Shown: piece after piece, positions 1 through 64,000 of the stretch
Numbering within the stretch: the stretch's first letter is position 1
How the letters are laid out: each line of letters begins with the position of its first letter
Assembly: GCF_003427025.1 (NCBI RefSeq)
Contig: NZ_QVAI01000003.1
Location: 310,001 to 374,000 of the forward strand
From: Jiangella endophytica
Lineage (GTDB): Bacteria > Actinomycetota > Actinomycetes > Jiangellales > Jiangellaceae
Reading direction: 5' to 3'
DNA: 64,000 bases
Notes under the pieces: generated by a model
Seen by the model: only the letters and a program-made list of their open reading frames with translations
Told to the model about the DNA's origin: nothing
Databases searched by the model: none
Made by a program: the position numbers and the translations under genes

Positions 1-75
1 GACCGTTGATTCTCGACCCCTGCTGACCGATCGTCGTCGAGTCGCGGTCGTGCGCCTCGACCGCTCGGGCGCTTC

Positions 76-189
76 GCGCCGACTCCGGCCTCTCGATACG
101 CGTCGCGTTGCTCGCGCCGACTCCGGCCTCTCGATACGCGTCGCGTTGCTCGCGCCGACGATGGCCTCTCGATACGCGTCGCGTTGCTA
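76..189. repeat. 38-bp tandem repeat, three copies
   Basis: Three head-to-tail copies begin at 76, 114 and 152, each starting GCGCCGA and containing CTCTCGATACGCGTCGCG. A fourth, diverged copy starts at 190. The core contains the palindrome CGATACGCGTCG-like segment around an ACGCGT site. Function unknown. Confidence 0.85.
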
Positions 190-427
190 GCGCCGACGAC
201 GACCGCTGGACCCGCGTCGCGTTGCCTCGCGCGATTCCGTCCGGCGCTGGGATGGGCGTGGTCCGGGCGTGCGGGTCCCGTTGGCGTGTTCGCTGTCCGC
301 CCCACCCGAACCGGCTCATGCCTCATGGGCGGCTGGCAGGGGACGGGAGGGCGGCACGGGCGTTCAGGTCCGCTGGAATCTCGCGGTTGGCGCTCTTCTC
401 GGCCGAGTCCGCTGATCGATGGCGTTC

Positions 428-485
428 TTCATGATCATCCAGGATTCGATGCACTATAGGGTGTCGGATCCTGGATGATCATGAA
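428..485. repeat. Inverted repeat with 18-bp perfect arms
   Basis: Arm 428-445 (TTCATGATCATCCAGGAT) is the exact reverse complement of 468-485, around a 22-base centre that is less GC-rich than its surroundings. Each arm itself contains the palindrome ATGATCAT. It could be a dispersed palindromic element, a terminator-like hairpin or a protein site. No T-tract follows on either side. Confidence 0.85.
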
Positions 486-665
486 AGCGGCTCGGGGAAT
501 CGGTGGGTGCCCGCTGGTACGGGTCATCGCGACGAGGTCCAGGGCATCACTTGGCCCTGCATGCCGGCCATGGCACAAGCTCGCGCAGCGCCCGTCGACC
601 GGCGACGTTGGCCGTGGCCGGCGGACGGCAATGCACGGCGAAGCCGGTAGTCGTCGGTCCGTGGA

Positions 666-915
666 GTCGCCAGCGGCCAGCGGACAATGGGCCGAGCGGA
701 GTCGGTAGCCGTCGGTCCGTGGAGTCGGCAGCGGCCAGCGGGCCGGGACCAGTAGTGGGTCGGTCGCCGACCCCAGCGAGGTCGCCAGCGGCCAGCGGAC
801 GGTGGGCCGAGCGGAGTCGGTAGCCGTCGGTCCGTGGAGTCGGCAGCGGCCAGCGGGCCGGCAACGCATGGCGGAGTCGGTAGCCAACCCCGGCGAAGTC
901 GGCAGCGGCCAGCGG
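666..915. repeat. About 58-bp tandem repeat, five copies
   Basis: The core GTCG(C/G)CAGCGGCCAGCGG recurs at 666, 724, 781, 839 and 898, spaced 57-59 bases apart. Pairs of units also repeat as a block of about 115 bases, with GGTAGCCGTCGGTCCGTGGA conserved between 704 and 838. Units diverge toward the right end. Spacing varies and not by threes, so this is not protein-coding repetition. Confidence 0.8.
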
Positions 916-1202
916 AGCCGGACCAGCAACGGAGTCGGTCGCCGGAACACCACCCATGGCCAGAGGCGGCCAGCGAGCCAGGTGCACAGCGAGCAGGGAA
1001 GCCGGGGCCCATGGTTGGGCCGGCCCCTGATGCTGCTTGAACGGGGGCGCGGGTGGTCGGGTCAAGCGGTCGTCGCCGCGCGAAGCGCCCAACGGAGTCC
1101 GCTTGAGGCGGCCTCCCGCGCTCCCGACCATGGAGAGCAGCAGGGGGCAGGCCAACGCGGCAGACCCAACCCAACGAGAGCCCGGCCCACCGAACACCCG
1201 AA

Positions 1203-1292
1203 GAGCCGACGAGCCGGAAGAGCCGACGAGCCGGAAGAGCCGACGAGCCGGAAGAGCCGACGAGTCCGAAGTACCGACGAGCCCGAAGTACC
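1203..1292. repeat. 17-bp tandem repeat, about five copies
   Basis: The unit GAGCCGACGAGCCGGAA repeats exactly from 1203, 1220 and 1237, with variants from 1254 and 1271 (GTACCGACGAGCCCGAA) and a partial copy at 1288. The 17-base period shifts the reading frame at every copy. Confidence 0.85.
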
Positions 1293-1626
1293 GAAGACCG
1301 GGCCCACGGGGGACCCGGCCAACGGACACCCCCACATCTTGTGGTCGCCCCTCTGTCCACAACCCGGCGACCCCGCCGTCATCCACAACCCACAGGCCTC
1401 CGGCCCGGCGGCAGCCCGGCGACCCGCCAGGACGGCCCAAAACCGCTCCCGACCTGCGAAAACCAGCCGCGTCCGGGGATCCGGCCGGCAACGACGTGAG
1501 GCCCACCACAGGACCGCGCGACGCGCCGAACGACTTGATCGACTCATCCATGACCTGCGGCTTTGAAACCCCCTCCGCCGAGTACGTCCATGTCGGTTGC
1601 AGACGCCCCTCCGGCCGACGTACCGT

Positions 1627-1657
1627 ACCCCTATATCTAGTAGTTACACAGGTGTAA
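1627..1657 (+). promoter_or_regulatory. Probable NrdR-box pair upstream of nrdR
   Basis: An AT-rich island lies in otherwise GC-rich DNA. ACCCCTATATCTAGTAGT at 1627-1644 resembles the NrdR box (consensus near acaCwATATwGwgt). Next to it TTACAC-AG-GTGTAA at 1644-1657 is a perfect palindrome centred about 15 bases further on, close to the usual spacing of paired NrdR boxes. NrdR commonly represses its own operon together with ribonucleotide reductase genes, which fits the genes downstream. Confidence 0.55.
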
Positions 1658-1736
1658 GCTGTCCACAGGTAGTGGTCGAGAGTGCACAAGTTGTCCCCAT
1701 CTCGTCCACAGGTCCAGCGTCGAGGAGGTGCCCCAC

Positions 1737-2255
1737 ATGCACTGTCCGTTCTGCCGTCACGCCGACAGCCGGGTGGTCGACAGCCGTACCGCTGACGAGG
1801 GCACCGTGATCCGCCGGCGGAGGCAGTGCCTTGGCTGCGAGCGCCGGTTCACGACCGTCGAGCAGTTGACGCTCGCCGTGGTGAAGCGGTCCGGGGTCAC
1901 CGAGCCGTTCAGCCGCGAGAAGGTCGTCGCCGGGGTGCGCCGGGCGTGCCAGGGGCGGGGTGTCAGCGAGGACTCCCTGGCCAGGCTGGCCCAGCGGGTC
2001 GAGGAGCACTTCCGCGCGTCGGGGAGCGCGGAGATCCCGAGCCGCGAGGTGGGCCTGGCCATCTTGAGCCCGCTGCGCGAGCTGGACGAGGTCGCGTACC
2101 TGCGCTTCGCCAGCGTGTACCGCGACTTCGAGAGCCTGGACGACTTCGAGAACGAGATCGCGACGCTGCGGGCCGACCGCGAGCGGGCCGAGCGTCACCG
2201 CGACGAGAACGAGGGGCAGGAGCAGGACTCCACCCTGACCGTCGCGGAACCGTGA
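1737..2255 (+). CDS. nrdR: Transcriptional repressor NrdR
   Basis: NrdR is a nucleotide-sensing repressor that binds NrdR boxes and shuts down ribonucleotide reductase genes when dATP is high. The 172-residue product has the family layout: an N-terminal zinc ribbon with cysteines 3, 6, 31 and 34 (MHCPFC and CLGC), followed by an ATP-cone at about residues 46-136 and a variable acidic tail. Length is close to the family norm of 150-170. The ATG at 1737 is preferred to the in-frame GTG at 1728 because the ribosome binding site GAGGAGG at 1721-1727 is well spaced from it and the protein then begins with the conserved MxCPxC. It is followed after 75 bases by nrdJ on the same strand, the usual actinobacterial nrdRJ arrangement. 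Confidence 0.97.
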
Positions 2256-2330
2256 GCCAGCAGTCCAGCACGACAACCGAATGAACAGGCCCGGACACAC
2301 GGGTCAAGCCGGGGGAAGTGAGGAAGGTCC

Positions 2331-5210
<2,880 letters not shown>

Positions 5211-5219
5211 CGCACGCAC

Positions 5220-5267
5220 ACGACGACGGCGGCCGCGGGGACGAATCCCCGCGGCCGCCGTCGTCGT
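5220..5267. terminator. Bidirectional hairpin terminator between nrdJ and the DUF998 gene
   Basis: A perfect 22-bp stem (5220-5241 with 5246-5267) closes on the tetraloop CGAA. It lies 9 bases past the nrdJ stop and 6 bases past the stop of the converging minus-strand gene, so it can end transcripts from both sides. There is no U-tract, as is common in actinobacteria. Confidence 0.85.
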
Positions 5268-5273
5268 CCTGGC

Positions 5274-5936
5274 TCAGCGGGCGAGCCGGGCGCAGGTGAC
5301 GGCCAGCCACGTCCAGCCGGCCACGATGCCGGCGCTGAAAGCGAGCACGCCCCAGGTCGCGCCGGCGCTGGACGAGATCGCGAGGAACCCGGCCAGGATC
5401 AGCGACCCGCTGGCGACGGCGTAGGCGCCGGCGCCGCGGTGGCCGGCCCGGCGCAACCGGCGGCCCAGGGCGAAGCACGCGACCGTGAGGCAGGTGAAGC
5501 CGACGGCGCCGGCGGCCAGGTGCCCGAGCCCGTGCCAGCTCATCGTCTCGGCGGCCGACGCCGGGGTCCCGGGCGGGAAGCCCTCGACCGGGTCGGCGAC
5601 GAAGACGGCCGCGGCCAGCAGCGACAGCCCGAAGACGCCGACCAGCCGGGGCGCCCACGTGCCGGCCAGCCCGGTACGGCGCAGCCCGGCCGCGGCCAGC
5701 ACCGTCAGCACGCCCGCCAGCAGGAAGTTCGTGGTCTGCAGCCAGCCGAGGTCGCCGTTGGCCAGCACGCTCGCCGCGTGCCGCGTCGGGTCGTAGCCGT
5801 CGCGGAGGAAGTACTGCGCGACGACGGTCGCGACGTACAGCGGGCCGGCGACGACCCCGGCGGCGAGCAGCCGGTGCGACGTGCATCGAGCGGCGGTCGT
5901 GGCGGTGACGGCGGGGGAGGCGGCGATCGCGGTCAT
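5274..5936 (-). CDS. DUF998 family membrane protein
   Basis: A 220-residue integral membrane protein with six or so hydrophobic segments, beginning at about residue 22 and ending close to the C-terminus. The loop after the first segment carries DGYDPTRHAASVLANGDLGW, which matches the DUF998 pattern of a conserved acidic/Arg/His loop followed by membrane helices. Biochemical role unknown for the family. It stands alone on the minus strand; the start is supported by a purine-rich AAAGGACC-like sequence upstream. The region above the start (around 5985-6005) is locally AT-rich and could hold the promoter. Confidence 0.75.
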   Translation of the reverse strand: MTAIAASPAVTATTAARCTSHRLLAAGVVAGPLYVATVVAQYFLRDGYDPTRHAASVLANGDLGWLQTTNFLLAGVLTVLAAAGLRRTGLAGTWAPRLVGVFGLSLLAAAVFVADPVEGFPPGTPASAAETMSWHGLGHLAAGAVGFTCLTVACFALGRRLRRAGHRGAGAYAVASGSLILAGFLAISSSAGATWGVLAFSAGIVAGWTWLAVTCARLAR

Positions 5937-6227
5937 GGTCCTGGTCCTTTCGAAGCGTCGTGTGCGCGGGTGACTCCAATCTCACACCGAAAAGAAAAGT
6001 TGTCAAGACTCACCGGATTGTCGGTTGGCGGGCCGCAGCGGGGGAGGCGCCGCCGGAGAACTCCTGTGCGTGGACGACGTCGTGCGCCATGGCGGCGGTG
6101 ATCGCGAGCATGGCCGAGCCGGGGCGGGCAGGCGTCGGTGACCCGGCGAGCGCGCTGATGCTCGGGACGGGTGCGCCCGCGGCGCCCCGGCCCGCTCCTG
6201 ACGACGCCCCGACGGCGTCCTGACCGG

Positions 6228-7058
6228 CTACGAGGGCGACAGCCGTGGCTTGACGCCCGCGACGAGCTCCCGGACCCGGGACGGCTCGACGTAGCGGGCG
6301 CGGACGGCGCCGCCGGCGAGCTTGCGGACCAGTCCGTCGTCCGGCAGCGGCGCCTGCGAGGCGACCAGCAGGACGTTGCCGTAGCGGCGGCCTCGCAGCT
6401 GGCCCGGCTCGGCGATCATCGCGACGTTCGCGAACACCTCGAGCGCCGTCGCCGCGTCGATCCGCGCCTCGCGTACCTGCGCGGTGTCGGCGACGTTCCC
6501 GATGTAGACGCCGCCGTCGGTGAGCACCCGTGCCGCCTCGCGGTAGAACGCGACGTCGGTCAGATGCCGCGGCACCTCCGCGCCGTCGAAGGCGTCGCGG
6601 ATGACGACCGTGGAGTAGGCGTCCGGCAGTGAGCGCAGCCCCTCCAACCCGTCCATCGTCTTCAGTCGCAGCCCGCGTACGGCGCGCAGCCCGAACGCCT
6701 GGCGCATCAGCCGGACCAGGACGGCGTCGATCTCGAACACCGTCTGCGGTGACCCCGGCCGCGTCGCCGCCACGTACAGCGCCAGCGTGCAGCCGGCCCC
6801 GCCCAGGTGGACGACGGACAGCGGCGACCGCGGCGGCGCGACGACGTCGAGGACGTGACCGGTCCACTGCATGTACTCGAAGTCCAGCCGTGTCGGGTCG
6901 TCCACGTGGACGTACGAACTGGCCAGTCCGTTGAGGCGGATGGACCAGCCGCCGGGGTCGGAGCGGTTCTCGGCCAGCTCGGCGGTGCCGGAGTCGACGT
7001 GATGGAGTCCGGCGAAGCGTTCGGGACGGGGGCGGTCGCTGCCACGGTGCGGGGGCAT
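6228..7058 (-). CDS. Spermidine synthase-like (polyamine aminopropyltransferase fold) protein
   Basis: The 276-residue product has a Rossmann methyltransferase-like core with the glycine motif VVHLGGAGCTLALYVA and an acidic residue ending the next strand (QTVFEIDA), followed by VVIRDAFDGAEVP, where the D-A-F-D sequence matches the catalytic aspartate region of spermidine synthases. The DGGVYIGNVAD segment is also typical. Actinobacteria often carry such stand-alone homologues whose substrate is unproven, so true aminopropyl transfer is not certain. The ATG at 7058 is preferred: longer in-frame starts would run into the divergent gene at 7077. Only 18 bases separate the two starts, so both genes must share a very tight divergent promoter or be leaderless. 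Confidence 0.8.
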   Translation of the reverse strand: MPPHRGSDRPRPERFAGLHHVDSGTAELAENRSDPGGWSIRLNGLASSYVHVDDPTRLDFEYMQWTGHVLDVVAPPRSPLSVVHLGGAGCTLALYVAATRPGSPQTVFEIDAVLVRLMRQAFGLRAVRGLRLKTMDGLEGLRSLPDAYSTVVIRDAFDGAEVPRHLTDVAFYREAARVLTDGGVYIGNVADTAQVREARIDAATALEVFANVAMIAEPGQLRGRRYGNVLLVASQAPLPDDGLVRKLAGGAVRARYVEPSRVRELVAGVKPRLSPS

Positions 7059-7076
7059 GGACGATAGGTTCGCAGC

Positions 7077-8138
<1,062 letters not shown>

Positions 8139-8142
8139 CCCG

Positions 8143-8904
8143 ATGAACGAGCGTCTGCGCCGCAACCCGCGCACCGAGGCCATCTGGGCGCAGCTGTACG
8201 ACGCGCTGGCCGCGCTGGGGACGTCCACCGGCCGCCGCGAGCTCGACATCGTCGACCTCGGCGGCGGGAGCGGCGTGTTCGCCGTGCCGCTGGCCCGCAT
8301 CGGGCACCGCGTCACCGTCGTCGACCCGAGCCCGAACGCGCTCGCCGCGCTGGCCCGCCGGGCGGCCGAGGCGGGCGTCGGCGACCAGGTCACCGGAGTC
8401 CAGGGCGACGCCGCCGGACTGGCCGGCGTCGTCGGACCGGACGGCGTCGACGTCGTGGTCTGTCACGGCGTCCTCGAGGTGGTCGACGACCTGTCCGGCG
8501 CGGTGACGGCGATCGCCGGGGCGCTGCGCCCCGGCGGCCTCGCCAGCGTCGTCGTCGCTCAACGGTTCGCCGCCGTGCTCGCCAAGGCGCTGGCCGGGCA
8601 CTTCGCCGACGCGCGGCGGCTGCTCGACGACCCGGACGGCCGCTGGGGCGACTCCGACCCGCTGCCGCGCCGGTTCGACGAGGACGGTGTCCGGGCGCTG
8701 CTCGCGGACGCCGGCCTGCGGGTCGACGAGGTGCACGGCGTCCGGGTGCTCACCGACCTCGTCGCGGGCAGCGTCGTCGACGACCCCGCCGAGGTTGCCG
8801 CACTCGCCGAACTGGAGGCCGCTGTCGTGGCCCATCCCGCATTCCGGGCAGTGGCCGCGGCCCTTCACGTGCTCGCCGGAAGGCCCGCGGGGGCGGACGT
8901 ATGA
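8143..8904 (+). CDS. Class I SAM-dependent methyltransferase
   Basis: A 253-residue protein with a Rossmann methyltransferase core: motif I VDLGGGSG at about 37-44, an acidic end to strand 2 (VTVVDPSPNALAAL), and DVVVCHGVLEVVDD as motif IV. The substrate is not evident. Homologues with this start (NPRTEAIW) occur in other actinobacteria close to the DUF3040 gene and the dcw cluster, so it belongs to the conserved neighbourhood. It follows the aldo/keto reductase after 4 bases and is probably co-transcribed with it. Confidence 0.85.
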   Translation: MNERLRRNPRTEAIWAQLYDALAALGTSTGRRELDIVDLGGGSGVFAVPLARIGHRVTVVDPSPNALAALARRAAEAGVGDQVTGVQGDAAGLAGVVGPDGVDVVVCHGVLEVVDDLSGAVTAIAGALRPGGLASVVVAQRFAAVLAKALAGHFADARRLLDDPDGRWGDSDPLPRRFDEDGVRALLADAGLRVDEVHGVRVLTDLVAGSVVDDPAEVAALAELEAAVVAHPAFRAVAAALHVLAGRPAGADV

Positions 8905-9036
8905 TCGGCCCGCCGGCGGGTACTGCGACATCCATCGGCTTCGGTCGAACGCCTGGCTTTCTTCGGTGGCGTCGGCCGCATATGCTGGTCCTTACAGCAG
9001 GTGCCCAAAGATATCCGTGTTCATTGGAGGGGAACG

Positions 9037-9483
9037 GTGCCACTCTCCGATCATGAGCAGCGGCTGCTCGAGCAGATGGAGCAGGCGCTCCTCGCTGAGG
9101 ATCCGAAGTTCGCCACTGCCATGCGTGGCGCGGATCTTCGGCGGCGGTACCGGCGGCGTGCGGTTCTCGCCGGTCTGGTCTTCGTTGTCGGTGTCGTGTT
9201 GCTCATGACGGGCGCGGTCACCCAGGTGATCCCGCTCGGCGTCGCCGGCTTCGTCGTCATGCTCGGTTCTGCCTTCTACGCCGTCACCTCATGGCGGCGC
9301 GTCCCGCCCACCGACGCCGCGGCCGCAGCTGCCGCGGGTGGTGGCAGTGGTGAGGTCCCCGACATCAGCCCGGGGTCGCCCCGTCGGCAGCGTCGTCCCA
9401 AGGGACCGCGCAACAGCGGCTCGTTCATGGAGCGCATGGAGCAGCGCTGGCGCAACCGGCGCGAGCGGGGCTACGGGCAGTAG
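9037..9483 (+). CDS. DUF3040 family membrane protein
   Basis: A 148-residue protein starting MPLSDHEQRLLEQMEQAL, the hallmark of DUF3040, with two adjacent membrane helices (roughly residues 46-66 and 70-88) and a basic, Gly/Arg-rich cytoplasmic tail. Function unknown; homologues usually lie just ahead of mraZ in actinobacteria, which suggests a link to the cell envelope. The GTG at 9037 is chosen over the in-frame GTG at 9001 because GGAGGGGA lies at 9026-9033 and the conserved family sequence begins here. TATGCT at 8981-8986 is a plausible -10 box. Confidence 0.9.
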   Translation: MPLSDHEQRLLEQMEQALLAEDPKFATAMRGADLRRRYRRRAVLAGLVFVVGVVLLMTGAVTQVIPLGVAGFVVMLGSAFYAVTSWRRVPPTDAAAAAAAGGGSGEVPDISPGSPRRQRRPKGPRNSGSFMERMEQRWRNRRERGYGQ

Positions 9484-10028
9484 CGTCAACGGTCCACGCG
9501 GTCAGCGTCGCCTGCGGGCGGCGCTTTCGCGTTTCTGGGGGCGACTAGCCGCGGTCGCGTGACGTCGCGACTGCCGGACGGCGTGCGTCGGGGCGGCGCC
9601 GTGAAGGCGTCAGGTGCGGCGGCGCGGGGGAGTCGGTGCTTGTGGCGGGGCCGCGGGGCCCAGCCCAGGTGGTGTCGTGCCGGCCTGCGCGGCGAAGATC
9701 CGTGCACCCCGGCCGACGCTTCGCCGGTCCCGGCCACTGTGGATGGAAGAACGCATCGGCACCCGCATCAACACCACCCGCACCACCGAAGCACTCGGCG
9801 CCGACACCATCGCCGTCGGCTGCCCGTTCTGCCGCGTCATGCCCTGGTGCCGCCGGCGTGGTCGCCTGAACGGCGCTCGTGTCCGATGGTCCGCCACCTA
9901 TCACGCCGGACGCCGCCTCCGTCAGGCCGGACGCCGGCGCCCGGCGAGGCCCGCCGCCGCGTCACCGACCTGGTGAGCCCTGCTTCCGGCGCGACAGCCG
10001 CGGACCGATCGTCGCGCCGGAAGGCGGC
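9484..10028. other. Intergenic stretch with a gene relic
   Basis: Between the converging DUF3040 gene and the transglutaminase gene there is no intact gene. The only recognisable content is the short iron-sulfur protein remnant at 9737-9845, listed separately. The rest has no clear hairpin, promoter or reading frame that I can support. Confidence 0.6.
9737..9845 (+). pseudogene. Remnant of an (Fe-S)-binding oxidoreductase (CCG-domain) gene
   Basis: In one frame the translation reads LWMEERIGTRIN, then TTRTTEAL, then GADTIAVGCPFCRVM. This is the C-terminal signature of heterodisulfide reductase / glycolate oxidase-type iron-sulfur proteins, which end their second cysteine-rich domain with ARMWMEE...GCPFCRVM. 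The rest of the protein, normally several hundred residues, is missing: upstream the frame is unrelated, the CCGAGG part of the motif is absent, and after CRVM the frame becomes Arg-rich noise. It is therefore a short surviving piece of a deleted gene, not a small functional gene. No intact homologue lies in the window. Confidence 0.65.
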
Positions 10029-12392
10029 CTACTCGGCGGGTGGGCGGGTTGCCGGGAGCCGCCGCCGGAGGGTGGCCGAGGCGACGGACGAGCGCATGCG
10101 CTCACCTGTGGCGTCGATCCAGTCGAAGCCGTCGACCAGGCGGCGGTTGGCCTCGACCGCGCTGTCGCGGTAGCGGGTCGGCAGCAGGAACGCCTGGATG
10201 CGCCGGCCCAGCGAGGCCGAGCGGGCGATGGAGCGGCGCACCATGTCGGTGTCTTCACGCAGGGCCTCGACGGGCGGGGCCTGGCGGGCGTAGCGGGCGC
10301 GTTCGACGGCGCCGACGAGGTGGTCGAGGAGTTGCCGCTCGTCGTCGTCGAGGGAGGAGGCGGTAGCGAGGCGGCGGCCGGTGACCCGCGGGGTGGCCGC
10401 GGGGTTCCAGGGACGGCCGGCGTCGCGGGCGGACTCGCGCAGGTCGGCCCAGGCGGCCTCGGCCAGGGCGCCCGGGTCGTCGCCGGCCCGGCGCCAGCGC
10501 CGCTCGCGGCCGATGCGGGCGGCCACCGACGGCGTCGCGAAGAACGCCGCCAGCGCCAGCGCCCCGAGCACGATCAGCGGCCACCGCGACGGAGGCTCCT
10601 GGCCGCCGGACGTGGCGCCGCCGCCGAGCTGATCGTCGCGCGGAATGGACGGGGCGGTGCTGGTCGGCTGCGGCGTCGGGGCGGACGGATCGTTGGGGTC
10701 GGGCACCGGCGCGTTCTGGCTCGGCACGAGCGTCCAGTCGGGCGCGATGCCGGTGATCGCGGCCGGGGTGGGCTCGAACCGGACCCAGCCGGACCCCTCG
10801 AAGTACAGCTCCGGCCAGGCGTGGGAGTCGTGCGAGCGGACGAGGTACGTCCCGTTGCCCTGGTAGTCGCCACCGGTGAAACCGACCGCGACCCGCGCCG
10901 GGATGCCCAGGTAGCGGGCCATGATGGCCATGGTGGCGGCGAACTGCTCGCAGTAGCCGGTCCGGTCGGTCAGGAACTCGACGAGCGCGTCGGCCTTGTG
11001 GCCGGACGTCGCCGTGATGTCGTAGGTGAAGCCGCCGCTCGGGCCGCGGAACCACTGCTGCAGCGCGGCGGCCTTGCTGAAGTCGTCAGGGGCGTTCCGG
11101 GTGACCGAGTCGGCGAGGTCGGTGACCATGTCAGGGAGGTTGTCGGGCAGCTCCAGCATGGCGTCGACGTCGTCGCTGGGCGGGCCGGCGTTGCGCAGCG
11201 CCTCGACGGTCGGCTCGACGACCAGGCTCTGGACGGTGTACCTGCGGGCACGGACGTCGTCGCCGTCGGCCACGACGTCCAGGGTGGGCGCGTGATAGCG
11301 CCAGTCGCCCTCGATGTTGACCGTCTGCGCCGGGTAGGGGAGCGGCAGCCAGCTCGAGCTGAAGTCGTCGGTGACGCTGATGTCGTAATCGGCGACCGGC
11401 CAGTCGGCCTGGACGAGGCCCTGCGGGTAAGGCAGCCCGGAGTCGACGGAGTCGGGCACGGGCCGGTCGGACGTCTTCCACTCCTCGCCGTCGAACACGT
11501 CGAGGGTGACGATGCGGATGTAGGAGGGCTCCTCGGTGGAGGAGGTGTACCGCAGCACCTCGACGTTCTGGTCGCGCTGCAGGTTGCGCTGCAGGTCGAT
11601 GATCGGGTTGTCGGTGCGGATGGTCTGCCCGCCACCCCCGCCCCCGCCTCGGCCCGGACCCAGCACGCCCTCGGTGAGCACCGGCGCCAGGCCCGGGACG
11701 GCGACCGCCACCGCCAGCGCCACCGCGCCGACCCGCCGGCCGTTGCGCGCCAGTGAGTCGGTTTCGGGGATGCCGCTGCGCCGCGCCGACGGACTGGCCG
11801 AGCGTCCCCAGGCGGCCACCCGGGTCCGTCCCTCGGAGACCAGCAGCGCCAGGAAACCGGCCGCCGGCGGCAGGAACCACCACCAGTCCAGGCCGATGCT
11901 CATGACCGCGGCCGCGACGCCGTAGCAGGCGGCCAGCGGCACACCGGCCAGCGGGACCCGGCGCAGCCAGACGACGAGGGTGTCGACCAGGACGGCCACC
12001 ACGCCGGCGCCGCCGACGACCAGCATGAGGACGCCGCGCGGCACCGGGATGGGGGCGATGTACGTGGAGGTGACGTCGAGGCCTTCGCGGAACACGTCGA
12101 CGAGCCGGGTGGCCCAGTCGGTGGTCGGGATGAACCCGAGCAGCGCGACGTCGTTGGCCACCAGCACGCCCAGCCACAGCACGACGACCGCCAGCTGCGC
12201 GATCGGCACCAGCAGCGCCGGCACGCCGAGCTTGCGCAGCACGTAACCGCCGCCGGCGACCAGCGCGATGACGATGGCGGCCGGCACGATCCAGTCGTCG
12301 GTCTGCGTGATGGCGAACAGCGGCAGCACCGACAACCAGGCCGCCACCGCCGCGACGATGGTCAACCGGCCCTGTGCACTCAGCGACGACAT
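10029..12392 (-). CDS. TgpA-type membrane transglutaminase-like protein (DUF3488 plus transglutaminase core)
   Basis: A 787-residue membrane protein. The first 210 residues hold about seven membrane helices (DUF3488/TgpA N-terminal domain); an extracytoplasmic transglutaminase/protease-like domain follows with catalytic C481 (GYCEQFAATMA), H524 (DSHAWPELYF) and the usual WVRFEPTPA strand; another helix lies near residues 600-620, then a cytoplasmic DUF4129-like tail. The family's substrate is unknown; in actinobacteria it pairs with DUF58 and MoxR proteins and is suspected to act on the envelope or on secreted proteins. The ATG at 12392 is chosen because it overlaps the TGA of the DUF58 gene by one base (TGATG), implying translational coupling. 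It is the last gene of the minus-strand moxR operon. Confidence 0.9.
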   Translation of the reverse strand: MSSLSAQGRLTIVAAVAAWLSVLPLFAITQTDDWIVPAAIVIALVAGGGYVLRKLGVPALLVPIAQLAVVVLWLGVLVANDVALLGFIPTTDWATRLVDVFREGLDVTSTYIAPIPVPRGVLMLVVGGAGVVAVLVDTLVVWLRRVPLAGVPLAACYGVAAAVMSIGLDWWWFLPPAAGFLALLVSEGRTRVAAWGRSASPSARRSGIPETDSLARNGRRVGAVALAVAVAVPGLAPVLTEGVLGPGRGGGGGGGQTIRTDNPIIDLQRNLQRDQNVEVLRYTSSTEEPSYIRIVTLDVFDGEEWKTSDRPVPDSVDSGLPYPQGLVQADWPVADYDISVTDDFSSSWLPLPYPAQTVNIEGDWRYHAPTLDVVADGDDVRARRYTVQSLVVEPTVEALRNAGPPSDDVDAMLELPDNLPDMVTDLADSVTRNAPDDFSKAAALQQWFRGPSGGFTYDITATSGHKADALVEFLTDRTGYCEQFAATMAIMARYLGIPARVAVGFTGGDYQGNGTYLVRSHDSHAWPELYFEGSGWVRFEPTPAAITGIAPDWTLVPSQNAPVPDPNDPSAPTPQPTSTAPSIPRDDQLGGGATSGGQEPPSRWPLIVLGALALAAFFATPSVAARIGRERRWRRAGDDPGALAEAAWADLRESARDAGRPWNPAATPRVTGRRLATASSLDDDERQLLDHLVGAVERARYARQAPPVEALREDTDMVRRSIARSASLGRRIQAFLLPTRYRDSAVEANRRLVDGFDWIDATGERMRSSVASATLRRRLPATRPPAE

Positions 12393-13708
12393 CAACCCGC
12401 CTCTTGTCCGCTCGTGGCGCCGGCCGGCGTGGGAGCCGACACGGCCGGTCGCTGCAGCCCGAGCCGCTCCCACAGCGTGGCGAGGTGCTCACCCCGCTTG
12501 GCGACGATGACGTTCCAGCCGGCGCTGCGCAGCACCTGGACGCCGGCGGTGAGCCGTACCCGCTCACGGTTGTTCTCGCCCATCGACGTCCATGACATGA
12601 CGTCGAGGACGACGGCCAGCGCGGCCGTGGAGCCCTGCCGCAGGCCGGCGACGAGGCGGGCCTCCTGCTCGGTGAGCCGGCCGAACACGCCGACCAGGAG
12701 GCCGGTGGCGGCCTCGGCGCCGCTGAGGAGGTCGGGCCAGCGGCCGACGGACGCGTCGCGCTGCGGCTGGACGACGGCGAGCGCGTCGAGCAGCGACACC
12801 TTGGCGTCGCCGGGGCCGCTGGCGGGGTCGTGCCAGTTGGTGGAGACGGCGCTGCCGTGGTCGGTGGCCAGCCGGACGGCGTAACCGCGCTCGGACAGGT
12901 GCACCCCGATGGACGCCGCCGCCGTGACGCTCCACTCCAGCGAGGAGTCGATGCCCTCGCCGGTGTGCCCGGACGTGCGGGTGTCGAGCAGGATCGTGGC
13001 CCGGCTCTGCCAGGGCTGCTCCTCGCGGCGAACCATCAGCTCGCCGTGGTGGGCGGTGGCCCGCCAGTGCACGCGGCGCATGTCGTCGCCGGTGCGGTAG
13101 GCGCGGATCGTGGCGTCCTCCTCGCCGGCGGCCGCGATGGCCCGCGGCCGGCTCTCGCCGCTGCCGCTCCACTCGCCGACCAGCCGGACCGGCGGCAGCT
13201 GGTGCACCGTCGGCGTGACGATGAGCGTGCCGACGTCGCTGAACGCGCGCCGCAGCTCGACCATGCCGAACGGGTCGGTGACCCGCACCGTCAGCGGGCC
13301 CACCTTGTAGCGTCCGCGCACCACCGGGTCGATGGCGTAGGTGACGTCGCGCCGGAACCGCGACCACACGTGGTCGAGGACGAACCGCGGCCGGGCGCCG
13401 AGCGTGAACGGGATGCTGTCCTCGACCAGCAGCACACCGGTCGGGATGCGCGCGGAGTTGGCCAGCTGCAGGTGCACCGTCGCCCGCTCGCCCACCGAGA
13501 CCCGTGGCGGCTCGATGGACCGCGACGCCGCCAGCCGCACCCGGCTGCGCAGCGCCACCATCAGGCTGATGGCCGGGATGACGACCAGCAGGATGCCGGC
13601 CCGGAGCACGTCGCGCTGCCCGGCCAGGACGGCGGCCAGGATGGCGCCGCCGCCGACGGCCAGGAAGGCCCAGCCGCGGCGGGTGAGACCGGACAGTGCG
13701 TCGTTCAT
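12392..13708 (-). CDS. DUF58 domain protein
   Basis: A 438-residue protein with two membrane helices near the N-terminus (about 13-30 and 34-52), then a beta-rich region, then the DUF58 signature R-x-YR-x-GDD-x-R-x-x-HW at about 202-215 (RAYRTGDDMRRVHW) followed by a von Willebrand A-like fold. Such proteins work with MoxR AAA+ ATPases, probably as chaperone-like partners for metal insertion or envelope protein assembly; this is family knowledge and not shown here. It lies 6 bases after the moxR stop and its own stop overlaps the next start, so the three genes form one operon. Confidence 0.9.
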   Translation of the reverse strand: MNDALSGLTRRGWAFLAVGGGAILAAVLAGQRDVLRAGILLVVIPAISLMVALRSRVRLAASRSIEPPRVSVGERATVHLQLANSARIPTGVLLVEDSIPFTLGARPRFVLDHVWSRFRRDVTYAIDPVVRGRYKVGPLTVRVTDPFGMVELRRAFSDVGTLIVTPTVHQLPPVRLVGEWSGSGESRPRAIAAAGEEDATIRAYRTGDDMRRVHWRATAHHGELMVRREEQPWQSRATILLDTRTSGHTGEGIDSSLEWSVTAAASIGVHLSERGYAVRLATDHGSAVSTNWHDPASGPGDAKVSLLDALAVVQPQRDASVGRWPDLLSGAEAATGLLVGVFGRLTEQEARLVAGLRQGSTAALAVVLDVMSWTSMGENNRERVRLTAGVQVLRSAGWNVIVAKRGEHLATLWERLGLQRPAVSAPTPAGATSGQEAG

Positions 13709-13714
13709 GAGGCC

Positions 13715-14728
13715 CTACCGGGCCGGTTCGGGCTGCGGGACGCGCTGGACGAGATCGGTGACGATGCTCGCGGCGTCGCGCCGGCCGATCTGCGCCTCGG
13801 CCGTGGGCAGCAGGCGGTGGCCTAGCACCGGCGCGGCCAGAGCCTGGATGTCGTCGGGCAGGACGTACTCGCGGCCCTCCAGGCCCGCCCACGCCTTCGC
13901 CGCCCGGATGAGGTGCAGCGTCGCCCGCGGCGACGCCCCCAGCCGGAGGTCGGGAGACGTGCGGGTGGCGCTGGTGAGCGCGACCGCGTACTCCTTGATC
14001 GGGTCGGCGACGTACACACCGCGGACGAGGCGGACCAGCTTGTGCACGTGCGCGGCGTCGGTGACCGGCTCGAGCGGGTCGAGCGCGCTGGTGGAGCCGT
14101 GGGTGTCGATCATCTCGATCTCGGCCTGCTGCGACGGGTAGCCCATGGACAGCCGCATCATGAAGCGGTCGCGCTGCGCCTCGGGGAGGGGGTAGGTGCC
14201 CTCCATCTCGATGGGGTTCTGCGTGGCGACCACCATGAACGGCGCCTCGAGCTGGTACGTCGTGCCGTCGACGGTGACCTGCCGCTCCTCCATGCACTCC
14301 AGCAGCGCCGACTGCGTCTTCGGCGAAGCGCGGTTGATCTCGTCGCCGACGACGATGTTCGCGAACACGCCGCCCGGCTTGAACTCGAACTCGCGGGTCT
14401 CCTGGTTGAACACCGAGACGCCGGTGACGTCGCTGGGCATGAGATCGGGCGTGAACTGGATGCGGCGCACCGAGCAGTCGATGGCGCGGGCGACCGACTT
14501 GGCCAGCATGGTCTTGCCGACACCGGGGACGTCCTCGATGAGGATGTGCCCCTCGGCCAGCAACACGGTCAGGGCCAGCTTGATGACCTCGGGCTTCCCC
14601 TCGACCACCGAGCCGATGGCCGTCTGGATGCGCGCCGCGGTGTCGGCGAGATCGCTCAGCGCCAGCTCGGGTACGAGCTCGCTGGATCCCTGCTGTTGAT
14701 GACGGCCCGGGTTGAACGGCTCAGGCAC
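13715..14728 (-). CDS. MoxR family AAA+ ATPase
   Basis: A 337-residue AAA+ ATPase with Walker A at 69-73 (PGVGKT, K72), Walker B at about 126-130 (VVGDEINR), sensor 1 in VVATQNPIEMEGTYPLPEAQ and the MoxR-type lid domain at the C-terminus. MoxR proteins act as ATP-driven chaperones with DUF58/VWA partners. The GTG at 14728 is chosen because AAGGAGG lies 5-11 bases upstream; the longer in-frame ATG at 14797 has no such site. It is the first gene of a three-gene operon with the DUF58 and transglutaminase genes, divergent from the dcw cluster. Confidence 0.93.
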   Translation of the reverse strand: MPEPFNPGRHQQQGSSELVPELALSDLADTAARIQTAIGSVVEGKPEVIKLALTVLLAEGHILIEDVPGVGKTMLAKSVARAIDCSVRRIQFTPDLMPSDVTGVSVFNQETREFEFKPGGVFANIVVGDEINRASPKTQSALLECMEERQVTVDGTTYQLEAPFMVVATQNPIEMEGTYPLPEAQRDRFMMRLSMGYPSQQAEIEMIDTHGSTSALDPLEPVTDAAHVHKLVRLVRGVYVADPIKEYAVALTSATRTSPDLRLGASPRATLHLIRAAKAWAGLEGREYVLPDDIQALAAPVLGHRLLPTAEAQIGRRDAASIVTDLVQRVPQPEPAR

Positions 14729-15322
14729 GTTTCCTCCTTCGATCCCCGACCTCGTCGGCGTGACGTGCCTCGGCCGATCGCGGAATTCCGCTTTCAAGTC
14801 TCGCAGTGTGCGACGTTCGACCCACCCTGCAGGTTCCGATCGGCCCCGGCTTTCGCTTACCCGCAGAGCCTATGTCCACTCGCTATGCACGCGCATCCAT
14901 CCGAAGCGGACATTCGATGTTCGCCTGGCCTGGTGGGACGGTGTGTCGCGGCGCCCTCGATCTTGGAATCGGGGCGCGGCCGTGGCGAGTCGCCGCCGGG
15001 CCGCACCGCCCTCCTCCACCCGCGCCCGGCCGGGCGTTCCCCACTTCCCTCCACCACCGCGTCCCGCCGGCGGCCCCGCCGCGCTGAGCTGGGGTGACGC
15101 GCGAGCCGTTCGGCCGTCGCGGCCCGGCGAGCCGCCTGCGCCCCACAGCCGCTCCACCTCGCCTCCCACCGCGCTCCACCCCTTCGCCGGCGCCGTCCGA
15201 CGGTCCCGTCCATGGCGCTTCTACCAGGGCGGACGCCGGCCCGGTGGGTCCGTCCGCCCCGCCACGTCGCCGCCGTCCGGCCAGGCCCCTCGTGGGGCGT
15301 GGTGGGGCGCGATGGGGCCGAA
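14729..15322. other. Divergent intergenic region between moxR and mraZ
   Basis: Nearly 600 bases with no supported gene. It must carry the moxR promoter near its left end and the dcw promoter near its right end. Stretches of open frame are GC-driven and lack family similarity. The right border is the phased GTGG array listed next. Confidence 0.6.
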
Positions 15323-15388
15323 TGTGGTTGCAAGTGGGGGAGAGTGGAGTAGAGTGGCGGGCAGTGGAGGAAGAGTGGTCCGGGGTGG
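15323..15388 (+). promoter_or_regulatory. Candidate MraZ operator: seven phased GTGG repeats
   Basis: GTGG occurs at 15324, 15334, 15344, 15354, 15364, 15375 and 15385, i.e. every 10 or 11 bases, mostly as AGTGG. MraZ proteins from several bacteria bind short direct repeats of a TGG(G/A)-type motif spaced one helical turn apart just upstream of their own gene, and repress the dcw operon. The array ends about 50 bases before the mraZ start, the expected place. MraZ rings contain many subunits, so seven half-sites could be bound by one ring. Confidence 0.7.
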
Positions 15389-15440
15389 CGATCAGCGGAA
15401 GTTCCGGTGACGGTCACGGCGGACAGCGGGGAGGTGGGCC

Positions 15441-15872
15441 GTGTTCCTCGGCACCCACACGCCCCGGCTGGACGACAAAGGGCGGCTCATCCTTCCGGCG
15501 AAGTTCCGGGACGAACTGGCGGAGGGCGTCGTGATCACACGAGGGCAGGAGCGCTGTCTCTACGTGTGGCCGCGGGCCGAGTTCCTCCGGTTCACCGAGC
15601 AGTTGCGCGCCGCCCCCATCACGCACAAGGGCACGCGTGACTTCGCCCGGATGCTGGCCGCGGGGGCCAGCGACGAGGTTCCGGACAAGCAGGGCCGCAT
15701 CACCATCCCGCCGGGACTGCGTACGTACGCGGCCCTGGAGCGCGAATGCACCGTCGTCGGGGCGATGACGCGGGTGGAGATCTGGTCCGAGCAGGCCTGG
15801 GAGACGTATCAGGCGGAGAAGGAACCGATGTTCGCCGACATCTCCGAGGAGGTGCTGCCCGGCATCTTCTGA
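15441..15872 (+). CDS. mraZ: Transcriptional regulator MraZ
   Basis: A 143-residue protein made of two SpoVT/AbrB-like halves; each carries the D-x-K-G-R signature ([15 protein letters not shown] near residue 10 and [15 protein letters not shown] near 80). It forms a ring that binds repeats upstream of its own gene and tunes the dcw operon. The GTG start gives [15 protein letters not shown], the standard family N-terminus, with GGGGAGG upstream. First gene of the dcw cluster; rsmH follows after 174 bases. Confidence 0.97.
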
Positions 15873-16046
15873 CCGCCGTCGCGTGGAACGCACGACGAGG
15901 TCTCCGGCCGCTCAGTCACTTGACGCACCTTCCCCGGTGGCAAGAGACCAGAGCTGGCAAGCAAGCCCGAGCGGGCGGGGACCTGGTCGTACGAGCCGCG
16001 ATGGCAACAGCACTGTGAAGCAACGACGAGAGACGCGGGGGTGTCG

Positions 16047-17021
16047 ATGACTGAGCAGGGGGCGCACGTCCCGGTGCTGCTCGACCGCGTCGTCGAGCTC
16101 CTGGCTCCGGCTCTGGAGCCGGCGTCCGCGCCGTCCGAGGCAGGACGGCGTGTGGTCGTCGATGCCACGCTGGGTCTCGGCGGGCACGCCGAGGCCCTGT
16201 TGCGCCGCAGCTCCACGGCCCACCTGGTGGGCCTCGACCGCGACCGCGAGGCGCTGGCCCGGGCCACCGAGCGGCTGGCGCCGTTCGGCGACCGGTTCAC
16301 CGGCGTCCACGCGGTCTACGACCGGATCGCCGACGTCTTGGCGGGCCTCGGCATCCGGCGCGTGCATGGCGTCCTGTTCGACCTGGGGGTCTCGTCCCTC
16401 CAGCTGGACGAGGCCGGGCGCGGCTTCGCCTACGCACGGGACGCGCCGCTGGACATGCGGATGGATCAGTCCACCGGCATCACCGCGGCCGAGGTGCTCA
16501 ACACCTACGCCGCGGCCGACCTCGCCCGCATCCTGCGCCGCTACGGCGAGGAGCGGTTCGCGTCGCGCATCGCGGCGGCGGTCGTGCGGGAGCGCAAGCG
16601 GGCGCCGTTCGACACCAGCGCCCGGCTGGTCGAGCTGATCCGCGACACCATCCCGGCGCCGGCGCGGCGCACCGGCGGCAACCCGGCCAAGCGCACGTTC
16701 CAGGCGCTGCGCATCGAGGTCAACGGCGAGCTGGAGGTGCTCGAGCGGGCACTCCCGGCCGCCATCGACGCGCTCGCGCTGGGCGGGCGCATCGTCGTGC
16801 TCTCGTACCACTCGCTGGAGGACCGCATCGTCAAGCAGCTCTTCGCGGCGCGCTCGACGAGCACGGCGCCGCCCGGGTTGCCGGTCGAGCTGCCGGAGCA
16901 CCGGCCCGAGCTGCGGCTGCTGACCCGGTCCGAGCCGCCCACCAGCGACGAGATCGCCGCCAACCCGCGCGCGCAGTCGGCCCGGCTGCGTGCCGTCGAG
17001 CGGATCAGGGAGGTCGCATGA
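16047..17021 (+). CDS. rsmH: 16S rRNA (cytosine1402-N4)-methyltransferase RsmH
   Basis: RsmH (MraW) methylates N4 of C1402 in the ribosomal P site using SAM. The 324-residue sequence has the MraW SAM motif DATLGLGGH at 39-47, then [31 protein letters not shown] and, near the end, [15 protein letters not shown], all diagnostic. The ATG at 16047 is used because GGGGGT lies at a suitable distance; a GTG at 16041 in the same frame is possible. Its stop overlaps the ftsL start by 4 bases (ATGA). Confidence 0.97.
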
Positions 17022-17398
17022 GCGCCGCGGAACGCGCCTACGCACCCGTCGCCGCGCCGCGCCGGCCCGCGCTGCGCAGCGTGCAGGCCCGCGCCTCCCG
17101 TGCCCCGCGCGCTCCGTTCGTCGTGCTGGTGCTGCTGGTGCTCGGCATCGGGTTGATCGGGCTGCTGGTCCTCAACACCGCGCTGCAGCAGGGTGCCTTC
17201 GAACTGGGCGAGCTGCAGTCGACCACGGACGAGCTGCGCGACCGGCAGACCGAGCTCGCCGACCGTGTCGCCGCCCGCAGCGCGCCCGACGCGCTGGCCG
17301 ACCAAGCGGTCCGGATGGGCATGGTCGCGTCCGAGGAGCCGCCCACGTTCCTGGAGCTGCCGCGCTCCTCGTCCGGCGACGCCGGTGGTGCCGGCTGA
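17018..17398 (+). CDS. ftsL: Cell division protein FtsL-like
   Basis: A 126-residue bitopic membrane protein: a basic N-terminal cytoplasmic part, one membrane helix at about 34-55, then a short coiled coil rich in Leu, Glu and Asp (about 58-90) and a Pro/Ser tail. This is the FtsL layout; in the divisome it joins FtsQ and DivIC and helps activate FtsW-FtsI. Sequence identity in the family is low, so the call rests on layout and on its position between rsmH and ftsI. It overlaps both neighbours (4 bases with rsmH and 1 base with ftsI), so translation is coupled. Confidence 0.88.
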
Positions 17399-19731
17399 TG
17401 CCGCCGAAGGGCCGGGACGGCGGCGGCACGGCCGGGACCGGCCGTGGCACGGCGGGGCGGGGAACGGCGGCAGGTGCTGGACGGGGCTCGGCGGCGGGCC
17501 GTGCCGCGCGGCCGGCGCCCAAGGCCGCCCCGAAGGCGTCCGCCAAGAGCACGGGCAAGCCGGCTCGCAAGACGGCTGCCGCGAAGCCGGTCCGCAAGAC
17601 GGCCGCCGCGAAGCCGGTCCGCAAGACGAGCGCCGCGAAGCCGGTCGGCAAGACGGCCGCCGCGAAGCCGGCCCGCAGGTCCGCCGCGGCCGCGAAGGGC
17701 GCGGCGTCGCGGCGCGGCGCCACCGCGCGCCCCCGTCAGGGCGCGCCGAAGAGCGAGCTCGACGCCGCCTGGCGCAGCGCACCGACGGCGTCCCCCGGCG
17801 GCCGCGCCGACGGTCCCGCCCGCGCCGGTCGCCGGATGGAGGTGCGGGCCGGCGCCGTCGGCTCGGCGACCCGGGGCCGCCCGTCCGGCGCGTCGTCCCG
17901 CGGTGGCAAGCCGGCTCGCGCCGTCCGCACGCCCAAGTCGTCCCGCGCGCCGCGGCCGCCGAAGCCGCCGAAGCGGCCGAGGTCACCGAGGCCGCCGAAG
18001 CAGCCGCGCACCGTCCGGCTGGCCGACCCGCGCAAACGGCTTCGGGTCTCGCTGATCGGCGTCTGCGTGGTCCTGTCGCTGTTCGGCGGCCGGCTGATCC
18101 AGTTGCAGGGCATCGACGCGTCCACGTATGCCTCCGTCGCCGATCGCATCGGGCTGAAGACGGTGGCGGTGCGGGCCGACCGCGGCGTCATCATCGACCG
18201 CGACGGTGAACCTTTGGCCAGCACCGTCGAGGCCTACACGGTCGAGGTCGACCAGACTCAGGTGACCAACCCGGCCGCGTACGCGCTGCAGCTCGAGGGC
18301 ATCCTCGGCACCGACGCCGCCGCGCTGCAGCGCGACCTCACCGGCACGGACCGCTACGTCGTCATCGGGCGAGGGGTGCCGGGATCGGTGTGGCGGCAGG
18401 TCCGGGCGCTCGGCCTGGCCGGGCTCACCGCGGCACCCGCTCCCGCCCGCGACTACCCGGCCGGCATCGTCGCCGGCAACGTCGTCGGGTTCCTCGGTGC
18501 CGACGGCCTGGGCCTCACCGGCCTCGAGCAGGCCATGGACGAGACGCTGGCCGGCGTCGACGGCGAGGCGACCTACCAGTTCAGCCCCGGCGGCATCCGC
18601 ATCCCGAACAGTTCGGCGAACCACGTGACCCAGCCGGTCGCCGGCACCGGGCTGCGGCTGACGCTCGACGGTGACGTGCAGTGGAACACCGAGCAGGTGC
18701 TGGCCGAGGCGGTCGCCAACGCCGGCGCGGCCGACGGCGTCGCCGTCGTCATGGACGTCGACACGCAGGAGATCGTCGCGCTGGCCGCCACGCCGGCGTT
18801 CGACCCCAGCGACCCGAGCAAGACCGAGGCCGCCGACCGCGGCAGTGCCGCCGTCGAGGACGCCTACGAGCCGGGCTCGGTGTTCAAGCCGATCACGATG
18901 TCGGCCGTGGTCGACCAGGGGCTGGCCGACCACACCACCGTCTTCTCGGTGCCCGACAGCATCAGGCGCGGCGGCGAGACCATCCACGACTACTACAGTC
19001 ACGGCGAGGACCAGATGACGCTGGCCGGCGTCGTGGCGAAGTCGAGCAACGTCGGTACCGTCCTGGCCGCCGAGACGCTGGACAAGGACGTCTACCACGA
19101 CTACCTGCGTCGGTTCGGGTTCGGCACGGCGCCGGACCTCGGGCTGCCCGGCGAGACCGGCGGCCGGCTGCCGTCCGGCGACGACTTCACCGACCTGACC
19201 CGCGACAACGTCGCTTTCGGCCAGGGCATCTCGGTCAGCGCCGTGCAGATGGCCTCGGCGTACGCGACGATCGCCAGCGGCGGCGTGCGGGTCGACCCGC
19301 GGCTCATCGCGGCGACCATCGGCGCCGACGGGCGCGAGACGCCGGTGGAGCCGTCGGCGCCGGAACGGATCATCAGTGAGGAGACCGCCGCCGAGGTGAC
19401 GACGATGATGGAGGCCGTCATGGGCGAGGGCGGCACCGGCAAGCCCGCGCTGGTCGACGGCTACCGCATCGCCGGCAAGACCGGTACGGCGCAGCGGGTC
19501 GACCCCGACTGCGGCTGCTACGCCGACTACAACTCGTCCTTCATGGGCTTCGCGCCGGCCGACGACCCGCGGTACGTCGTGGTCGTGTCGCTGTTCGACC
19601 CGAAGAACGGCAACTCCGGCAGCGCGCTGGCCGGTCCGGCCTTCGCGGACATCATGCGCTTCGCTCTCGAGCAGGGCGGCGTGGCACCGACCGGCACCGA
19701 GGCGCCGCAGGTGCCACTCTTCGCCGACTGA
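17398..19731 (+). CDS. ftsI: Penicillin-binding protein FtsI (PBP3) with a long basic N-terminal extension
   Basis: The septal transpeptidase cross-links peptidoglycan together with FtsW. The catalytic motifs are all present: S494-x-x-K (GSVFKPIT), S549-S-N551 (KSSNVG) and K694-T-G696 (GKTGTAQ). The dimerisation domain precedes them, beginning with the ADRGVIIDRDGEPLA segment. The unusual part is the cytoplasmic N-terminus: about 213 residues precede the membrane helix (about 216-234), compared with a few tens in most FtsI proteins. It is composed mainly of Ala, Lys, Arg, Pro and Gly, and includes four 9-residue repeats of the AKPVRKTAA type resembling histone H1 tails. The ATG at 17398 shares its A with the ftsL stop (TGATG), which supports the long form. 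Confidence 0.95.
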   Translation: MPPKGRDGGGTAGTGRGTAGRGTAAGAGRGSAAGRAARPAPKAAPKASAKSTGKPARKTAAAKPVRKTAAAKPVRKTSAAKPVGKTAAAKPARRSAAAAKGAASRRGATARPRQGAPKSELDAAWRSAPTASPGGRADGPARAGRRMEVRAGAVGSATRGRPSGASSRGGKPARAVRTPKSSRAPRPPKPPKRPRSPRPPKQPRTVRLADPRKRLRVSLIGVCVVLSLFGGRLIQLQGIDASTYASVADRIGLKTVAVRADRGVIIDRDGEPLASTVEAYTVEVDQTQVTNPAAYALQLEGILGTDAAALQRDLTGTDRYVVIGRGVPGSVWRQVRALGLAGLTAAPAPARDYPAGIVAGNVVGFLGADGLGLTGLEQAMDETLAGVDGEATYQFSPGGIRIPNSSANHVTQPVAGTGLRLTLDGDVQWNTEQVLAEAVANAGAADGVAVVMDVDTQEIVALAATPAFDPSDPSKTEAADRGSAAVEDAYEPGSVFKPITMSAVVDQGLADHTTVFSVPDSIRRGGETIHDYYSHGEDQMTLAGVVAKSSNVGTVLAAETLDKDVYHDYLRRFGFGTAPDLGLPGETGGRLPSGDDFTDLTRDNVAFGQGISVSAVQMASAYATIASGGVRVDPRLIAATIGADGRETPVEPSAPERIISEETAAEVTTMMEAVMGEGGTGKPALVDGYRIAGKTGTAQRVDPDCGCYADYNSSFMGFAPADDPRYVVVVSLFDPKNGNSGSALAGPAFADIMRFALEQGGVAPTGTEAPQVPLFAD
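17581..17688 (+). repeat. 27-bp tandem repeat inside ftsI, four copies
   Basis: Units start at 17581, 17608, 17635 and 17662; each encodes a variant of AKPVRKTAA. The first two differ at three bases (one codon and part of another), the last is the most diverged. The unit length is a multiple of three, so copy number can change without breaking ftsI. Confidence 0.85.
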
Positions 19732-19750
19732 CCGAGTAGATTGCTCTGTC

Positions 19751-21271
19751 GTGCCCGACCGCCCAGGACTGCGCCCCCGCCACGTCACGCCGTTGCCGCT
19801 GACGGCGCTCGACGCCGCCGCGCCGGCGGACGTGCTGGTGACGGGCGTCACCCACGACTCACGGCAGGTCCGGCCCGGCGACCTCTACATGGCGCTGCCC
19901 GGCGCGGTGACGCACGGCGCCCGGTTCGCGGCCACCGCCGCGCAGGCCGGTGCGGTGGCGATCATGACCGACGACGACGGCATCGCGCTGGCCGGCGACG
20001 TCGCGATACCGGTGCTGCGGCTGCCGGACCCGCGGTCGCGGCTGGGCGAGATCGCCGCGACGGTGTACGGCCACCCGGCCCGTGACCTGCTGATGCTCGG
20101 TGTCACCGGCACCAACGGCAAGACCACCACGACGTACCTGCTGGAGTCCGGGCTGCGCGCCGCCGGGCACGTCACCGGGCTGATCGGCACCGTCGAGACC
20201 CGGGTCGGCGACGAACGGGTCGCCAGCATCCGCACCACGCCCGAGGCCACCGACGTGCACGCGCTGCTCGCCGTCATGCGCGAGCGCGGCGTCACGGCCT
20301 GCGCCATGGAGGTGTCGAGCCACGCCATGGTGTTCGGGCGGGTCGACGGCGTGGTGTTCGACGTCGCCGGGTTCACCAACCTCACCCAGGACCACCTCGA
20401 CTTCCACCACGGCCTCGACGACTACTTCGCCGCGAAGGCCCGGCTGTTCACGCCGGAGCACGCCCGCCGCGCTGTCGTGGTGGTCGGCGACGAGTACGGC
20501 CGGCGGCTGGCCGCGTCGACCCCGCTGCCGGTGGTCACGGTCGCGCCGCCGCACGTCACGGCTGAGGCGGACTGGCAGGTCGACTGCTACGGCGACCGCG
20601 CGACGCTGGCCGGGGCCGACGGCGACAAGCTCGAGCTGCGCGTCCCGATCCCGGGCGAGTTCAACGTCTCCAACGCCGCGCTGGCGGTGACGATGCTGCG
20701 CGCGGCCGGCGTCGACCTCGTCGCGGCCGTCGAGGGCGTGGCGGCGTGCCCCGGCGTTCCCGGCCGGATGGAACAGGTCGTCGACGACGCCGCCGGCGGT
20801 CGCGCGCCGGTCGCCGTCGTCGACTTCGCGCACACGCCCGACGCCATCGACAACGTGCTGCAGGCACTGCACCCGCGCGGCCGGCTGATCGTCGTCGTCG
20901 GGGCCGGTGGCGACCGCGACCGCGAGAAGCGGCCGCTCATGGGGGCGGCGGCCGCGCGCGGCGCCGATGTACTCGTCGTCACCGACGACAATCCTCGTTC
21001 CGAGGACGCGGCCGCCATCCGGGCCGCCGTCGTCGCCGGCGCCCAGGCGGTGCCGGACGCGGAGCGGGCGGGGGAGATCCTCGAGGTGGGGGGCCGCCGC
21101 GAGGCCGTCCGCGCGGCGCTGCGCAGCGCCCGCGGGCCTGACGACACCGTCGTCGTCCTCGGCAAAGGGCATGAACAAGGGCAGGAGATCGCAGGCGTCG
21201 TGCATCCATTCGACGATCGAGACGTGCTCCGCGAGGAGCTGGTGCGGTGGAGTGAGGAGCAGTCAGCTTGA
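19751..21271 (+). CDS. murE: UDP-N-acetylmuramoyl-tripeptide synthetase MurE
   Basis: It adds the third stem amino acid, a diaminopimelate in actinobacteria, to UDP-MurNAc-L-Ala-D-Glu. The 506-residue protein has the Mur ligase ATP loop GTNGKTT at 120-126, the central-domain segment TNLTQDHLDFH, and DNPR at 413-416, the motif linked to diaminopimelate (not lysine) specificity. Which diaminopimelate isomer is used cannot be told from this motif. The GTG start lies 20 bases after the ftsI stop. The stop overlaps the next start by four bases (TTGA). Confidence 0.97.
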   Translation: MPDRPGLRPRHVTPLPLTALDAAAPADVLVTGVTHDSRQVRPGDLYMALPGAVTHGARFAATAAQAGAVAIMTDDDGIALAGDVAIPVLRLPDPRSRLGEIAATVYGHPARDLLMLGVTGTNGKTTTTYLLESGLRAAGHVTGLIGTVETRVGDERVASIRTTPEATDVHALLAVMRERGVTACAMEVSSHAMVFGRVDGVVFDVAGFTNLTQDHLDFHHGLDDYFAAKARLFTPEHARRAVVVVGDEYGRRLAASTPLPVVTVAPPHVTAEADWQVDCYGDRATLAGADGDKLELRVPIPGEFNVSNAALAVTMLRAAGVDLVAAVEGVAACPGVPGRMEQVVDDAAGGRAPVAVVDFAHTPDAIDNVLQALHPRGRLIVVVGAGGDRDREKRPLMGAAAARGADVLVVTDDNPRSEDAAAIRAAVVAGAQAVPDAERAGEILEVGGRREAVRAALRSARGPDDTVVVLGKGHEQGQEIAGVVHPFDDRDVLREELVRWSEEQSA

Positions 21272-22656
21272 TCCCGCTCACCTTGGCCGAGGTCGCCTCG
21301 GCCACTGGCGGACGGCTGGACGCCGTCGCCGACCCCGCCGTCCGGGTGACCGGACCGGTGGTGACCGACTCACGTGAGCTCGGCCCCGGCGGGCTGTTCG
21401 TCGCACGGCAGGGAGAGGCGCAGGACGGGCACGACTTCGCCTCCGCCGCCGTCGAGGCCGGCGCCGTGGCGGTGCTCGCCGCGCGGCCGGTCGGCGTGCC
21501 GGCCGTCGTCGTCGACGACACCGAGGTCGCGTTCGGCCGGCTGGCCCGCGCCGTCCTCGACCGCCTCCCGCAGGTCACCGTCGTCGGCGTCACCGGGTCC
21601 TCCGGCAAGACGACGACGAAGGACCTGCTGGCGCAGGTGCTCGAGCCGCTCGGACCGCTGGTCGCGCCGCCCGGCTCGTACAACGGAGAGATCGGCGTGC
21701 CGCTCACGGCGCTGCGGGTCGACGAGTCGACCCGGACGCTCGTGGCCGAGATGGGCGCGCGCGGGCCGGGACACATCGCCTACCTGTGCGGCATCGCGCC
21801 GCCTCGCGTCGGCATCGTGCTGAACGTCGGCAGTGCGCACCTCGGCGAGTTCGGCGACCGCGAGACCATCGCCCGCACGAAGGCCGAACTGGTGGAGGCA
21901 CTGCCGCCCGACGGCACCGCGGTCCTGAACGCCGACGACCAGGTCGTGCGCCGCATGGCTGAGCAGACGCAGGCTCAGGTCGTCATGGTGGGCGAGTCCG
22001 TCCACGCCGACGTCCGCGCCGAGGACGTCGCGCTCGACGCCGCCGGGCGCGCGTCCTTCCGCATCGTGACGGCAGACGGCGACGCCCGCGTGTCGCTGCG
22101 GCTGGTCGGCGAGCACCAGGTGTCCAACGCGCTGGCCGTCGCGGGTGCGGCGCTGGCGCTGGGCATGTCGCTGGACGACGTCGCGACGCGGCTGTCCGCG
22201 GCGCTGCCGCGGTCGCGGTGGCGCATGGAGGTCACCGAGCGGCCCGACGGCGTCACCGTCGTCAACGACGCCTACAACGCCAACCCCGAGTCGATGCGCG
22301 CGGCGCTGAAGACGCTGGCGTCGCTGCGGCCCGCCGGCGAGGGCCGCACGTGGGCCGTGCTCGGCGAGATGCGCGAGCTGGGGGAGGCGTCGATCGCCGA
22401 GCACGACGCGATCGGGCGGCTGGCCGTCCGGCTGAACGTGTCGCGGCTGATCGCGGTCGGCGACGGCGCCCGGGCGATCCACCAGGGCGCGACGCTCGAG
22501 GGGTCCTGGGACGGCGAGTCGGATTGGGCACCCGACGTCGACGCCGCGTTCGAACTGCTCCGCGCCGAGCTGCGGCCCGGCGACGTCGTCCTGGTCAAGT
22601 CGTCACGCGATGCCGGCCTGCGCTTTCTCGGCGAACGGCTGGTGGAGGACAAGTGA
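21268..22656 (+). CDS. murF: UDP-N-acetylmuramoyl-tripeptide--D-alanyl-D-alanine ligase MurF
   Basis: It adds D-Ala-D-Ala to finish the cytoplasmic pentapeptide precursor. The 462-residue sequence has the Mur ligase ATP loop GSSGKTTT at about 110-117, [13 protein letters not shown] (a MurF signature), [13 protein letters not shown] and the C-terminal [16 protein letters not shown]. The start codon is TTG at 21268, overlapping the murE stop as TTGA; no better-placed ATG or GTG exists nearby. Ends in a four-base overlap with mraY. Confidence 0.96.
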
Positions 22657-23714
22657 TCTCGATCCTCACGGCCGGCGTCGTCGGCCTCGTGGTGTCGATC
22701 CTGGGCACCCCGCTGGCGATCCGCTGGCTGGTCAAGCGCGGCTACGGCCAGCTCATCCGCGACGACGGACCCACCAGCCACCACACCAAGCGCGGCACGC
22801 CCACCATGGGCGGCGCCGTCATCATCGTCGCGGCCGTGATCGCGTACTTCGTGGCGCACCTGGTCCGGCCGTCGCCGCCGACGGTGTCGGGCCTGCTCGT
22901 CCTGTTCCTGGTCGTGGGCCTGGGCATCGTCGGGTTCCTCGACGACTGGATCAAGATCGCCAAGCAGCGCAGCCTCGGCCTGCGCAGCCGGGCCAAGATG
23001 GCCGGGCAGATCTCCGTCGCCGTCGTGTTCGCGATCCTGGCCATCAACTTCCCGGACGAGCAGAACAACACGCCCGCGTCGCAGGCACTGTCCGTCCTGC
23101 GCGACACCGGGTGGGTGCTGCCGGCCGCCGTGTTCGTGCTGTGGGCGCTGTTCCTCATCTCCGGGTTCTCCAACGCCGTGAACCTGACCGACGGCCTGGA
23201 CGGCCTCGCGACCGGCGCCGCCGTCATGGTGTTCGGCGCGTACACACTGATCGGCGTCTGGCAGCTGAACCAGTCATGCGGCGTCGCCCCGGGCCCGAGC
23301 TGCTACGAGGTGCGCGACCCGCTCGACCTCGCCGTCGTCGCGGCGGCGCTGGTCGGAGCCTGTTTCGGGTTCCTCTGGTGGAACGCGGCGCCGGCCAAGA
23401 TCTTCATGGGCGACACCGGCTCGCTCGCACTCGGCGGCGGCCTGGCCGGTCTGGCGATCACGACGCGGACCGAGCTGCTGCTGATCGTGCTGGGCGGGCT
23501 GTTCGTCGTCATCACGCTGTCGGTGATCCTGCAGGTCGGCTGGTTCAAGATCTCCGGCGGGAAGCGGCTGTTCCGGATGGCGCCGCTCCAGCACCACTTC
23601 GAGCTCAAGGGCTGGGGCGAGGTCACCATCGTCATCCGGTTCTGGATCATCGCCGGCATGTTCGTGGTGCTCGGGCTCGGCCTCTTCTACGCCGAATGGG
23701 TGGCGACGGCATGA
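22653..23714 (+). CDS. mraY: Phospho-N-acetylmuramoyl-pentapeptide transferase MraY
   Basis: A 353-residue polytopic enzyme that moves phospho-MurNAc-pentapeptide onto undecaprenyl phosphate, making lipid I at the inner face of the membrane. Diagnostic sequences are [19 protein letters not shown] (catalytic aspartates), [24 protein letters not shown] and [11 protein letters not shown]. About ten membrane helices are visible. GTG start at 22653, overlapping the murF stop (GTGA); the stop overlaps the murD start (ATGA). Confidence 0.98.
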
Positions 23715-25378
23715 GCTCCGGCGGCGCTGGTGCCTCTGGGGCCGATAGTGCTGCTGGGGCCGGCAGCGCTCCCGTGGTCGGCGGGGTCGGCAAGGCTGAT
23801 GGGGCCGCCGCGGCGGCTGGGGCGGGCGAGTCCGCCGAGCCCGCGTCGTCCGGTGGTGTGTCGTCGGGCGGGTCCGGGTCGACGGGCGGGCCTGGGTCGT
23901 CGGGTAGTGCGTCGTCCGGTGGGCCGGCGCCGTCGTGGCTGGAGGAGGCCCGGCGCGACAGCCCGTGGTCCGAGCTGCGGGTGACCGTCGCCGGGTTCGG
24001 TGTGACCGGGTACGCGGTCGCCGACACCCTGATCCAACTGGGCGCCCAGGTGACCGTGCTGGACGACCGCGACGGCCCGGACGAGCAGGAGCGCGCGACG
24101 ATCCTGCGCATCCTCGGCGCCCGTATCGAGCTCGGCCCCGGCTCCACCGCGTCGCTGCCGCCCGGCACGCAGCTGGTCGTGACGTCGCCAGGCTGGAAGC
24201 CGTCCGCGCCGCTGCTGGCCGCGGCGGCTGCCGCCGGGGTGCCGATCTGGGGCGAGGTCGAGCTGGCCTGGCGGATCCGCGACCCCGCCACCCCGTGGCT
24301 GGTGCTGACCGGCACCAACGGCAAGACCACCACCCTGCGGATGCTGACGTCGATGCTGCGGGCGTCCGGCCTGCGCGCGGCCGCCGCCGGCAACGTCGGC
24401 GACCCGATCGCGGCCGCCGTCATGGACCCCGGCGGGCACGACGTCATCGCCGTGGAGCTGTCCAGTTACCAATTGCACTGGACGTACTCGATGGCCGCGC
24501 GGTCCGCCGCCGTCCTGAACATCGCGCCCGACCACGTCGACTGGCACGGCTCGATGGAGGCGTACGCCGCCGACAAGGCGCGCATCTACGCGGGCGTCGA
24601 GACCGCCTGCGTCTACAACGTCGCCGATCCCGCCACCGAGCAGATGGTCCGCGACGCCGACGTGCGCGAGGGCGCCCGGGCGATCGGGTTCACGCTGGGC
24701 ATCCCGTCGGTCGGCATGGTCGGCGTGGTCGACGAGTACCTGGTCGACCGCGCGTTCATCGCCGAGCGCCAGACGTCGGCCGCCGAGCTGGCCGCCATCA
24801 CCGACGTGCAGCCCGCGGCGCCGCACAATGTCGCGAACGCCCTGGCCGCGGCCGCCCTGGCCCGGTCGATCGGGGTCCCGCCGGTCGCGGTCCGTGACGG
24901 CCTGCGCGGCTTCGCGCCCGACCCGCACCGCATCGCCACCGTCGCCGTCGTCGCCGACGTCACCTACATCGACGACTCCAAGGCGACCAACCCGCACGCC
25001 GCCGCCGCGTCGCTGGCCGCCTACGACCCCGTCGTCTGGATCGCCGGCGGCCTGGCCAAGGGCGCGTCGTTCGACGACCTCGTGCGTGACGTCCGCGGGC
25101 ACCTGCGCGGCGTCGTCCTGCTGGGTGCGGACCGTGCGGTCATCGCCGAAGCGCTCGCACGACACGCACCGGATGTACCGGTTGTCGACGTTCCCGACAC
25201 CGACAATGAGGCCATGGATCGCATCGTGGCCGCCGCCGCCGGGCTCGCCCGCCCGGGCGACACCGTGCTGCTGGCGCCGGCGTGCGCGTCCATGGACATG
25301 TTCGCCAACTACGGTGCCCGGGGCGACGCCTTCGCTGATGCGGTGCGACGTCTGCCCGGGGGCCGCGCGACGCCGTGA
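23711..25378 (+). CDS. murD: UDP-N-acetylmuramoylalanine--D-glutamate ligase MurD with a Gly/Ser/Ala-rich N-terminal extension
   Basis: It adds D-glutamate to UDP-MurNAc-L-Ala. Core features are the Rossmann start [17 protein letters not shown] near residue 93, the ATP loop GTNGKTTT at 201-208, [26 protein letters not shown] and [12 protein letters not shown]. At 555 residues it is about 75-100 longer than usual: residues 1 to about 75 are almost only Gly, Ser, Ala and Pro, with runs such as [20 protein letters not shown]. The ATG at 23711 overlaps the mraY stop (ATGA). An in-frame internal start right before the core is not obvious, so the extension is probably translated. Confidence 0.95.
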
Positions 25379-26691
25379 GCACGGTCGATCAGCAGGCGCC
25401 GGGCGGTTCGGCCGGCGCCGCTGGCGGCGGGCCGGGGGGCTCGCGGGCCGGGGGCTCCGGCGGTTCGGGGGCCGGCGCGAAACCGATGCGCGCGGCCGCG
25501 GCCGAGGCGCTGCGCCGGCTGCTGAAGCGGCCGCTGGCCTCGTACTACCTGGTGCTCGGCTCGGCCGGCCTGCTGCTCGTGCTCGGCATGATCATGGTGT
25601 TCTCCGCGTCGAGCGTCATGTCGCGGGTGCAGTTCGGTTACCCGTACTACTACTTCGCCCGGCAGTTGGCGTGGGTCATCGTGGCGCTGCCGATCGCCTG
25701 GATCGCGTCCCGCATGCCGGCCCGGCTGATCCGCCGGTTCGGGCTGCCGATGCTGGTCGTGGCGGCGATGCTGCTGGCGCTGACGTTCGTGCCCGGCCTC
25801 GGTGTCACTCGTGGCGGCAACACGAACTGGCTGGACCTCGGCGGGCCGTTCCTCATCCAGCCGTCGGAGCCGGCGAAACTGGCGCTGATCGTCTGGGGCG
25901 CCGGCATGTTCGCGTTGAAGGGCCGGCTGCTGGCCCAGTGGAAGCATCTGATGATCCCGTTCGTGCCGGTGGCGGGTGCGATCGTCGCGCTGACGATCGG
26001 CCAGCACGACCTCGGCACGGCGCTCGTGCTCATGGCGATCGTGCTGACGCTGCTGTGGGTGGTCGGCGTGCCGACGTGGCTGTTCGGGCTGGCGCTCGGT
26101 GTGGTGGGTGTGGTGGGGGCGTACTTCGTCACCGCCTCCGAGAACCGCATGTCGCGCGTCGTCAGCTTCCTCGACCCGTTCTCGGACTTCTCCGGCACGG
26201 GTTACCAGGCGGCCAACTCGATCTATGCCTTCGCGACCGGCGGCTGGTGGGGGAGCGGACTCGGCGCGAGCCGGCTCAAGTGGGGCCAGCTGCCCGAGGC
26301 ACACACCGACTTCATCTTCTCCATCCTCGGCGAGGAGCTCGGACTGCCCGGCGCTCTGATGGTGCTCGGGCTGTTCTTCACGCTCGGGTTCGCCGGCATC
26401 CGCATCGCGATGCGCACCACCGACACGTTCACCCGGCTGGCGGCGGCCGGCATCACGGGCTGGCTGATCGTCCAGGCGATCATCAACCTCGGCAGCGTCC
26501 TCGTCGTCTTCCCGGTCATCGGCGTGCCGCTGCCGCTGGTGTCGTACGGTGGCGCTTCCATGGTCGTCGCCATCGTCGCGGTCGGGATCCTGATGGCGTT
26601 GGCCAAGGAGGAGCCCGGCGCTCGCGAGGCGCTGGCGGCCCGCAAGCAGGCGCGGCGGGAGCGCCGCCGGTTGAGGAGGATCCGCGCGTGA
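25375..26691 (+). CDS. ftsW: Septal peptidoglycan glycosyltransferase FtsW
   Basis: A SEDS family polymerase that strings lipid II into glycan chains at the septum together with FtsI. The 438-residue protein has about ten membrane helices beginning near residue 55. SEDS signatures are [34 protein letters not shown] and [12 protein letters not shown]. The first 40 residues are a Gly/Ala/Ser-rich leader like that of MurD just upstream. The basic C-terminus ([16 protein letters not shown]) follows the last helix. GTG start overlapping the murD stop (GTGA); its own stop overlaps a GTG at 26688. Confidence 0.96.
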
Positions 26692-26840
26692 GGGCGCAGG
26701 CGTGGTCTGGGGTCGGCGCGGTGTCGCCGGCCCGCGAGGTCGTGTTCCAGTGGTGTCGCCGGTCCGGCGCCGATGTGGTGCCGTCGGTACGGGCGCTCGC
26801 GTTTCAGCAGCGTCGCCGGTCGGGGAGGATCTGCGGGTGA
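26688..26840 (+). CDS. Possible 50-codon coupled reading frame between ftsW and murG
   Basis: GTG at 26688 overlaps the ftsW stop (GTGA) and the TGA at 26838 overlaps the murG start (GTGA), so the frame fits exactly into the chain of coupled genes. GAGGAGGAT lies just before it, inside ftsW. The product is Arg/Val/Ala-rich with no recognisable domain; it contains two related segments around [10 protein letters not shown] and [10 protein letters not shown]. The 34 bases around its start (26661-26694) are repeated at 26810-26843 with 28 matches, so the interval looks like a duplication of the original ftsW-murG junction. The product itself may be meaningless; the frame could serve only to carry ribosomes to murG. 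Confidence 0.35.
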
Positions 26841-28141
26841 AGGTCGTCCTGGCCGGCGGCGGTACCGCCGGGCACATCGAACCTGCCCTGGCAACGGCCG
26901 ACGCGGTGCGTCGTGCCGATGCTGACGCGCAGGTCACCCTGCTCGGGACCGAGCGCGGACTGGAGGTCCGCCTCGTTCCCGAGCGCGGCTACGAGCTGGC
27001 GCTGATCCCGCCGGTCCCGTTGCCGCGCCGGCCCACGCCCGACCTCCTGCGACTGCCCATGCGCGTGCGCGCCGCCGTCCGGCAGACGACCGAGGTGCTG
27101 CGGTCGCACCAGGCCGACGTGCTGGTCGGCTTCGGCGGCTACGTGGCGCTGCCCGCGTACGTCGCGGCGCGCCGGCTCGGCGTGCCGATCGTCGTGCACG
27201 AGGCGAACGCCAAGCCGGGCCTGGCCAACCGCATCGGCGCCCGCTTCACCTCCTTCGTCGGGGTTGCCTCGCCCGGTGTCGAGCTCCCGCACGCCCAGCA
27301 CGTCGGGATCCCGCTGCGCCGGTCCATCGCGCTCCTCGACCGCGACGCCACCCGCGCCGAGGCGCGCGCCTTCTTCGGCCTCGACCCGTCGCTGCCCACC
27401 CTGCTCGTCTTCGGCGGCAGCCAGGGAGCACGCCGGATCAACGAGGCGACCGCCGGTGCCCTCCGCGCCCTGCTCGACGCCGGCTTCCAGGTGCTCCACG
27501 CCGTCGGCCGCGACAACCTGCGGGCCGCCACCGAGGCTGCCGCGGCGCACGGAATCCCGGTCGCCGGCCCGGCCGCTTCCGCTGGCCCGGGGACGGGTGA
27601 CCCGGGCACGAGTGGTCCGGGTGCAGGTGGTCCGGACGGCGCCGATGCGGTCACAGATGGTCCGGACGGGTCCGGTGTGGCCACCAGTGGTCCGGGCACG
27701 ACAGGTCCAGGCGTGGCTGGTCCGGGCGCGACGGGCGCCGGCGCGGCGGCCGGGGAGCCCCGCTACGTCCCGGTGCCGTACGTCGACCGCATGGACCTCG
27801 CCTACGCCGCCGCCGACCTGGTCGTGTGCCGTGCCGGCGCGATCACCTGCGCCGAGCTGGCCGCCGTCGGGCTGCCGGCCGTCTACGTCCCCCTTCCGCA
27901 CGGCAACGGCGAGCAGCGGTTCAACGCCGTCCCGACCGTCTCCGCCGGCGGCGGAGTGCTGGTCGCGGACGGTGAGCTGACCTCGTCGCGGCTGGCCGGC
28001 GAGGTGACTCCGTTGCTGGGTGATCGGGCTCGGTTGGACGCGATGGGTGCCGCAGCGGCTACTCTCGGTCGTCGCGACGCCGACGATCGCCTGGTCGACT
28101 TGGTCCGGCGCGCGGCTGCACAGAAGAGCGTCGGAGGTTGA
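26837..28141 (+). CDS. murG: Lipid II synthase MurG with a collagen-like Gly/Pro insertion
   Basis: It transfers GlcNAc from UDP-GlcNAc to lipid I, making lipid II. Signatures are the N-terminal [53 protein letters not shown] and [34 protein letters not shown] split over the C-terminal domain. The 434-residue length exceeds the usual 350-380 because residues about 245-308 are a Gly/Pro/Thr/Ala/Asp-rich stretch with repeated GPG-type triplets. This sits in the C-terminal domain between [19 protein letters not shown] and [19 protein letters not shown], where the family has only a short loop. The GTG at 26837 is chosen for GGGGAGGA upstream and the standard [13 protein letters not shown] start. 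Confidence 0.96.
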
Positions 28142-28145
28142 CCAC

Positions 28146-29558
28146 GTGATCGTCTCGCCACCGGAGCGGACCGTGCCCTCGGAGAAGCTGGGCCGGGTCC
28201 ACTTCGTCGGCATCGGCGGTGCCGGCATGAGCGGCATCGCCCGCATCCTGCTCGCCCGCGGCGTGCCGGTGTCGGGCAGCGACGCCAAGGACTCGGGCGG
28301 GCTGGCCGGACTGCGCGCCCTCGGCGCCGAGGTGCACGTCGGCCATGCCGCGTCCAACGTCGGGCTGGCCGAGACCGTCGTCGTCTCGACCGCGATCCGC
28401 GAGAGCAACCCCGAGGTCGTCGAGGCGCGTGAACGCGGGCTTCCGATCCTGCCCCGGGCCGCCGCGCTGGCCTCGGTGATGGCCGGGCGGCGCGCGATAG
28501 CCGTGGCCGGCACCCACGGGAAGACCACGACCACGTCGATGATCACGGTCGCGCTGCAGCACTGCGGCGCCGACCCGTCGTTCGCGATCGGTGGCAACCT
28601 GAACGAGTCGGGCGCCAACGCCCACGACGGCAGCGGCGACATCTTCGTGGCCGAGGCCGACGAGAGCGACGCGTCGTTCCTGGCCTACGAGCCCGAGGTG
28701 GCGATCGTCACCAACGTCGAGGCCGACCACCTCGACTTCTACGGCACTCCGGAGGCCTACGAGGCCGCCTTCGACGCGTTCGTCGACTGCGTCTCGGGCT
28801 TCCTCGTGGTCTGCGCGGACGACCCCGGCGCCCGAGCCCTGGGGGAGCGGGCCGCCGGACGGGGCGTCGTGGTGCACACGTTCGGGGAGTCGCGCGACGC
28901 CGACGTGCGGGTGACCGAGCTGGACATCGCCGGGCCCGGCGCGTCGTTCGAGCTGGTCGCCCGCGGCCGCCGGCAGGAGCGGATCCAGCTGCAGCTGCCC
29001 GGCAAGCACAACGCGCTGAACGCGGCCGCCGCTTTCACCGCCGCGCTCGGCCTGGGCTTCCCGGCGGGCGACGTGCTCGACGGCCTGGCCGGCTACACCG
29101 GGACCCGGCGCCGGTTCGAGCTCAAGGGCGTCGCCGGCGGTGTGCGTGTCTACGACGAGTACTCGCACCACCCGACCGAGGTGGCCGCCGCGATGGCCGC
29201 CGCCCGTGGCGTGGCCGGGGCGGGCCGCGTGGTCGTGGTGTTCCAGCCGCATCTGTTCAGTCGCACCCGCATCTTCGCCTCGGAGTTCGGGGTCGCCCTG
29301 GGCGCCGCCGACGAGGTGGTGGTCATGGACGTCTACGCCGCCCGCGAGGACCCCGAGCCCGGCGTCACCGGCGCGCTCGTGGCCGCCGCGGTGCCGCTGC
29401 CGCCGTCGCACGTGGTGTTCGAGCAGTCGTGGTCGGCGGTGCCGGAACTGGCGGCGTCGCGGGCCGAACCCGGTGACATCCTGCTGACCGTCGGCGCCGG
29501 CGACGTCACGCTGATCGGTCCGGAAGTGCTCGACGTGCTGGCGGCACGGTCGCGATGA
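28146..29558 (+). CDS. murC: UDP-N-acetylmuramate--L-alanine ligase MurC
   Basis: The first Mur ligase; it adds L-alanine to UDP-MurNAc. The 470-residue sequence shows VHFVGIGGAGMSGIARIL at the N-terminus, the ATP loop GTHGKTTTT at 122-130, EADESDASFL, NVEADHLDFY and DEYSHHPTEV, all MurC signatures. GTG at 28146 with GGAGGT 8 bases upstream; 4 bases separate it from murG. The stop overlaps the ftsQ start (ATGA). Confidence 0.97.
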   Translation: MIVSPPERTVPSEKLGRVHFVGIGGAGMSGIARILLARGVPVSGSDAKDSGGLAGLRALGAEVHVGHAASNVGLAETVVVSTAIRESNPEVVEARERGLPILPRAAALASVMAGRRAIAVAGTHGKTTTTSMITVALQHCGADPSFAIGGNLNESGANAHDGSGDIFVAEADESDASFLAYEPEVAIVTNVEADHLDFYGTPEAYEAAFDAFVDCVSGFLVVCADDPGARALGERAAGRGVVVHTFGESRDADVRVTELDIAGPGASFELVARGRRQERIQLQLPGKHNALNAAAAFTAALGLGFPAGDVLDGLAGYTGTRRRFELKGVAGGVRVYDEYSHHPTEVAAAMAAARGVAGAGRVVVVFQPHLFSRTRIFASEFGVALGAADEVVVMDVYAAREDPEPGVTGALVAAAVPLPPSHVVFEQSWSAVPELAASRAEPGDILLTVGAGDVTLIGPEVLDVLAARSR

Positions 29559-30307
29559 GCGTCGCGTCGCGGTCGCCCAGCGCCCAGCTCTTCGCGGCCC
29601 GGGCGCGGCGGCAGCGGCTGCGGAGGCTGCTCGGCGTACTGCTCGCCCTGCTCGGGGTGGCGGTGGTGTCGGGCCTCGTGTGGTTGGTGGGCTGGTCGAG
29701 TGTGCTCTCCGTGAAGTCGGTATCGGTCGAGGGTGTGCCGTCGTCGCTGTCGGACGAGGTGCTGTCACTGGCCGAGGCGCCCGTGGGGACGCCGCTGGCG
29801 CGGGTCGACACCGATGCCGTCGCCGAACGAGTCGCCGAGCTGCCCGAGGCCGCGTCCGTCGAGGTGCGCCGCTCATGGCCGTCGACGCTGACCATCGACG
29901 TCACGCCGCGCGTCCCGGTGGCCGCGGTGTCGGTCGACGGCTCGTGGTGGAGCGTCGACGAGACCGGCGCCCTGTTCGGCGCCGCGGACTCCAGGCCCGA
30001 CGGACTGCCCGTGCTGAGCGCCCCCGGCGACGACTCCGCCTCGGACGTCGACGACGCGGTGCGCGCGGCCGGAGTGACCGTGCTGACCGGCCTGCCCGAC
30101 TCGCTGTACGACCTGGTCGACACCGTCGAGGCGCGCTCGGAGGCCGACATCAGGCTCGAGCTCTCCGACGGCGCTCTGGTGCGTTGGGGCACCGCCGACG
30201 ACATCGACCGCAAGGCCGAGGTGCTGCTGGCGCTGATCGACTCACAGGAGGAGCCGCCGTCGTCGTACGACGTGTCCGCTCCGGAGCATCCCGCCGTCAA
30301 CTCCTGA
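29555..30307 (+). CDS. ftsQ: Cell division protein FtsQ
   Basis: A 250-residue bitopic divisome protein: cytoplasmic Arg-rich start, one membrane helix at about 29-50, then a POTRA domain (VKSVSVEGV... VGTPLARVDTDAV... VRRSWPSTLTIDVTPRVPVA) and the FtsQ beta domain (WWSVDETGALFG). It bridges FtsL/DivIC and later divisome proteins. ATG overlaps the murC stop. In related genera ftsZ follows directly; here the operon is interrupted after ftsQ by genes on the other strand. Confidence 0.95.
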   Translation: MSVASRSPSAQLFAARARRQRLRRLLGVLLALLGVAVVSGLVWLVGWSSVLSVKSVSVEGVPSSLSDEVLSLAEAPVGTPLARVDTDAVAERVAELPEAASVEVRRSWPSTLTIDVTPRVPVAAVSVDGSWWSVDETGALFGAADSRPDGLPVLSAPGDDSASDVDDAVRAAGVTVLTGLPDSLYDLVDTVEARSEADIRLELSDGALVRWGTADDIDRKAEVLLALIDSQEEPPSSYDVSAPEHPAVNS

Positions 30308-30765
30308 CCCGCGGGCCAGCGGCAGAACGGCGCCGCCAGGCAGGTCGCGGCGCCCAGCCCGACACCGACCGTCGCCTGGACGCGGACGCCGGCAACGCCG
30401 CCGGCTCGTCCCGTCCGCCGACCGAGCGCTGGCCAGAACGCGGTGGACGCTCTGGTGCGGTGCGCCGGCCATATCGGGCGGCGTCGCGGTAGCGCGCCCG
30501 GAGGCGTGCCGGCGACGGGGCGGGTTGGCCGCCCCAGGCGTGGCAGGCGCAGTCGGCCGTGTCCGGGCCGCAGCCACTCGCACAGGCGGGGCGGTGGGCC
30601 GTAGCCGGGACGGCGGCCCACCGCCGCGGGCTGCAGCCGGGACGGCGCGCTACAGCTGCGACCAGGGTCTGCGGCCGCGCTGGCGGGCAGTCGGCCGCGA
30701 CGGCCGGTTCCGAGCGCGGCTGACCGGCGTCGTGCCGGTCAGCCGGCTGGGCCCCGGGGCGCGGG
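30308..30765. other. Intergenic stretch after ftsQ without a supported gene
   Basis: No frame here shows family similarity or a good start. It is composed of Gly/Arg/Ala-coding shadow frames. It separates ftsQ from the converging small gene at 30766-31125. I see no strong hairpin that would serve as a dcw terminator. Confidence 0.5.
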
Positions 30766-31125
30766 TCAGGTTCTTCGTCCGCAGACCGGGCAGAGGGCCA
30801 GCACGCTCGTCCCGCCGCCCGGATCTCGTCCGAGCAGCGCGGGTGGTCGCGGCTGGGCGCAGTGGCAGGTCTGCTGCGGCCTGGCCGCGAGCTTCTCGAG
30901 GTGCAGGGCGGTCTTCGCGTACCGGCGGCGTCGTTCGAGAGCCTCGCGGTCTTCTCGGTGACGTCGTCGGCGCGCCGTTCGTTTGGCGAGGTCGGCCTGG
31001 ACGCGGTCGCGGATGATCCGCGCGATCTCGTCGTCGAACCGGGTGCGCCGCCGAGGTAGGCCTGGCTGGTGAACCTCCTGGTCGTCGATGGTGAGTGCGG
31101 CGGTGTGGGGGTGGGTGTCGGTCAT
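30766..31125 (-). CDS. Small hypothetical protein with a C-terminal cysteine pair motif
   Basis: A 119-residue reading frame, not recognised as a known family. It starts MTDTHPHTAALTIDDQEV, continues with a strongly charged Arg/Glu-rich helical segment (about residues 38-72, probably a coiled coil), and ends with two cysteine groups, CHC near 82 and CPVCGRR at the very end, which could bind zinc. The composition is less Ala/Gly-biased than shadow frames, which favours a real gene. The ATG at 31125 lies 98 bases after the stop of the YidC-like gene on the same strand, so it may be the last gene of a three-gene minus-strand group. Function unknown. Confidence 0.5.
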   Translation of the reverse strand: MTDTHPHTAALTIDDQEVHQPGLPRRRTRFDDEIARIIRDRVQADLAKRTARRRRHREDREALERRRRYAKTALHLEKLAARPQQTCHCAQPRPPALLGRDPGGGTSVLALCPVCGRRT

Positions 31126-31222
31126 GGATCCATCTCGCCAGATCGGAGGGCGCGGCGCCATGACGAAGGCGGGGAATGTGGACAAGCCGGCGAATTGGTG
31201 GGGGTTGTGGATGGAGCCCTGA

Positions 31223-31999
31223 TCAGGCCGCGGACGGGAGCGCGCGGTCACGCCAGAGGATGGACCGCTCCGCGGCCGTCCAGGTGGCGGAGAGCAGCAG
31301 GTAGAGCCCGGCCGCGAGCGGCAGGAACGCGGCCGCCACGACGGTGCCGAACGGCAGGATCCGGCCGAGCCGGGCCATCAGCGCCTCGACCTCGATCGGC
31401 GCACCGGGACGGCCCGCGGACCGGCCGGCGGCCGACGTCGCGGCGAGCTGTGCCGCCGAGCGGGCGGCGAGGCGCGAGGACCACCAGGCGACCAGGGTGA
31501 GCAGCACGAACAGCGCACCGAACACGAGCAGCTCGGCCGGAATGATGCCGGACCCGATCGCGGCCAGCCAGCTGTCGCTCAGCGGCACGCCGAGCAGCGT
31601 GTGCGTGAACAGCGCGTTCGCCCCGCCGTTCAGGGTGGGGGCGGAGAACAGCCGGTACAGCACCATGAAGAACGGCAGCTGCGCCAGCGACGCGCCGAGT
31701 CCGGCGAACGGCGACGTGCCGTGGGAGCGGTGCAGGGCGGTGAGCTCGCGGCGCAGGCGGACCGGGTCGCGGCGGAAGCGTTCGCGCAACCGCAGCTCGG
31801 CCGGCCGCAGCGCGAGCCGGGCACGTCCGGCCCGGGCGGCGCGCAGGCTCAGTGGCAGCAGCAGAATCCGGACGAGCACGACGACGAGGAGGATGGCGGT
31901 GCCGGTGGCGGCGTCACCGGCCACTGGCTCCACAGCGGAGGAGAGGGCGAGGACCAGCTCGGAGACGGCCTGGGCAGGCGTGTCGAGAACGGAAAGCAT
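31223..31999 (-). CDS. YidC/Oxa1 family membrane protein insertase (short form)
   Basis: A 258-residue membrane protein of the YidC/Oxa1/Alb3 family, which inserts proteins into the membrane with or without Sec. Visible are the first helix (ILLVVVLVRILLLPLSL) with the arginine of the hydrophilic groove, a cytoplasmic hairpin (ALRPAELRLRERFRRDPVRL), QLPFFMVLYRLFSAP, and later helices. It lacks the large periplasmic domain, as in Gram-positive forms, and is shorter than the main actinobacterial YidC next to rnpA, so it is a second, specialised copy. The site GAAGGG lies just before the ATG. It sits downstream of the DUF6412-like gene, overlapping its end. Confidence 0.85.
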   Translation of the reverse strand: MLSVLDTPAQAVSELVLALSSAVEPVAGDAATGTAILLVVVLVRILLLPLSLRAARAGRARLALRPAELRLRERFRRDPVRLRRELTALHRSHGTSPFAGLGASLAQLPFFMVLYRLFSAPTLNGGANALFTHTLLGVPLSDSWLAAIGSGIIPAELLVFGALFVLLTLVAWWSSRLAARSAAQLAATSAAGRSAGRPGAPIEVEALMARLGRILPFGTVVAAAFLPLAAGLYLLLSATWTAAERSILWRDRALPSAA

Positions 32000-32540
32000 G
32001 ACGGGACCCTTCGGAACGAGAACACGTGGACGGACAGCTGAGCGGAACCAGCTGTCCGGACGGTGCTCTCGGCCGCGGGCGGGCGGCGGCGTCGGGGTCG
32101 GTCTGGGCGATGACTATCGGGGGAGCGGCGGCCACGCGGCGCAGGCCGGGGCCGTAGCGCGGGCGGGCCGGGGTGCGGGAACGCGACGTGGCCAGCATCG
32201 CCAGCACCATGATGAGGACGGCGAGCAGAGCGACCACGCCGGGCGCGGAGCCGAGCGGCGTGGCGAACACGCCGGCGAGGATCGTCGCGACGACGACCAT
32301 GGCGGCGGCCAGCCAGCGTGTGGCGAAGCGCGTCACGGCCGCGCCCAAGCCGCCGATGCGGCCGCGGCCCGCGAGGCTGCCGGCAGCAGCGCGACGGCCA
32401 CGGGCAGCAGCGCGACGGCCGCCGGACGAGCTGGCGCTGTCGCCGGCCTCGCGGTCGCCGGCGGCAGCGCGACCACCGTCGCCGGCCGTGGAGCCGCCGT
32501 TCGCGTCGTCGCCTGCTCCGGCGCCGAGCCACCGAGTCAT
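31914..32540 (-). CDS. DUF6412-like small membrane protein
   Basis: A 208-residue frame starting at the ATG at 32540. It has a Gly/Ala/Arg-rich N-terminal part (1-75), two adjacent membrane helices (about 92-112 and 116-134), then a basic loop and the sequence QTDPDAAARPRPRAP, which matches the end of DUF6412 proteins in other actinobacteria, where a YidC/Oxa1 gene is often the neighbour. Family members usually stop soon after that motif; here the frame runs on for about 35 Ser/Arg/Cys-rich residues and overlaps the YidC gene by 86 bases. Either the stop codon was lost or a frame error lies near 32050. Function unknown. Confidence 0.6.
   Translation of the reverse strand: MTRWLGAGAGDDANGGSTAGDGGRAAAGDREAGDSASSSGGRRAAARGRRAAAGSLAGRGRIGGLGAAVTRFATRWLAAAMVVVATILAGVFATPLGSAPGVVALLAVLIMVLAMLATSRSRTPARPRYGPGLRRVAAAPPIVIAQTDPDAAARPRPRAPSGQLVPLSCPSTCSRSEGSRHAFRSRHACPGRLRAGPRPLLRCGASGR
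32031..32058 (-). promoter_or_regulatory. Hairpin just upstream of the YidC-like gene
   Basis: A perfect 10-bp stem (32031-32040 CGGACAGCTG with 32049-32058) with an 8-base loop lies 32 bases before the YidC start, inside the tail of the DUF6412-like frame. It may end or attenuate the upstream message, or control YidC translation. Its place right after the conserved DUF6412 end suggests the ancestral gene stopped before it. Confidence 0.45.
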
Positions 32541-32652
32541 GGCGACCAGGGTAAGCGCACTCGGGCATGCGGGACCCATGGGGAGGCCAATCCGTGCCGA
32601 CTACGGCGTGTCTACGGGAGCCGAGCCGGATTCGCGCTTAGCGTTTCATCAT

Positions 32653-32688
32653 CCTCAGGTTGACATAACTATAAACCTCAACTTGAGG
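32653..32688 (+). promoter_or_regulatory. AT-rich inverted repeat in the ftsZ promoter region
   Basis: CCTCAGGTTGA (32653-32663) and TCAACTTGAGG (32678-32688) form 11-bp arms with one mismatch around CATAACTATAAACC. It is one of the most AT-rich spots in the window and contains TTGACA at 32660-32665. Because the genes upstream run in the opposite direction, ftsZ must have its own promoter here. Whether the repeat is an operator or a hairpin in the leader is open. Confidence 0.5.
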
Positions 32689-32722
32689 GTGAGGGTTTGA
32701 ACACGACGAAAGGCGATGTCCA

Positions 32723-33922
32723 GTGACTGCTCCGCAGAACTACCTCGCGGTGATCAAAGTCGTCGGCATCGGCGGCGGCGGAGTCAACGCGGTCAACCGC
32801 ATGATCGAAGTCGGGCTCAAGGGCGTCGAGTTCATCGCGATCAACACCGACGCGCAGGCGTTGCTGATGAGCGATGCGGACGTGAAGCTCGACGTCGGCC
32901 GTGAAGCGACCCGGGGGCTGGGGGCCGGTGCCAACCCGGACGTCGGCCGGAAGGCTGCCGAGGACCACGCCGAGGAGATCGAAGAGGTGCTCAAGGGCGC
33001 CGACATGGTCTTCGTCACGGCGGGCGAGGGCGGCGGCACCGGCACCGGCGGCGCGCCCGTGGTCGCGCGCATAGCGCGGTCGCTCGGCGCGCTGACCATA
33101 GGAGTCGTGACCCGTCCGTTCATGTTCGAGGGGCGCCGGCGGGCGATGCAGGCCGAGGCCGGCATCGAGGCGCTGCGCGAAGAGGTCGACACCCTCATCG
33201 TGATCCCGAACGACCGGCTGCTGTCGATCAGCGACCGCCAGGTCAGCGTGCTCGACGCGTTCAAGAGCGCCGACCAGGTGCTGCTCTCCGGTGTCCAGGG
33301 CATCACCGACCTCATCACGACACCGGGCCTGATCAACCTGGACTTCGCCGACGTGAAGTCGGTCATGAGCAACGCCGGCTCGGCGCTCATGGGGATAGGG
33401 TCCGCCCGCGGCGAGGACAGAGCTGTGGCGGCGGCCGAGATGGCCATCTCCAGCCCGCTGCTCGAGGCGTCCATCGACGGCGCGCACGGGGTGTTGCTGT
33501 CAGTCTCCGGCGGCTCCGACCTCGGGCTGTTCGAGATCAACGAGGCGGCCAACCTGGTCGCACAGGCGGCGCACGACGACGCCAACATCATCTTCGGTGC
33601 GGTCATCGACGACGCGCTGGGCGACGAGGTCCGGGTCACCGTCATCGCGGCCGGGTTCGACGGCGGCCAGCCGGTGCGCCGCGAGCTGGGCACCGTGAAG
33701 AAGCCCGAATCGGCGTCCGGGGCATCCGGTCCGGCCGCCGCCGGGGGTATCGGCTCGGTCGCGACGGCCACCCCGGCCGCGAGATCGAGCGATCAGGGGG
33801 ACTCGGGCGGCGCCGACGGTGACGGCGCACCCGCCGCGCCGCCCGCCCCGCCCCGTGAACAGCGCCGCATCGTCCCGTCCACGGCCAGCGACGACCTGGA
33901 CGTGCCCGACTTCCTGAAGTAG
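32723..33922 (+). CDS. ftsZ: Cell division GTPase FtsZ
   Basis: The tubulin-like GTPase that forms the Z-ring and recruits the divisome. The 399-residue protein has the nucleotide signature GGGTGTG at 103-109, [15 protein letters not shown] at the N-terminus, the T7 loop region [11 protein letters not shown], and the conserved C-terminal peptide [10 protein letters not shown] that binds SepF and other partners. The linker (about 325-385) is Gly/Ala/Pro/Ser-rich. GTG start gives [17 protein letters not shown], the standard actinobacterial N-terminus. Followed after two bases by pgeF. Confidence 0.98.
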
Positions 33923-33924
33923 TA

Positions 33925-34647
33925 GTGCTCCGCGACACCAGCGTGGCCGGCGCCGTCCGGTTCGCCTTCACCGATCGGCACGGCGGCGTCAGCGCCGCGC
34001 CGTACGACGAGCTGAACCTCGGCGGCCACGTGGGCGACGATCCGGCGGCGGTCCGGCGCAACCGCGAGGTGCTGGCGACGGGCATCGGTCTGCCGTCGGA
34101 CGCCGTCACCTACATGAACCAGGTGCATGGCAACGCCGTCGCCGTCGTCGACGGGCCGTGGTCCGGTCCCGCGCCCGAGGTCGACGCGTTGGTGACGACA
34201 GAGCCGGACCGTGCGCTCGCCGTCCTCGTCGCCGACTGCGTGCCCGTGCTGCTGGCCGACCCGGAGGCCGGGGTGATCGCCGTCGCGCACGCGGGCCGGC
34301 CCGGGCTCGCGGCCGGCGTGGTGCCGGCGGCCATCTCGGCGATGCGCGACCTCGGCGCCCGCAAGCTCGTCGCGCGGGTCGGGCCGGCGGTCTGCGGACG
34401 CTGCTACGAGGTCCCCGAGGCCATGCGGGCCGACGTCGCCGCCGTCGTGCCGGAGGCGTGGGCCGTCACCCGGCAGGGCACGCCGGCGCTCGACGTCCCC
34501 GCCGGCGTCGTCGCCCAGCTGCGCGCGGCGGGCGCCGCCGTCGACACCGTCGCGACCTGCACGATCGAGGACCCGCACAGCTACTCCTACCGCCGAGACG
34601 GCGTGACAGGACGGTTCGCGGGGGTGGCATGGATGAGTCAGGCGTGA
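33925..34647 (+). CDS. pgeF: YlmD/YfiH (LACC1-like) purine nucleoside phosphorylase family protein
   Basis: A 240-residue member of the family formerly called polyphenol oxidase or laccase-domain proteins, now known to act on purine nucleosides and, in Escherichia coli YfiH, to edit peptidoglycan precursors. Zinc-site segments are visible: NQVHGN near residue 71, LVADCVPVLL near 109, AHAGRPG near 126, and GPAVCGRCYEV. The usual AHAGWRG reads AHAGRPG here. It is ylmD of the classical ftsZ-ylmD-ylmE-sepF-ylmG-divIVA order. GTG start two bases after ftsZ. Confidence 0.9.
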   Translation: MLRDTSVAGAVRFAFTDRHGGVSAAPYDELNLGGHVGDDPAAVRRNREVLATGIGLPSDAVTYMNQVHGNAVAVVDGPWSGPAPEVDALVTTEPDRALAVLVADCVPVLLADPEAGVIAVAHAGRPGLAAGVVPAAISAMRDLGARKLVARVGPAVCGRCYEVPEAMRADVAAVVPEAWAVTRQGTPALDVPAGVVAQLRAAGAAVDTVATCTIEDPHSYSYRRDGVTGRFAGVAWMSQA

Positions 34648-34765
34648 TTGGTGTGACTGCTGCGACACGTGGGCGTGTCGCGCTCACAATCCCCGGATCC
34701 GGTCGCGGCCAGGGCTAGTGTCTGGATCAACAGGGGACCGTCCACCACTAGTCCGGAGGACTTGA

Positions 34766-35305
34766 ATGGCCGGCGCAATGCGCAAGGTTGCGGTCTACCT
34801 CGGCCTCGTGGAGGACCGAGACCGCTACGACGACGAATACACCGACGACGACTACGACGAGGCCTACGCCGACGAGTACGAGGAAGCGGCGGCCGAGGAG
34901 CCCGAGGAGCGGCTCCCCGAACGCCGTGAACGCGAGCGGGCGCCTGAGCGCGAGCACACCGCCACGGTCGCCTCGCTCGCCGACCGCCGGCCCGTCGCCG
35001 CGGTACGGAGGGCACCGGCCATGCGCGAGGCGCGCATCATCACGCTGCACCCGCGCACGTACAACGAGGCGCGCACGCTCGGCGAGCACTTCCGCGACGG
35101 CACGCCCGTCATCATGAACCTCTCCGAGATGGACGAGGCCGACGCCAAGCGGCTGGTCGACTTCGCCGCAGGGCTCATCTTCGGGCTGCGCGGCAGCATC
35201 GACCGCGTCACGGCGAAGGTGTTCCTGCTCACACCGGCCGACGTCAGCGTGACGGCCGAGGACAAGGCCCGCATGGTGGGCGGCGGGTTCTTCAACCAGA
35301 GCTGA
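34766..35305 (+). CDS. sepF: Cell division protein SepF
   Basis: SepF anchors FtsZ to the membrane and bundles filaments; in actinobacteria, which lack FtsA, it is the main anchor. The 179-residue protein has an N-terminal amphipathic helix ([17 protein letters not shown]), an acidic Tyr/Glu-rich linker, and the SepF core at about 85-172 ending [13 protein letters not shown] lies 8 bases upstream of the ATG. TAGTGT at about 34716 could be a -10 box in the 118-base gap after pgeF; ylmE would normally occupy that gap. Confidence 0.96.
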
Positions 35306-35402
35306 CCTGGGCCGGGTGTGAGTCGCAAACTCCGCGAACTCGCGCCCGGCTCGCCGTGTCCAAGTCCTCGTTCCGGCCCGGCGTCAGGTAAGTTCAGGTG
35401 TT

Positions 35403-35690
35403 GTGTCGGCTGTGAGTCAGATCCTCTCCGCGGTGTTGTGGCTGTTCTTCATCGCTCTGTTGGTCCGCCTCGTGGTCGACTGGATTCAAGTCTTCGCGCG
35501 CGAGTGGCAGCCCAAGGGGTTGGTGCTGGTCGTGTTGGAGGCCATATACACGGTGACCGACCCGCCTTTGCGGGCGATTCGTCGCGTCCTTCCGCCGTTG
35601 CGGATCGGCTCGGTTGCCCTAGACCTGGCGTTCATCGTGCTCATCATCCTGGTCCAGATTCTGCTTGTTGTTGTTGGATCCCTAGGATGA
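35403..35690 (+). CDS. ylmG: YggT family membrane protein (YlmG)
   Basis: A 95-residue protein with two membrane helices (about 8-27 and 72-92) and between them the YggT signature RLVVDWIQVFAREWQPKG... TDPPLRAIRRVLPPLRIG. YlmG/YggT proteins are linked to division, DNA distribution and osmotic response, with no defined reaction. Standard position between sepF and divIVA. GTG start. Confidence 0.93.
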   Translation: MSAVSQILSAVLWLFFIALLVRLVVDWIQVFAREWQPKGLVLVVLEAIYTVTDPPLRAIRRVLPPLRIGSVALDLAFIVLIILVQILLVVVGSLG

Positions 35691-35736
35691 CGCGGTACGG
35701 TGACATTCTGCCTATGCCCACATCCGAGGTGACGCT

Positions 35737-36537
35737 ATGCCACTGACGCCCGAGGACGTCCAGAACAAAGAGTTCACGACGGTCCGCCTGCGCGAGGGTT
35801 ACGACATGCAGGAGGTCGACGAGTTCCTGGACGAGGTCGAGGCCGAGCTTGCGCGCATGCAGCGAGAGAACGACGAGCTGCGCGACAAGCTCTCCGCCGT
35901 GACCCGTGGCGGCGGAGTCGCCGCGTCGGCCGAGCCCATCCAGGCTCCGCGCCAGCCCGAGGCGCCGAAGGCCCCCGAAGCCCCGCCGTCGGCTGTGGCC
36001 GCCGCGCCTGTCGGCGTGCAGCCAAGCGACGCCGCGGCCAAGGTCCTCGCCCTGGCCCAGAAGACGGCCGACGAGCTCGTCGCCGACTCCAAGGCCGAGG
36101 CCGATCGCCTCATGGGCGATGCTCGCTCTCGTGCCGAGAAGCTGGACTCCGAGACCAAGGCCAAGGCCGCGAAGATCGAGCAGGACGCCCGTCAGCGGGC
36201 CGACTCGATCGAGCAGGAGGTGCAGAAGCGCCGCACTCAGGTCTTCGGCAAGCTCGAGTCCGACCGTGCCGACCTCGAGCGCGAGCTCGAGACGCTGCGG
36301 GCGTTCGAGCGCGAGTACCGCAGCCGACTGAAGTCCTACCTCGAGCGTGAACTGCGCAAGCTCGAGACCGGCGGCGCCGACGAGGCCGACACCGGCGTGG
36401 GGCAGGTCCCCGCGGCGGCCGCGGGCGGAGGCGGCGGTGCGCCGCAGCCGTCCGGTCCCGGCGGCAACGCCCAGGTGACGCAGACGGGCGGTTCGCTCCG
36501 CTCGGTCGCCAGCCTGCTCGACGACGAACAGCGCTGA
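35737..36537 (+). CDS. divIVA: Polar growth scaffold DivIVA (Wag31)
   Basis: A coiled-coil scaffold that marks hyphal tips or cell poles and directs wall growth in actinobacteria. The 266-residue protein begins MPLTPEDVQNKEFTTVRLREGYDMQEVDEFLDEV split over the membrane-binding N-terminal domain, followed by coiled coil 1 (about 28-55), a Pro/Ala linker (65-95), a long second coiled coil (about 100-215) and a Gly-rich tail. Length is between Mycobacterium Wag31 (about 260) and Streptomyces DivIVA (about 400). Followed by a strong terminator that closes the cluster. Confidence 0.96.
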   Translation: MPLTPEDVQNKEFTTVRLREGYDMQEVDEFLDEVEAELARMQRENDELRDKLSAVTRGGGVAASAEPIQAPRQPEAPKAPEAPPSAVAAAPVGVQPSDAAAKVLALAQKTADELVADSKAEADRLMGDARSRAEKLDSETKAKAAKIEQDARQRADSIEQEVQKRRTQVFGKLESDRADLERELETLRAFEREYRSRLKSYLERELRKLETGGADEADTGVGQVPAAAAGGGGGAPQPSGPGGNAQVTQTGGSLRSVASLLDDEQR

Positions 36538-36578
36538 CGCACCACCCGGACTGACGCTCCACCTGCACCAATGGTCCA

Positions 36579-36629
36579 CGCGAAAGGGGCCCGACGCCGG
36601 CGGTGATCCGCCGGCCGGGCCCCTTCGCG
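36579..36629 (+). terminator. Strong terminator after divIVA
   Basis: A compound stem: 36579-36584 with 36624-36629, 36586-36593 with 36616-36623, and 36596-36603 with 36608-36615, giving about 22 GC-rich pairs with two small bulges and the loop TGAT. It lies 42 bases after the divIVA stop and ends in TTCGCGCGTTTCTC. Confidence 0.88.
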
Positions 36630-37021
36630 CGTTTCTCGCCCCGGCACAGGCCGGATGGGCCGGACTTCGCGCGTCCGGAGCTGGCGAAGCCGTGGCACGA
36701 CGGTGCGCAGCGCCGGGGCGTGTGTCGCTGCGACGGGAGGGCGGCAGGGCGGCGTGGTCGTCGGGTGGTGCCGGGTCCGCGGGTTGGCCTGGCTGGCCCC
36801 AGGATGCACAGTCGGCTGGCCGGATCGGCTGGTCGGGGTCGGCTGGACGACGAACGGCGTCGGGCAGTGCTGGGGCACACCTGGGCCCGCGGGGTGGGCT
36901 GGACCGTCGGGGTCGCCTTGGGCGCGCGTGAGACCGTCAGTCCGAGCGTGACCACGCCGGACGCACCGACGCGCCCCGGCCGACGTGGCCGGAGCGCGTC
37001 AGAACGCCGTGCGTCTCGCTG
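36630..37021. other. Gap between divIVA terminator and ileS end
   Basis: Nearly 400 bases between converging transcription units. No frame has a recognisable product, ribosome site or repeat. I see nothing in it beyond the flank of the divIVA terminator. Confidence 0.5.
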
Positions 37022-40000
37022 TCAGGCCGGGGCGTCCACCCGGCGCACCCGGAACGTCAGCCCGAGGTCGGCGTCGCCGTGTTCGGGGACGCCGGCCAGC
37101 GCGTCCAGTCCCTCGTGGACGGCCGTCGCCAGGACCTCGTCGGCCAGCAGGGCGCTGTGCTCGCGCAGCGCGTCCGCCAGCTGGTCGGTCGCCGACCACG
37201 CCAGCTCGATGCGGTCGGACACCTCGAAGCCGGACGCCTTGCGGGCCTCCTGGACCAGCCGAACCGCTTCGCGCACCAGACCAGCCCGAACCAGCGCGTC
37301 GGTCAGCGTGAGGTCCAGCGCGACCGTCTCACCCTCGCGGGCGACCGCCCAGCCCTCGCGCGGCGTCTCGGTGACGACGACGTCGTCGGGGGCCAGGTCG
37401 ACCACGCCGAGGCCGTCGACGGAGACGGTCGCCGTCCCGGACGTCTTCAGCGCCGCCGCCAGCGCCGACGCGTCGGCGGCCGCGACCGCGGCCGCCACGC
37501 GCGGGGTGTCCTTCGCGAACCGCTTGCCCAGAGACCGGAAGTTCGCCTTCGCCGACACGTCGACCAACCGGTCGCCGGCCGCTCCGACGTCAGAAAGTGA
37601 CAGCACCGACGCGACATTGAGCTCGTCGGCGATCTCGGCGCGCAGCTCCGCCCGCAGCGTCTCCCAGCCCCGGGCGCCGACCACCGCGCGCGACAGCGGC
37701 TGCCGCGTCCGCACCTTCGACTCGGCCCGCGCGGCCCGGCCCAGCTCGACCAGGCGCCGGGTCAGCGCCACCTCGGTCCGCAGGGCGTCGTCGATCAGCG
37801 ACTCGTCGGCCTCGGGCCAGGTCGCGGCGTGCACCGACGACGCGGCGTCCGGGGTGGACGGCACGACGAGGTCCTGCCAGACCCGCTCGGTGACGAACGG
37901 CACCAGGGGCGCCATCAGGCGGGTCAGCGTCTCGACGCACTCGTGCAGTGTCGCCAGAGCGGCCGGGTCGCCCTCCCAGAACCGCCGCCGCGACCGGCGC
38001 ACGTACCAGTTGGACAGGTCGTCGACGAACGCGGTGAGGCGCGCGCCCGCCGCCTGCGTGTCGAAGGTGTCCATCGCGGTGTCGACCTCGCGGACCAGGC
38101 GGTGCAGCTCCGACAGCGCCCAGCGGTCGAGCACCGGCCGCTCGGCGACGGGCGGCACCGACGCGTCGCCGGGCGTCCACCCCGCCGTCCGCCCGTACAG
38201 CGACAGGAACGACGCGGTGTTCCAGTAGGTCAGCAGCACCTTGCGGACGATCTCCTGCAGCCGCGCGTGCCCGACCCGGCGTGGCAGCCACGGCGAGCCG
38301 CTGGCCAGCATGAACCAGCGGACGGCGTCGGCGCCGTGCTCGTCCATCAGCGGGATCGGCTCGAGGATGTTGCCCAGGTGCTTGCTCATGCGCCGGCCGT
38401 CCTCGGCCAGGATCAGCCCCAGGCAGACGACGTTCTCGTACGACGACCGGTCGAACACCAGCGTCCCGATGGCCATCAGCGTGTAGAACCAGCCGCGGGT
38501 CTGGTCGAGCGCCTCACTGATGAACTGCGCGGGGTAGGACTTCTCGAACGCCTCGGCGCTGCCGGGCGCGAACGGGTACCCGACCTGCGCGAACGGCATC
38601 GCGCCGGAGTCGTACCAGACGTCGATGACGTACGGCTCGCGGCGGAACGTGCCGGGCACGCCGGGCAGGGTGAACGTGACGTCGTCGACGTAGGGCCGGT
38701 GCGGGTCCAGCTCGGAGAGATCCTGGCCCGACAGCTCCGACAGCTCCTGGAGCGAGCCGACGCACATCATGCGGGACGGGTCCTCGTCGTTGCGCCAGAT
38801 CGGCAGCGGCGTGCCCCAGTAGCGGTTCCGCGACAGCGCCCAGTCGACGTTGCCGCGCAGCCACTCGCCGTAGCGGCCCCACTTGATGGTCTCCGGGTAC
38901 CAGGCGGTCTTCTCGTTCTCGCGCAGCAACGCGTCCTTGATCTGCGTCGTGCGGATGTACCAGGACGGCTGCGCGTAGTAGATGAGCGGCGTGTGGCACC
39001 GCCAGCAGTGTGGGTACTCGTGCTCGTACGGGACGTGCCTGAACAGCACGCCGCGGTGCTCGAGGTCGTTGACCAGGTCGGCGTCGGCGCGCTTGAAGAA
39101 CTGGCCGCCGACCAGCGCGACCTCAGGAGCGAACGTGCCGTCGGAGCGCACGGGGTTGACCACCGGCAGGTCGTAGCGGCGGCAGACCCGCAGGTCGTCG
39201 GCGCCGAAAGCGGGCGCCTGGTGCACCAGCCCGGTGCCGTCCTCGGTGGTCACGTAGCCGTCGACGACGACGAAGTGGGCGTCGGGGATGTCGACCAGCT
39301 CGAACGGGCGCTGGTAGGTCCACCGCTCCATCTCGGTGCCGGTGAACCGCGACACGACCTCGGCGTCGTCGCCCAGCACCGCCGCCAGCAGCGGCTCGGC
39401 CAGCACGAGCAGTTCGGACGACCCGGCCGCCCGGGCGGCGACGTAGGTGACGTCGGGGTGCGCGGCGACCGCTGTGTTGGAGACCAGCGTCCACGGGGTC
39501 GTCGTCCAGACCAGCAGCGATGCCTGCCCGGCCAGCGGCCCGCCGGTCAGCGGGAACCGCACGTAGACGGACGGGTCGACGATGGTCTCGTAGCCCTGCG
39601 CCAGCTCGTGCGACGACAGCGCCGTCTCGTCGCGCGGGCAGTACGGCGACACCCGGTAGTCCTCGACCAGCAGGCCCTTGTCGAAGATCTGCTTGAGCGA
39701 CCACCAGACGCTCTGCACGTAGGACGCGTCCATGGTGCGGTACGCCTGCGAGAGGTCGACCCAGTAGCCCATGCGCTCGGTGAGCTGCTCGAACGCGTCG
39801 ACGTGCCGCAGCACCGACTCGCGGCACCTCGCGTTGAACTCGGCGACGCCGTACGCCTCGATGTCGCTCTTGGCCTCGAAGCCGAGCTCCTTCTCGACGG
39901 CGATCTCGACCGGCAGGCCGTGGCAGTCCCAGCCGGCCTGACGGGGCACGTGGTAGCCCTTCATCGTCTGGTAGCGCGGGAACACGTCCTTGAAGGCGCG

Positions 40001-40207
40001 GGCCTCGATGTGGTGGGTGCCGGGCATGCCGTTGGCGGTGGGCGGACCCTCGTAGAAGGTCCACTGCGGGCGGCCCTCGCTGGTCTTCACCGTCTGGGCG
40101 AACACGTCGTTGTCGCGCCAGAACGCGAGGACGTCGTGCTCCAGCGTCGGCAGGTCGACCTGGGCGGTCACCTCGCGGTAGCCGGTCGGCTCGGTCGCGT
40201 TGGTCAT
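37022..40207 (-). CDS. ileS: Isoleucine--tRNA ligase, large (type 2, eukaryote-like) form
   Basis: Class Ia synthetase that charges tRNA-Ile and edits valine. The 1061-residue protein has the HIGH-region sequence GTHHIEAR at about 63-70, the editing CP1 domain in the middle (LLVWTTTPWTLVSN), the KMSKS loop as RRMSKHLGN at about 605-613, and a long C-terminal anticodon-binding part. Length and motif variants match the type 2 enzymes of Streptomyces, which are generally insensitive to mupirocin; resistance is inference here. The C-terminal part includes a Thr/Val-rich extension after the anticodon domain. Expression is probably controlled by the T-box leader directly upstream, which hides the ribosome binding site. 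Confidence 0.97.
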   Translation of the reverse strand: MTNATEPTGYREVTAQVDLPTLEHDVLAFWRDNDVFAQTVKTSEGRPQWTFYEGPPTANGMPGTHHIEARAFKDVFPRYQTMKGYHVPRQAGWDCHGLPVEIAVEKELGFEAKSDIEAYGVAEFNARCRESVLRHVDAFEQLTERMGYWVDLSQAYRTMDASYVQSVWWSLKQIFDKGLLVEDYRVSPYCPRDETALSSHELAQGYETIVDPSVYVRFPLTGGPLAGQASLLVWTTTPWTLVSNTAVAAHPDVTYVAARAAGSSELLVLAEPLLAAVLGDDAEVVSRFTGTEMERWTYQRPFELVDIPDAHFVVVDGYVTTEDGTGLVHQAPAFGADDLRVCRRYDLPVVNPVRSDGTFAPEVALVGGQFFKRADADLVNDLEHRGVLFRHVPYEHEYPHCWRCHTPLIYYAQPSWYIRTTQIKDALLRENEKTAWYPETIKWGRYGEWLRGNVDWALSRNRYWGTPLPIWRNDEDPSRMMCVGSLQELSELSGQDLSELDPHRPYVDDVTFTLPGVPGTFRREPYVIDVWYDSGAMPFAQVGYPFAPGSAEAFEKSYPAQFISEALDQTRGWFYTLMAIGTLVFDRSSYENVVCLGLILAEDGRRMSKHLGNILEPIPLMDEHGADAVRWFMLASGSPWLPRRVGHARLQEIVRKVLLTYWNTASFLSLYGRTAGWTPGDASVPPVAERPVLDRWALSELHRLVREVDTAMDTFDTQAAGARLTAFVDDLSNWYVRRSRRRFWEGDPAALATLHECVETLTRLMAPLVPFVTERVWQDLVVPSTPDAASSVHAATWPEADESLIDDALRTEVALTRRLVELGRAARAESKVRTRQPLSRAVVGARGWETLRAELRAEIADELNVASVLSLSDVGAAGDRLVDVSAKANFRSLGKRFAKDTPRVAAAVAAADASALAAALKTSGTATVSVDGLGVVDLAPDDVVVTETPREGWAVAREGETVALDLTLTDALVRAGLVREAVRLVQEARKASGFEVSDRIELAWSATDQLADALREHSALLADEVLATAVHEGLDALAGVPEHGDADLGLTFRVRRVDAPA

Positions 40208-40212
40208 GGTCG

Positions 40213-40391
40213 TCTCTCGAATCCTCCGTCAGCAGCTCCCGACGGAGGGACGAGGCGGACCCCGCGGTACCACCCTCCTTGACCGGCGACGCCGGTCCAC
40301 TTCGTTCGCCGCGGCCGGGTCTAGTGGGCGCCGTGGCGCCGTTCTTCCGGCGGCTCGGAGGTGATGGCCCCGTCAACGCCTGCTCGCGACG
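40213..40391 (-). promoter_or_regulatory. Translational T-box riboswitch (Ile) upstream of ileS
   Basis: On the minus strand the T-box sequence AGGGTGGTACCGCG lies at 40276-40263. Downstream a hairpin pairs CCTCCGTC with GACGGAGG (plus coordinates 40241-40248 and 40223-40230); its 3' arm holds the GGAGG ribosome site of ileS, so uncharged tRNA binding would free that site. This is the translational design with short Stem I known from actinobacterial ileS leaders. An ATC triplet at 40365-40363 in a loop context is the likely specifier codon for isoleucine. TACACT at 40403-40398 is a plausible -10 box, giving a leader of about 180 bases. Confidence 0.9.
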
Positions 40392-40429
40392 GAGCCAAGT
40401 GTACGACGCGCGGAGCTACCCTGGGGGCC

Positions 40430-40693
40430 GTGCGCGTGACGATCCGGGTGCGGCCCGGCGCCTCCCGGACGGCGGTGGGTGGCGGCTACGGCGAAGCGCT
40501 CGTCGTCGCGGTCCAGGCGCGTGCCGTCGACGGCGCCGCCACCAAGGCCGCGCTCGATGCCCTGGCCGCCGCCCTGGGAATACGCCGCAGGGAGGTGACG
40601 TTGCTCACCGGAGCGACAAGTAGGACGAAGACTGTCGAGGTCCCGGACGCGGCGCGATCGCGCCTGGCAGATCTCATGCGCGAGGCGGATTGA
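40430..40693 (+). CDS. DUF167 (YggU) family protein
   Basis: An 87-residue protein with the DUF167 pattern MRVTIRVRPGASRTAVGG, VAVQARAVDGAATKAALDALA and REVTLLTGATSRTKTVEV. Fold known, function unknown. The GTG at 40430 is chosen because the conserved sequence starts there; an in-frame upstream ATG would place it inside the divergent ileS leader. Gap of only about 25 bases to the ileS promoter means the two promoters are interleaved. Confidence 0.88.
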   Translation: MRVTIRVRPGASRTAVGGGYGEALVVAVQARAVDGAATKAALDALAAALGIRRREVTLLTGATSRTKTVEVPDAARSRLADLMREAD

Positions 40694-40796
40694 TGACGGA
40701 CGATTCTCGATCTATCCTCGCGGCACCTGGCCCGATCGACGTGAGCAGTGCAGGGGTGGGCCGGGGCAACGGGGGTATTGAAGGGTGGCGAGGCAG

Positions 40797-41252
40797 ATGG
40801 CGGGTGCGAAGGCGAAGGTGGACACCATGGCCGGGAACAGCAAGGTCGAGGCCACTGAGGCGGCCGCACTGGTGGTCCGCGAGGACGAGAAACCGTGGAC
40901 CGAGGCCGAGCTCGCGGAGCTCCGCGAGCTGCTGAAGTCCGACAGCGCGCGGCTGCGTGAAGAGATCTCGGAGGCCGAGGCCGACATCGCCGACCTGCTG
41001 CGCAGCGGCGACACCGGCGGCGAGGACCAGGCCGACACCGGCACCAAGACGTTCGAGCGCGAGCACGAGATGTCGCTGGCCGCCAGCCACCGCGACATGT
41101 TGAACCAGACCGAGCGGGCGCTGGGGCGCATCGAGAACGGCACCTACGGCATCTGCGAGAACTGCGGCAACCCCATCGGCAAGGCCCGGCTGCAGGCGTT
41201 TCCGCGGGCCACGCTGTGCATGACGTGCAAGCAGAAGCAGGAGCGCCGCTGA
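40797..41252 (+). CDS. TraR/DksA family zinc-finger protein
   Basis: A DksA-like protein (about 151 residues from this start) with an N-terminal helical hairpin ([20 protein letters not shown]...) and the C-terminal four-cysteine finger CENCGNPI...[11 protein letters not shown]. DksA-type proteins enter the RNA polymerase secondary channel; actinobacterial members of this shape often stand next to lspA, as here, but their target is less clear. Start uncertain: GTG 40785, ATG 40797 and ATG 40827 are all in frame. ATG 40827 has the site GAAGGTGG; ATG 40797 follows the gene's first GAAGGG. Confidence 0.88.
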
Positions 41253-41773
41253 CGGACGGAGGGCGCCGGCGTACCGGCGTCCTCCTGACCGTCGCGGTCG
41301 CCGTGCTCGCGGCCGACCAGTTGACGAAGATCCTGGCGGTCGCGCTGCTCGATCCGGGCCGGGCGGTCCCGGTCATCGGCGACCTCGTCCAGCTGCGGCT
41401 GATCCGCAACCCGGGCGCCGCGTTCAGCCTGGCCACGAACATGACACCGGTGCTGACAGTGGTCGCCATCGCGGTCGTGCTGGTCATCGTGGCGGTGAGC
41501 CGCCGGGTCGCGCACCGGGGCTGGGCCGTCGCGCTCGGCGCGGTGCTGGGCGGCGCACTCGGCACCCTGACCGACCGCATCTTCCGCATGCCCGGCGCGT
41601 TCCGCGGCCACGTCGTCGACTTCGTCGAGCTGCCGAACTGGCCGGTCTTCAACCTCGCCGACTCCGCCATCGTCGCCGGCGCCGTGCTGGTCGCGGTCCT
41701 GAGCGTGCGCGGCGTCCCGCACGACGGCGTCCGCCGCGCCTCGCAGTCGCGCGAGAAGGCGGCCGCCGCGTGA
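41216..41773 (+). CDS. lspA: Lipoprotein signal peptidase LspA
   Basis: Signal peptidase II cuts prolipoproteins at the lipobox cysteine. The protein has four membrane helices and the two catalytic aspartates, D120 in [10 protein letters not shown] and D149 in [11 protein letters not shown], plus [11 protein letters not shown]. The listed GTG start is the longest open form and overlaps the dksA-like gene by 37 bases. A more attractive start by position is a CTG at 41249, which overlaps the upstream stop as CTGA and follows AGGAG by 6 bases; that would give about 174 residues starting [10 protein letters not shown]. No ATG or GTG lies between GTG 41225 and the first helix. Confidence 0.93.
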
Positions 41774-42693
41774 GCGAGAACCGCAGCCTCCCCGTCCCCG
41801 ACGGTCTGGAGGGCGAGCGTCTCGACGCCGCCCTGGCCAGGCTGTTCGGGTTCTCCCGCAGTAAGGCCGCCGCGCTGGTCGAGGACGGTCACGTCGTCGT
41901 CGACGGCGATGTGGCGCAGAAGTCCACCCGGGTCCGCGGCGGATCGTGGCTGGAGGTCGAGATCCCGTCGCCGCCGGCGCCCGTCCAGGTGGTGCCGGAA
42001 CGCGTCGAGGGCATGCGCATCGTGCACGACGACCCCGACATCGTGGTGGTCGACAAGCCCGTGGGTGTCGCGGCGCATCCCAGCCCCGGCTGGACCGGCC
42101 CCACCGTCGTCGGCGGCCTGGCCGGCACCGGCTTCCGCATCTCGACCAGCGGCGCCGCCGAGCGCCAGGGCGTCGTGCACCGCCTCGACGTCGGCACCAG
42201 CGGGCTCATGGTCGTGGCGAAGTCCGAACGCGCCTACACGTCGCTGAAGCGGCAGTTCAAGGAACGCACGGTCGACAAGGTCTACCACGCGCTGGTCCAG
42301 GGCCACCCGGACCCGTCCCGCGGCACCGTCGACGCGCCCATCGACCGCCACCCCCACCACGACTACAAGTGGGCGGTGGTCGCGGGCGGCAAGCCCAGCG
42401 TCACGCACTACGAGACGCTGGAGGCGTTCCCGGCCGCCAGCCTTCTGGAGATCCACCTGGAGACGGGCCGGACGCACCAGATCCGGGTGCACCTCAGCGC
42501 GCTGCGGCATCCCTGCGTGGGCGACCTCACCTACGGCGCCGACCCGACGCTGGCCGCCCGGCTCGGGCTGACGCGGCAGTGGCTGCACGCCAAGCGGCTG
42601 GGCTTCGAGCACCCCGGGACGGGGGAGTGGGCCGAGTTCAGCTCGTCCTACCCCGACGACCTGCAACACGCTTTGGACGCCATCCGCCCGTAG
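41770..42693 (+). CDS. rluD: 23S rRNA pseudouridine synthase, RluD-like
   Basis: A 307-residue RluA-family enzyme with an N-terminal S4 RNA-binding domain (about 15-72: [20 protein letters not shown]) and the catalytic domain with HRLDVGTSG, where D140 is the catalytic aspartate. [15 protein letters not shown] and VGDLTYG also match. RluD modifies helix 69 of 23S rRNA in Escherichia coli; the precise target here is inferred from family and from the usual lspA-rluD pairing. GTG start overlaps the lspA stop (GTGA). Confidence 0.95.
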
Positions 42694-42706
42694 TCGTCCC
42701 CAGGGT

Positions 42707-42827
42707 GTCTCCCGAGTCCGTGGCCCACTGCGCGATGCACCCGCGGTGCCTCGTTGCGGCCGAGATTCGGGAGACGCACCCCGTCTGAGCGAGTCCGAAC
42801 GAGGCACCACCGCCGACGATCGGACTC
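42707..42827. repeat. Interleaved inverted repeats between converging genes
   Basis: GTCTCCCGA (42707-42715) pairs with TCGGGAGAC (42767-42775), and GGTGCCTCGTT (42745-42755) pairs perfectly with AACGAGGCACC (42798-42808). The arms alternate in order A-B-A'-B', the layout of a pseudoknot. GAGTCCG also recurs at 42714 and 42791 and is inverted as CGGACTC at 42821. It fills the 140-base gap between the ends of rluD and the flavin oxidoreductase, so it may act as a terminator for both. Confidence 0.7.
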
Positions 42828-42833
42828 ACCTAC

Positions 42834-44228
42834 CTAGCTCGCCGGCCGGATGTTCTGGTTGACTCGGAACAGGTTGCCCGGGTCGTACTGGGCCTTGACG
42901 CGGGCGAGCCGCTCGTAGTTGTCGCGGTAGCTCGCGCGGACCCGCTCCTGGCCCTCGTCCATCATCATGTTCACGTACGCCCCGCCGGCCGAGTACGGGT
43001 GCAGCGCCGCGAAGTAGCCGACCGACCACGAGCTGATGAGGTCGACGTTGGCCGGATCCGCGTCCACTCCGGCGAAGACGGAGCCCCAGCGCGCGTCCCG
43101 GTAGCTCCAGGCGGTGTCGGCGGGACCGGCGTCGTGGGCCGCGCCGTCGACCGGATACAGGTGCATCGTCGACTTCCAGGTGGGCAGCCTGGCGCCGAAG
43201 TCGGCGTGGATCGCCACGGCCTCGTCCGGGATCTCCTTGACGAAGTCCGCCCGCCAGTACCACTGGTCTCCCGGCGGGTACAGCCCGTCGAAGGCGCTCT
43301 GCAGTGCCGGGTGCGGCATCGGCGCCGGCGCGTGCAGGAGCGGCTCGGGCAGCGCGTCCAGGAACGGTGCCATGTCGGCAGCGGCCTGCTCCGGGGAGCC
43401 GACGTGGCACCAGACGACGCCGCAGATCGTGCGCAGGCGCAGCTCCTCCGGGAACGGCGGTGCCGGCGGCACGGCGCCCACCAGGAAGAACCCGTTCAGG
43501 TCGCGCGGTGCCGCCGGCAGGAAGTCGCGGTAGGCCGAGAGGACCTCGGCGGTCTGCTCGACCGGCCAGAAGGTCGGACCGGCGACGACGGTGTCGAGCT
43601 CATGCAGCCGGAACAGGAACGACGTGACGACCCCGAAGTTGCCGCCGCCGCCCCGGACGGCCCAGAACAGGTCGGGGTGCTCGGCCGCGCTGGCCGAGAC
43701 GCGCTCACCGTTCGCGAGCACCATCTCCACTTCGAGCAGGTTGTCGATGGCCAGCCCGAACGCGCGGGTCAGGTGCCCGAGGCCGCCGCCGAGCGTGAGG
43801 CCGCCGACACCCGTCGTCGAGATGATGCCGCTCGGTGTGGCCAGGCCGTGCTCGTGGGTCGCGCGGTCCACCTCGCCCCAGGTGCAGCCGCCGCCGACCC
43901 GCGCCGTCCTGGCCTCCGGGTCGACGGTGATGTCGCGCAGGTCGCCGAGGTCGATGACCACACCGTCGTCGACCACGCCCAGGCCACCCCCGTTGTGGCC
44001 GCCCCCGCGCACCGCGAGGAGGAGCCCGTGGTCGCGCGCGAAGCGGACGACCCGCGCGACGTCGTCCTCGTCGGCGCACCGCGCGATGAGCGCCGGGCGC
44101 CGGTCGATCATGGCGTTGTAGACCTTGCGGGCCTCGTCGTAGCCGGCGTCCTCCGGCCCGGTCAGGCGTCCGCGAACGTCGGTCAGCTCGCGGTGCGCGA
44201 TGCGCCAGGTCTCGATGGCAGTGGTCAT
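42834..44228 (-). CDS. FAD-binding oxidoreductase, berberine bridge enzyme-like
   Basis: A 464-residue flavoprotein of the PCMH/BBE family. The FAD domain shows AVRGGGHNGGGLGV with the histidine that usually binds FAD covalently, and GVGGLTLGGGLGHLTRAFGLAIDNL. The second covalent link used by some relatives needs a Cys in a C-x-x-VG position; here the matching segment reads STTGVGG, so a single His link is likely. The BBE C-terminal strand RVNQNIRP is present. Such enzymes oxidise sugars, alkaloids or polyketides; substrate not predictable. Divergent from the SARP-type regulator 119 bases away, which may control it. Confidence 0.92.
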   Translation of the reverse strand: MTTAIETWRIAHRELTDVRGRLTGPEDAGYDEARKVYNAMIDRRPALIARCADEDDVARVVRFARDHGLLLAVRGGGHNGGGLGVVDDGVVIDLGDLRDITVDPEARTARVGGGCTWGEVDRATHEHGLATPSGIISTTGVGGLTLGGGLGHLTRAFGLAIDNLLEVEMVLANGERVSASAAEHPDLFWAVRGGGGNFGVVTSFLFRLHELDTVVAGPTFWPVEQTAEVLSAYRDFLPAAPRDLNGFFLVGAVPPAPPFPEELRLRTICGVVWCHVGSPEQAAADMAPFLDALPEPLLHAPAPMPHPALQSAFDGLYPPGDQWYWRADFVKEIPDEAVAIHADFGARLPTWKSTMHLYPVDGAAHDAGPADTAWSYRDARWGSVFAGVDADPANVDLISSWSVGYFAALHPYSAGGAYVNMMMDEGQERVRASYRDNYERLARVKAQYDPGNLFRVNQNIRPAS

Positions 44229-44278
44229 GGTTACCCCCGTCGGTGGGTCGTTCGGACGCCGGAGACGGTTCCACCGCC

Positions 44279-44309
44279 CGTTGCGGTGCCGTTGCGGTCA
44301 CCCCGCGGT
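44279..44309 (+). promoter_or_regulatory. Candidate SARP-type operator: 11-bp-spaced direct repeats
   Basis: CGTTGCGGT at 44279-44287 and again at 44290-44298, with a weaker third copy CCCCGCGGT at 44301-44309. The 11-base period is the one used by SARP regulators, which bind tandem heptamers separated by 4 bases. The site lies in the divergent gap between the flavin oxidoreductase and the SARP-like gene. Confidence 0.55.
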
Positions 44310-44347
44310 GAGCCCTTGACCGGCGCGGACATGAGGAGTACGACCTG

Positions 44348-47300
44348 GTGCCATGGGGGGTGGACGCGGCGGACGGGGCTGAGCTGCAGGTGCGCCTGGT
44401 CGGCGAGCTGACCGTGGCGCGAGCCGGGCGCACGCTGGACGCGGGCGAGGTGGCCGACCGCAAGGGCCGGACCCTGCTGGCCCTCGTGGCCGTCGCGGGT
44501 GGCCGGCCGGTCTCCATGGACCGCATCGTCGAGGCGTTGTGGGGCGAGCAGGCGCCGCGGCGGCCGGCGGCGAGCGTGGCCACCCTGGTGAGCAGGTTGC
44601 GAGCGGCCCTCGGTCCCGACGTGGTCGCCGGCGGCCGGTCCGGGTACCGCCTCGGCGAGGGCACACAGGTCGACCTGCACCGTGCTGCCGACCTGGTGGG
44701 AGAGGCCGAGATCCGGCTGGCGAACGCGGAACCGGCGATCGCCCTGGCCGCGGCCCAGGCCGCGCTGGACCTCGTCGGTTCGGCGCCGTTGCTCGCGGAC
44801 GAGGCCGACGCGTCCTGGGCCGGCGAGGGCCGGCGGCAGCAGGCGGATCTGATCGGCCGGGCCCGCGCGGTCGCGGTCGAGGCGGGCCTGAGCACCGGGG
44901 ACGTCGCGGCGGCGCTCGTCGCGGCGGAGGCCGCGGCCGAGGCCGAGCCGTTCGACGAGCGCTCCGCCCGGGCGCTGATGCGGGCCTACGACGCTGCCGG
45001 CGAACCGGCGCGGGCGCTGGCGGCGTTCGAACGCCTGCGCGACGGGCTGGCCGCCGAACTGGGCATCGACCCGGCGCCGTCGACCCGGGAGTTGCACGTC
45101 GCGATCCTGCGCCAGCAGGCCGCGCCGGTGGCGACGCCGTCGGGCGTCGAGACCACCCCTGGCGCCGAGCGGCTCGCCGGGCGGACGTCCGAGCTCGCGC
45201 GTCTGACCCGGCGGTGGGAACGCGCTGTCGCCGGCGACGGTGCCCTGGTGCTGCTCGCCGGCGAGGCCGGGATCGGCAAGACCGCGCTGGCCGAGGAGGC
45301 CGCACGGATCGCCCGGCGCACCGGCGGGCTCACGCTCGAGGCGCGCTGCTACGACGTCGAGCGCTCGCTGTTCCTGCAACCGGTCGCCGAGGCGCTGGGC
45401 CGGTTGGTCACCCGGTTGCCGGCGTCTGTGCTGCGGCGGGCCGCAGCGGACCGGGCCGGTGCCCTGGCCACGCTCGTCCCGGAGGTGGCGTCGCTGCTGG
45501 GTGAGCCGCCGCCGGAGCGGCGCAGCGCTGCGGCCGGTCGACGCCGGGTCTACGACGCGGTGGTCCACTTCCTGCGCCGGCTGGCCGCCCGGCAGCCGGT
45601 CGTGTTCGTCGTCGACGACCTGCACCACGCCGGCGCAGCCACCGTCGAGCTGCTGCACTACCTCGGCCGGCAGCTGGCCGGTGGCCGCCTGCTGGTCGTG
45701 GGGACCGTCCGGGCGGACGAGGGCGAGCGGGTGCTCGCCACGCTGGCCGGCGTGTCCGAACGCCTCGACGTCGGACCACTCGACGAGGCGGCGATCTCGC
45801 GGCTCGCCGCCGAGGCGGGCCAGGAGGCGCACGGAGCGGAGATCGCCCGGCGCACCCGCGGGCACACGCTGTTCGTGGTCGAGACGCTGCGTGCTCTGGC
45901 CGCCGGTGAGGAGGGGATCCCGGACTCGCTGCGCGACAGCGTCATGGCCCGCGTGCGGCGGGCCGGCCCGCAGGCCGAGGAACTCCTGCACGCCGCCGCG
46001 GTGCTCGGCACGTCGTTCACGCCGATGACGCTGGCCGGCCTGCTCGACCTCAGCGCGCAGGAGGCCGCGCGGCGTTGTCACCGGATGCTGCCCACCGGGC
46101 TGCTCGTGGTGGCCGGCCGCCTGTACGAGTTCGAGAACGACCTCGTGCAGGAGACGCTCTACGCCGCGACGCCGCAGCCGACCAGGGTCGCGTACCACCT
46201 GCGCGCCGCCGCCGTCCAGGCAGGCAACCCGGAGGCGGTCGGCTGGCACGCCGCGGCGGCCGGCGACTGGGCCCGCGCCGGGCCGGGCTGGCTGGCCGCC
46301 GGGGACCAGGCGATGCGCCGGTACGCCGTCGGCGACGCCGAGGCACTGCTGGACCAGGCCATCGAGGCGGCCCGCCGCTGCGGGGACATCGGCCTGGAGG
46401 GGCGGGCGCACCTGGCAAGGGGCCGGGCGCGCGAGGCGATGTACCGGTACGACGGCGCCGTCGCCGACCACGCGGAGGCACTCGACGCCGCGCGGGCGGC
46501 CGGCGACCAGCACCTGGAGATGCGTGCGCTGCGCCAGCTGGGCGGCCCGGCCTGGGCGGGCGGTGGCCGGCCGGTCGGCGAGGGGATGCTCCACCTCGAG
46601 GAGAGCCTGCGACTGGCGCAGCTGCTGGGCGACCGGCCGGCGGAGTCGGAGCTGCTGGCGTGGCTTTCGGTGCTCTCGGCCAACCGGCTGCGTTTCGCCG
46701 ACGCCCTCGCGTACGGGCGGCGGAGCCTGGACCTCGCCAGGGTCCTCGGCGACGACGACACGTTGGCGGAGGCGCTGGACGGGTTGAAGACGGCGTACGC
46801 CTACCAGGGCGAGGTGCGGGAGCTGCACGGCGTGCTGGACGAGCTGGAGCCGCTGTGCCGCCGCTCCGGCGACCTGTGGCTGCTGCAGTGGTGTGTGTTC
46901 GAGTCCGCCTTTCCCGCGATCGCTCGCGGTGACTGGGACACGGCCACCGCGCGCGTCGAGGAGGCGCTCGCGGTCAATCAACGCAGCGGATACAGCGGCT
47001 ACGAGTCCTGGTACGTGTCGAACCTCGGCTGGATCGCGCGACTGCGGGGTCGATACGACGATGCCGTCCGGTACGGCCGCAGGTCCCTGACCCTGCAGGC
47101 GCACGCATGGTTCAGCGCGGCGAGCATGGCGAACTACGCCACCACGCTGCTGGAGCTGGACGAGACCGCGCAGGCCGTCGCGCTGCTCGAGCGCGGGTTG
47201 GCGGTGGCCGACCGGCACGGCACCGAGGCCTACCGGCTGCCCTGCCTGGCGGCCCTGGCCGGGGCGACGGACTCGCGCGAGCTGCTCGACGAGGCCGAGG

Positions 47301-47518
47301 CGATGGCGCGGGCCGTCAGCGCGCCGTCCGGATCGGCCTGGCTCTATGGCGCGGACACCTATGTGGCGCTGGCCCGCGCCCGGATCCGCCGCGGCGACCC
47401 CCGCGGGGCGGCCGATCTTCTCGCACCACTGGCGGCCGCGGGGGAACGGACCGGCTGGACCGCCCCGCTGGCCGCGGTGCACGAGGTCGTGGCGGCCTGC
47501 CGCGAGGCGCTCCGGTGA
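44348..47518 (+). CDS. SARP-type regulator with AAA ATPase and TPR-like repeats
   Basis: A 1056-residue regulator. Residues about 14-105 form an OmpR-type winged helix (LALVAVAGGRPVSMDRIVEALWG), residues about 110-255 the bacterial transcriptional activation domain (BTAD) ending RLRDGLAAELGIDPAPSTRE. An AAA_16/NB-ARC-like ATPase follows with Walker A GEAGIGKT at 305-312 and Walker B-like VVFVVDDLHHAG near 420. The last 400 residues are helical TPR-like repeats. This is the large SARP architecture (AfsR-like) of antibiotic cluster and metabolic regulators. GAGGAG lies 9 bases before the GTG. The likely target is the divergent flavin oxidoreductase and itself. No biosynthetic cluster adjoins it, so it may be a relic of one or a local switch. 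Confidence 0.92.
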   Translation: MPWGVDAADGAELQVRLVGELTVARAGRTLDAGEVADRKGRTLLALVAVAGGRPVSMDRIVEALWGEQAPRRPAASVATLVSRLRAALGPDVVAGGRSGYRLGEGTQVDLHRAADLVGEAEIRLANAEPAIALAAAQAALDLVGSAPLLADEADASWAGEGRRQQADLIGRARAVAVEAGLSTGDVAAALVAAEAAAEAEPFDERSARALMRAYDAAGEPARALAAFERLRDGLAAELGIDPAPSTRELHVAILRQQAAPVATPSGVETTPGAERLAGRTSELARLTRRWERAVAGDGALVLLAGEAGIGKTALAEEAARIARRTGGLTLEARCYDVERSLFLQPVAEALGRLVTRLPASVLRRAAADRAGALATLVPEVASLLGEPPPERRSAAAGRRRVYDAVVHFLRRLAARQPVVFVVDDLHHAGAATVELLHYLGRQLAGGRLLVVGTVRADEGERVLATLAGVSERLDVGPLDEAAISRLAAEAGQEAHGAEIARRTRGHTLFVVETLRALAAGEEGIPDSLRDSVMARVRRAGPQAEELLHAAAVLGTSFTPMTLAGLLDLSAQEAARRCHRMLPTGLLVVAGRLYEFENDLVQETLYAATPQPTRVAYHLRAAAVQAGNPEAVGWHAAAAGDWARAGPGWLAAGDQAMRRYAVGDAEALLDQAIEAARRCGDIGLEGRAHLARGRAREAMYRYDGAVADHAEALDAARAAGDQHLEMRALRQLGGPAWAGGGRPVGEGMLHLEESLRLAQLLGDRPAESELLAWLSVLSANRLRFADALAYGRRSLDLARVLGDDDTLAEALDGLKTAYAYQGEVRELHGVLDELEPLCRRSGDLWLLQWCVFESAFPAIARGDWDTATARVEEALAVNQRSGYSGYESWYVSNLGWIARLRGRYDDAVRYGRRSLTLQAHAWFSAASMANYATTLLELDETAQAVALLERGLAVADRHGTEAYRLPCLAALAGATDSRELLDEAEAMARAVSAPSGSAWLYGADTYVALARARIRRGDPRGAADLLAPLAAAGERTGWTAPLAAVHEVVAACREALR

Positions 47519-47590
47519 TGCTGTCTCGCCATGCGAACCGATCCGTCCGGTCTGTGGACAGGCGGCGACCACGCCGGTACCGTCCCTGCC

Positions 47591-47650
47591 ATGCGCACGT
47601 ATCCCGCCTTTATCGAGCCGGCCCGGGTCGCCGGCCGCGTTGAGGCGTAG
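47591..47650 (+). CDS. Possible 19-codon leader peptide
   Basis: ATG at 47591 opens a short frame ending TAG at 47648-47650. Its product begins MRTYPAFIEP, including one Tyr and one Phe codon. It lies ahead of a terminator-like hairpin and an aromatic-pathway gene (chorismate mutase-like), which is the layout of transcription attenuation. A hairpin GGCCGCG/CGCGGCC (47633-47639 with 47651-47657) overlaps its end. There is no strong ribosome site and only single aromatic codons, so this is a suggestion only. Confidence 0.3.
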   Translation: MRTYPAFIEPARVAGRVEA

Positions 47651-47676
47651 CGCGGCCTTCATCCGAGTCGGCTCAC

Positions 47677-47703
47677 GAGGCTTCAGGCGCCGCCTGGGGC
47701 CTC
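47677..47703 (+). terminator. Hairpin terminator or attenuator before the chorismate mutase-like gene
   Basis: GAGGCTTCAGGC (47677-47688) pairs with GCCTGGGGCCTC (47692-47703) through 12 pairs, two of them G-U in RNA, with a 3-base loop and TTGTC after it. It may end the SARP gene message or act as an attenuator 65 bases before the next start. Confidence 0.55.
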
Positions 47704-47767
47704 TTGTCATGTGCCCCGAGCGGCCGGCTCCCGAGGTGACGGCCGCCCACGGAAACAGGAGCATCTC

Positions 47768-48412
47768 GTGACCGCATCCCCGCACCGCACCGCCGCCACC
47801 GACAACCCGGCACCGCCGGCGGCCCTCGCCGCGCCACGGCCGCCCGTCATCGCACCGCCCGGCGCCGGTGGCGACCTCGACCACGACGCCATCGCGGCCG
47901 GGTCAGTGACGTTCGTGGACGGCGCCGACCCCGCGGCGATCGCCGACGCGCGCCGGCACGGGCGGCCCGTGGTCGCGAACCTGGGCGAGCGGCCGGAGCT
48001 GGCAGCGGCCGCCGTCGCCGCCGGAGCCGACGGGCTGTGGCTGGAGGGGCCGGGCACCGCGGCCGCCGGTCAGGCCCGCGAGGCCGCCGCACGCGTCGCG
48101 CCGCTGGTCCGGTCCACCGTCCCCGACACCGTCGCCGGGTGCCGCGCGGCCATCGACGCCGTCGACGCGGCCCTGGCCACGCTGCTGGAGCACCGCGTGG
48201 CGCTGGCCGGACGGGTGCAGCGGCTCAAGCCGGTGGGCGGGCACGCAGGCCGCGACCCGCGGCGCGAGGCCGCCATCGTCGCCGCGATGGCCGAGCGCGC
48301 GCCGTCGCTTCCGCCGGAGTCGCTGGCACGCGTCGTCACCGCGATCATCGAGGCCGGGCTCGACGCGGCCGAGCGTGACGAATCGGGCGAACCGCCCGTC
48401 TGGCGGTTGTGA
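47768..48412 (+). CDS. Chorismate mutase-like protein with an unusual N-terminal part
   Basis: A 214-residue protein. Residues about 124-202 are an AroQ-type chorismate mutase helix bundle (CRAAIDAVDAALATLLEHR, then RDPRREAAIVAAM): R126, R143, K154 and E167 line up with R11, R28, K39 and E52 of the Escherichia coli enzyme. The reaction would be chorismate to prephenate for Phe/Tyr synthesis. Residues 40-100 are not a known intact domain; AAAAVAAGADGLWLEGP resembles the AAVAAGADGLMVEVHP segment of type I DAHP synthases, so the N-terminus may be a shrunken DAHP synthase-like remnant. GTG at 47768 chosen for AGGAG upstream. Ahead of dnaE on the same strand. Confidence 0.7.
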   Translation: MTASPHRTAATDNPAPPAALAAPRPPVIAPPGAGGDLDHDAIAAGSVTFVDGADPAAIADARRHGRPVVANLGERPELAAAAVAAGADGLWLEGPGTAAAGQAREAAARVAPLVRSTVPDTVAGCRAAIDAVDAALATLLEHRVALAGRVQRLKPVGGHAGRDPRREAAIVAAMAERAPSLPPESLARVVTAIIEAGLDAAERDESGEPPVWRL

Positions 48413-48533
48413 GCGGACTCTCTCGGAGTGGCACCGAGAAGCTGTCGGGGCCTCGGCATAGGCTGTCTCCAGTCCCCGGCGCACACCCCTCTGACGCCGG
48501 TGGAGTGTCTGCGTGAGGAGGCGTCTGAGCGTC

Positions 48534-51500
48534 GTGTCGAGTGCTGCCAGTTCCGCCGGATCGAGCTTCGTGCATCTGCACGTGCACACCGAATACTCCA
48601 TGCTCGACGGCGCCGCCCGCCTCGACGACCTCTTCTCCGAGGCCGCCAAACAGGGCATGCCGGCACTGGCCACCACCGACCACGGCAACGTGTTCGGCGC
48701 CTACGACTTCTACAACAAGGCCAAGAAGCACGGCATCAAGCCGATCATCGGCACCGAGGCGTACCTCACGCCGCGCACCAGCCGGTTCGACAAGACCCGG
48801 GTGCGCTGGGGCGACGGCGGCGGCGACGACGTCTCGGGTAGCGGCGCCTACACCCACATGACGATGTTCGCCGAGAACACCGGCGGCATGCACAACCTGT
48901 TCCGGCTGTCGTCGCTGGCCTCCATCGAGGGCTTCTACTTCAAGCCGCGCATGGACCGCGAACTGCTCGAGAAATACGCCAGTGGCATCATCGCGACCAC
49001 CGGCTGCCCCAGTGGCGAGGTCCAGACGTTCCTGCGGCTGGGCAAGTACGACGAGGCCATCAGGGCGGCGTCGGACTTCCGCGACATCTTCGGCAAGGAC
49101 AACTTCTTCCTCGAGCTGATGGACCACGGGCTCGACATCGAGACCCGCATCCGCGAGGACCTCCTGCGGCTGGGCAAGGACCTCAACCTGCCGCTGCTGG
49201 CCACCAACGACCTCCACTACACCCACAAGGCCGACCACGGGGCGCACGCCGTCCTGCTGTGCGTGCAGTCGGGCTCCACGCTCGCCGACCCCAAGCGGTT
49301 CAAGTTCGACGCCGAGGACTTCTACCTCAAGACCGCGGCCGAGATGCGCGAGAAGTGGGCCGACTACCCCGAGGCCTGCGACAACACCCTCCTCATCGCC
49401 GAGCGCTGCGACGTCAAGTTCGTCGAGGAGGCCGGCAAGTACATGCCGCGCTACCCGGTGCCGCCGGGCGAGGACGAGGTCTCCTGGTTCGTCAAGGAGG
49501 TCGAGCGCGGCCTGCACCAGCGGTTCCCGGGCGGCATCACCGACGAGGTCCGGGCGCGGGCGAACTACGAGACCGAGGTCGTCACCGGCAAGGGCTACGC
49601 CGGCTACTACCTCGTCGTCGCCGACTTCATCAACTGGGCCAAGGAGAACGGCATCCGGGTCGGCCCGGGGCGTGGTTCGGGTGCGGGCTCCATCGCGGCG
49701 TACGCCATGGGCATCACCGACCTCGACCCCATCCCGCACGGCCTGATCTTCGAGCGGTTCCTCAATCCCGAGCGCAAGTCGATGCCCGACTTCGACATCG
49801 ACTTCGACGAGCGCCGGCGTGGTGAGGTCATCCGCTACGTCACCGAGAAGTACGGCACCGACCACGTCGCGCAGATCGTCACCTACGGCACCATCAAGGC
49901 CAAGCAGGCCATCAAGGACGCCAGCCGCGTCCTCGGCAACCCGTTCGCGGTCGGCGAGCGCATCACCAAGGCCATGCCGCCCGCCGTCATGGGCAAGGAC
50001 ATCCCGCTCTCCGGCATCTTCGACCCCGAGCACAAGCGCTACGCCGAGGCGGGCGAGTTCCGGTCGCTGTACGAGTCCGACACCGAGGTGCGCCGGGTCG
50101 TCGACACCGCCAAGGGCCTGGAGAACCTGAAGCGCCAGTGGGGCGTGCACGCGGCCGGCGTCATCATGTCCTCGGCGCCGCTGCTCGACACCATCCCGGT
50201 CATGAAGCGCGAGCAGGACGGCGCCATCATCACCCAGTTCGACTACCCGACCTGCGAAGAGCTCGGGCTGGTCAAGATGGACTTCCTGGGCCTGCGCAAC
50301 CTCACCATCCTCGACGACGCACTGAAGAACATCGTCCGCAACGGCAAGGACGCCATCGTCCTCGAGGAGCTGCCGCTCGACGACCGCGGCACGTACGAGC
50401 TGCTCGGCCGCGGCGACTCCCTCGGCGTGTTCCAGCTCGACGGCGGACCCATGCGGTCGCTGCTGCGGCAGATGAAGCCCGACAACTTCGAGGACATCTC
50501 CGCGCTCATCGCGCTGTACCGCCCCGGCCCCATGGGCGCGAACAGCCACATCAACTACGCGCTGCGCAAGAACGGCCAGCAGCCCATCACGCCGATCCAC
50601 CCGGAGCTGGCCGAGGCGCTCGAACCGATCCTCGGCACCACCTACGGCCTGATCATCTACCAAGAGCAGGTCATGGCCATCGCCCAGCAGCTCGGCGGCT
50701 ACTCGCTCGGTAAAGCCGACCTGCTCCGCCGCGCCATGGGCAAGAAGAAGCGCGAGGTCCTCGACGCCGAGTACGTGCCGTTCTCCGACGGCATGAAGGC
50801 CAGCGGGTTCGGCGACGCCGCCATCAAGACGCTCTGGGACATCCTGGTCCCGTTCTCCGACTACGCGTTCAACAAGGCGCACAGCGCTGCCTACGGCGTC
50901 ATCGCGTACTGGACCGGCTACCTCAAGGCGCACTACCCGGCCGAGTACATGGCCGCTGTGCTCACGTCGGTCCGCGACGACAAGGACAAGACCGCGCTCT
51001 ACCTGTCCGAGTGCCGCCGCATGGGCATCAAGGTGCTGCCGCCCGACGTCAACGAGTCCGCCGGCGACTTCACCCCGGTCGGCACCGACATCAGGTTCGG
51101 GCTCACCGCCATCCGCAACGTCGGCGCCAACGTCGTCGACGGCATCGTCTCGGCCCGGCACGAGAAGGGCCGGTTCGAGACCTTCCCGGACTTCATGGAC
51201 AAGGTCCCGGTGCACGTCTGCAACAAACGCGTGGTCGAGTCGCTGGTGCGGGGCGGCGCGTTCGACTCCCTCGGCTACGCCCGCCGCGCGCTGGCCGCCA
51301 TCGTCGACGACGCCGTCGACACCGTCATCTCGCTCAAGCGCAACGAGGCGGTCGGCCAGTTCGACCTGTTCGGCGGTGCGGGCGACGACACCGGCAGTGG
51401 CTTCGAGGTCACGGTGCCGGAGCTCACCGAGTGGGACAAGAAGCAGAAGCTGGCGTTCGAGCGCGAGATGCTGGGGCTCTACGTCTCCGACCACCCGCTG

Positions 51501-52070
51501 CTCGGGCTCGAGCACGTCATCGCCAATGCCTCCGACCGGCCGATCTCCGCGCTCAGCGACGAGGAAGAGGTGCCCAACGGCACCACCATCAGCGTCGGCG
51601 GTCTCATCACGTCGCTGCAGCGCAAGGTCAGCAAGCGCGGCGACACCTGGGCCATCGTCACGGTCGAGGACCTCGAGGGCTCCATCGACGCGATGTTCTT
51701 CCCGGCCACCTACCAGCTGTACGCGCTGCAGCTGGCCGAGGACGAGATCGTCGTGGTCAAGGGCCGGCTGGACCGCCGCGAGGAGGCCCCGCAGCTGATC
51801 GCGGCCGAGCTGAGCCTGCCCGATCTCTCCGACGGCCCGTCCGGCCCGGTCGTCGTCACCATGGCCATGAGCCGCTGCACGCCGCCCCTGGTCGACCGTC
51901 TGAAGGACGTCCTCACCACGCATCCCGGCGTCACGCCGGTGCACCTGCGGCTCACCGGGTCCACCCGCACCACGGTCATGAAACTCGACGATCGCCTGCG
52001 GGTCACCCCGTCCACGGCGCTCATGGGCGACCTCAAGCAGTTGCTGGGGCCGACGTGTCTGGCGTCGTAG
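48534..52070 (+). CDS. dnaE: DNA polymerase III subunit alpha
   Basis: The replicative DNA polymerase. About 1178 residues with the N-terminal PHP domain (VHLHVHTEYSMLDG), catalytic aspartates D421 and D423 in MPDFDIDFDERRR, the KKREVLDAEYVPF finger region, the FNKAHSAAYGVIAYWTGYLKAHYPAEY segment in two parts, helix-hairpin-helix, and a C-terminal OB fold (VSKRGDTWAIVTVEDLEGS). No intein. The GTG at 48534 is taken because relatives start close to SFVHLHVHTEYS and GAGGAGG lies upstream at 48515; a GTG at 48513 is also in frame. The stop overlaps the next start by one base. Confidence 0.97.
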   Translation: MSSAASSAGSSFVHLHVHTEYSMLDGAARLDDLFSEAAKQGMPALATTDHGNVFGAYDFYNKAKKHGIKPIIGTEAYLTPRTSRFDKTRVRWGDGGGDDVSGSGAYTHMTMFAENTGGMHNLFRLSSLASIEGFYFKPRMDRELLEKYASGIIATTGCPSGEVQTFLRLGKYDEAIRAASDFRDIFGKDNFFLELMDHGLDIETRIREDLLRLGKDLNLPLLATNDLHYTHKADHGAHAVLLCVQSGSTLADPKRFKFDAEDFYLKTAAEMREKWADYPEACDNTLLIAERCDVKFVEEAGKYMPRYPVPPGEDEVSWFVKEVERGLHQRFPGGITDEVRARANYETEVVTGKGYAGYYLVVADFINWAKENGIRVGPGRGSGAGSIAAYAMGITDLDPIPHGLIFERFLNPERKSMPDFDIDFDERRRGEVIRYVTEKYGTDHVAQIVTYGTIKAKQAIKDASRVLGNPFAVGERITKAMPPAVMGKDIPLSGIFDPEHKRYAEAGEFRSLYESDTEVRRVVDTAKGLENLKRQWGVHAAGVIMSSAPLLDTIPVMKREQDGAIITQFDYPTCEELGLVKMDFLGLRNLTILDDALKNIVRNGKDAIVLEELPLDDRGTYELLGRGDSLGVFQLDGGPMRSLLRQMKPDNFEDISALIALYRPGPMGANSHINYALRKNGQQPITPIHPELAEALEPILGTTYGLIIYQEQVMAIAQQLGGYSLGKADLLRRAMGKKKREVLDAEYVPFSDGMKASGFGDAAIKTLWDILVPFSDYAFNKAHSAAYGVIAYWTGYLKAHYPAEYMAAVLTSVRDDKDKTALYLSECRRMGIKVLPPDVNESAGDFTPVGTDIRFGLTAIRNVGANVVDGIVSARHEKGRFETFPDFMDKVPVHVCNKRVVESLVRGGAFDSLGYARRALAAIVDDAVDTVISLKRNEAVGQFDLFGGAGDDTGSGFEVTVPELTEWDKKQKLAFEREMLGLYVSDHPLLGLEHVIANASDRPISALSDEEEVPNGTTISVGGLITSLQRKVSKRGDTWAIVTVEDLEGSIDAMFFPATYQLYALQLAEDEIVVVKGRLDRREEAPQLIAAELSLPDLSDGPSGPVVVTMAMSRCTPPLVDRLKDVLTTHPGVTPVHLRLTGSTRTTVMKLDDRLRVTPSTALMGDLKQLLGPTCLAS

Positions 52071-52600
52071 TGACCCGCGCCCAACGGCTGGGGCACGGCG
52101 CGCCGACCACCAGGCGCGTCGTCGTCCAGATCGTCGTCGCGTCGGTCGTCGCCGGGGTGCTCATGGGCGTGCTGTGGTGGCTGCTGGCGCCCGACGTCCA
52201 CGGGGTCGTGGTCAACGGGGGACTGGGCTACGACTCCCGCGAGGGCCGTCACCTGTTCACCCGCGACGCCGTGTTCACGCTGCTCGGCGGCGGGTTCGGG
52301 CTGGTGCTGTCGATCGTCTTCGTCATCTGGCACCGGCGCAACCCGGTGGCCGCCCTGGTGGCGCTGGCCGCCATGGGCGTCGTCGGGTCGCTGATCGCCA
52401 AGTACGTGGGCGAGTTCCTGGGGCCTGACGGCGACGTCTCCGGGCTGGCCGACGGTGCCGCGGCGCTGATCCCGCTACGGCTGGGATCCGACGCGGCGCT
52501 GCTGGTGTGGTCGATGGTCGCCGTGGTCGTGGCCGCGGTCGTGGCGTTGTTCCGTGAGGACCGCACGCCGTGGGCGCCGCCCGGCGTCAACGGTCCGTGA
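52070..52600 (+). CDS. Membrane protein, DUF2567-like
   Basis: A 176-residue protein with four membrane helices (about 20-42, 70-90, 95-115 and 140-162) and an extracytoplasmic loop between the first two (PDVHGVVVNGGLGYD). Similar small proteins follow dnaE in other actinobacteria; no function is known. GTG at 52070 shares one base with the dnaE stop (TAGTG), implying coupled translation; GTG 52055 is an in-frame alternative. The family name is tentative. Confidence 0.65.
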   Translation: MTRAQRLGHGAPTTRRVVVQIVVASVVAGVLMGVLWWLLAPDVHGVVVNGGLGYDSREGRHLFTRDAVFTLLGGGFGLVLSIVFVIWHRRNPVAALVALAAMGVVGSLIAKYVGEFLGPDGDVSGLADGAAALIPLRLGSDAALLVWSMVAVVVAAVVALFREDRTPWAPPGVNGP

Positions 52601-52700
52601 CGCCGTCGCGGGCGCGACACCGGCGAGGTCGGGCGCAGGGGTGCGGGTGGGGAGCCGCCTGCCCGACGCGGGGGCGTGACGTCGGGCAGGGCCGTGCAGG

Positions 52701-53198
52701 TCAGCTGGTGCGGCCGATGGTGGCGGTCTTGGCGCCGGTCAGCCGGACGAGGTCGGCCGGGGTGATCTCGACGTCGAGACCTCGGCGGCCGGCCGAGACG
52801 AACACCGTCGGATAACCGTAGGCAGACTCGTCGACGATGGTGGGCAGGCGGCGGCGCTGCCCGAACGGACTGATCCCCCCGACCACATAGCCGGTGGCCC
52901 GCTCCGCTTGCGAGGTGGCGGCCATGACCGCCTTCTTACCGGATGCGGCGCGAGCCAGCGACTTGAGGTCCAGCGACCCGGACACCGGCACCACGGCGAC
53001 GACGAGCTCGTCGTCGACCTCAGCCAGGAGGGTCTTGAAGACGCGCGTCGGCACGACGCCGAGGGCGCGGGCGGCCTCCAGGCCGAAGGATGGCGCGGAG
53101 GAGTCGTGGTGGTACGGGTGCACGGTGAACGGCACTCCCGCTCTCTCCAGCACCAGTGTGGCCGGTGTTCCTGTGCGCTGGCGTGTTGTTGTCCCCAT
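52701..53198 (-). CDS. ybaK: YbaK/EbsC-type Cys-tRNA(Pro) deacylase
   Basis: A 165-residue trans-editing enzyme that hydrolyses mischarged Cys-tRNA-Pro. Typical features are TLVLERAGVPFTVHPYHHD at the N-terminus, VFKTLLAEVDDELVVAVVPV with the functional lysine, LDLKSLARAASGKKAVMA, and YVVGGISPFGQRRRLPT. Full length for the family. It converges with the dnaE segment and is the last conserved gene before the accessory region. Confidence 0.93.
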   Translation of the reverse strand: MGTTTRQRTGTPATLVLERAGVPFTVHPYHHDSSAPSFGLEAARALGVVPTRVFKTLLAEVDDELVVAVVPVSGSLDLKSLARAASGKKAVMAATSQAERATGYVVGGISPFGQRRRLPTIVDESAYGYPTVFVSAGRRGLDVEITPADLVRLTGAKTATIGRTS

Positions 53199-53210
53199 TA
53201 GGGCAATCTA

Positions 53211-54120
53211 GACCCAACCAGAGTGATTCGTCATCGCACGCGCCGCGTTTCGAGCGCAGCCGAAGACCTGCACCTCGGCCAAGGACAACGCCGTGTTACC
53301 GGCAAGTTGCACACGGACGTACCGCCCGGTGCGCCCGACGTCGAGCGCCGACGGCGTGCCGCCCTGTGCCGCATGGTGGTACGACCACACGCCCCGGCCG
53401 TGTCAGCGTCTGACGCAGCGACCCCGACGTGAACGGGGTGTCGGACACGACCACGGAGAAGTCGGTCAGCCGGTCGGCGCAGCGGTCCGTCCGGTTCCGT
53501 ACGGCGATCCCGCCGATGTCCTCGATCGCGCCGAGGTCGACCTGCCACCACGACTCCGGCTGGAACTGGGTGTGCGTGACGGAGCCGTTGCCCCAGTTGC
53601 CGCTGGTGGTGCCGTCGACCGTCCGCGCTGGCACGCCGCCGGCCTCCGTCGTCGACGGGGTCGCGGGCTTGCCTCGGGCCAGGTTCGGACGCAGTATCTG
53701 GACGCCCAGCCGGACCGGGATGCTCCAGTCGTCCGACGCGATCCGCGCGGTGATCCGGTAGGAGCCGTCCGGTGTTCCCTCGGGGACCGCGAGCGCGAAC
53801 TCGGCCGTCCGGGCGCCGCCCTTGACGACGGGCGGCAGCCGCGGGGTGGACGGCGTGACGGTCCAGCCGCCGGGCGCCTCGAGCCGACGCCGAGTCGTCG
53901 GGACGGCTCGCTGCTCGGCCGGCGCCGGCGACACCGTCACAGGGACGGTCGCGCCGGGGCGAAGCGGCCCCGCGAGGACCGTCGCACCGGTCCGTACCTG
54001 TGCGACGATGCGGTAGCTCCGGCCCGCCTCGGTGGCCAGTGTGAGGCGGTCGCCGTCGGCCGTCGCGGGCACCACCCGGCCGTCGCCGTCGTACACCCGG
54101 CGGGGCCGGCGAACGCGGGG
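53211..54120 (-). pseudogene. Frameshifted C-terminal remnant of a secreted glycoside hydrolase
   Basis: Reading down the minus strand, VYDGDGRVVPATADGDRL (near 54100) resembles the end of a glycoside hydrolase beta domain, then comes an NEW3-like domain (APGGWTVTPSTPRLPPV... VPEGTPDGSYRITARI) and an F5/8-type C (discoidin) carbohydrate-binding domain (NLARGKPATPSTTEAGGVPA, GNWGNGSVTHTQFQPESWWQ). Near 53390 the frame breaks; the discoidin fold continues in another frame with WSYHHAAQGGTPSALDV and RYVRVQLAGNTALSLAEVQVFG. The catalytic domain and signal peptide are missing. It is thus a 5'-deleted, frameshifted relic. Which hydrolase family it came from cannot be told. Confidence 0.75.
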
Positions 54121-54341
54121 TTGCGCGCCCACCGCCTGGCCGCCCGCGTCCGCTGTCGCCGTACCCGACGGCCCATGCCGTGCCTCCACGGTTCCTTGGG
54201 GAGATACATCGGATGGGTTGGCGGACGAACGGCGATGATCACCGGGATCAAGCGGGTAAAGTGACGGCTCTGATCCGATCTCTTCGGGTCGAATAAGGTG
54301 ATCCGACCACACTTAACGACGCCTCGCGGAGGACGCCCGCC

Positions 54342-55316
54342 ATGCCGTTGTTCGACAAGCCCCTCTCGGAACTGCGTGAGTACCGCCCGGAGCGGGACGA
54401 GCAGCCCGATTTCGACGAGTTCTGGTCGCGGACCCTCGACGAGGCCGCCCAGTTCCCGCTGGACCCGCAGTTCGCCCCCTACGACGCCGCGTTGAGCCTG
54501 GTCGACGTGTTCGACGTGCGGTTCTCCGGCTGGGGCGGGCACCGCATCGCCGGCTGGCTGATCGTGCCGGCCGGCGCCTCGGAGCCGCTGCCGACCGTCG
54601 TGCACTACATCGGCTACGGCGGCGGGCGCGGCTTCCCACACGACTGGCTGGCCTCCGCGGTCGCCGGGTTCGCGACGTTCGTGATGGACACCCGCGGGCA
54701 GGGCTCCAACGGCTCCCCGGGCGACACCCCCGACCCGACCGGCGGGCAGAACGCGCAGACACCGGGGTTCATGACCCGCGGCGTGCTCGACCCGGACGAC
54801 TACTACTACCGCCGCGTCTACACCGACGCCGTCCGCGCGGTCGACGCCGCGCTGGCGCACCCGCTCGTCGACGCGTCGCGCGTGGTGATCGGCGGCGGCA
54901 GTCAGGGCGGCGGCATCGCCACCGCGGTGGCCGGCCTGCGCTCCGGCCTCGTCGGCGCGATGATCGACGTCCCGTTCCTGACCGGGTTCCGGCGGGCCAC
55001 GGAGATCGTCGAGACGCAGCCGTACTACGAGATCGCCCGGTACCTGTCGATCCATCGCGACCACGAGGAGCAGGTGTTCCGGACGCTCTCGTACTTCGAC
55101 GGCATGAACCTCGCCGCACGGGCGACCACCCCGGCCCTCTACAGCGTCGCGCTGATGGACACCACCTGCCCGCCGTCCACGGTGTTCGCGTCGTACAACC
55201 ACTACGCCGGGCCGAAGGAGATCAAGGTCTGGCCGTACAACAAGCACGAGGGCGGTCAGACGTTCCAGACGCGCGAGCAGCTGCACTGGTTGCGCGACAT
55301 CGCCAAGGGCGCCTGA
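54342..55316 (+). CDS. CE7 family acetyl esterase (acetylxylan esterase / cephalosporin-C deacetylase)
   Basis: A 324-residue alpha/beta hydrolase that removes acetyl groups from xylo-oligosaccharides or cephalosporin C. Catalytic triad: S187 (GGGSQGGG), D273 ([10 protein letters not shown]) and H302 (NKHEGG). The CE7 oxyanion motif RGQGS is near residue 116. No signal peptide, so it acts inside the cell, as CE7 enzymes do. The stop is followed by a hairpin terminator. Upstream DNA carries AT-rich promoter-like sequence (around 54250-54320) with no obvious operator. Confidence 0.93.
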
Positions 55317-55322
55317 GCGGAG

Positions 55323-55348
55323 GCGGGGCGGCCGCGCGGCCGCCCCGC
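55323..55348 (+). terminator. Terminator after the CE7 esterase
   Basis: An 11-bp perfect GC stem (55323-55333 with 55338-55348) closing on GCGC, 6 bases after the stop codon. Confidence 0.75.
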
Positions 55349-55361
55349 ACCGGATGGCCCG

Positions 55362-55405
55362 ATATGATGAGCTCACCTACACAACGTGGTTGTGCATAGC
55401 GCAAC
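55362..55405 (+). promoter_or_regulatory. Promoter and overlapping IclR-type operators
   Basis: TATGAT at 55362-55367 is a good -10 box. Just downstream lie two overlapping palindromes: CACAAC-GTG-GTTGTG (55380-55394, perfect arms) and GTTGTGCATAGCGCAAC (55389-55405, one mismatch per arm). IclR family dimers bind such sites around their own start to repress the operon until a sugar-acid ligand is present. Confidence 0.65.
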
Positions 55406-55417
55406 AGAGGTGAGCCG

Positions 55418-56197
55418 GTGGAGCGGAACAACTCGTCGTCGCTGCGACGGGGGATCGCCCTGCTCGATGCCGTGGCGGCGGCCACCCCGTCGGGCGGGGC
55501 GACGCTGACCGAGCTGGCCGCCACCGTGGGCGTGCACAAGAGCTCGGCCCTCCGGCTGCTCGCCCCACTCGCGGACGCCGGCCTGGTCCGGGTCGAGCGG
55601 GGCCGGCACCTGCTCGGCCCGCGCACCGCCCAGCTGGGCCGCGACTACCTCGACTCCGTCGACCTGCGCGCGCTGGCCCAGCCGGCGCTGCGCCGGCTGG
55701 TCGAGGAGTCGGGGGAGTCGGTGCATCTCGTGCTGCCCGACCTCCCGGACATGGTCTACATCGACAAGATCGACGGGCCGGGGCGGGTGCGGATGAACTC
55801 CTACGTCGGGTCCCGACAGCCGGCCCACTCGACCGGCGTCGGCCGCGCCTACCTGGCCTTCGCGCCGGGCGAGACCGTCGAGGCCGTCGTCGCTCACGGG
55901 CTGACGCGGCGGACCGAGCGGACGGTGACCGAGCCGGCCGCGTTCCGCGCCGGGCTCGTCACGATCCGCGAGCGCGGGTATGCCGTGGACGACATCGAGA
56001 ACGAGCCGGACATCCGCTGCGTCGCCGCGCCGGTGTTCGACCACGACGGCGCCGTCGTCGCCGCCGTCTCCGTCGCCGGGCTGGCCACACGCATCACCCC
56101 CGACCGGTTCGAGCGGCTCGGTGAGCTCGTCGTCGCCGCGGGGCGGGCGATCTCCGGCCAACTCGGCGCACCACCGTTGAGAGAGGAACCACGATGA
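55418..56197 (+). CDS. IclR family transcriptional regulator
   Basis: A 259-residue regulator: winged helix-turn-helix at about 12-75 (TLTELAATVGVHKSSALRLLAPL) and the IclR effector domain at about 85-250 with YIDKIDGPGRVRMNSYVGSRQPAHSTGVGRAYLAF in two parts. KdgR and related members control 2-keto-3-deoxygluconate or galactonate catabolism, which fits the eda and kdgK genes downstream. GTG start; its stop overlaps the eda start by 4 bases (ATGA), so it is the first gene of that operon and self-regulated. Confidence 0.92.
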   Translation: MERNNSSSLRRGIALLDAVAAATPSGGATLTELAATVGVHKSSALRLLAPLADAGLVRVERGRHLLGPRTAQLGRDYLDSVDLRALAQPALRRLVEESGESVHLVLPDLPDMVYIDKIDGPGRVRMNSYVGSRQPAHSTGVGRAYLAFAPGETVEAVVAHGLTRRTERTVTEPAAFRAGLVTIRERGYAVDDIENEPDIRCVAAPVFDHDGAVVAAVSVAGLATRITPDRFERLGELVVAAGRAISGQLGAPPLREEPR

Positions 56198-56844
56198 CCG
56201 ACCGCATCCCACCGAGCGCCCAGTTGCGCGAGACGGGGGTCATGGCGATCCTGCGGGCCCGCTCGGCCGACCGGTTCGGCGAGATCAGCCGGACGCTCGT
56301 CGACGCCGGCATCACCTGCCTGGAGATCACCCTGACCTCGCCGGGCGCCGTCGACGCGATCCGGGAGATCCGCAAGACGCTGCCCGGCTCCGTCGACGTC
56401 GGCGCGGGGACGGTCGTCGACGCGGAGCAGGCGCGGGCCGTCGTCGAGGCGGGGGCCGGGTTCGTCGTGTCGCCGTCGGTCGAGCCCGACGTCGTCGCGG
56501 TCGCGCGCGAGGCCGGCATCCCGGCGTACCCGGGCGCGTTCACGCCGACGGAGGTGCTGGCGGCGTGGCGGGCCGGCGCCACCGTGGTGAAGCTGTTCCC
56601 CGGCTCGGCGGTCGGGCCGTCCTACATCACGGCGCTGCGCGGGCCGTTCCCGGACATCGCGATCATGCCGACCGGCGGCGTCAGCCTCGACAACATCGGC
56701 GACTGGATCCGGGCCGGCGCGTCCGGCGTCGGGCTGGGCGGGCCGCTGCTGGGCGACGCGGCCGACGGCGGCGATCTCGGTGCGCTGGCCGACCGGGCCG
56801 CGCGGGCCCTGGCGGCCGTGCGCGACGCGCGGGCGGGCGCGTGA
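56194..56844 (+). CDS. eda: 2-keto-3-deoxy-6-phosphogluconate aldolase (KDPG/KHG aldolase)
   Basis: Class I aldolase splitting KDPG into pyruvate and glyceraldehyde 3-phosphate. The 216-residue protein has CLEITLTSPGAVDAI, GAGTVVDAEQARAV, FVVSPSVEPDVV and the Schiff-base lysine K133 in VVKLFPGSAVGP, followed by MPTGGVSLDNIGDW. Together with the kinase gene next to it, it completes conversion of 2-keto-3-deoxygluconate to central metabolites. Overlaps both neighbours by 4 bases. Confidence 0.95.
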   Translation: MTDRIPPSAQLRETGVMAILRARSADRFGEISRTLVDAGITCLEITLTSPGAVDAIREIRKTLPGSVDVGAGTVVDAEQARAVVEAGAGFVVSPSVEPDVVAVAREAGIPAYPGAFTPTEVLAAWRAGATVVKLFPGSAVGPSYITALRGPFPDIAIMPTGGVSLDNIGDWIRAGASGVGLGGPLLGDAADGGDLGALADRAARALAAVRDARAGA

Positions 56845-57788
56845 GCGGGCGGGGCCTCGTCACCATCGGCGAGGCGATGGCGCTGGTCGCGGCCACCGAG
56901 ACCGGCGGCTGGGCGCACCACCGTGCCATGCAGCTGTCCGTCGCGGGCGCGGAGCTCAACGTCGCGGTCGGTGTGCGGCGGCTGGGCCGGCCGGCGACGT
57001 GGATCAGCCGGGTCGGCGCCGACGGGTTCGGCGAGCTGATGCTGCGCGAGCTGCGGGCCGAGGGCATCACCGCCATCGCCTCCGTCGACGACACCCGGCC
57101 CACCGGGCTGATGGTGAAGGAACGGCCCAACAGTCTGCACACCCGGGTCCGCTACTACCGGGCCGGCAGCGCCGCGTCGGCGCTGACCGCGTTCGACCTG
57201 CCGCTCGAGGCGATCCAGCAGGCCGCCGTCCTGCACGTCACCGGCATCACCCCGGCGCTCGGGCCGGGGCCCGCGTCGGCCGTGCAGCTGGCCGTCGACA
57301 CGGCGCGGGCAGCCGGCACCACCGTCTCCCTGGACGTCAACTACCGCTCGGCGCTGTGGAGCCGCGACGACGCCGGCGCCGCTCTGGCGCCACTGGCCCG
57401 CCAGGCCGACGTGCTGTTCGCCGGGCCGGAGGAGGCGTCGCTGATCGTGCCCGACGGCGACCCGGAGGACCTGGCTTACGCGCTGGCCGAGCTGGGCCCG
57501 GCGCACGTCGTCATCAAGCTGGGCGCCGACGGCGCGGTGTCCCTGGTCGACGGCGAACTGCGCCGCACGCCGGCCGTCCCGGTGCAGGTGGTCGACACCG
57601 TCGGCGCCGGCGACGCGTTCGTGGCCGGCTACCTCACGGAGTTGATGGAGGGCGCTCCGGTCGAGCGGCGGCTGGCGACGGCGGTCGCGGCGGGTGCGTT
57701 CGCCTGCACCTCCCTCGGCGACTGGGAGGGCCTGCCGACCCGCGCCGACCTGCCAGCGCTGCGGGCGACCGAGGCGGTGCACCGCTGA
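56841..57788 (+). CDS. kdgK: PfkB family sugar kinase, probable 2-keto-3-deoxygluconate kinase
   Basis: A 315-residue ribokinase-like kinase: N-terminal TIGEAMALVAATETG, substrate-side AGAELNVAVGVRRLG, YYRAGSAASAL (typical of KDG kinases), SLDVNYRSALW and the PfkB signature DTVGAGDAFVAGYL with catalytic D258. It would make KDPG for the aldolase encoded immediately upstream. GTG start overlaps the eda stop (GTGA). Confidence 0.92.
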   Translation: MSGRGLVTIGEAMALVAATETGGWAHHRAMQLSVAGAELNVAVGVRRLGRPATWISRVGADGFGELMLRELRAEGITAIASVDDTRPTGLMVKERPNSLHTRVRYYRAGSAASALTAFDLPLEAIQQAAVLHVTGITPALGPGPASAVQLAVDTARAAGTTVSLDVNYRSALWSRDDAGAALAPLARQADVLFAGPEEASLIVPDGDPEDLAYALAELGPAHVVIKLGADGAVSLVDGELRRTPAVPVQVVDTVGAGDAFVAGYLTELMEGAPVERRLATAVAAGAFACTSLGDWEGLPTRADLPALRATEAVHR

Positions 57789-58447
57789 CCGAGCTGGTCG
57801 CCGTCCCGGCCGGCTGGGTGACGCTGTCGGACCGGCGGACGAAGCGGCGCTGGACGGTCGACGTCGCGGGGTTCTCCCTGGGTGCGGTGCCGGTGACCCA
57901 GGCGTTGTACGCCGAGGTCACCAGCCTGCGGCCGAGCGCCTCCGACGGTGACGCGCTGCCGGTCGAGTGCGTCTCGTGGTGGGACGCGGTCCGCTTCTGC
58001 AACGCGCTGTCGGCGCGCGAGGGGCTCACGCCCGCGTACGACGTCGACGAGGCGGCCGAGCGGGCCGAGTGGGACGCCACCGCCGACGGCTACCGGCTGC
58101 CCACCGAGGCCGAGTGGGAGCACGCCTGCCGGGCCGGGACGACCGGGCCGCGGTATGGCGCGCTGGACGAGATCGCCTGGCACCGCGGCAACTCCGACGA
58201 GCGGATCCATCCCGCCGGCACCCGCGCGCCGAACCCGTGGGGGCTGTACGACCTGATCGGCAACGTGTGGGACTGGTGCTGGGACGTCTACGACGCGCAG
58301 GTGTACGGCACCTACCGGGTGCTGCGCGGCGGCGGCTGGTTCGACGAGCACTGGAGCTGCCGCGCCTCGGTCCGCCGCCGCAGCCACCCCACCTACCGGG
58401 TCGACGACGTCGGGTTCAGACTGGCGAGGTCGGTCGTCGCCGGCTGA
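57785..58447 (+). CDS. SUMF1/EgtB-like (formylglycine-generating enzyme family) protein
   Basis: A 220-residue protein with the FGE-sulfatase fold: LVAVPAGWVTL, VPVTQALYAEVT, PVECVSWWDAVRFCNALS, YRLPTEAEWEHACRAGT, NPWGLYDLIGNVWDWCWD and VLRGGGWFDEHWSCRASVRR. True formylglycine-generating enzymes use two copper-binding cysteines in a C-x(4)-C spacing in this last segment; only the second is present (the first position is Asp), so sulfatase activation is unlikely. Role unknown; it may act on a sugar-acid pathway since it is coupled to kdgK. No ATG or GTG precedes the conserved start; a CTG at 57785 overlaps the kdgK stop (CTGA). The alternative GTG at 57818 cuts into the domain. Its 3' end overlaps the converging MMPL gene by 55 bases. 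Confidence 0.85.
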   Translation: MTELVAVPAGWVTLSDRRTKRRWTVDVAGFSLGAVPVTQALYAEVTSLRPSASDGDALPVECVSWWDAVRFCNALSAREGLTPAYDVDEAAERAEWDATADGYRLPTEAEWEHACRAGTTGPRYGALDEIAWHRGNSDERIHPAGTRAPNPWGLYDLIGNVWDWCWDVYDAQVYGTYRVLRGGGWFDEHWSCRASVRRRSHPTYRVDDVGFRLARSVVAG

Positions 58448-60597
58448 GCGGCGACGTTCTCGCGCAGGCCGATCCGGTCGTGCAGCCGGCGCAACGGCCC
58501 GGGCGCCCACCAGTTCGCCCGCCCGGCCAGCCGCATCAGCGCCGGCACGAGCACGCCGCGGATCAACGTCGCGTCGACGAGCACGGCCAGCGCCATGCCG
58601 ATGCCGAGCTGCTGCAGGAACACGACCTCGCCGGTGGCGTACACCGCGAACGAGGCCGCCAGGATCACCGCGGCCGCCGTGACCAGCGGCGCCGACCGGG
58701 CGATGCCGCGCGGCACCGACCCGTACACGTCGCCGGTGCGGTCGTGGTCCTCCTTGATGCGGGCCAGCAGGAACACCTCGTAGTCCATCGACAACCCGTA
58801 GGCGACGCAGAACATCAGCAGCGGGATGCTCGGCTCGATGACGCCGGTCGGCGTGAAGCCGAGCAGGTCCGCGAGGCCGCCGTCCTGGAAGCCCCAGACC
58901 AGCACGCCGAACATCACCGACAGGCTGAGCAGGTTGAGCACCGACGCCTTCAGCGGCGCGACCACCGACCCGGTCATCAGGAACAGGACGACGAACGTCA
59001 CGCCCAGGATCAGCCCGCCGACCAGCGGCAGCCGGTCGACGACGCCGTCGCGGTAGTCGGCCAGCTCGGCCGGGTAGCCGCCGACCAGCACCTCGGCGGG
59101 CGCGGGCAGCGCGCGGACGTCCGCGACCAGCCCGGTCGGGTCGGCGGCCAGTCGCTCGCCGGTCGGTACGACGGCGAACCAGGCGCCGGCGCCGTCGGCG
59201 TAGCGGCCCGGGTCGGCGGCGACGGCGAGCCGGTCGCCGTCCGCGTACGCGCCGGCCGCGGAATCGACCCGCTCGACGCCGTCCAGCTCCGACAGGGCCG
59301 CCGCGTACGGCGCGATCCGCGCGTCGTCGAGCGCCGGCGCGACGACCTGCACGGCATCGGCGTCCTCCGTCGCGAAGTCGGCCCGCACGGTGTCGTAGAG
59401 GTCGCGCACCGGCTGGCCGGCGGGCAGCACGCGGTCGTCGGGGGAGCCGAACTCGACGCCGAGCGCCGGCGCGCCGAGGCCCAGCAGCACGACGAGCGCC
59501 GCGGCGCCGCTGACCACCGGCCGGCGCATGACCGCCGTCGAGAGCCGGAACCAGAAGCCGGTCTCGCGTCCCGCGTCCCGGCGGCCGGGACGGCGCGCGG
59601 CCCGGTGGCCGAGCAGCGTCAGAGCCGCCGGCAGGATCACCGTCGCCCCGAACACCGCCGTCAGCACCACGGCGATGCCGGCGTAGGCGAACGACGACAG
59701 GAACGGGAACGGGAACACGAACAGCACGGCCAGCGACGCCGCGACCGTCGCGCCGCTGAACAGCACCGTCCGCCCAGCTCCGGCGACCGCAGCCCGGACC
59801 GCGTCGGGGACGGCGACGCCGCGGGCCAGCTCCTCGCGGAACCGGTACGTCACGAACAGGCCGTAGTCGACGCCCAGCCCGATGCCCATGACCAGCGCGA
59901 TGTTCGACGCGAACGTGGACACCTCGGTGAACAGCGTGACGACGCGCAGGATCGCCAGCGTCGCGACCACGGAGAACAGCCCGACGCCGAGCGTCACCAG
60001 CGCCGGCGCCAGCCGCCGGTAGACCAGCCAGAGCAGCACGCCGACCAGTGGCAGGATGACGATCTCGGCACGCACGAAGTCGGCCCGGGCCTGCTCGGCG
60101 ACCACCCGGAACACCTCGTCCCCGCCGCCGACCGTGACCTCGATCGGGCCGTCCTCGCCGGCGAACCGCTCGGTCAGGCCGGGCAGCACGTCGCCGCGGA
60201 CGTGGTCGGCGTCGCCCGGGACCCAGGCCAGCACCAGCGCGTGCCGGCCGTCCTCACTGCGCAGCGTCGCCGCGCCGTCGCTCCAGTACGACCACGCGTC
60301 GCCGACGGCGGATTCGGCGGCCAGCCGCTCGGTCAGCGCGGCGCCCGCGGCGGCGACGCCGGCGTCGTCCACGGAGCCGCCGGCTGCCGTCACCAGCAGC
60401 GCGACGTTCGACGTGCTGGTGCCGAACTGCTCGGCCAGGGCGGCGCGCGCCTGCAGCGACTCCGAGCCCGGCGCCTCGTACCGGTTGAGGGCGAGCGCCT
60501 CGATGACGGACGCCGCCAGCACGCCGGCGAGCAGGAACAGGGCGACGGTCCCGACGAGGATCCGGCGCGGTGCGCGGGTGACGTATCGGCCGAGCAT
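58393..60597 (-). CDS. MMPL family RND-type transporter
   Basis: A 734-residue transporter with twelve membrane helices in two halves, each with a large outer loop (about 40-175 and 390-520). The GxxxDY motifs of MMPL proteins are present: MGIGLGVDYGLFVTYRFREE in the first half and VAYGLSMDYEVFLLARIKE in the second, giving the proton-relay Asp-Tyr pairs. MMPL proteins export lipids, siderophores or drugs. It is divergent from a TetR gene 111 bases away, with two operator-like palindromes between, the layout of a repressor-controlled efflux pump. ATG at 60597; the 3' end overlaps the SUMF1-like gene. Confidence 0.94.
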   Translation of the reverse strand: MLGRYVTRAPRRILVGTVALFLLAGVLAASVIEALALNRYEAPGSESLQARAALAEQFGTSTSNVALLVTAAGGSVDDAGVAAAGAALTERLAAESAVGDAWSYWSDGAATLRSEDGRHALVLAWVPGDADHVRGDVLPGLTERFAGEDGPIEVTVGGGDEVFRVVAEQARADFVRAEIVILPLVGVLLWLVYRRLAPALVTLGVGLFSVVATLAILRVVTLFTEVSTFASNIALVMGIGLGVDYGLFVTYRFREELARGVAVPDAVRAAVAGAGRTVLFSGATVAASLAVLFVFPFPFLSSFAYAGIAVVLTAVFGATVILPAALTLLGHRAARRPGRRDAGRETGFWFRLSTAVMRRPVVSGAAALVVLLGLGAPALGVEFGSPDDRVLPAGQPVRDLYDTVRADFATEDADAVQVVAPALDDARIAPYAAALSELDGVERVDSAAGAYADGDRLAVAADPGRYADGAGAWFAVVPTGERLAADPTGLVADVRALPAPAEVLVGGYPAELADYRDGVVDRLPLVGGLILGVTFVVLFLMTGSVVAPLKASVLNLLSLSVMFGVLVWGFQDGGLADLLGFTPTGVIEPSIPLLMFCVAYGLSMDYEVFLLARIKEDHDRTGDVYGSVPRGIARSAPLVTAAAVILAASFAVYATGEVVFLQQLGIGMALAVLVDATLIRGVLVPALMRLAGRANWWAPGPLRRLHDRIGLRENVAAQPATTDLASLNPTSSTR

Positions 60598-60628
60598 GAT
60601 CGGCGGCTCCCTCGTGGTAGCGTCGATG

Positions 60629-60680
60629 AAAAGACGAGTCGAAGCTCGCGTTTTGGAGAATACGAGCGAGTGCTCGTATT
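60629..60680. promoter_or_regulatory. Two TetR-type operators in the MMPL/tetR divergent promoter
   Basis: AATACGAGC-GAGT-GCTCGTATT (60659-60680) is a perfect 9-bp palindrome. AAAAGACGAG and CTCGCGTTTT (60629-60654) form a second, weaker one with the same CGAG/CTCG cores. Their centres lie 28 bases apart. The stretch is AT-rich for this genome, as expected of a promoter. They probably bind the TetR protein encoded at 60708. Confidence 0.75.
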
Positions 60681-60707
60681 TGTCGAATCGACGCTGGGGT
60701 GGGTGGT

Positions 60708-61304
60708 GTGACGAAACGGCAGGCGCGGGGCCAGGCGCGGATGGAGCAGATCCTCGCGGCCGCGGCCGAGGCGTTCGCCGAGTCCGGCTACGAGGCCGTC
60801 AGCACCAACACGATCGCCGCCCGGGCCGGTATCTCGCCGGGCTCGCTGTACCAGTTCTTCGCCAACAAGGACGACATCGCCCGGGCGCTGGCCGAGCGGT
60901 ACGCCGCGCAGCTGGCCGAGCTGCGGTCGGCGGCGTTCGACGGCGCCGACCTCGCCGCGTTGCCGCTGGACCAGCTGATCGGCGCGATCACCGCGCCGCT
61001 GGTCCAGTTCAACCTGGCCAACCGCGGGTTCAAGGCGCTGTTCGCCCGGCCGGACCTGCCGCCATCGCTGACCACCGCGGTCGCGCCGCTGCACGCCGCG
61101 CTGCTCGGGCGGGTGTCGGCGTTGCTGTCGGTGCGTGCGCCGGGTGTCGCTCCCGACGTCGTGGAGCGCACCGCGACGGTCGCGATCCAGCTGGTCCGGG
61201 CGATGATGCCGCTCATCGTCGCCGCCGACGGCGCCGAGCGGGCGGCCCTCGAGGGCGAGCTGCGCGCCGTCCTGCACGGCTATCTCGAGCCGGTGATCGG
61301 ATGA
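60708..61304 (+). CDS. TetR family repressor, probably of the MMPL transporter
   Basis: A 198-residue regulator with the TetR helix-turn-helix at about 12-55 (ILAAAAEAFAESGYEAVST, AARAGISPGSLYQFFANKDD) and a ligand-binding C-terminal domain of the TetR_C type. GTG at 60708 is chosen as it begins the usual TKRQARGQ region; a GTG at 60699 is in frame. Likely binds the palindromes just upstream and represses itself and the divergent MMPL gene. Its stop overlaps the next start (ATGA). Confidence 0.9.
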   Translation: MTKRQARGQARMEQILAAAAEAFAESGYEAVSTNTIAARAGISPGSLYQFFANKDDIARALAERYAAQLAELRSAAFDGADLAALPLDQLIGAITAPLVQFNLANRGFKALFARPDLPPSLTTAVAPLHAALLGRVSALLSVRAPGVAPDVVERTATVAIQLVRAMMPLIVAADGAERAALEGELRAVLHGYLEPVIG

Positions 61305-61894
61305 GCCGCCGGCGCTGGCTCCTGCTGGCCGCCGCGACGGCCGTCGTCGCCCTGGCGGTGCCGTCGGTCTGGGCGTACACGGCGAGCGCCGGGCGCATCC
61401 TGTCCGAGCCGGCCGACGCGCCGTCGAGGGACGTGACGCTGGTGCTGGGCGCCGGTGTGCGGGCCGACGGGCAGCCGTCGCGGCTGCTGGCCGGGCGGCT
61501 GGACGTCGCCGCCGCGCTCTATCACCTCGGGCGGACGCGGACGCTGCTGGTCAGCGGCGGCACGGCGCCCGGCGGGTACGACGAGCCGGCGGCGATGCGG
61601 CGGTACCTGGTGTCGGCCGGGGTGCCGTCCGAGGCGATCGTCGAGGACCCGCTCGGCGTCGACACCTGGGCGTCGTGCATCCGCGCCCGCGACGAGTTCG
61701 GGCTGTCGCGGCTGCTGGTGGTCAGCCAGCGGTTCCACCTGCCGCGGTCGGTCGCGTTGTGCCGGTCGCTCGGCCTCGACGCGGTCGGCGTCGCGCACGA
61801 CTCGAAGGACTCGAATCCGCCCGGTACGCGGCAGGGGTACCTGCGCGAAGTGGCCGCGTCGGTGCCGGCGATGGCGCGGGCGATCTTCGGCTAG
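61301..61894 (+). CDS. SanA/YdcF-like DUF218 protein
   Basis: A 197-residue protein with one N-terminal membrane helix (about 6-26) and a DUF218 domain: VTLVLGAGVRADGQPSRLL, LLVSGGTAPGGYDEPAAM, AIVEDPLGVDTWAS and VVSQRFHLPRSVALCRSLG. SanA and its relatives affect envelope integrity and antibiotic (vancomycin) tolerance in enterobacteria; reaction unknown. Coupled to the TetR gene by a four-base overlap, so it may share the pump's regulation. Its TAG stop lies in a CTAG that also contains the stop of the converging SDR gene. Confidence 0.88.
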   Translation: MSRRRWLLLAAATAVVALAVPSVWAYTASAGRILSEPADAPSRDVTLVLGAGVRADGQPSRLLAGRLDVAAALYHLGRTRTLLVSGGTAPGGYDEPAAMRRYLVSAGVPSEAIVEDPLGVDTWASCIRARDEFGLSRLLVVSQRFHLPRSVALCRSLGLDAVGVAHDSKDSNPPGTRQGYLREVAASVPAMARAIFG

Positions 61895-62691
61895 GGCGCC
61901 GGCCGTCCAGGGTCGGCGTCGGCGTCGGTGAGGGCGCGCCGGGTGACCGTCTTCGCCAGGGCGGCGACCACCCGCCGCGGTCGTCGCGGGTTGAGGTGGG
62001 CGCCGAGCGCGTTGCCCAGCCCGGGGACGACGTAGGCGCGGTCGCGGTCGAGGCCGCGCAGGCCGGCGCGCACCACCGCCTCCGCCGTCATCATCCGTCC
62101 GCCGATCGCGGCCCGCTCGCCGGTGGTGTCGAAGAACGACGTGCGGGTCGGGCCGGGGCAGAGTGCGAGCACGCGGACGCCGCGGCCGCGGTACTCCGCG
62201 CGCAGCGCGAGGCTGAAGTTCAGCACGAACGTCTTGCCTGCGGCGTAGGTCGCGAAGTAGGGCGAGGGCTGGAAGCCCGCGGTCGAGCCGACGTTGACGA
62301 CGGCGCCGCTGCCGCGGCCGAGCATGCCGGGGATCAGGCCTCGGCACAGGTCCACCAGCGCGACGACGTTGAGCATGAGCTGGTCGTGGTCGCGGCCGGC
62401 GGCGATCTGTTCGAACCGGCCGGCCGTCCCGTAGCCGGCACTGTTCACGAGGACATCGATGCCGCGGTGCCGCTGTTCGCCGGCCAGCGCGGCGGCCGCG
62501 CCCGGCTCGGCGAGGTCGCGCGCGACGACGTCGGCGGCGATGCCGTACCGGTCGCGGAGCTCGCCGGCGAGGGCGTCGAGCCGCCGCCGCGAGCGAGCGA
62601 CGAGCACGAGGTCGTGGTCGCGGGCCGCGAGCCGGCGGGCGAACTCGGCGCCGATGCCGGAGGACGCTCCGGTGACGAGGGCGATCGGCAT
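61891..62691 (-). CDS. Short-chain dehydrogenase/reductase
   Basis: A 266-residue classical SDR: cofactor motif TGASSGIG at 7-14, NSAGYG after N83, catalytic S136, Y149 and K153 (YAAGK). Basic residues after strand 2 (VARSRRRLDAL) favour NADP(H). The C-terminal RPRRVV...RRAL part is membrane-associating in some relatives. Substrate unknown. Divergent from a TetR gene 81 bases away, an arrangement typical of a repressor and its target. Confidence 0.92.
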   Translation of the reverse strand: MPIALVTGASSGIGAEFARRLAARDHDLVLVARSRRRLDALAGELRDRYGIAADVVARDLAEPGAAAALAGEQRHRGIDVLVNSAGYGTAGRFEQIAAGRDHDQLMLNVVALVDLCRGLIPGMLGRGSGAVVNVGSTAGFQPSPYFATYAAGKTFVLNFSLALRAEYRGRGVRVLALCPGPTRTSFFDTTGERAAIGGRMMTAEAVVRAGLRGLDRDRAYVVPGLGNALGAHLNPRRPRRVVAALAKTVTRRALTDADADPGRPAP

Positions 62692-62772
62692 GCTGCTCCT
62701 TGGGTGGCGCGATTACCTACTGAATTGCAACATGACTGTATCAGTTATGCGGAGAGTTGTAGCGTGGGGGAG

Positions 62773-63354
62773 GTGAGTGCATCGTTGGAGCGGCCGCTGC
62801 GCGCCGACGCCGAGCGCAGCATCCGGTCGATCCTGGAGGCCGCCGAGCGCGTCCTGGCTCGCGATCCCGGCGCGTCGCTGGAACAGGTCGCCCAGGCCGC
62901 GGGCGTCGCGCGGACCACCGTCCACCGCCGCTTCGCCACCCGCCAGGCCCTCGTCGACGCCATGTCCGCCGCGGCGGTCGAGCAGCTGGCCGCCGCCATC
63001 GAGGCCGGTCGCCCCGAGACCGCACCCCCGCTCGTCGCGCTGCACGAGATCACCGCGAACGTCATCCGGGTCAAGGTGAGCTGGCCGTTCGCGCTGGCCG
63101 GCTCGATGCGGCCGGACTCCCAGGTGGCCGAGGCGCAACGGGGCATCGCCCGCCGCTGTGTCGAGCTGCTCGGCAAGGCCCAGGCGGCCGGCGCCCTCGA
63201 CCCGGCGACCGACCTGGAGTGGGCGCGGCGCGTGTACTACGCGCTGATCGGCGAGACCCTCGCCGGCGACGACCCCGGCGTCCGCGACCCCGACGCCCTC
63301 GCCGCCCGCGTCGTCGACACCCTGCTGCGCGGAATCGGCCCTCGACCTGCGTAG
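62773..63354 (+). CDS. TetR family transcriptional regulator
   Basis: A 193-residue regulator with the TetR helix-turn-helix (RSILEAAERVLARDPGASLE, VAQAAGVARTTVHRRFATRQ) at about 15-62. GTG at 62773 with GGGGGAGG just before. It probably controls the divergent SDR gene; the AT-rich gap (62712-62765) contains ACTGA...TCAGT arms and a TTGCAAC / GTTGTA pair that could be operators, but no palindrome is clear-cut. Confidence 0.88.
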   Translation: MSASLERPLRADAERSIRSILEAAERVLARDPGASLEQVAQAAGVARTTVHRRFATRQALVDAMSAAAVEQLAAAIEAGRPETAPPLVALHEITANVIRVKVSWPFALAGSMRPDSQVAEAQRGIARRCVELLGKAQAAGALDPATDLEWARRVYYALIGETLAGDDPGVRDPDALAARVVDTLLRGIGPRPA

Positions 63355-63437
63355 ACGTGTACCTGTGGATCACTGACGGCGTCCTCCGGCCGGGCAGGGC
63401 GGACGGATCGCCTGACCGTGATCGGGAGGGTCCATTG

Positions 63438-63886
63438 GTGGCGTCGCACGCCTACATCGACGAGTCCGGCCGTCGCGACTACGTCGTCTGCGCACTCCCG
63501 GTCGCCGCCACCCTCTTCATCTCTCGGCACCCGGTCGACCGCGACGGTCGCTCGGAGATCATGCGGCGCATGGTCACCGACCTGACGGTCGAGGGTCTGG
63601 TGATCGAGTCAGGCGTGGGCCAGGACGAGCGGGACCGCACCACCCTCGACGAGGCGGTGCGCAAGGCGGGCTGGAAGGCGGGTTCAGCTACCGGCACCTG
63701 CCGCCGAGGGCGGAGCCGTTGCGCTGGGTGCCGGACGCGATCGCCTGGGCCTGGGGCGCGGGCAAGGACTGGCGTCGTCGAGTGGCGCCATTGATCACCG
63801 CCGTCGTGGTGGTCGCGCCCTGGACAGCGCAACGCCCGAGCGCCACCACCGTCCGGAGGGGTCTCGGGCTCACTTCCTCGGGCTGA
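63438..63886 (+). pseudogene. Frameshifted, shortened remnant of an actinobacterial DUF3800-like gene
   Basis: In the first frame the translation begins VASHAYIDESGRRDYVVCAL, as in a family of about 220-residue actinobacterial proteins that open with an AHAYVDES motif. It then jumps to RRMVTDLTVEGLVIESG, with the middle of the family sequence (about 80 residues) missing. Near 63680 the frame shifts; the second frame continues FSYRHLPPRAEPLRWVPDA, then IAWAWGAGKDWRRRVAPLI, which is the family's C-terminal part. Stop at 63884-63886. Both an internal deletion and a frameshift mark it as broken. GGGAGGG precedes the start. The family assignment is from memory of the motif pattern. Confidence 0.65.
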
Positions 63887-63957
63887 TGCCCTCACCGCGC
63901 ATCTTGCGATGCGGGCAATGCGTCCGAGGGGTGAGCGGCGCACATAGACTCGGGTGA

Positions 63958-64000
63958 GTGATACGCCGCATCGACCTGCGGGGGAGGCTCGCCGCCGGCG
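63958..64000 (+). CDS. hisD: Histidinol dehydrogenase, first codons only
   Basis: GTG at 63958 opens a frame reading MIRRIDLRGRLAAG before the window ends; HisD proteins of actinobacteria begin M-I-x-R-I-D-L-R-G. TAGACT at 63945-63950 is a good -10 box placed so that transcription would start at or next to the GTG (leaderless). In Streptomyces hisD lies a short way after dnaE, so its presence here marks the return to the conserved gene order. Only 14 codons are visible. Confidence 0.7.
   Translation, partial: MIRRIDLRGRLAAG

Follow-up and report, generated by a model that had tools for sequence, protein, structure and literature searches.

A putative, unusually long MraZ-type operator upstream of mraZ in Jiangella endophytica

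Introduction

MraZ is a widely conserved bacterial regulator that forms rings, and known MraZ operators usually have a few repeats; in Escherichia coli the MraZ boxes have a TGGG core and a 10-bp period. We know of no settled account of how the MraZ ring reads repeated half-sites or of what sets the strength of repression. In the window, that is, the whole 64,000-nucleotide stretch of Jiangella endophytica DNA analysed here, seven GTGG boxes lie directly upstream of mraZ, which raises the question of whether they form one enlarged operator or a short one set in G-rich DNA. The available passages of PMC8475190 describe MraZ boxes in E. coli, direct repeats of the form AAAGTG[T/G] in Mollicutes and the control by MraZ of its own cluster.

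An in-phase array of half-sites adjoins mraZ

Read directly on the plus strand, the seven GTGG boxes, here named R0 to R6 (Table 1), follow one another in steps of 10, 10, 10, 10, 11 and 10 bp. The count and spacing given in the earlier note are borne out by this reading and by shuffling, while its start at 15323 is one base early (15324) and the three GGGG tracts that stand upstream in the same register were missed. Seven is the longest GTGG chain with 10/11-bp steps between 15284 and 15440. In 20,000 dinucleotide-preserving shuffles of this region the longest such chain was four, found in 14 shuffles, and five, found in one shuffle, when 12-bp steps were also allowed. Elsewhere on the plus strand of the window and on its entire minus strand, GTGG chains with 10/11-bp steps did not exceed two; the minus strand holds chains of up to four if steps of 9-12 bp are allowed. 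A three-box pattern with at most one mismatch matched the window 7 times against 0.86 expected, with six of the seven matches in or beside the array. A search of Rfam at E up to 1 gave nothing over the array.

The GGGG tracts lie 10 bp apart, the last one 10 bp before R0, and because they share the register of the GTGG boxes about ten half-sites stand in phase. Three GGGG in register were obtained in 0 of 20,000 shuffles. An alternative reading of this upstream shoulder has GTGG boxes at 15292 and 15302, then ATGG at 15312 and a 12-bp step to 15324. The array as a whole consists of direct repeats with a G-rich core at about 10-bp spacing, the features by which MraZ operators are recognized, and it adjoins a true mraZ, whose start codon follows R6 after 52 bp.

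Table 1 Features of the mraZ promoter region and neighbouring genes in window coordinates.
Feature	Coordinates	Strand	Basis
GGGG half-sites 15294, 15304, 15314 (upstream shoulder)	15294..15317	+	In register with the GTGG boxes at exact 10-bp intervals
Box R0 (GTGG), 5' of the predicted -35	15324..15327	+	Comparison with relatives
Predicted -35 element TTGCAA	15328..15333	+	Comparison with the family and other loci
Putative four-box core operator: R1 15334, R2 15344, R3 15354, R4 15364	15334..15367	+	Comparison with other loci
Predicted -10 element TAGAGT, separated by 16 bp from the -35 and overlapping R3	15350..15355	+	
Box R5, GTGG, after the 11-bp step, in the predicted 5' leader	15375..15378	+	Comparison with relatives
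Box R6 (GTGG), within the predicted 5' leader	15385..15388	+	Comparison with relatives
Probable ribosome-binding site GGGGAGG	15428..15434	+	Read in the sequence
mraZ, 143 aa, GTG start	15441..15872	+	Pfam MraZ 2.5e-40, two stretches
mraW (rsmH), next dcw-cluster gene	16041..17021	+	Methyltransf_5 1.3e-110

The Pfam match confirms that the gene following the array is mraZ, as the earlier note had proposed. Its product contains two MraZ repeats, each with a motif of the D-x-x-G-R type; D11-x-K-G-R15 and D82-K-Q-G-R86 are invariant across seven aligned MraZ proteins, and the protein matches four distinct solved MraZ sequences in the PDB (best 2.6e-21). Among the named relatives in the best 80 of 578, MraZ is 96-98% identical in five Jiangella species and one Haloactinopolyspora. 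The divergent neighbour of mraZ encodes a MoxR-like ATPase (AAA_3).

Between mraZ and mraW, positions 15882-16004 of the plus strand match the mraW RNA motif RF01746 below threshold (35.4 bits against a gathering cutoff of 50, E 2.7e-5) and are possibly a diverged copy of this known element, which the accessible part of PMC3890552 lists as observed in C. glutamicum. Overall, 368 of 396 genomes have an MraZ match. All 11 sampled genomes (6-10 Mb) of one genus (g24, family f19) are without one, which looks like a loss of mraZ across the whole lineage.

Further members of an MraZ regulon were sought in the source genome with a four-box pattern allowing up to two mismatches. It gave 20 matches, four of them in this array, against 47 for a reversed control pattern and hence no evidence of further MraZ sites. 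The search thus yielded no credible second four-box target in the source genome, in keeping with a putatively local autoregulation.

A four-box core is interleaved with a predicted promoter

Upstream sequences from 169 loci, 150 of them unique, were aligned to the register of the operator; 132 of the unique ones lie outside the Jiangellaceae. Sixty regions were hand-picked from the matches listed, about one per genus plus some extra, and one locus (L054) with only 38 bp of upstream sequence was left out. The class sample was drawn from the best 80 of 578 relatives and so is weighted towards close relatives, Actinomadura and freshwater MAGs.

Among the 132 outside loci, NTGG occupies the places of R1, R2, R3 and R4 in 117, 125, 132 and 101, 82 have TTGAC directly 5' of the first box, and a TANNNT that overlaps the third is present in 128 (as in 21/21 family genomes), counts that are partly built in because the registering score rewards four boxes, TTG and TA. 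Hexamer letters beyond TTG/TA are unrewarded, and flanks beyond -12 and +34 lie outside the score. In the family, the -35 place carries TTGCAA in 19 of 21 genomes and the -10 place TAGAGT in 14 and TACAGT in 5. By our own count each hexamer of the source (TTGCAA, TAGAGT) matches the consensus at 4 of 6 positions; a generic promoter and terminator scan called no site at the array. As judged from sequence comparison, boxes R1 to R4 correspond to the four boxes that actinobacterial mraZ promoters usually have, and we read hexamers and boxes together as a predicted sigma70-type promoter interleaved with the operator, from which transcription would start near 15361.

Flanking boxes are kept to different degrees within the Jiangellaceae

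The boxes were compared in 12 Jiangella genomes, the source included, and in nine other genomes of the family; the 12 are assigned to Jiangella by named records, five of which match them at this locus. Within the genus, R0, R1, R2, R3 and R5 are GTGG in 12/12 genomes, R4 is GTGG in 6, ATGG in 4 and TTGG in 2 (thus NTGG in 12/12), and R6 is GTGG in 9; all seven boxes are GTGG in only 4 of the 12. The nine other family genomes have GTGG at R0 in 8, R1 in 9, R2 in 8, R3 in 9, R4 in 1 (ATGG in 8), R5 in 6 and R6 in none, which brings the family totals to 20/21 for R0 and 18/21 for R5. At the R0 place of the 132 outside loci, NTGG is found in 51 and GTGG in 17. One genome (G011) lacks R6 and has an R1-to-mraZ distance shorter by 31 bp, indicating that R6 is dispensable there and that this stretch is unlikely to be coding.

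Variable columns at the genus level amount to 5/28 in the GTGG boxes versus 8/37 in the spacers, with no difference between them (Fisher p 0.76), so it is the comparison between genera that speaks for R0 and R5. There, among the loci listed, the spacers change whereas R0, R5 and their steps stay, and two other genera retain R5 together with its 11-bp step despite a different spacer. Given the composition of the flanks, the shuffle probability is 0.039 for R0, 0.030 for R5 and 0.0003 for R5 together with R6. The earlier note had named boxes left free to mutate as an observation that would speak against its reading, and part of this is found, since the seven boxes are unequal in conservation: variation is seen in R6 and at the first base of R4, while R0 and R5 are kept.

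At the 15294, 15304 and 15314 places, 8/9, 9/9 and 11/11 readable genomes of the genus have GGGG, as do 5, 3 and 3 of the nine other family genomes. Across all 21 genomes, 40 GGGG starts between -52 and -13 fall in the operator phase, compared with at most 10 in any other phase. Three of the 12 same-genus assemblies (loci L014, L017 and L019 of G015, G008 and G007) end 121-135 bp upstream of mraZ, inside the phased G-tract block or at its edge; the block may be resistant to short-read sequencing.

Shorter arrays and upstream phasing are found outside the family

Outside the Jiangellaceae the GTGG run is most often four (76/132 loci) and at most five (2/132). Five of nine unique Jiangella sequences have a run of 6-7, and the other four have a strict run of four. 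If steps of 9-12 bp are allowed, two of the 132 outside loci reach six, and with NTGG cores at 10/11-bp steps three reach six and one reaches eight. The comparison of repeat numbers in related genomes that the earlier note had suggested therefore finds the same arrangement before mraZ, with fewer boxes outside the family, and agrees with its view of the GTGG boxes as putative MraZ half-sites in an array longer than usual.

A further count took in all contiguous in-phase boxes whose core is GTGG-like or GGGG-like. It gives 10 for the window, 9-11 for the nine same-genus genomes without a contig-end cut, 7-8 for the three that are cut and 5-10 for the nine other family genomes. In 54 dissimilar outside loci (<50% identity, with relatedness reduced though still present), the count is 4 in 21 and 5 in 22, so 43/54 hold four or five as opposed to the 9-11 of uncut Jiangella; at least seven are present in five loci, with a maximum of 8.

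In the same 54 loci, GTGG/GGGG-type half-sites follow the 10-bp phase of the core over the 50 bp that precede it. Of these loci 48 hold any such half-site, and the mean resultant of 0.54 was reached in 0 of 2000 rotations, whose maximum was 0.37. Such phasing was not seen in the outside loci at -63 to -92 or -93 to -142, nor downstream of the core outside the family (resultant 0.16). GGGG-type sites contribute most of the upstream signal, with resultants of 0.32-0.33 for NTGG or GTGG taken by themselves, and the mean phase of the signal falls short of the exact register by about one base. Under strict registering (score of at least 23, 41 loci) the phasing is weaker, still present. Trial periods of 10-11 bp fit best, yet all from 8 to 12 bp give p <0.03 (Rayleigh approximations). 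The control cores CCCC, GCGG and GGCG have no significant phase; TGGG does, as expected of a related core.

A perfect five-GTGG pattern occurs in 7 of 396 genomes of the phylum, and in two of them it lies at mraZ: the source genome (G000) and G613, which belongs to another class. The matched sequences in the other five genomes look repetitive in themselves and were set aside. G613 has NTGG at -96, -85, -75, -65, -55, -45, -35, -25 and -14 from the start codon, and the occurrence of this nine-site array in another class suggests that long mraZ-promoter arrays probably arose at least twice; for that class the reading uses only L198-L202 of 30 loci, several of the others having ends that are no start codon. 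By eye, the mraZ promoters of L200, L201 and L202 (family f91, as G613) have long 10-bp arrays that mix GTGG, ATGG and AGGG cores. Also by eye, and among the loci listed, six mraZ promoters of family f18 (L140, L153, L157, L171, L173 and L176) are without TTGAC and have GGGG/GTGG cores repeated at intervals of about 10 bp on the 5' side of the operator core; the first box of that operator core is 108-174 bp upstream of mraZ.

Discussion

The array can be regarded as a real, unusually long MraZ-type operator of an already known kind, putative as to binding. It is likely to be an enlarged autoregulatory operator in which weaker flanking sites surround a core that would overlap the predicted promoter. 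The four half-sites of the core are interleaved with the predicted sigma70-type promoter, so that bound MraZ would block RNA polymerase. In the Jiangellaceae, additional boxes in helical phase appear to lengthen this core at either end: R0 lies upstream of it, joined in Jiangella and some other members of the family by the weaker GGGG sites, and R5 lies downstream in the predicted 5' leader, followed in Jiangella by R6. The MraZ ring would likely nucleate on the core; as MraZ accumulates, the flanks may cooperatively recruit more contacts or a second ring and thereby tighten repression by degrees. The earlier note had proposed that a longer array could match more of the ring or permit graded control.

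The arrangement resembles that of E. coli and Mollicutes in that direct repeats stand directly upstream of mraZ. Unlike these, Jiangella has about ten phased sites instead of a few, flanking sites with unequal cores and an 11-bp step between R4 and R5. With the actinobacterial four-box operator the Jiangellaceae share the boxes and the interleaved -35-like and -10-like hexamers, and they differ from it in having mostly TTGCAA at the -35 place and extensions on both sides. One open-licence library yielded no report on MraZ-DNA structures or on operator length in actinobacteria, no paper for three newer MraZ entries in the PDB and one more code, and none on MraZ with TGGGN.

If only the four-box core were bound, R0, R5, R6 and the GGGG tracts would be neutral remnants or chance sites in G-rich DNA. 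Such a view agrees with the modal run of four and the missing downstream phasing outside the family, with the change or loss of R6 in 3/12 same-genus genomes and with boxes that are no more conserved than spacers within the genus. We nevertheless consider it rather unlikely, as R0 and R5 are kept across genera whose spacers have changed, the 54 dissimilar loci have phased half-sites upstream and the GGGG tracts persist while the DNA just 5' of them differs between genomes. It is far less probable that the array grew by recent slippage, with a duplicated 10-bp unit and an unstable length. Period-10 repeats are indeed scored at 15292-15318 (88% matches) and 15333-15378 (69%; 80% at period 20), but the spacers differ between units and are common to other species at the same place, and we find this explanation hardly credible.

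The upstream G-tracts might also form a promoter G-quadruplex, the 10-bp spacing being incidental. A G-quadruplex in the Staphylococcus aureus mraZ promoter is reported from reporter and in vitro assays in the available passages of PMC11796246. Here, G4Hunter gives 2.08 at 15293, among the highest values of the window (reached at 3 of 63,976 positions, or 7 counting both strands), and three of the 12 same-genus contigs end within or just downstream of the G-tract block. However, the pattern by which a promoter G-quadruplex was sought, four G3 tracts with loops of 1-12 nt, is absent from 15201-15460, and a G-quadruplex needs no register shared with GTGG boxes, which makes this reading very improbable. 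Those passages of PMC11796246 do not speak of MraZ boxes, so the S. aureus region may itself contain an operator, and the shared register may offer an alternative reading for G-rich mraZ promoters that have been described as G-quadruplexes. A further regulator, MtrA, binds the mraZ promoter in Dietzia according to the accessible part of PMC9602371.

Beyond the enlarged autoregulatory operator, we tentatively put forward a broader reading that is possible, though on balance doubtful. Actinobacterial MraZ operators would have a phased shoulder of weak half-sites in the approximately 50 bp upstream of the four-box core, which in the Jiangellaceae and, separately, in the family of G613 would have grown to at least nine sites holding two MraZ rings or a wrapped filament. 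The result would be a concentration-graded switch of the division operon rather than a simple autorepressor. Natural arrays of 4, 5, 7 and about ten sites in one register provide a ready test series for asking whether it is the number of sites that determines ring stoichiometry and a graded control of the division cluster.
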